Below are positions 1-12,167 of a DNA stretch of 12,167 nucleotides, piece after piece. Below the pieces are notes generated by a model that saw only the letters and a list, made by a program, of their open reading frames with translations, did not search any database and had not been told where the DNA came from. Numbering within the stretch: position 1 is the first letter of the stretch; each line of letters starts with the position of its first letter. The stretch is from Actinomycetes bacterium (GTDB taxonomy: Bacteria; Actinomycetota; Actinomycetes; Mycobacteriales; Micromonosporaceae), in NCBI GenBank assembly GCA_023437285.1, contig JAEZGP010000481.1, forward strand, positions 1 through 12,167, written 5' to 3'. Both the position numbers and the translations under genes were made by a program.

Positions 1-186
1 TGCCTGGTGGGCGGGTGGCCCACGGACGACCACTGGGCGTGGACCATCCGGCGCACGTGCGGTTGCGCGAGACGTTCGCTGCCGAACACCCCGCACCACT
101 TCCCAAAAACGGTGTAACTCGGAGTGATGTAACGGTGGGTGAAGGGAGTCACCTTCCAGCCCACCCTTCCACTCCTCCTTTGCTCT

Positions 187-203
187 GCTTACTTCAAGTA
201 AGC
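187..203. repeat. Perfect 17-bp palindrome, candidate operator
   Basis: GCTTACTT-C-AAGTAAGC has 8-bp arms that are exact reverse complements around one central base. It lies in the A+T-rich part of the left intergenic region, about 400 bp upstream of the XRE regulator. A partly similar half-site, GGTAAGC, appears at 286-292. Size and symmetry fit a binding site for a dimeric regulator. Which protein binds it is unknown. Confidence 0.5.
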
Positions 204-409
204 GGCCATTTAATGGTTATTAATCAGGACAATAGGTCAAGGGTTGATCGAGGCTACCGTTACTCACTGCTACCGATGCGTATAGGTAAGCAAAGCAAAG
301 GGGCGGCGGAGGGTGGGGCGGCGAGGCGGATAAGTCACGGACCGTAGTCGATGGATTGTGATCCACGGAGCCTGTTGCGGGGGCCGGGGCAGAAATGGGA
401 ACGGGTGTC

Positions 410-429
410 GCGGCTGGCCGGTCAGCCGC
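410..429. other. Small GC hairpin
   Basis: GCGGCTG (410-416) and CAGCCGC (423-429) pair across a six-base loop. There is no T-tract on either side. It could be a weak terminator for either strand or chance structure in G+C-rich DNA. Confidence 0.25.
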
Positions 430-553
430 CGGGGGCGTCGAGGGGGTCGGCGATCGGGTTCGAAGGCTCCCGCGTTCCGGCGGGCTGGTCGGCGGCGGGG
501 CGAAGGTCTCGTCCGCGCCGCCGGTGGCAGTGGGGTAACTCACGCTAGCCGCA

Positions 554-573
554 GCAAGCGTTTTGCTTGCAAG
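554..573. promoter_or_regulatory. Inverted repeat overlapping the -35 of the regulator gene
   Basis: GCAAGC (554-559) and GCTTGC (565-570) form an inverted repeat with a 5-nt spacer. The right arm also belongs to a second palindrome, CTTGCAAG (566-573). The repeat covers the proposed -35 box of the downstream XRE gene, a position where a bound repressor would block RNA polymerase. Autoregulation by the XRE protein is the simplest inference but is not shown. Confidence 0.45.
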
Positions 574-595
574 AGTTAGCACCCGCTCGTAGCGT
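567..595 (+). promoter_or_regulatory. Leaderless promoter of the XRE-HbhA operon
   Basis: A -35 candidate TTGCAA (567-572) and a -10 candidate TAGCGT (590-595) are separated by 17 nt. The -10 ends 7 nt before GTG 603, which places transcription start at or next to the start codon. No Shine-Dalgarno sequence precedes that codon. This is the best-formed promoter in the window, since both hexamers and the spacer fit. Confidence 0.6.
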
Positions 596-602
596 TGATC
601 TC

Positions 603-995
603 GTGAGCGATCCCATGGACATCCCTCGCGACATCGGTGGGTTCATCCGCGACCTGCGCCGCAACGCGCGCATCTCGCTGCGTGAACTGGCCGACCGCGC
701 GGGCGTGTCCAACCCGTACCTCAGCCAGATCGAACGCGGGCTGCGTAAGCCGTCCGCTGAGGTACTCGGCCAGATCGCGAGCGCGCTGCGGGTGTCCACC
801 CCGCTGATGTACCTGCGGGCAGGCCTGCTCAACGAGAAGGACAGCCACGGCGTACTCGCCGCCATCGCGGCGGACGAGGAACTGACCTTGGCGCAGAAGC
901 AATCGCTGTCGCAGATCTACGAGACATTCCGTCGGGAGAACGCGCGGACGGCCGAGGATGCCGGACGCGCACACGACACGGAGGAGACGCCATGA
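603..995 (+). CDS. XRE-family helix-turn-helix regulator (Rv0474/MLDSR-like)
   Basis: A 130-residue DNA-binding protein. Residues about 11-70 form a lambda-repressor-type HTH_3 domain with the recognition-helix pattern VSNPYLSQIERGLRKPS and a following SAEVLGQIASALRV helix. The rest is a short acidic, helical C-terminal tail, probably for dimerisation. GTG 603 is chosen because a TAGCGT -10 element ends 7 nt upstream and there is no ribosome site. ATG 615 is the alternative and would lose only four residues. Its stop overlaps the start of the HbhA-like gene (ATGA, 992-995), so the two are translated together. In Mycobacterium the Rv0474 regulator sits beside hbhA, and in Rhodococcus the MLDSR regulator sits beside and controls the lipid-droplet protein MLDS. 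A similar autoregulatory pair is inferred here, with the inverted repeat at 554-573 as a possible target. Confidence 0.85.
   Translation: MSDPMDIPRDIGGFIRDLRRNARISLRELADRAGVSNPYLSQIERGLRKPSAEVLGQIASALRVSTPLMYLRAGLLNEKDSHGVLAAIAADEELTLAQKQSLSQIYETFRRENARTAEDAGRAHDTEETP
980..986 (+). promoter_or_regulatory. Strong ribosome binding site of the HbhA-like gene
   Basis: GGAGGAG lies 5 nt before ATG 992, inside the last codons of the regulator gene. It contrasts with the leaderless start of the upstream gene and suggests the second gene of the pair is made in larger amounts. Confidence 0.75.
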
Positions 996-1618
996 ACACC
1001 CGATCCAAGCTTCCCGCACCCGTGTACGCGGCGGCCGGTGCCGGCGAGTACGCGTACAAGCAACTGGTCGAGGTGACCGAGCGCCTCACCGCCGAACTGC
1101 CCGGCAAGGTCAGCCAGCTGCGCGCCGAGGCTCCCGAACGCGTCGAGCAGCTGCGCGCCGAGCTGCCCGCCAAGGTCGATCAGCTGCGCGCCGAGCTGCC
1201 CGCGAAGGTGGCGGAGCTGCCCGGCAAGGTCGCCGAACTGCGCACCGAACTGCCCGGCAAGGTCGCCGAGCTGCGTACCGAGCTGCCCGCCAAGGTGGAG
1301 CAGCTGCGCAACGAGCTGCCCGGCGCCGTCGGCTCGCTCGTGGCCGGCGCGGCGTCTCAGTACGCGAAGTTCGTCGCCCGCGGCGAGAAGGTCGTGGCCG
1401 GCAACGGCGCGACCGCCGACCGGCCGCACGTCGACCCGGCGGACGCGGCCGCCCTCGAGCAGCCCGACCCGGCGTCGGACACCGTGCTCATGGCCGAGCC
1501 GGTCGTCACCGAGCAGCCCGCCGTCAAGGCCCGCCCCACCCCCAAGGTCAAGCCCGCCTCCACCAAGCCGGCCTCGACGAAGCCCGCCGCCACGAAGCGC
1601 CCCCGCTCCGGCGCCTGA
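992..1618 (+). CDS. HbhA/MLDS-like amphipathic repeat protein
   Basis: A 208-residue soluble protein with no signal peptide or membrane segment. Residues 1-34 are a short helical lead. Residues 35-118 are eight consecutive units based on ELPxKVxxLRx: seven units of 11 residues and one shortened unit of 7 (68-74). A helix with SQYAKFVARGEKV follows (122-134), then an acidic linker (about 143-178). The tail is rich in Lys, Pro and Ala (179-206), with KPAS/T repeats. This matches the mycobacterial heparin-binding haemagglutinin HbhA: helical body, SRYNELVERGE-like segment and Lys-Ala-Pro tail, next to an XRE gene and DUF2516. HbhA binds heparin; the Rhodococcus relative MLDS coats lipid droplets and binds DNA through its basic tail. 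Eleven-residue periodicity is typical of amphipathic lipid-binding helices (apolipoprotein, synuclein). A role at lipid surfaces or in DNA compaction is inferred. Family placement rests on architecture and synteny because sequence identity appears low. Confidence 0.8.
   Translation: MNTRSKLPAPVYAAAGAGEYAYKQLVEVTERLTAELPGKVSQLRAEAPERVEQLRAELPAKVDQLRAELPAKVAELPGKVAELRTELPGKVAELRTELPAKVEQLRNELPGAVGSLVAGAASQYAKFVARGEKVVAGNGATADRPHVDPADAAALEQPDPASDTVLMAEPVVTEQPAVKARPTPKVKPASTKPASTKPAATKRPRSGA
1094..1345 (+). repeat. In-frame tandem 33-bp repeats
   Basis: Eight tandem units encode residues 35-118 of the HbhA-like protein. Seven are 33 bp and one (1193-1213, reading ELPAKVA) is 21 bp. The 21-bp unit looks like a 12-bp in-frame deletion of the LRxx part, or a shorter founding unit. 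DNA identity between units is high, for example CCCGGCAAGGTCGCCGA recurs. Recent expansion or contraction by slippage or recombination is likely, so repeat number may vary between strains. Confidence 0.8.
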
Positions 1619-1624
1619 TCCCCG

Positions 1625-1658
1625 CACGACAGGCCGGTCCGCGGGCCGGCCTGTCGTG
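1625..1658 (+). terminator. Intrinsic-type terminator hairpin after the HbhA-like gene
   Basis: CACGACAGGCCGG (1625-1637) pairs perfectly with CCGGCCTGTCGTG (1646-1658) around an 8-nt loop. It begins 7 nt after the TGA of the HbhA-like gene. There is no U-tract, as is common for high-G+C actinobacterial terminators. It separates the regulator/HbhA pair from the next gene, which has its own promoter element. Confidence 0.8.
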
Positions 1659-1715
1659 ACAGGCCATCCGATCAGGGCCGACGGCCCGAGCGAGGCGGTT
1701 GCGGCCCGGGATCGC

Positions 1716-1721
1716 TAAGCT
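1716..1721 (+). promoter_or_regulatory. -10 element for a leaderless DUF2516 transcript
   Basis: TAAGCT ends exactly 7 nt before ATG 1729, with no Shine-Dalgarno sequence between. No clear -35 is visible at 17-18 nt spacing. It matches the spacing seen before four other genes here. Confidence 0.5.
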
Positions 1722-1728
1722 GGCTGCC

Positions 1729-2037
1729 ATGGCGGCCGTTCCGATGTTCTACCAGGATGTCCAGGGTTGGGTAGCCCTGATCATCTTCCTGGTCACCGTG
1801 GTGCTTGAGCTCATCGCGCTGTTTCACTGCCTGGTGCAGCGCAAGGACGCGTTCACGGTGGTCGGTTCGATCCCCAAGTGGGGTTGGGCGCTGATCCTCT
1901 TCCTGTCCCTGCTCGTCACCCTCGTGCTGCGCTCGTCCATCCTGGCGTTCCTGGCGCTGACCGCCACGGCGTTCTACCTGCTCGACGTCCGGATCGGCCT
2001 GCGCGACGTGTCGGGCGGTTCCGGCCGCTGGCGCTGA
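1729..2037 (+). CDS. DUF2516 family membrane protein (Rv0476-like)
   Basis: A 102-residue integral membrane protein of unknown function. Hydrophobic segments lie at about residues 12-34 (WVALIIFLVTVVLELIALF), 51-67 and 68-86, joined by a short polar loop (QRKDAF) and ending in a charged C-terminal tail. Size and layout match DUF2516, whose mycobacterial member Rv0476 also follows hbhA. ATG 1729 is chosen because of the TAAGCT element 7 nt upstream; ATG 1744 is a possible alternative. A TTG at 1699 would add ten non-homologous-looking residues and is less likely. The gene ends 2 nt before the first ATG of the hydrolase reading frame. Confidence 0.8.
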   Translation: MAAVPMFYQDVQGWVALIIFLVTVVLELIALFHCLVQRKDAFTVVGSIPKWGWALILFLSLLVTLVLRSSILAFLALTATAFYLLDVRIGLRDVSGGSGRWR

Positions 2038-2039
2038 GG

Positions 2040-2930
2040 ATGGGTGCCCGCGACTTCCGCTGGCCGCCTCCACCGGGAGGGGCACCCGAGCGCTTCGCGC
2101 CGCGCAGCCGCGCCGAACCGGGCCGGCCCCTGCGGCCGTTGGCCGCGCCGACCCATCTCATGGACGTCGCCGGCACCACCCTGGAGTACCTCACCGCCGG
2201 CACGGGCCAGCCCGTCACCGTCTTCGCGCACGGCTTCGCGGGCGGCATCGCCGACACCCGCCCGTACGGCAGTTCGGTCACCGGTACGAAGGTGTTCTTC
2301 CAGTTCCGGGGGCACGGCCGCTCCGGCGCGCCGGCCGGCCCGTGGAGCTACGCCGACCTTGCGGGCGACCTGCGCGGCGTCGCCGACCGCTTCGGTGCCC
2401 GGCGCGCGCTGGGCGTCAGCCTCGGTGCCGGCGCGTTGACCCGGTTGCTCGCCCGTACGCCCGACCGGTTCGACCGGGTCGTGTTCGTGCTGCCCGCGGT
2501 GCTCGACGAGCCGCGCTCCGCGCACGCCGCCGACCGGACCCGCGCCCTGCTCGACGCCGTCAACGACGGCGACTAGGCCACCGCCACCGACCTGCTCGCG
2601 CAGGACATCCCGACCTCCGTACGCGAGTCGCCGGCCGCCTGGCAGTACCTGCGCGACCGGCTCGACCAGCTGTTCCGCGACGGGCTGGCGCCGGCCCTCG
2701 CCGACCTGTTCACCCAGCCCGCCGTCGCCGACCGTACGGCGCTGGCCAAGGTCACCGCCAAGGCGCTGGTCATCGGTTGCGTCGGCGACCGCGTCCACCC
2801 GGCCCGGGTCGCCGAGGCGCTCGCCGCCGCGCTGCCCGACGCGCAGCTGCACATCTACCCGCGCCCCGCCTTGTTGTGGAGCCAGCGGGCCGACTTGCGC
2901 CAGCGCGTGGCCGGGTTCCTCAACGACTAG
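2040..2930 (+). pseudogene. Alpha/beta hydrolase interrupted by an in-frame amber codon
   Basis: One reading frame of 297 codons shows an alpha/beta-hydrolase fold split by TAG at 2574-2576 (codon 179). The upstream 178 codons carry the oxyanion motif AHGFAGG (63-69), the RGHGRSG turn (90-96) and the nucleophile elbow GVSLG (125-129, Ser127). The downstream 117 codons continue without a frameshift through a cap helix and the strand-turn ALVIGCVGDRVHP, whose Asp250 is the expected catalytic acid. The usual catalytic His after the last strand is not evident: the sequence reads PALLWSQRADLR. The start may be ATG 2040, 2 nt after the DUF2516 stop, or ATG 2160 just before the fold begins. The downstream half keeps full coding bias, so the nonsense change looks recent; readthrough or a sequencing error is also possible. 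CAG to TAG is the simplest single change. The substrate is unknown. Confidence 0.8.
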
Positions 2931-2933
2931 GGT
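2928..2933 (+). promoter_or_regulatory. -10 element for a leaderless alaX transcript, overlapping the previous stop codon
   Basis: TAGGGT ends 7 nt before ATG 2941. Its first three bases are the TAG stop of the hydrolase frame. No good -35 is seen. It would give the editing gene expression independent of the broken hydrolase gene. Confidence 0.5.
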
Positions 2934-2940
2934 GAGCGCC

Positions 2941-3687
2941 ATGGGTGTGACGCATCACGGCCGGACGCACCGGCTCGACCTGTCCGACCCGACGCTGCGC
3001 GAGTGGGACTGCACCGTCGTGTGGTCCGACCCGTCCGACCCGGAGGCCGGCATCGTGCTCGACCGGTCGGCGTTCTACCCGGGCGGCGGCGGGCAGCCGC
3101 CGGACCACGGCGTACTGCTGTGGGAGGGCGTACAGACCCGCATCGTCGGCACCCGCAAGGGCGACGACCTCTACCTGCTGCCCGCGCCGGGCGACCCGAT
3201 CCCGCCCGCCGGCACGACGGTGGCCGGCGCCCTCGACGACACCCGCCGCAGCCTGCTCATGCGTACCCACTCCGGCCTGCACGTCCTGTGCGGGGTGGTG
3301 TTCCGAGACTTCGGCGCGCTCGTCACCGGCGGCAACATGGAACCCGGCGAGGCGCGGATGGACTTCAACCTCCCCGAGGTGCCCGCCGACTTCAAGGCCC
3401 GGCTGGAGGACCTCGTCAACGCCGAGGTCACCGCCAACCGCCGCGTCGACGTGAAGGTCCTGCCGCGCGAGCAGGCCCTCGCGCTGCCCGACATCATCCG
3501 TACCCAGTCCAACCTCATCCCCGCCGACGAGCAGGAGATCCGCATCGTCGACATCGTGGGGCTCGACGTGCAGGCCGACGGCGGCACGCACGTGGCGGCC
3601 ACCGGGCAGGTCGGCAAGGTGACCGTGGTCAAGGTCGAGAGCAAAGGCAAGGCAAACCGTCGGGTACGGGTAAAGCTCAGCGACTAG
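2941..3687 (+). CDS. alaX: Alanyl-tRNA editing protein, AlaX type
   Basis: A 248-residue free-standing homologue of the AlaRS editing domain. It hydrolyses Ser (or Gly) wrongly attached to tRNA-Ala in the cytoplasm. The N-terminal barrel carries the AlaX-M/AlaRS glycine-rich signature FYPGGGGQPPDHG (45-57). The metal site shows HSGLH (His110, His114) and DGGTH (213-217, His217). The classical motif is CGGTH, so the first ligand position is Asp instead of Cys, a substitution I believe is tolerated in part of the family. The length fits AlaX-M, without the extra C-terminal domain of AlaX-L. ATG 2941 is preferred over GTG 2932 because of the TAGGGT element 7 nt upstream. The stop codon overlaps that of the convergent HerA-like gene in a shared CTAG (3684-3687). 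Confidence 0.88.
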   Translation: MGVTHHGRTHRLDLSDPTLREWDCTVVWSDPSDPEAGIVLDRSAFYPGGGGQPPDHGVLLWEGVQTRIVGTRKGDDLYLLPAPGDPIPPAGTTVAGALDDTRRSLLMRTHSGLHVLCGVVFRDFGALVTGGNMEPGEARMDFNLPEVPADFKARLEDLVNAEVTANRRVDVKVLPREQALALPDIIRTQSNLIPADEQEIRIVDIVGLDVQADGGTHVAATGQVGKVTVVKVESKGKANRRVRVKLSD

Positions 3688-6600
3688 CGCCTGGTCCGCT
3701 CGATGACCTCCTCGGGGGTCAGGGGTGAGCGCGGGTGGTGGGTCAGGCACAACGGCGTGCGTACCTTGACGAACGAGAAGCCCTCGCCGGCCGCGTAGAA
3801 CTGGCCGCTGCGCAGGATGCCGATGTCGGGCACCCGGCCGTTCTTCGCGGCGGCCAGCTCCTTCGCGGCGTCGATCTGGGCCGGCGCGTTGAGCAGCCCG
3901 AAGAACTGGGTCGTGGCGTTGCCGGAGATCTGGTTGTGCAGCCCCTTCGGTGCCTGGGTCGCGAACACCAGCCCCAGCCCGTACTTGCGGGCCTGCGACG
4001 CGAGCGCGATCGAGCTGGCCGTGCACGGCGTGTTGCCGCCTGACGGGGCCAAGGTCTGCGCCTCGTCCATGACGAACAGCCCGCCCAGCGGCCGGTCGCC
4101 GGCCGGGTTGCGCTTGATCCAGGCGAACAGCGCCATCTGGAGCTGGTTGACGAAGCTCTGCCGCTGCTCGTCCGAGGTGAGCCCGACGAAACTGATCACG
4201 GAGACGCGCGCACGCTTGCCGGGCGGCGGGGTCAGCAGGATCCCCGGGTCTACCGGCGTCCCTGAGCCGCCGAACAGCGGGTCGTTGAACATGGCCGCCT
4301 TCAGCGTCTCGCCCGCGTCGTGCGCCAGCTTGGTGCCCTTGGCGAAGCTCGTCAGCTCCTCCGGTAGGTCGCTGAGCAGGTCGGCGAAGCCGCGCAGGTC
4401 GGTGTGGCCCTGCCGGGCATACCAGAGCAGCGCCTCCTTGAGCACCGCGCGGCCCTGGTCGTGCGCCTTGGTGCGACCGTCCACTTTGGCGCGCGGTGCC
4501 AGCGCGGCCACGGCCGCCTCGATCGCCTTGTCGAACTCATCGGCGTCGCCCAACAGCGGCCCGAAGTCGGGCAGCGGCTGGAACGCCAGCGGCCGGCCCG
4601 CGTTGACCCGGGGCGTCCAGACGACCACGTCGGTGTTGTCGAGGTAGTCGCGGGTCGCCTCCGCATCCTCGCCCACGGGTGGCTCGGGCCACGGGTCCCC
4701 GAGGCGGGCGAGATCGTTGTTGGGGTCCAGCACGATCGACGACACACCCTGGCGCGCGCACTCCTCGACGAGCCGCCGGATCAGTACCGTCTTGCCCGAC
4801 CCGGACCCCGCGAAGATCACCGTGTGCCGTCGCAGCGACTCCAGGTTCACCAGGAACGGCGCGTCGGTCTCAACGGTGCGCCCGAGACCGATAGCTGGTC
4901 CGAACGCAGCGGCGACCGGTTCTTCGCCGCGGACGGTCGGGCCACCCGTAGATGCCTTGCCGGCGCCGACCGTCCGGTCGTCCAGCACGCTGCTCAGGAG
5001 AACGGTCCGGCTCGCTGGCCGGCGGGCGACGAGCCACTCGCCGAAACCGGGCAACGGTCTGGCGCGCATGTCACGTAAGGCGGCGAAGACCTTGAGATCC
5101 CGCTCGTCAACCGACCGCACCAGGCCGCCAGCGGCGAGGAAAGACTCAACCGTCTCGGCCATCCGCTTGCCGCCCGGCCAGTTGCCGTTGCGGAGCAGCA
5201 CCAGGCGACGCTGCGGCAGACCCGCGTCGACACCCGCCGTCGTGCAGGCCAGGCGGATGCGGCTCATCGCGGCGTTCGCATTGGGGTGAGCGATCGCCCG
5301 GAACGCCCAGTGCGTCTCGTGGTCGGTGGCCTCGTCGATCACCTCGACCAGCCGGCCGTGCAGCGCCGGCTTGGTGCTGGGCAGCGGGTCGTGCTTGAAC
5401 GTGGTACCTGATGGAGCCTGCTCATCGATCCACGCGGCAAGGCCGGCCGCGAGCAGCGCCGGCATTTCAACGTCCTCGGTTGTGTGGTGCAACGCCCGGG
5501 AGACGTCCGCCTCGGCCACCAGTTCGGCAAAGCGCTCGTCCAGCGCGTCGAACTCCGAGAGCCGGGGCGGGTCAACTCGCTTCTGGACGGGTATGCCCTC
5601 GGTCAGCGACGTCAGTTCGGTCACCACGCCCGTACTCAGGCAGTGGGTGATGTGCTTGTCGATGCGGCGCAACAGGTTGCGCGGCGTGAAGTCGGGCGCG
5701 TCGGCGAAGGCCTCCGGCCGGATCGGCCACGTCGGGTACGGCGCGGAGTAGCGTTTTTCGTTGAAGCGGGCCGTGAACCGCTTCTCCACCAGCCGCTCGC
5801 CCAGTTCCCGGCTCGGGATGCGGCTCGGCAGGACGGTCTCCCGGAACCGGTCCAGCACCGGCGTCGGGGCGTACTTCTTCAGCAGGACGTACGTGTCGGG
5901 CAGGATCGACACGACGACGAGCGTGCGCAGGGTCACGTCGCGCAGGGCCAGCAGGCCGTCGGCGACCGGCCCGACGGCCGCTGCCTCGGCGTCCTCCAGG
6001 CCGCTGTCCTGCCGGGTGAAGTTGGCGTGCGAGAGCGCGAACAGCTGGTCGACCTGGTCCACCGCGATCACCGTGGGGCAGCGGGTCAGGGCCAGGAGGC
6101 GCGAGATGTCCTCGACGATCTCCTGTGGGTTGCGTGTGGCCGCGGTCAGCCCCCACGCGGCGCGCTCAGCCGGATCGCCCGGCACGGAGATGAGGTGTGC
6201 CAGGCCGACGTCCTGCGCCGCGAAGTCGGGCGAGCCGTAGAGCACCAACGCCCGGGCCGTGTCCAGGTACTGGAGTGAGGCCAGCCCCGCGTGCATGCGC
6301 AGCGCGCGTACGAATCGGTCGAGGAGTTCGCGCGTCAACGGCGCGGCTCCTGCCGCCGCGTCGCGCACCTCCGCCTCAACGCCGAGTGAGGCGGTGAGCC
6401 GGCGCATGAAGGTCTTGAGCTGCATGCCCCACGTGCTCGACCGCTGGGTCAGCCCGTCCAGGATTCCGATCGCCGTGTTTTCCCAGAACGTCTTGCCGCT
6501 CGTGACCTTGACGAGGAAGAAGTACCCACCGTCCTCGCGCTGGATCCGCTCGCGCACGGCTCCGAGCATGTGCGTCTTGCCGGACCCCGCCCGGCCCTCG

Positions 6601-6785
6601 ACGATGACTCCGGACGGGCTGCCCTCGCTGCCGTAGCGGGCCTCGGCCATGCCGTCGAAGATCTGCTCCACGACGCGGGCGTGCAGCTCGGGAACGTCGA
6701 ACGGGGATGGCTGCCAGATGTCGTCCGGGGTCGGCGCCACGTCGAAGCGCAGCGCCGCCAGCGCGGACCGCTCCTCGGGTGTCAT
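3684..6785 (-). CDS. AAA P-loop plus HerA-like ATPase fusion
   Basis: A 1033-residue protein with two nucleotide-binding modules and no membrane segment. Residues about 30-400 are an AAA/STAND-like domain with Walker A GRAGSGKTH (64-72) and Walker B TVIAVDQVDQ (238-247). The usual Glu after Asp243 is Gln, so hydrolysis there may be weak. Residues about 400-600 form a linker containing the alpha/beta stretch RLVLLRNGNWPGG (527-539). Residues about 640-1020 match the HerA/FtsK/DUF87 translocase core: Walker A GSGSGKT (660-666), LDPNND (686-691), Walker B LFVMDEAQ (903-910), the sensor-like FATQAP (941-946), and a barrel-like end SGQFYAAGEGFSFVKVRTP. HerA proteins form hexameric rings that pump DNA and work with nucleases. 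The start overlaps the stop of the winged-helix gene (ATGA, 6782-6785), implying coupled translation. The role is inferred: motor of a DNA-processing or defence complex with the nuclease two genes upstream. Confidence 0.88.
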   Translation of the reverse strand: MTPEERSALAALRFDVAPTPDDIWQPSPFDVPELHARVVEQIFDGMAEARYGSEGSPSGVIVEGRAGSGKTHMLGAVRERIQREDGGYFFLVKVTSGKTFWENTAIGILDGLTQRSSTWGMQLKTFMRRLTASLGVEAEVRDAAAGAAPLTRELLDRFVRALRMHAGLASLQYLDTARALVLYGSPDFAAQDVGLAHLISVPGDPAERAAWGLTAATRNPQEIVEDISRLLALTRCPTVIAVDQVDQLFALSHANFTRQDSGLEDAEAAAVGPVADGLLALRDVTLRTLVVVSILPDTYVLLKKYAPTPVLDRFRETVLPSRIPSRELGERLVEKRFTARFNEKRYSAPYPTWPIRPEAFADAPDFTPRNLLRRIDKHITHCLSTGVVTELTSLTEGIPVQKRVDPPRLSEFDALDERFAELVAEADVSRALHHTTEDVEMPALLAAGLAAWIDEQAPSGTTFKHDPLPSTKPALHGRLVEVIDEATDHETHWAFRAIAHPNANAAMSRIRLACTTAGVDAGLPQRRLVLLRNGNWPGGKRMAETVESFLAAGGLVRSVDERDLKVFAALRDMRARPLPGFGEWLVARRPASRTVLLSSVLDDRTVGAGKASTGGPTVRGEEPVAAAFGPAIGLGRTVETDAPFLVNLESLRRHTVIFAGSGSGKTVLIRRLVEECARQGVSSIVLDPNNDLARLGDPWPEPPVGEDAEATRDYLDNTDVVVWTPRVNAGRPLAFQPLPDFGPLLGDADEFDKAIEAAVAALAPRAKVDGRTKAHDQGRAVLKEALLWYARQGHTDLRGFADLLSDLPEELTSFAKGTKLAHDAGETLKAAMFNDPLFGGSGTPVDPGILLTPPPGKRARVSVISFVGLTSDEQRQSFVNQLQMALFAWIKRNPAGDRPLGGLFVMDEAQTLAPSGGNTPCTASSIALASQARKYGLGLVFATQAPKGLHNQISGNATTQFFGLLNAPAQIDAAKELAAAKNGRVPDIGILRSGQFYAAGEGFSFVKVRTPLCLTHHPRSPLTPEEVIERTRR

Positions 6786-7468
6786 CCGCGTCCGATCGCG
6801 AGCGCGTGGATGTCCTCACCGCCCAGGTGTAGGGCCGCTTCCCGGTCCCGGGCGTCGAGCGCCTTGCTGTTCGCCACCGGGATCAGGTCGACGTCGGCGG
6901 CCCGCGACATGGTGTGCAACGCGGCATCGACGGCCGGTCGATCAAGGTCCGCCACCGCGTCCCGGACGTCGGCCAGCGCGACCCAGTCGCCGGGCACGCG
7001 GGCCAGTTCCCGGTAAGCGACTCGGATTCGCGCCTCGACGCCCTGAGCGGCCTCGGTGTTCGGCTCCTCGATGTCCCGAGCGGGCTCGGTATCCGGCACC
7101 TCGACGACGCCAGCCTGCTTGAAGAAGTCGGCGTAGCTGACCTGCGCTCGATCGAGCGACCGGTGGATCCCGGCCAGGAGCACCAGCAGGGCACGCCCGG
7201 GCCGGCTGCCGGTGATCTGGGTGGACGTGCCGAGCTCCTTGCACATCCGCCAGCCCTTGTCCGTCAGCTGGTGTCCGAGCAGTGTGCCCTTAACCTTCCG
7301 GCTCTCGATGAGGCCGTGGTCCTTCAGCTTGTTCATGTCTTTGCCGGTCAGCGTGAAACCGGCGATCTCCTGCAGCTCCTTGTTCGTCATCTCGCGGGCC
7401 TCGGACATGAGGATGACGAGGGCGGAGAGCTGGAGCGGATTCAGCTTGGGGAAGGGGTCGGTCGACAT
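6782..7468 (-). CDS. Winged-helix protein of the HerA/nuclease operon
   Basis: A 228-residue protein, middle gene of the minus-strand operon. Residues about 8-80 form a MarR/PadR-like winged helix, with helix TNKELQEIAGFTLTGKDMNKLKDHGLI followed by a wing around SRKVKGTLLGHQLTDKGW. Residues 90-115 are a hydrophobic helix (RALLVLLAGIHRSL), then comes an acidic linker (122-145, rich in Glu and Pro). Residues about 146-225 look like a second wHTH: IRVAYRELARVPGDWVALADVRDAV, then DRPAVDAALHTMSR, then an IPVANSKAL strand and a conserved-looking ALHLGG end. A GAGG site lies 4 nt before ATG 7468, inside the end of the upstream gene. It may regulate the operon, or it may be an adaptor that brings ATPase and nuclease to DNA. 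Its place between the two enzymes, with tight coupling to both, favours a structural part. I do not recognise a named family. Confidence 0.8.
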   Translation of the reverse strand: MSTDPFPKLNPLQLSALVILMSEAREMTNKELQEIAGFTLTGKDMNKLKDHGLIESRKVKGTLLGHQLTDKGWRMCKELGTSTQITGSRPGRALLVLLAGIHRSLDRAQVSYADFFKQAGVVEVPDTEPARDIEEPNTEAAQGVEARIRVAYRELARVPGDWVALADVRDAVADLDRPAVDAALHTMSRAADVDLIPVANSKALDARDREAALHLGGEDIHALAIGRG

Positions 7469-7474
7469 GGTGCC

Positions 7475-8536
7475 TCATTTCCTTGTCGCGCGCCGCTGCA
7501 GCAGCATCTGTTCGATCTCGTGAAGCACAACCGCCAGTTCGTTGGCGATGCGCTCGTTGGGGAAGCGCAGTAGGACCAGCCCGTCGAGGACGAGCTGCGC
7601 GTCGCGGTGGCGGTCGGCGGCGAACTTCCGCCGGCCACGATGCTCGTCTCCGTCCACCTCGACCACCAACCCTTCATCCGGCCAGAACAGGTCCAGCCGA
7701 TACGGCAGCAGATGAGGCTGGCGGGTGTACGTGCAGTTCCAGCGCCTGCCCACGGCCCATTCGCACCGGTCCAGGGCGTGGGCCAACCGCTGTTCCGCCG
7801 GGCTGTTGGGATGGGGCATCCCGGAGATGGCCGGGTAGGTCAATGCCGGGCCGGCGGGCTCCCGAGCCGGCGGCGCGTCGTCAGCAGCCAGAGTCGCCAG
7901 GTGAGCGGGGAGGGCAACGGGCACCACACGGACGCGGTCCACCGCGCGCAGGGGGGCGCCGGCCAGCCAGACGGACAGGCGGCCGTACTCGGCGAGCCAT
8001 TCGGCGGCCGCCACCAGCGTCCGCTCGTCCGGGGCCGATAGTCCCTCCGGGACGTCGATCAGCAGCGCCGCCGTGGGCCGGTCGTAGGCGCGGGCGATGA
8101 CCCGTACGAGGCCTGCCGCCCGTACGGCTGAAGGAAAGCGCGACCCAGCACGCGGCCGGCGGCGAAGCGACCGCTCCGCCAGGTCGGCCACGAACGGGCC
8201 GAAGTCGGCGCCGTGGGCGGCGAGGTCCGCGGCCAGTGCGCGGACCGCGGCCACGCCCCGGCCCTGCGGGCCGGCCAACCGGTCCGCGCCGGGCAGCCAG
8301 GCGGGAAACAGCGACGTGGCGGCCCGGTCCAGCTCATGGAGGAGTACGGACACCTGGTCGCCGAGGGGGCCGGTCGCCGAAGGGCGGAAGCGCAGCACGG
8401 CCGGGGCGTCGTCGGGCAGCGGGTCGAGGGAGACGGCCAACAGGTCGGGGTCGATGCCGGGTCCGAGGTAGGTCACGCGGTGCGGGGGCAGGTTCGCCCA
8501 CCACGCCGCACCGGCGAGGGTCGGCGCGGCCATCAT
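7475..8536 (-). CDS. Vsr/DUF559-type PD-(D/E)XK nuclease with N-terminal alpha/beta region
   Basis: A 353-residue protein, first gene of the minus-strand operon. The C-terminal third (about 243-350) is a Vsr/DUF559-like endonuclease: helix with Glu248 (SPAEQRLAHAL), strand Asp282 (PYRLDLFWP), core VVEVDGDEH (291-299, with Glu293 and Asp295), then a basic helix and the typical DGLVLLRFPNERI (318-330). These are the expected metal and catalytic positions of the restriction-endonuclease fold. Residues 1-240 show no P-loop, but AALLIDVPEGLSAPDERTL (156-174) and RLSVWLAG (186-193) resemble strand and Walker B parts of an ATPase, so this may be a degenerate AAA domain or a docking domain. ATG 8536 is chosen; ATG 8533 follows directly. 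A TAACGT element (8550-8545) lies 8 nt upstream, suggesting a leaderless start. The gene ends 6 nt before the winged-helix gene. Nuclease fold is well supported; target and activity are unknown. Confidence 0.85.
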   Translation of the reverse strand: MMAAPTLAGAAWWANLPPHRVTYLGPGIDPDLLAVSLDPLPDDAPAVLRFRPSATGPLGDQVSVLLHELDRAATSLFPAWLPGADRLAGPQGRGVAAVRALAADLAAHGADFGPFVADLAERSLRRRPRAGSRFPSAVRAAGLVRVIARAYDRPTAALLIDVPEGLSAPDERTLVAAAEWLAEYGRLSVWLAGAPLRAVDRVRVVPVALPAHLATLAADDAPPAREPAGPALTYPAISGMPHPNSPAEQRLAHALDRCEWAVGRRWNCTYTRQPHLLPYRLDLFWPDEGLVVEVDGDEHRGRRKFAADRHRDAQLVLDGLVLLRFPNERIANELAVVLHEIEQMLLQRRATRK

Positions 8537-8544
8537 GAGCCGCT

Positions 8545-8550
8545 ACGTTA
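8545..8550 (-). promoter_or_regulatory. -10 element for the nuclease/wHTH/HerA operon
   Basis: On the minus strand TAACGT ends 8 nt before ATG 8536. No convincing -35 is seen. With the plus-strand TACGAT at 8624-8629 it makes a divergent promoter region within the 100-bp gap 8537-8636, which holds no gene. Confidence 0.4.
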
Positions 8551-8623
8551 CGCGGTGACGTCGCGTGATCGCAGTCCGTCGTTCGCCGGAGGGTGCCGGT
8601 GCCCGGGCGGCCGATGGCCCCAC

Positions 8624-8629
8624 TACGAT
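8624..8629 (+). promoter_or_regulatory. -10 element for leaderless EI24-protein transcript
   Basis: TACGAT ends exactly 7 nt before ATG 8637, and no ribosome site is present. This supports ATG 8637 over the upstream in-frame start at 8565. Confidence 0.5.
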
Positions 8630-8636
8630 CCGCGTC

Positions 8637-9440
8637 ATGAGCGCAGTCGAGGCCGCCCCGTCCGGCCAACCCGCCGGCGTCGGCCGGGAATTCTTCGCCG
8701 GGGTCGGGTTCCTGCTGCGCGGCGTGAAGATGTACACGCGCTCGCCCCGGCTGATGCTGCTCGGGCTGATCCCGGCGTTCATCACGCTGGTGCTGCTGGT
8801 CGCGGCCCTGGCCGCCCTGGCGTACTTCGTCGACGACCTGGCGCGGCTCGTCACGTGGTTTGCCGACGACTGGTCGGCCGGCTGGCGGCAGGCGGTCCGC
8901 ATCGCCGCCGGGTTGGCGATCATGGGTGGTGCGGTGCTGCTGAGCTTCGTCGGGTACACGGCGCTGACGCTGGTGATCGGCGAACCGTTCTACGAGGCGA
9001 TCTCCAAGAACGTCGAGGACCGGCTCGGCGGCCTGCCCGGCGAGGTCGACATCCCGTTCTGGCGTTCCCTGCCGCGCAGTATCGCCGACTCGCTGCAGCT
9101 GCTGGCGCTCACCGCGCTGTTCGGCATCCCGCTCTTCTTCGCCGGGTTCATCCCGCTCGTCGGCGGGACGGTCGTACCCGTCATCGGCGCGCTCGTCGGC
9201 GGCTGGTTCCTGTCGCACGAGCTGATCGGCGTACCGTTCGAGCGGCGCGGCCTGCGCATGCGCGACCGGCGCCGGATGCTCAAGGAGCGCCGGGCCCTGG
9301 CCACCGGGTTCGGCACGGCCACCTTCGTGTGCTTCCTCATCCCGTTCGGCGCGGTGCTCATCATGCCGGCGGCCGTGGCGGGGGCGACGCTGATGACGCG
9401 CCACCTGTTCGGCATGTCCGACCGGCTGAACGGGCAATGA
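8637..9440 (+). CDS. EI24/CysZ-like integral membrane protein
   Basis: A 267-residue multi-spanning inner-membrane protein. Hydrophobic segments lie at about residues 40-63, 86-115, 150-192 (long enough for two passes) and 222-254. There is an amphipathic N-terminal stretch, a polar loop with GEPFYEAISKNVEDRLGG (115-132) and a basic cytoplasmic loop FERRGLRMRDRRRMLKERR (201-219). This fits the EI24 domain family, which includes the sulfate transporter CysZ and many actinobacterial proteins of unknown role. No sulfur-assimilation genes are nearby, so sulfate transport is not supported by context. ATG 8637 is set by the TACGAT element 7 nt upstream. The macrodomain gene begins 7 nt after its stop, so the two are probably one transcript. 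Confidence 0.82.
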   Translation: MSAVEAAPSGQPAGVGREFFAGVGFLLRGVKMYTRSPRLMLLGLIPAFITLVLLVAALAALAYFVDDLARLVTWFADDWSAGWRQAVRIAAGLAIMGGAVLLSFVGYTALTLVIGEPFYEAISKNVEDRLGGLPGEVDIPFWRSLPRSIADSLQLLALTALFGIPLFFAGFIPLVGGTVVPVIGALVGGWFLSHELIGVPFERRGLRMRDRRRMLKERRALATGFGTATFVCFLIPFGAVLIMPAAVAGATLMTRHLFGMSDRLNGQ

Positions 9441-9447
9441 TGTCCGC

Positions 9448-9960
9448 ATGAGGATCGAACTGGTCCAGGGAGACATCACCGAGCAGCACGTCGACGCCGT
9501 CGTGAACGCGGCCAACTCCTCGCTGCTGGGCGGCAGCGGCGTGGACGGCGCGATCCACCGCAAGGGCGGCCCCGCGATCCTTGAGGAATGCCGCGCGCTG
9601 CGCGCCTCCCGGTACGGTCGTGGCCTGCCGCCCGGGCACGCCGTGGCCACGACGGCCGGCAACCTGCCCGCCCGCTGGGTCATCCACACGGTCGGCCCGG
9701 TGTACCAGGAGGAAGAGGACCTCAGCGGCGTGCTGCGCGACTGCTACGTCCGGTCGCTGGCCGTGGCCGACGAACTGGGCGCCACGACGGTCGCCTTCCC
9801 GCTCATCTCGGCCGGCGCGTACGGCTGGCCGCACGACGACGCCATCTTCCAGGCACTCACCGCGCTGCGCGACACCGCCAGCCGGGTCGAAGAGGCGCGC
9901 CTGGTGCTGTTCAGCGGCGCGCTCTACAACCTGGCCGCCGAGATCGCCACCGGCGGCTGA
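9448..9960 (+). CDS. MacroD-type macrodomain ADP-ribose hydrolase
   Basis: A 170-residue single-domain macrodomain protein. Visible signatures are GDIT (8-11, Asp9 for adenine binding), VVNAANSSLLGGSGVDGAIH (18-37, with Asn20, Asn23 and the catalytic-loop Asp33), and a diphosphate/ribose loop FPLISAGAYGWP (117-128). This motif set is that of MacroD/YmdB enzymes, which hydrolyse O-acetyl-ADP-ribose and remove mono-ADP-ribose from proteins. Nearly all of its length is the domain. It starts 7 nt after the EI24 gene and no independent promoter is clear, so co-transcription is likely. It ends 7 nt from the convergent neighbour, leaving almost no room for a terminator. The enzyme class is secure; the cellular substrate is not. 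Confidence 0.92.
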   Translation: MRIELVQGDITEQHVDAVVNAANSSLLGGSGVDGAIHRKGGPAILEECRALRASRYGRGLPPGHAVATTAGNLPARWVIHTVGPVYQEEEDLSGVLRDCYVRSLAVADELGATTVAFPLISAGAYGWPHDDAIFQALTALRDTASRVEEARLVLFSGALYNLAAEIATGG

Positions 9961-9967
9961 GCCGGCG

Positions 9968-10738
9968 TCAGGCGACGCGGAGGCTGGTGAGGAGGGTGTC
10001 GTCGCCGGCTATGTCGACGACGTCCCAGTTCAGGCGGCCCCACAGCGCCAATGCCAGGTCGCTGGCGCTGCCCGACGCCATCGCGCGGGCCGGATGGCTG
10101 TCGTCGTCGAGGAGCGTGTTGGTGTCGAGCAGGGCGACGCCCGCGCCGCGCAGCCGGATGGTCCACTCCTGGCCCAGGTCGGCGGCCGTCAGGTGGACGA
10201 TGCCGTGCACGTCGAGTTGCTCGTACCGGCGGCCGGCGGGCAGCCAGGTGTCGAGCACCTCGGCGATCGTGTCACCGGCCAGTTTGGCCTCGATCGGTTC
10301 GGTCAGACCGACGGACAGTTGGGCGTCCCAGCGGTGGATGGCCGTCTCGTGGGCCAGCCGCCGGTGCCAGAAGCCGGCCTTCTTGGCCTGCGGCGCCCAG
10401 TTCCAGGCGGGCAGGTCGGGATCGAGGCCCTCCAGGAACGTGAGGGTCAGCGCGAGCTCCGCGTCGAACCAGTCCAGCACCCCGGGGTCGGAAGCGGCCG
10501 GCACATCCGGGCCGATCTCGCGCGCCGGCGGCTTGTCGGTCACGCCGCGGCCCGCCGTCGCGCGTACCCACGCGTAGATGGAACCGACGTGGCGGAGCAG
10601 GTCGCCCACGGACCAGTCGGGACAGCTGGGCACGGGGGAGTCCAGGACGCCGTCGTTGCCCGCCGCGGCACGCAACGCCGCAGCATCCGAGCGAAACGCG
10701 GACACCCACGTGTCCTTGGTCAACTGGGTCCGGCTCAT
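9968..10738 (-). CDS. Maleylpyruvate isomerase-family mycothiol-dependent protein (DinB-like)
   Basis: A 256-residue protein of the mycothiol-dependent maleylpyruvate isomerase (MDMPI) family, cytoplasmic. The N-terminal four-helix DinB-like domain shows the family opening SPVPSCPDWSVGDLLRHVG (34-52, His50) and the second metal motif HETAIHRWDAQ (130-140, Glu131 and His135). Together these reproduce the His-Glu-His metal triad. Residues about 155-250 are the MDMPI C-terminal domain. Known members use mycothiol as cofactor; most, like this one, have no assigned substrate. ATG 10738 is chosen because GGAAGG lies 6 nt upstream on the minus strand; longer in-frame starts would read through the murB promoter. 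It is divergent from murB across 52 bp. Confidence 0.88.
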   Translation of the reverse strand: MSRTQLTKDTWVSAFRSDAAALRAAAGNDGVLDSPVPSCPDWSVGDLLRHVGSIYAWVRATAGRGVTDKPPAREIGPDVPAASDPGVLDWFDAELALTLTFLEGLDPDLPAWNWAPQAKKAGFWHRRLAHETAIHRWDAQLSVGLTEPIEAKLAGDTIAEVLDTWLPAGRRYEQLDVHGIVHLTAADLGQEWTIRLRGAGVALLDTNTLLDDDSHPARAMASGSASDLALALWGRLNWDVVDIAGDDTLLTSLRVA

Positions 10739-10742
10739 GGCA

Positions 10743-10750
10743 CCCCTTCC
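10743..10750 (-). promoter_or_regulatory. Ribosome binding site deciding the MDMPI-family start
   Basis: On the minus strand GGAAGGGG lies 4 nt (6 nt if counted from GGAAGG) before ATG 10738. It fixes the start and shows that this gene, unlike its neighbours, has a leader. Confidence 0.7.
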
Positions 10751-10777
10751 GGTCCGCGGCGCACCCATCTCCCAGCC

Positions 10778-10783
10778 TAGGGT
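10778..10783 (+). promoter_or_regulatory. -10 element for leaderless murB transcript
   Basis: TAGGGT ends exactly 7 nt before GTG 10791, without any Shine-Dalgarno sequence. The same hexamer and spacing precede alaX (2928-2933). No clear -35 is visible. Confidence 0.55.
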
Positions 10784-10790
10784 GAACCTC

Positions 10791-11840
10791 GTGCACGAGA
10801 TTACCCACGCCGCGTTACAGCAATTCACGACGCTCCGTCTCGGGGGCGTCGCCCATCGCGTGATCCCCACCGCAAGCGCGGAGGACATCGTCGAGGCGGT
10901 CCGCCGCGTCGACCGCGACGGCGACACGATGCTGCTCCTCGGCGGCGGCAGCAACGTGGTGATCTCGGACGACGGCTTTCCCGGCACGGTCGTGCTCCTG
11001 CGGTCCGGGGGGATCACCCGCAGCGGGGACAGCATCACCGTCGAGGCGGGCCACCCGTGGGACGACGTCGTGGCGTACGCCGTGGACCACGGCCTGGCCG
11101 GCATCGAATGCCTGGCGGGCATCCCCGGCGCCGCGGGGGCCACCCCCGTGCAGAACGTCGGCGCGTACGGCCAGGAGGTCGCGGAGACGATCACGAGTGT
11201 TCGCGTCTACGACCGCGCCCACGACAAGGTCACCGATCTCAAGCCCCTGGCCTGCGGATTCGGTTACCGGATCAGCCGGTTCAAACACAACGAGCGGTAC
11301 GTGGTGCTCTCGGTGACCTTCGGGCTCACCCCGTCGGAGCTGTCCACCCCCATCCGGTACGCGGAACTGGCGCGCGCCCTCGACGTGCCGGTCGGCGGCC
11401 GGGCCCCGCTGGCGAAGGTCCGCGAGACCGTGCTGGGCCTGCGCGCGCGCAAAGGCATGGTGCTCGACCCGACCGATCCCGACACGTACTCCGTGGGGTC
11501 GTTCTTCACCAACCCGGTGCTCGACGGCCCGGACTATGCCGCGCTGCAGCAGCGCGCCGATCACCTCGGCGGCGGCGCGCCGCCGGCGTGGCCCGGCCAA
11601 GACGGCGAGGTGAAGGTCAGCGCCGCGTGGCTGATCGAGCACGCGGGCTTCCACAAGGGGTACGCCGGCCGGCACCAAGGGGTGGCGCTGTCCGGCAAGC
11701 ACACGCTCGCGCTGACGAACCGGGGCGACGGAAGCACCGCCGCGCTGCTGGGCCTGGCGCGGGAGATCCGCGACGGCGTGCGTGCCCGGTTCGGCGTGAC
11801 CCTCGAACCGGAGCCGATCCTGGTCAACTGCCGGCTGTAG
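10791..11840 (+). CDS. murB: UDP-N-acetylenolpyruvoylglucosamine reductase
   Basis: A 349-residue FAD enzyme that uses NADPH to reduce UDP-GlcNAc-enolpyruvate to UDP-MurNAc, the second committed step of peptidoglycan precursor synthesis in the cytoplasm. The FAD domain shows LLLGGGSNVVISDDGFPG (48-65) and GLAGIECLAGIPGAAGATPVQNVGAYGQE (101-129). Active-site features are FGYR (157-160, Arg160), the proton donor Ser237 in YSVGSFFTNP, and the C-terminal Glu in LEPEPILV (Glu339/341). The extra YR...FKH loop and the AYGQE tyrosine mark it as type I, like E. coli MurB. GTG 10791 is selected from the TAGGGT element 7 nt upstream and matches the family length. In Mycobacterium murB (Rv0482) lies a few genes from hbhA, as here. 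The 3' end overlaps the convergent gene by 17 bp. Confidence 0.97.
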   Translation: MHEITHAALQQFTTLRLGGVAHRVIPTASAEDIVEAVRRVDRDGDTMLLLGGGSNVVISDDGFPGTVVLLRSGGITRSGDSITVEAGHPWDDVVAYAVDHGLAGIECLAGIPGAAGATPVQNVGAYGQEVAETITSVRVYDRAHDKVTDLKPLACGFGYRISRFKHNERYVVLSVTFGLTPSELSTPIRYAELARALDVPVGGRAPLAKVRETVLGLRARKGMVLDPTDPDTYSVGSFFTNPVLDGPDYAALQQRADHLGGGAPPAWPGQDGEVKVSAAWLIEHAGFHKGYAGRHQGVALSGKHTLALTNRGDGSTAALLGLAREIRDGVRARFGVTLEPEPILVNCRL

Positions 11841-12167
11841 GCCAGGGCAGGGACAGCTCGCCGAGACGCCACCGGCGCGGCTCATGGACGATCGGCCAGC
11901 CCGCCTCCCGGGTGGCCGCGACGGCGGCGGCGAAGCGGGCCCGGGGGCCGAACGTGGCGTACGGGGCGGCGGCGAGCCACGCGTCGTCGAGCGCGCGCAG
12001 CAGGTCGTGGATCGGCTCGCCGGGCACGTTGCGGTGGATCAGGGCCTTGGGCAGCCGCTCGGCGAACGCGGCCGGGCGGGGCAGCGAGGCCAGCCGAGCC
12101 GCGAAGGTCAGCTGCCGCGTGACGGCACGGCCCGTTGGCGCGGAGGCCGTGACGGTCAACCAGGAGC
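11824..12167 (-). CDS. Unrecognised protein, C-terminal part only
   Basis: The 3' part of a minus-strand gene, open to the right edge of the window; about 113 residues are visible and the true start lies outside. The frame has strong third-position G/C bias. The sequence is Ala/Pro/Arg-rich and predicted mostly helical (FAARLASLPRPAAFAERL, IHDLLRALDDAWLAAAPYA), and ends WRLGELSLPWPTAGS. No motif I recognise is present. TTG 12159 could serve as an internal start, but codons continue in frame upstream of it. Its stop lies inside the last codons of murB, a 17-bp tail-to-tail overlap. Confidence 0.6.
   Translation of the reverse strand, partial: SWLTVTASAPTGRAVTRQLTFAARLASLPRPAAFAERLPKALIHRNVPGEPIHDLLRALDDAWLAAAPYATFGPRARFAAAVAATREAGWPIVHEPRRWRLGELSLPWPTAGS

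Follow-up and report, generated by a model that had tools for sequence, protein, structure and literature searches.

A candidate mobile immune module pairing an Orc/Cdc6-HerA motor core with exchangeable effectors in an actinobacterial genome

Three adjacent genes in the window (the whole stretch of 12,167 nucleotides analysed here) are best explained as a mobile module of immunity against invaders, in which a sensor-motor core is combined with an effector; we put the probability of this explanation at about 0.65. Computation established which domains the proteins contain, that their active sites are conserved, how the operon is built, that a constant core occurs with an exchanged partner, and that the unit is mobile.

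Gene arrangement and domain make-up

All three genes lie on the reverse strand: the effector nuclease gene (7475..8536, 353 aa), a constant partner gene (6782..7468, 228 aa) and a constant ATPase gene (3684..6785, 1033 aa). The ORF coordinates confirm in full the 6-nt gap between the first two and the 4-nt overlap between the last two that were initially described. An ATGA/GTGA overlap was found at this junction in 87/104 loci; chance therefore does not account for the arrangement. Homologues at E ≤ 1e-3 are numerous for each of the three proteins (at least 702, 172 and at least 255), those of the ATPase and the nuclease being scored among the 7995 and 7993 candidates, respectively, with most words in common. 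The trio is flanked, on the forward strand, by an AlaX-type alanyl-tRNA editing protein to the left (2932..3687; Pfam tRNA_SAD, 8.7e-11) and an EI24/CysZ-type membrane protein to the right (8565..9440, start possibly 8637; Pfam EI24, 3e-43). According to Pfam, the annotated neighbours in the window are housekeeping-type genes.

The nuclease protein consists of a P-loop-like domain without Walker A, resembling STAND/AAA folds (residues 7-219; 7880..8518, reverse strand), and a Vsr/DUF559 nuclease domain (residues 243-350; 7487..7810, reverse strand). Its assignment to the PD-(D/E)XK nucleases of the Vsr/DUF559 class was borne out by a Pfam match to DUF559 (6.8e-10), which together with MTES_1575 is the only family found at E ≤ 1, by the Vsr-type fold, and by residues E248, D282, E293, D295 and H299, invariant in 44/44 aligned sequences.

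Three domains, all encoded on the reverse strand, make up the ATPase: an Orc/Cdc6-type AAA+ domain (residues 6-400; 5586..6770), a middle domain (residues 409-600; 4986..5561) and a HerA/FtsK translocase domain (residues 628-1016; 3738..4904) with K665, D907/E908, R933 and Q944. The initial annotation had read an AAA+HerA fusion with an extra N-terminal P-loop domain, in agreement with the Pfam matches to AAA_16 and DUF87/HerA and with a Walker A in both NTPase domains (K665 in the second) of 49/49 aligned sequences. The N-terminus is ORC/Cdc6-like, with TnsC-like folds also among its matches. For the motor domain, DndH-C, HerA, the HerA of the SIR2 complex and VirB4 tie as matches, and a resemblance to TrwB was found as well. 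The first Foldseek row for the ATPase is HerA-NurA (9x1m), while the full-length protein has no fitting model in PADLOC 2023 or NCBIfam. The middle domain is probably a restriction endonuclease (REase)-like domain with the PD-(D/E)XK order of strands and helices, read by eye from the DSSP of an AF2 model and considered together with sequence conservation; it lacks the D..(D/E)xK motif and is hence probably inactive. A PDB profile search with this domain returned no match.

The 228-aa protein is probably a winged-helix DNA-binding protein, judging from its relatives, some of which carry the name MarR family. A double winged helix had been proposed, and this proposal found partial support: HTH_27 was detected at E ≤ 0.01 in 4/25 aligned family members, but not in the window protein, for which Pfam gave no family even at E ≤ 1.

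A constant core with an exchanged partner

The 228-aa gene adjoins the ATPase gene in 105/105 loci. The nuclease is the variable member of the trio, its position being taken by another partner type in 24/104 loci. These alternatives are TIR proteins, trypsin-STAND-WD40 proteins, AIPR proteins and a PDC-M02 pair, each confined to one ATPase clade (SH-aLRT 99-100), and different partner types never co-occur near the core. TIR domains were identified in L107, L114 and L117, together with PDC-M28B matches over the N-terminal part (6e-26 to 1e-26), with L115 and L116 assigned to this type by similarity. Two loci (L029, L035) encode a STAND-type NTPase with WD40, with trypsin clear only in L035, and 11 other loci were assigned to this type by similarity. 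AbiU matches were obtained for partner proteins in three loci (1.2e-108 to 3.5e-115), and PDC-M02A/B matches in L033 (2.9e-66 and 4.9e-98), to which L042 and L048 were assigned by similarity. By these sequence matches, the alternative partners appear to belong to known or candidate defence families. In seven loci no effector was found beside the core pair. Across 72 loci, ATPase distances track those of the nuclease and of the winged-helix-like protein (r 0.90 each, shared species descent included; 0/500 permutations as high).

What we infer in the immune-module model is that the motor forms a ring, that DNA is sensed, how the system is activated, and that it protects against phages or plasmids. 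The targets which the winged-helix-like protein and the Orc/Cdc6 domain would recognise, or on which they would load, are foreign DNA or a DNA state arising in its replication or transfer. The HerA domain would form a ring pumping double-stranded DNA, and the nuclease, docked through its STAND-like domain, would cut once the motor is engaged. Other family members join the same type of sensor-motor core to another effector (TIR, trypsin-STAND-WD40, AIPR or the PDC-M02 pair). The earlier proposal of a motor-nuclease complex perhaps directed against invading DNA stands as regards the joint presence of HerA-like motor, partner and Vsr-class nuclease and their probable action on invaders, although the nuclease proved exchangeable.

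We see even odds that the winged-helix-like protein and the Orc/Cdc6-iREase-HerA protein serve generally as a DNA-sensing immune chassis into which effectors are plugged. One motor complex would then trigger DNA cutting, TIR signalling, proteolysis relayed by STAND-WD40, or an AIPR/AbiU or PDC-M02 effector, and the alarm would be raised by the motor state, not by the chemistry of the nuclease. If one motor core does fire nucleases, TIR proteins and proteases, a DNA translocase would be a sensor with a freely swapped output.

Distribution, mobility and rival functions

The module is sparse, occurring in 7/98 genomes of a class and 18/101 of an order, or 6/97 and 17/100 without the centre genome, which was picked for having it. 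AlaX adjoins EI24 without the trio in 8/24 relatives, and no other neighbour is common to 2429/2556 pairs of nuclease-type loci and 71/78 pairs of trypsin-type loci. The trio is a mobile unit, inserted between AlaX and EI24 in the window. Its spread is partly vertical, since 84 nuclease-type pairs have at least three neighbours in common.

These data bear on the idea of a chromosomal repair or recombination machine, in which HerA would feed DNA ends to the nuclease for break processing as in HerA-NurA. The leading Foldseek row, the housekeeping-type neighbours and the synteny of those 84 pairs would suit it, and the initial annotation had kept repair open because of the position between housekeeping genes. 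However, insertion between AlaX and EI24 explains these neighbours, so that they are no argument for repair, the distribution is patchy, and a resection machine would hardly tolerate the exchange of its nuclease in 24/104 loci for TIR, trypsin-type, AIPR or PDC-M02 partners. We therefore consider a repair function very improbable.

It is equally improbable that the genes serve the maintenance or transfer of a mobile element, with a HerA/FtsK pump and a TnsC/Orc-like ATPase aiding movement rather than immunity. The TnsC-like and VirB4 matches and the varying insertion sites agree with such a role, but the partner genes are of immune type, and apart from the module genes no neighbour cluster (clusters unannotated) is present in more than 13/80 loci, hence there is no constant linked mobility gene. 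Moreover, viral contigs and phages gave no match and only three "plasmid" records did, two of which look chromosomal (one of 11.85 Mb, one with ribosomal protein genes). The scarcity of such matches, the partly vertical spread, the lack of a full-length model for the ATPase and the seven loci with no effector found also weigh against the immune module. A further reading keeps this immune core but gives it plasmids or conjugating DNA, not phage, as its target. This restriction is unlikely; it is consistent with the resemblance of the motor to TrwB and VirB4 and with the segregation or transfer stages suggested in section 26 of PMC10853773, but it overlaps with the immune-module explanation, where phage and plasmid targets are both conjectural.

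In a comparison for a defence-island setting, flanks and control regions were not clearly separated: 41 PADLOC families came from 117 flank proteins (of the 25 listed, 17 being single-member PD-T4-6 models) and 15 from the same number of control proteins, where one region contained a Pgl/BREX set. No relative of the window ATPase was found among the flank proteins.

Comparison with known systems

Like the window, HerA-NurA joins a HerA motor to a nuclease, but here the nuclease is of DUF559/Vsr type and the N-terminus is Orc/Cdc6-like; given the Pfam matches and fold of the nuclease, this identity was rejected. The antiphage systems HerA-SIR2 (Nezha) and HerA-DUF4297 also couple a HerA motor to a separate effector, with different effector families: SIR2 and DUF4297 are absent from the Pfam and PADLOC matches of the two partner proteins. 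We know of no Orc/Cdc6 domain or winged-helix partner in either system. In HerA-DUF4297, complex assembly activates both enzymes (PMC11291478).

The PADLOC mad8 model matches the window motor at 5.9e-21, as it does two flank proteins and one control protein at E ≤ 1e-10. MADS contains further mad genes in addition to mad8, and PADLOC gave no mad match for either partner protein. The window is not taken as MADS, its genes outside the trio having been scanned against Pfam only. The trio also lacks DndF, and the N-terminal domains of DndH described for DndFGH in PMC10853773. BREX-Related Capture systems, as presented in PMC12839542 (NAR 2026), share Orc/Cdc6-type ATPase, HerA/FtsK, winged-helix-type and STAND-type components, but have seven components including PglZ, DUF4007 and TGT, against three genes here.

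The closest counterpart is the class of "capture systems" predicted computationally in PMC10853773 (NAR 2024), composed of Orc/CDC6, an inactive REase between the AAA+ core and a C-terminal wHTH, HerA/FtsK, wHTH and REase, with HerA domains placed in clade 2, 4 or 5 of the six distinguished there; its sections 22 and 26 report no phage or plasmid assays. The absence of a matching named system, as first supposed, therefore holds for PADLOC 2023 and NCBIfam models but not for the literature, and the set is half catalogued, being predicted in print. As far as that account goes, both have an Orc/Cdc6-type AAA+, HerA/FtsK, a REase-fold nuclease and mobile neighbourhoods in common, and may also share the probable REase-like middle domain and the winged-helix-like partner. 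Unlike the published systems, the window fuses AAA+, middle domain and motor in one polypeptide, its nuclease is of DUF559/Vsr type with a STAND-like domain ("DUF559" and "Vsr" do not appear in the main text of PMC10853773), and its family exchanges the nuclease for TIR, trypsin-STAND-WD40, AIPR or PDC-M02 partners. On the features tested, the combination fits this predicted class. A compact form of it in actinobacteria, made of a single motor gene, a probable DNA-binding partner and an exchangeable effector, would be a tractable test case.

The core pair and its partners

The three genes are located on the minus strand: a 353-aa nuclease (7475-8536; DUF559 by Pfam), a 228-aa probable winged-helix (wHTH) protein without a Pfam family (6782-7468) and a 1033-aa ATPase (3684-6785; AAA_16 and DUF87/HerA by Pfam). 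The spacing claimed in the initial annotation, a 6-nt gap between nuclease and wHTH gene followed by a 4-nt overlap with the ATPase gene, was borne out. Among the matches listed, the nearest named relatives were from Luedemannella helvata (89% identity for the ATPase, 71% for the wHTH protein and 83% for the nuclease). Elsewhere in the window, at 992-1618, LRTELPGKVAEL-type units recur in a short protein that scores below the cut-off of an apolipoprotein model; its gene has a 4-nt overlap with an HTH gene.

From a GTDB contig scan the best 80 of 442 relatives were used, which biases the locus set towards the window; three loci from a plasmid collection and 21 from other genomes were added, one of the latter (L111) duplicating another locus (L065). 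Including the window this gave 105 loci (104 non-redundant), in which gene starts are approximate since gene calling relied on a crude script. A wHTH gene adjoined the ATPase gene in 105 of 105 loci, and in 87 of 104 the two genes share an ATGA or GTGA overlap. The nuclease was the partner of this core pair in 72 of 104 loci. Within 6.5 kb upstream to 3.5 kb downstream of the core pair, the partner was instead a trypsin-STAND-WD40 type in thirteen loci, a TIR gene with a ParA/MinD-like gene in five, PDC-M02A (DUF4365) with PDC-M02B in three and AIPR/AbiU in three; in seven no partner was found, in one (L020) the partner region ended with the contig, and in none of the 104 did two types occur together. 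One genome carried two core pairs, one with AIPR and the other with TIR/ParA. Where no effector was recognised beside the core pair (L064, L077, L101, L113, L121), the core may work by itself, or its partner may be unlinked or of an unrecognised kind. In Amycolatopsis saalfeldensis (L073, 7068-9263) the core pair is preceded by a 731-aa protein, possibly another effector type, whose sole match is a weak one to AAA_16 (0.028).

All three AIPR loci gave an AbiU match, to a gene directly downstream of the core. PDC-M02A/B were matched in L033, and L042 and L048 were assigned by similarity. In L107, L114 and L117 there were matches to TIR domains and, over the N-terminal part only, to PDC-M28B; CATASP scored below the Pfam cut-off. 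L115 and L116 were placed in this type by similarity. Both the TIR and the PDC-M02 pairs lie upstream of the core on the same strand, and trypsin-type genes are transcribed divergently from it. L029 and L035 gave WD40 and STAND-type NTPase matches; the trypsin match was above the cut-off in L035 and at only 0.079 in L029. The 11 remaining loci were assigned through their similarity to L035, over its first 700 residues. Searched over whole loci, the references for the trypsin type, AIPR and M02B matched no further locus among 92, and the TIR reference no further one among 105. Three of the five TIR-type loci (L114, 12085-15627; L115; L116) have, after the ATPase, a protein of about 1150 aa without significant Pfam or PADLOC match, which may be a further subunit.

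In a maximum likelihood ATPase tree (quick method, LG+G4, 104 sequences; 23 of 101 inner branches open) the loci of every alternative partner type, four types in all, formed one group (SH-aLRT 99-100). The nuclease label required six changes and all labels together seven; as the tree is unrooted, gain is indistinguishable from loss. L081 and L082 are long branches whose join is unsafe.

Mobility and distribution

Among locus pairs, 2429 of 2556 of the nuclease type and 71 of 78 of the trypsin type had no other gene in common (at least 40% identity), counts inflated by short loci (contig ends; the 12-kb window). Three or more neighbours were shared by 84 nuclease-type pairs, all 25 among the pairs listed being Micromonospora, and neighbours were also shared among Rhodococcus loci. 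EI24, which flanks the trio on the right, was present in 24 of 31 genomes of the family. Within about 1.5 kb of it, AlaX, the left flanking gene, preceded EI24 as in the window in eight of the 24 (roughly 15-490 bp between aligned ends) and was not seen in the other 16; none of the 24 showed the trio within that flank. We read the window as carrying the trio inserted between these two genes. A Tsukamurella tyrosinosolvens record (L081, 10293-15261) has the trio, with a VapBC-like pair adjoining it, in its ribosomal protein cluster, where rpsQ and rplN lie on either side.

The ATPase (E<=1e-40) was found in 7 of 98 sampled genomes of one class and 18 of 101 of one order (6/97 and 17/100 without the centre genomes, which were picked for carrying it), and is accessory, not core. 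No matches occurred in viral contigs or phages. Three plasmid-collection records matched, of which one measures 11.85 Mb and one has ribosomal protein genes, leaving the Methylobacterium record as the sole convincing plasmid; this Methylobacterium aquaticum plasmid carries the trio, with a weak wHTH match (49 bits).

Proposed role and comparison with predicted systems

We put an anti-invader role at about two in three, with lower confidence in each single step. In the likeliest mechanism, invader DNA would be bound by the wHTH protein together with the Orc/Cdc6 domain, the HerA ring would translocate it, and the nuclease, tethered via a STAND-like domain, would cut it; sister lineages pair other effectors with the same core. 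PADLOC families (E<=1e-10) numbered 41 in 117 flank proteins versus 15 in 117 control proteins, the control including a Pgl/BREX set; among those listed, 17 of 25 flank families were PD-T4-6 models with one member each. The seven loci without a recognised effector speak against an immune reading, as does the lack of any model in PADLOC 2023 or NCBIfam fitting the ATPase at full length.

PMC10853773 predicts mobile systems of an Orc/CDC6 AAA+ protein, an inactive and an active REase, HerA/FtsK and a wHTH, in which invader DNA is proposed to be delivered to the nuclease by the motor. That paper also mentions related Orc/CDC6 proteins, occurring apart from the HerA link, that are fused to STAND NTPases, pentapeptide repeats or TIR; its main text uses none of the terms DUF559, Vsr, AIPR and trypsin. 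The open-access literature searched, mostly without supplements, yielded no account of partners being exchanged on a wHTH-HerA pair that stays constant. On the testable features the window operon fits the published prediction, with candidate counterparts of the inactive REase and the wHTH.
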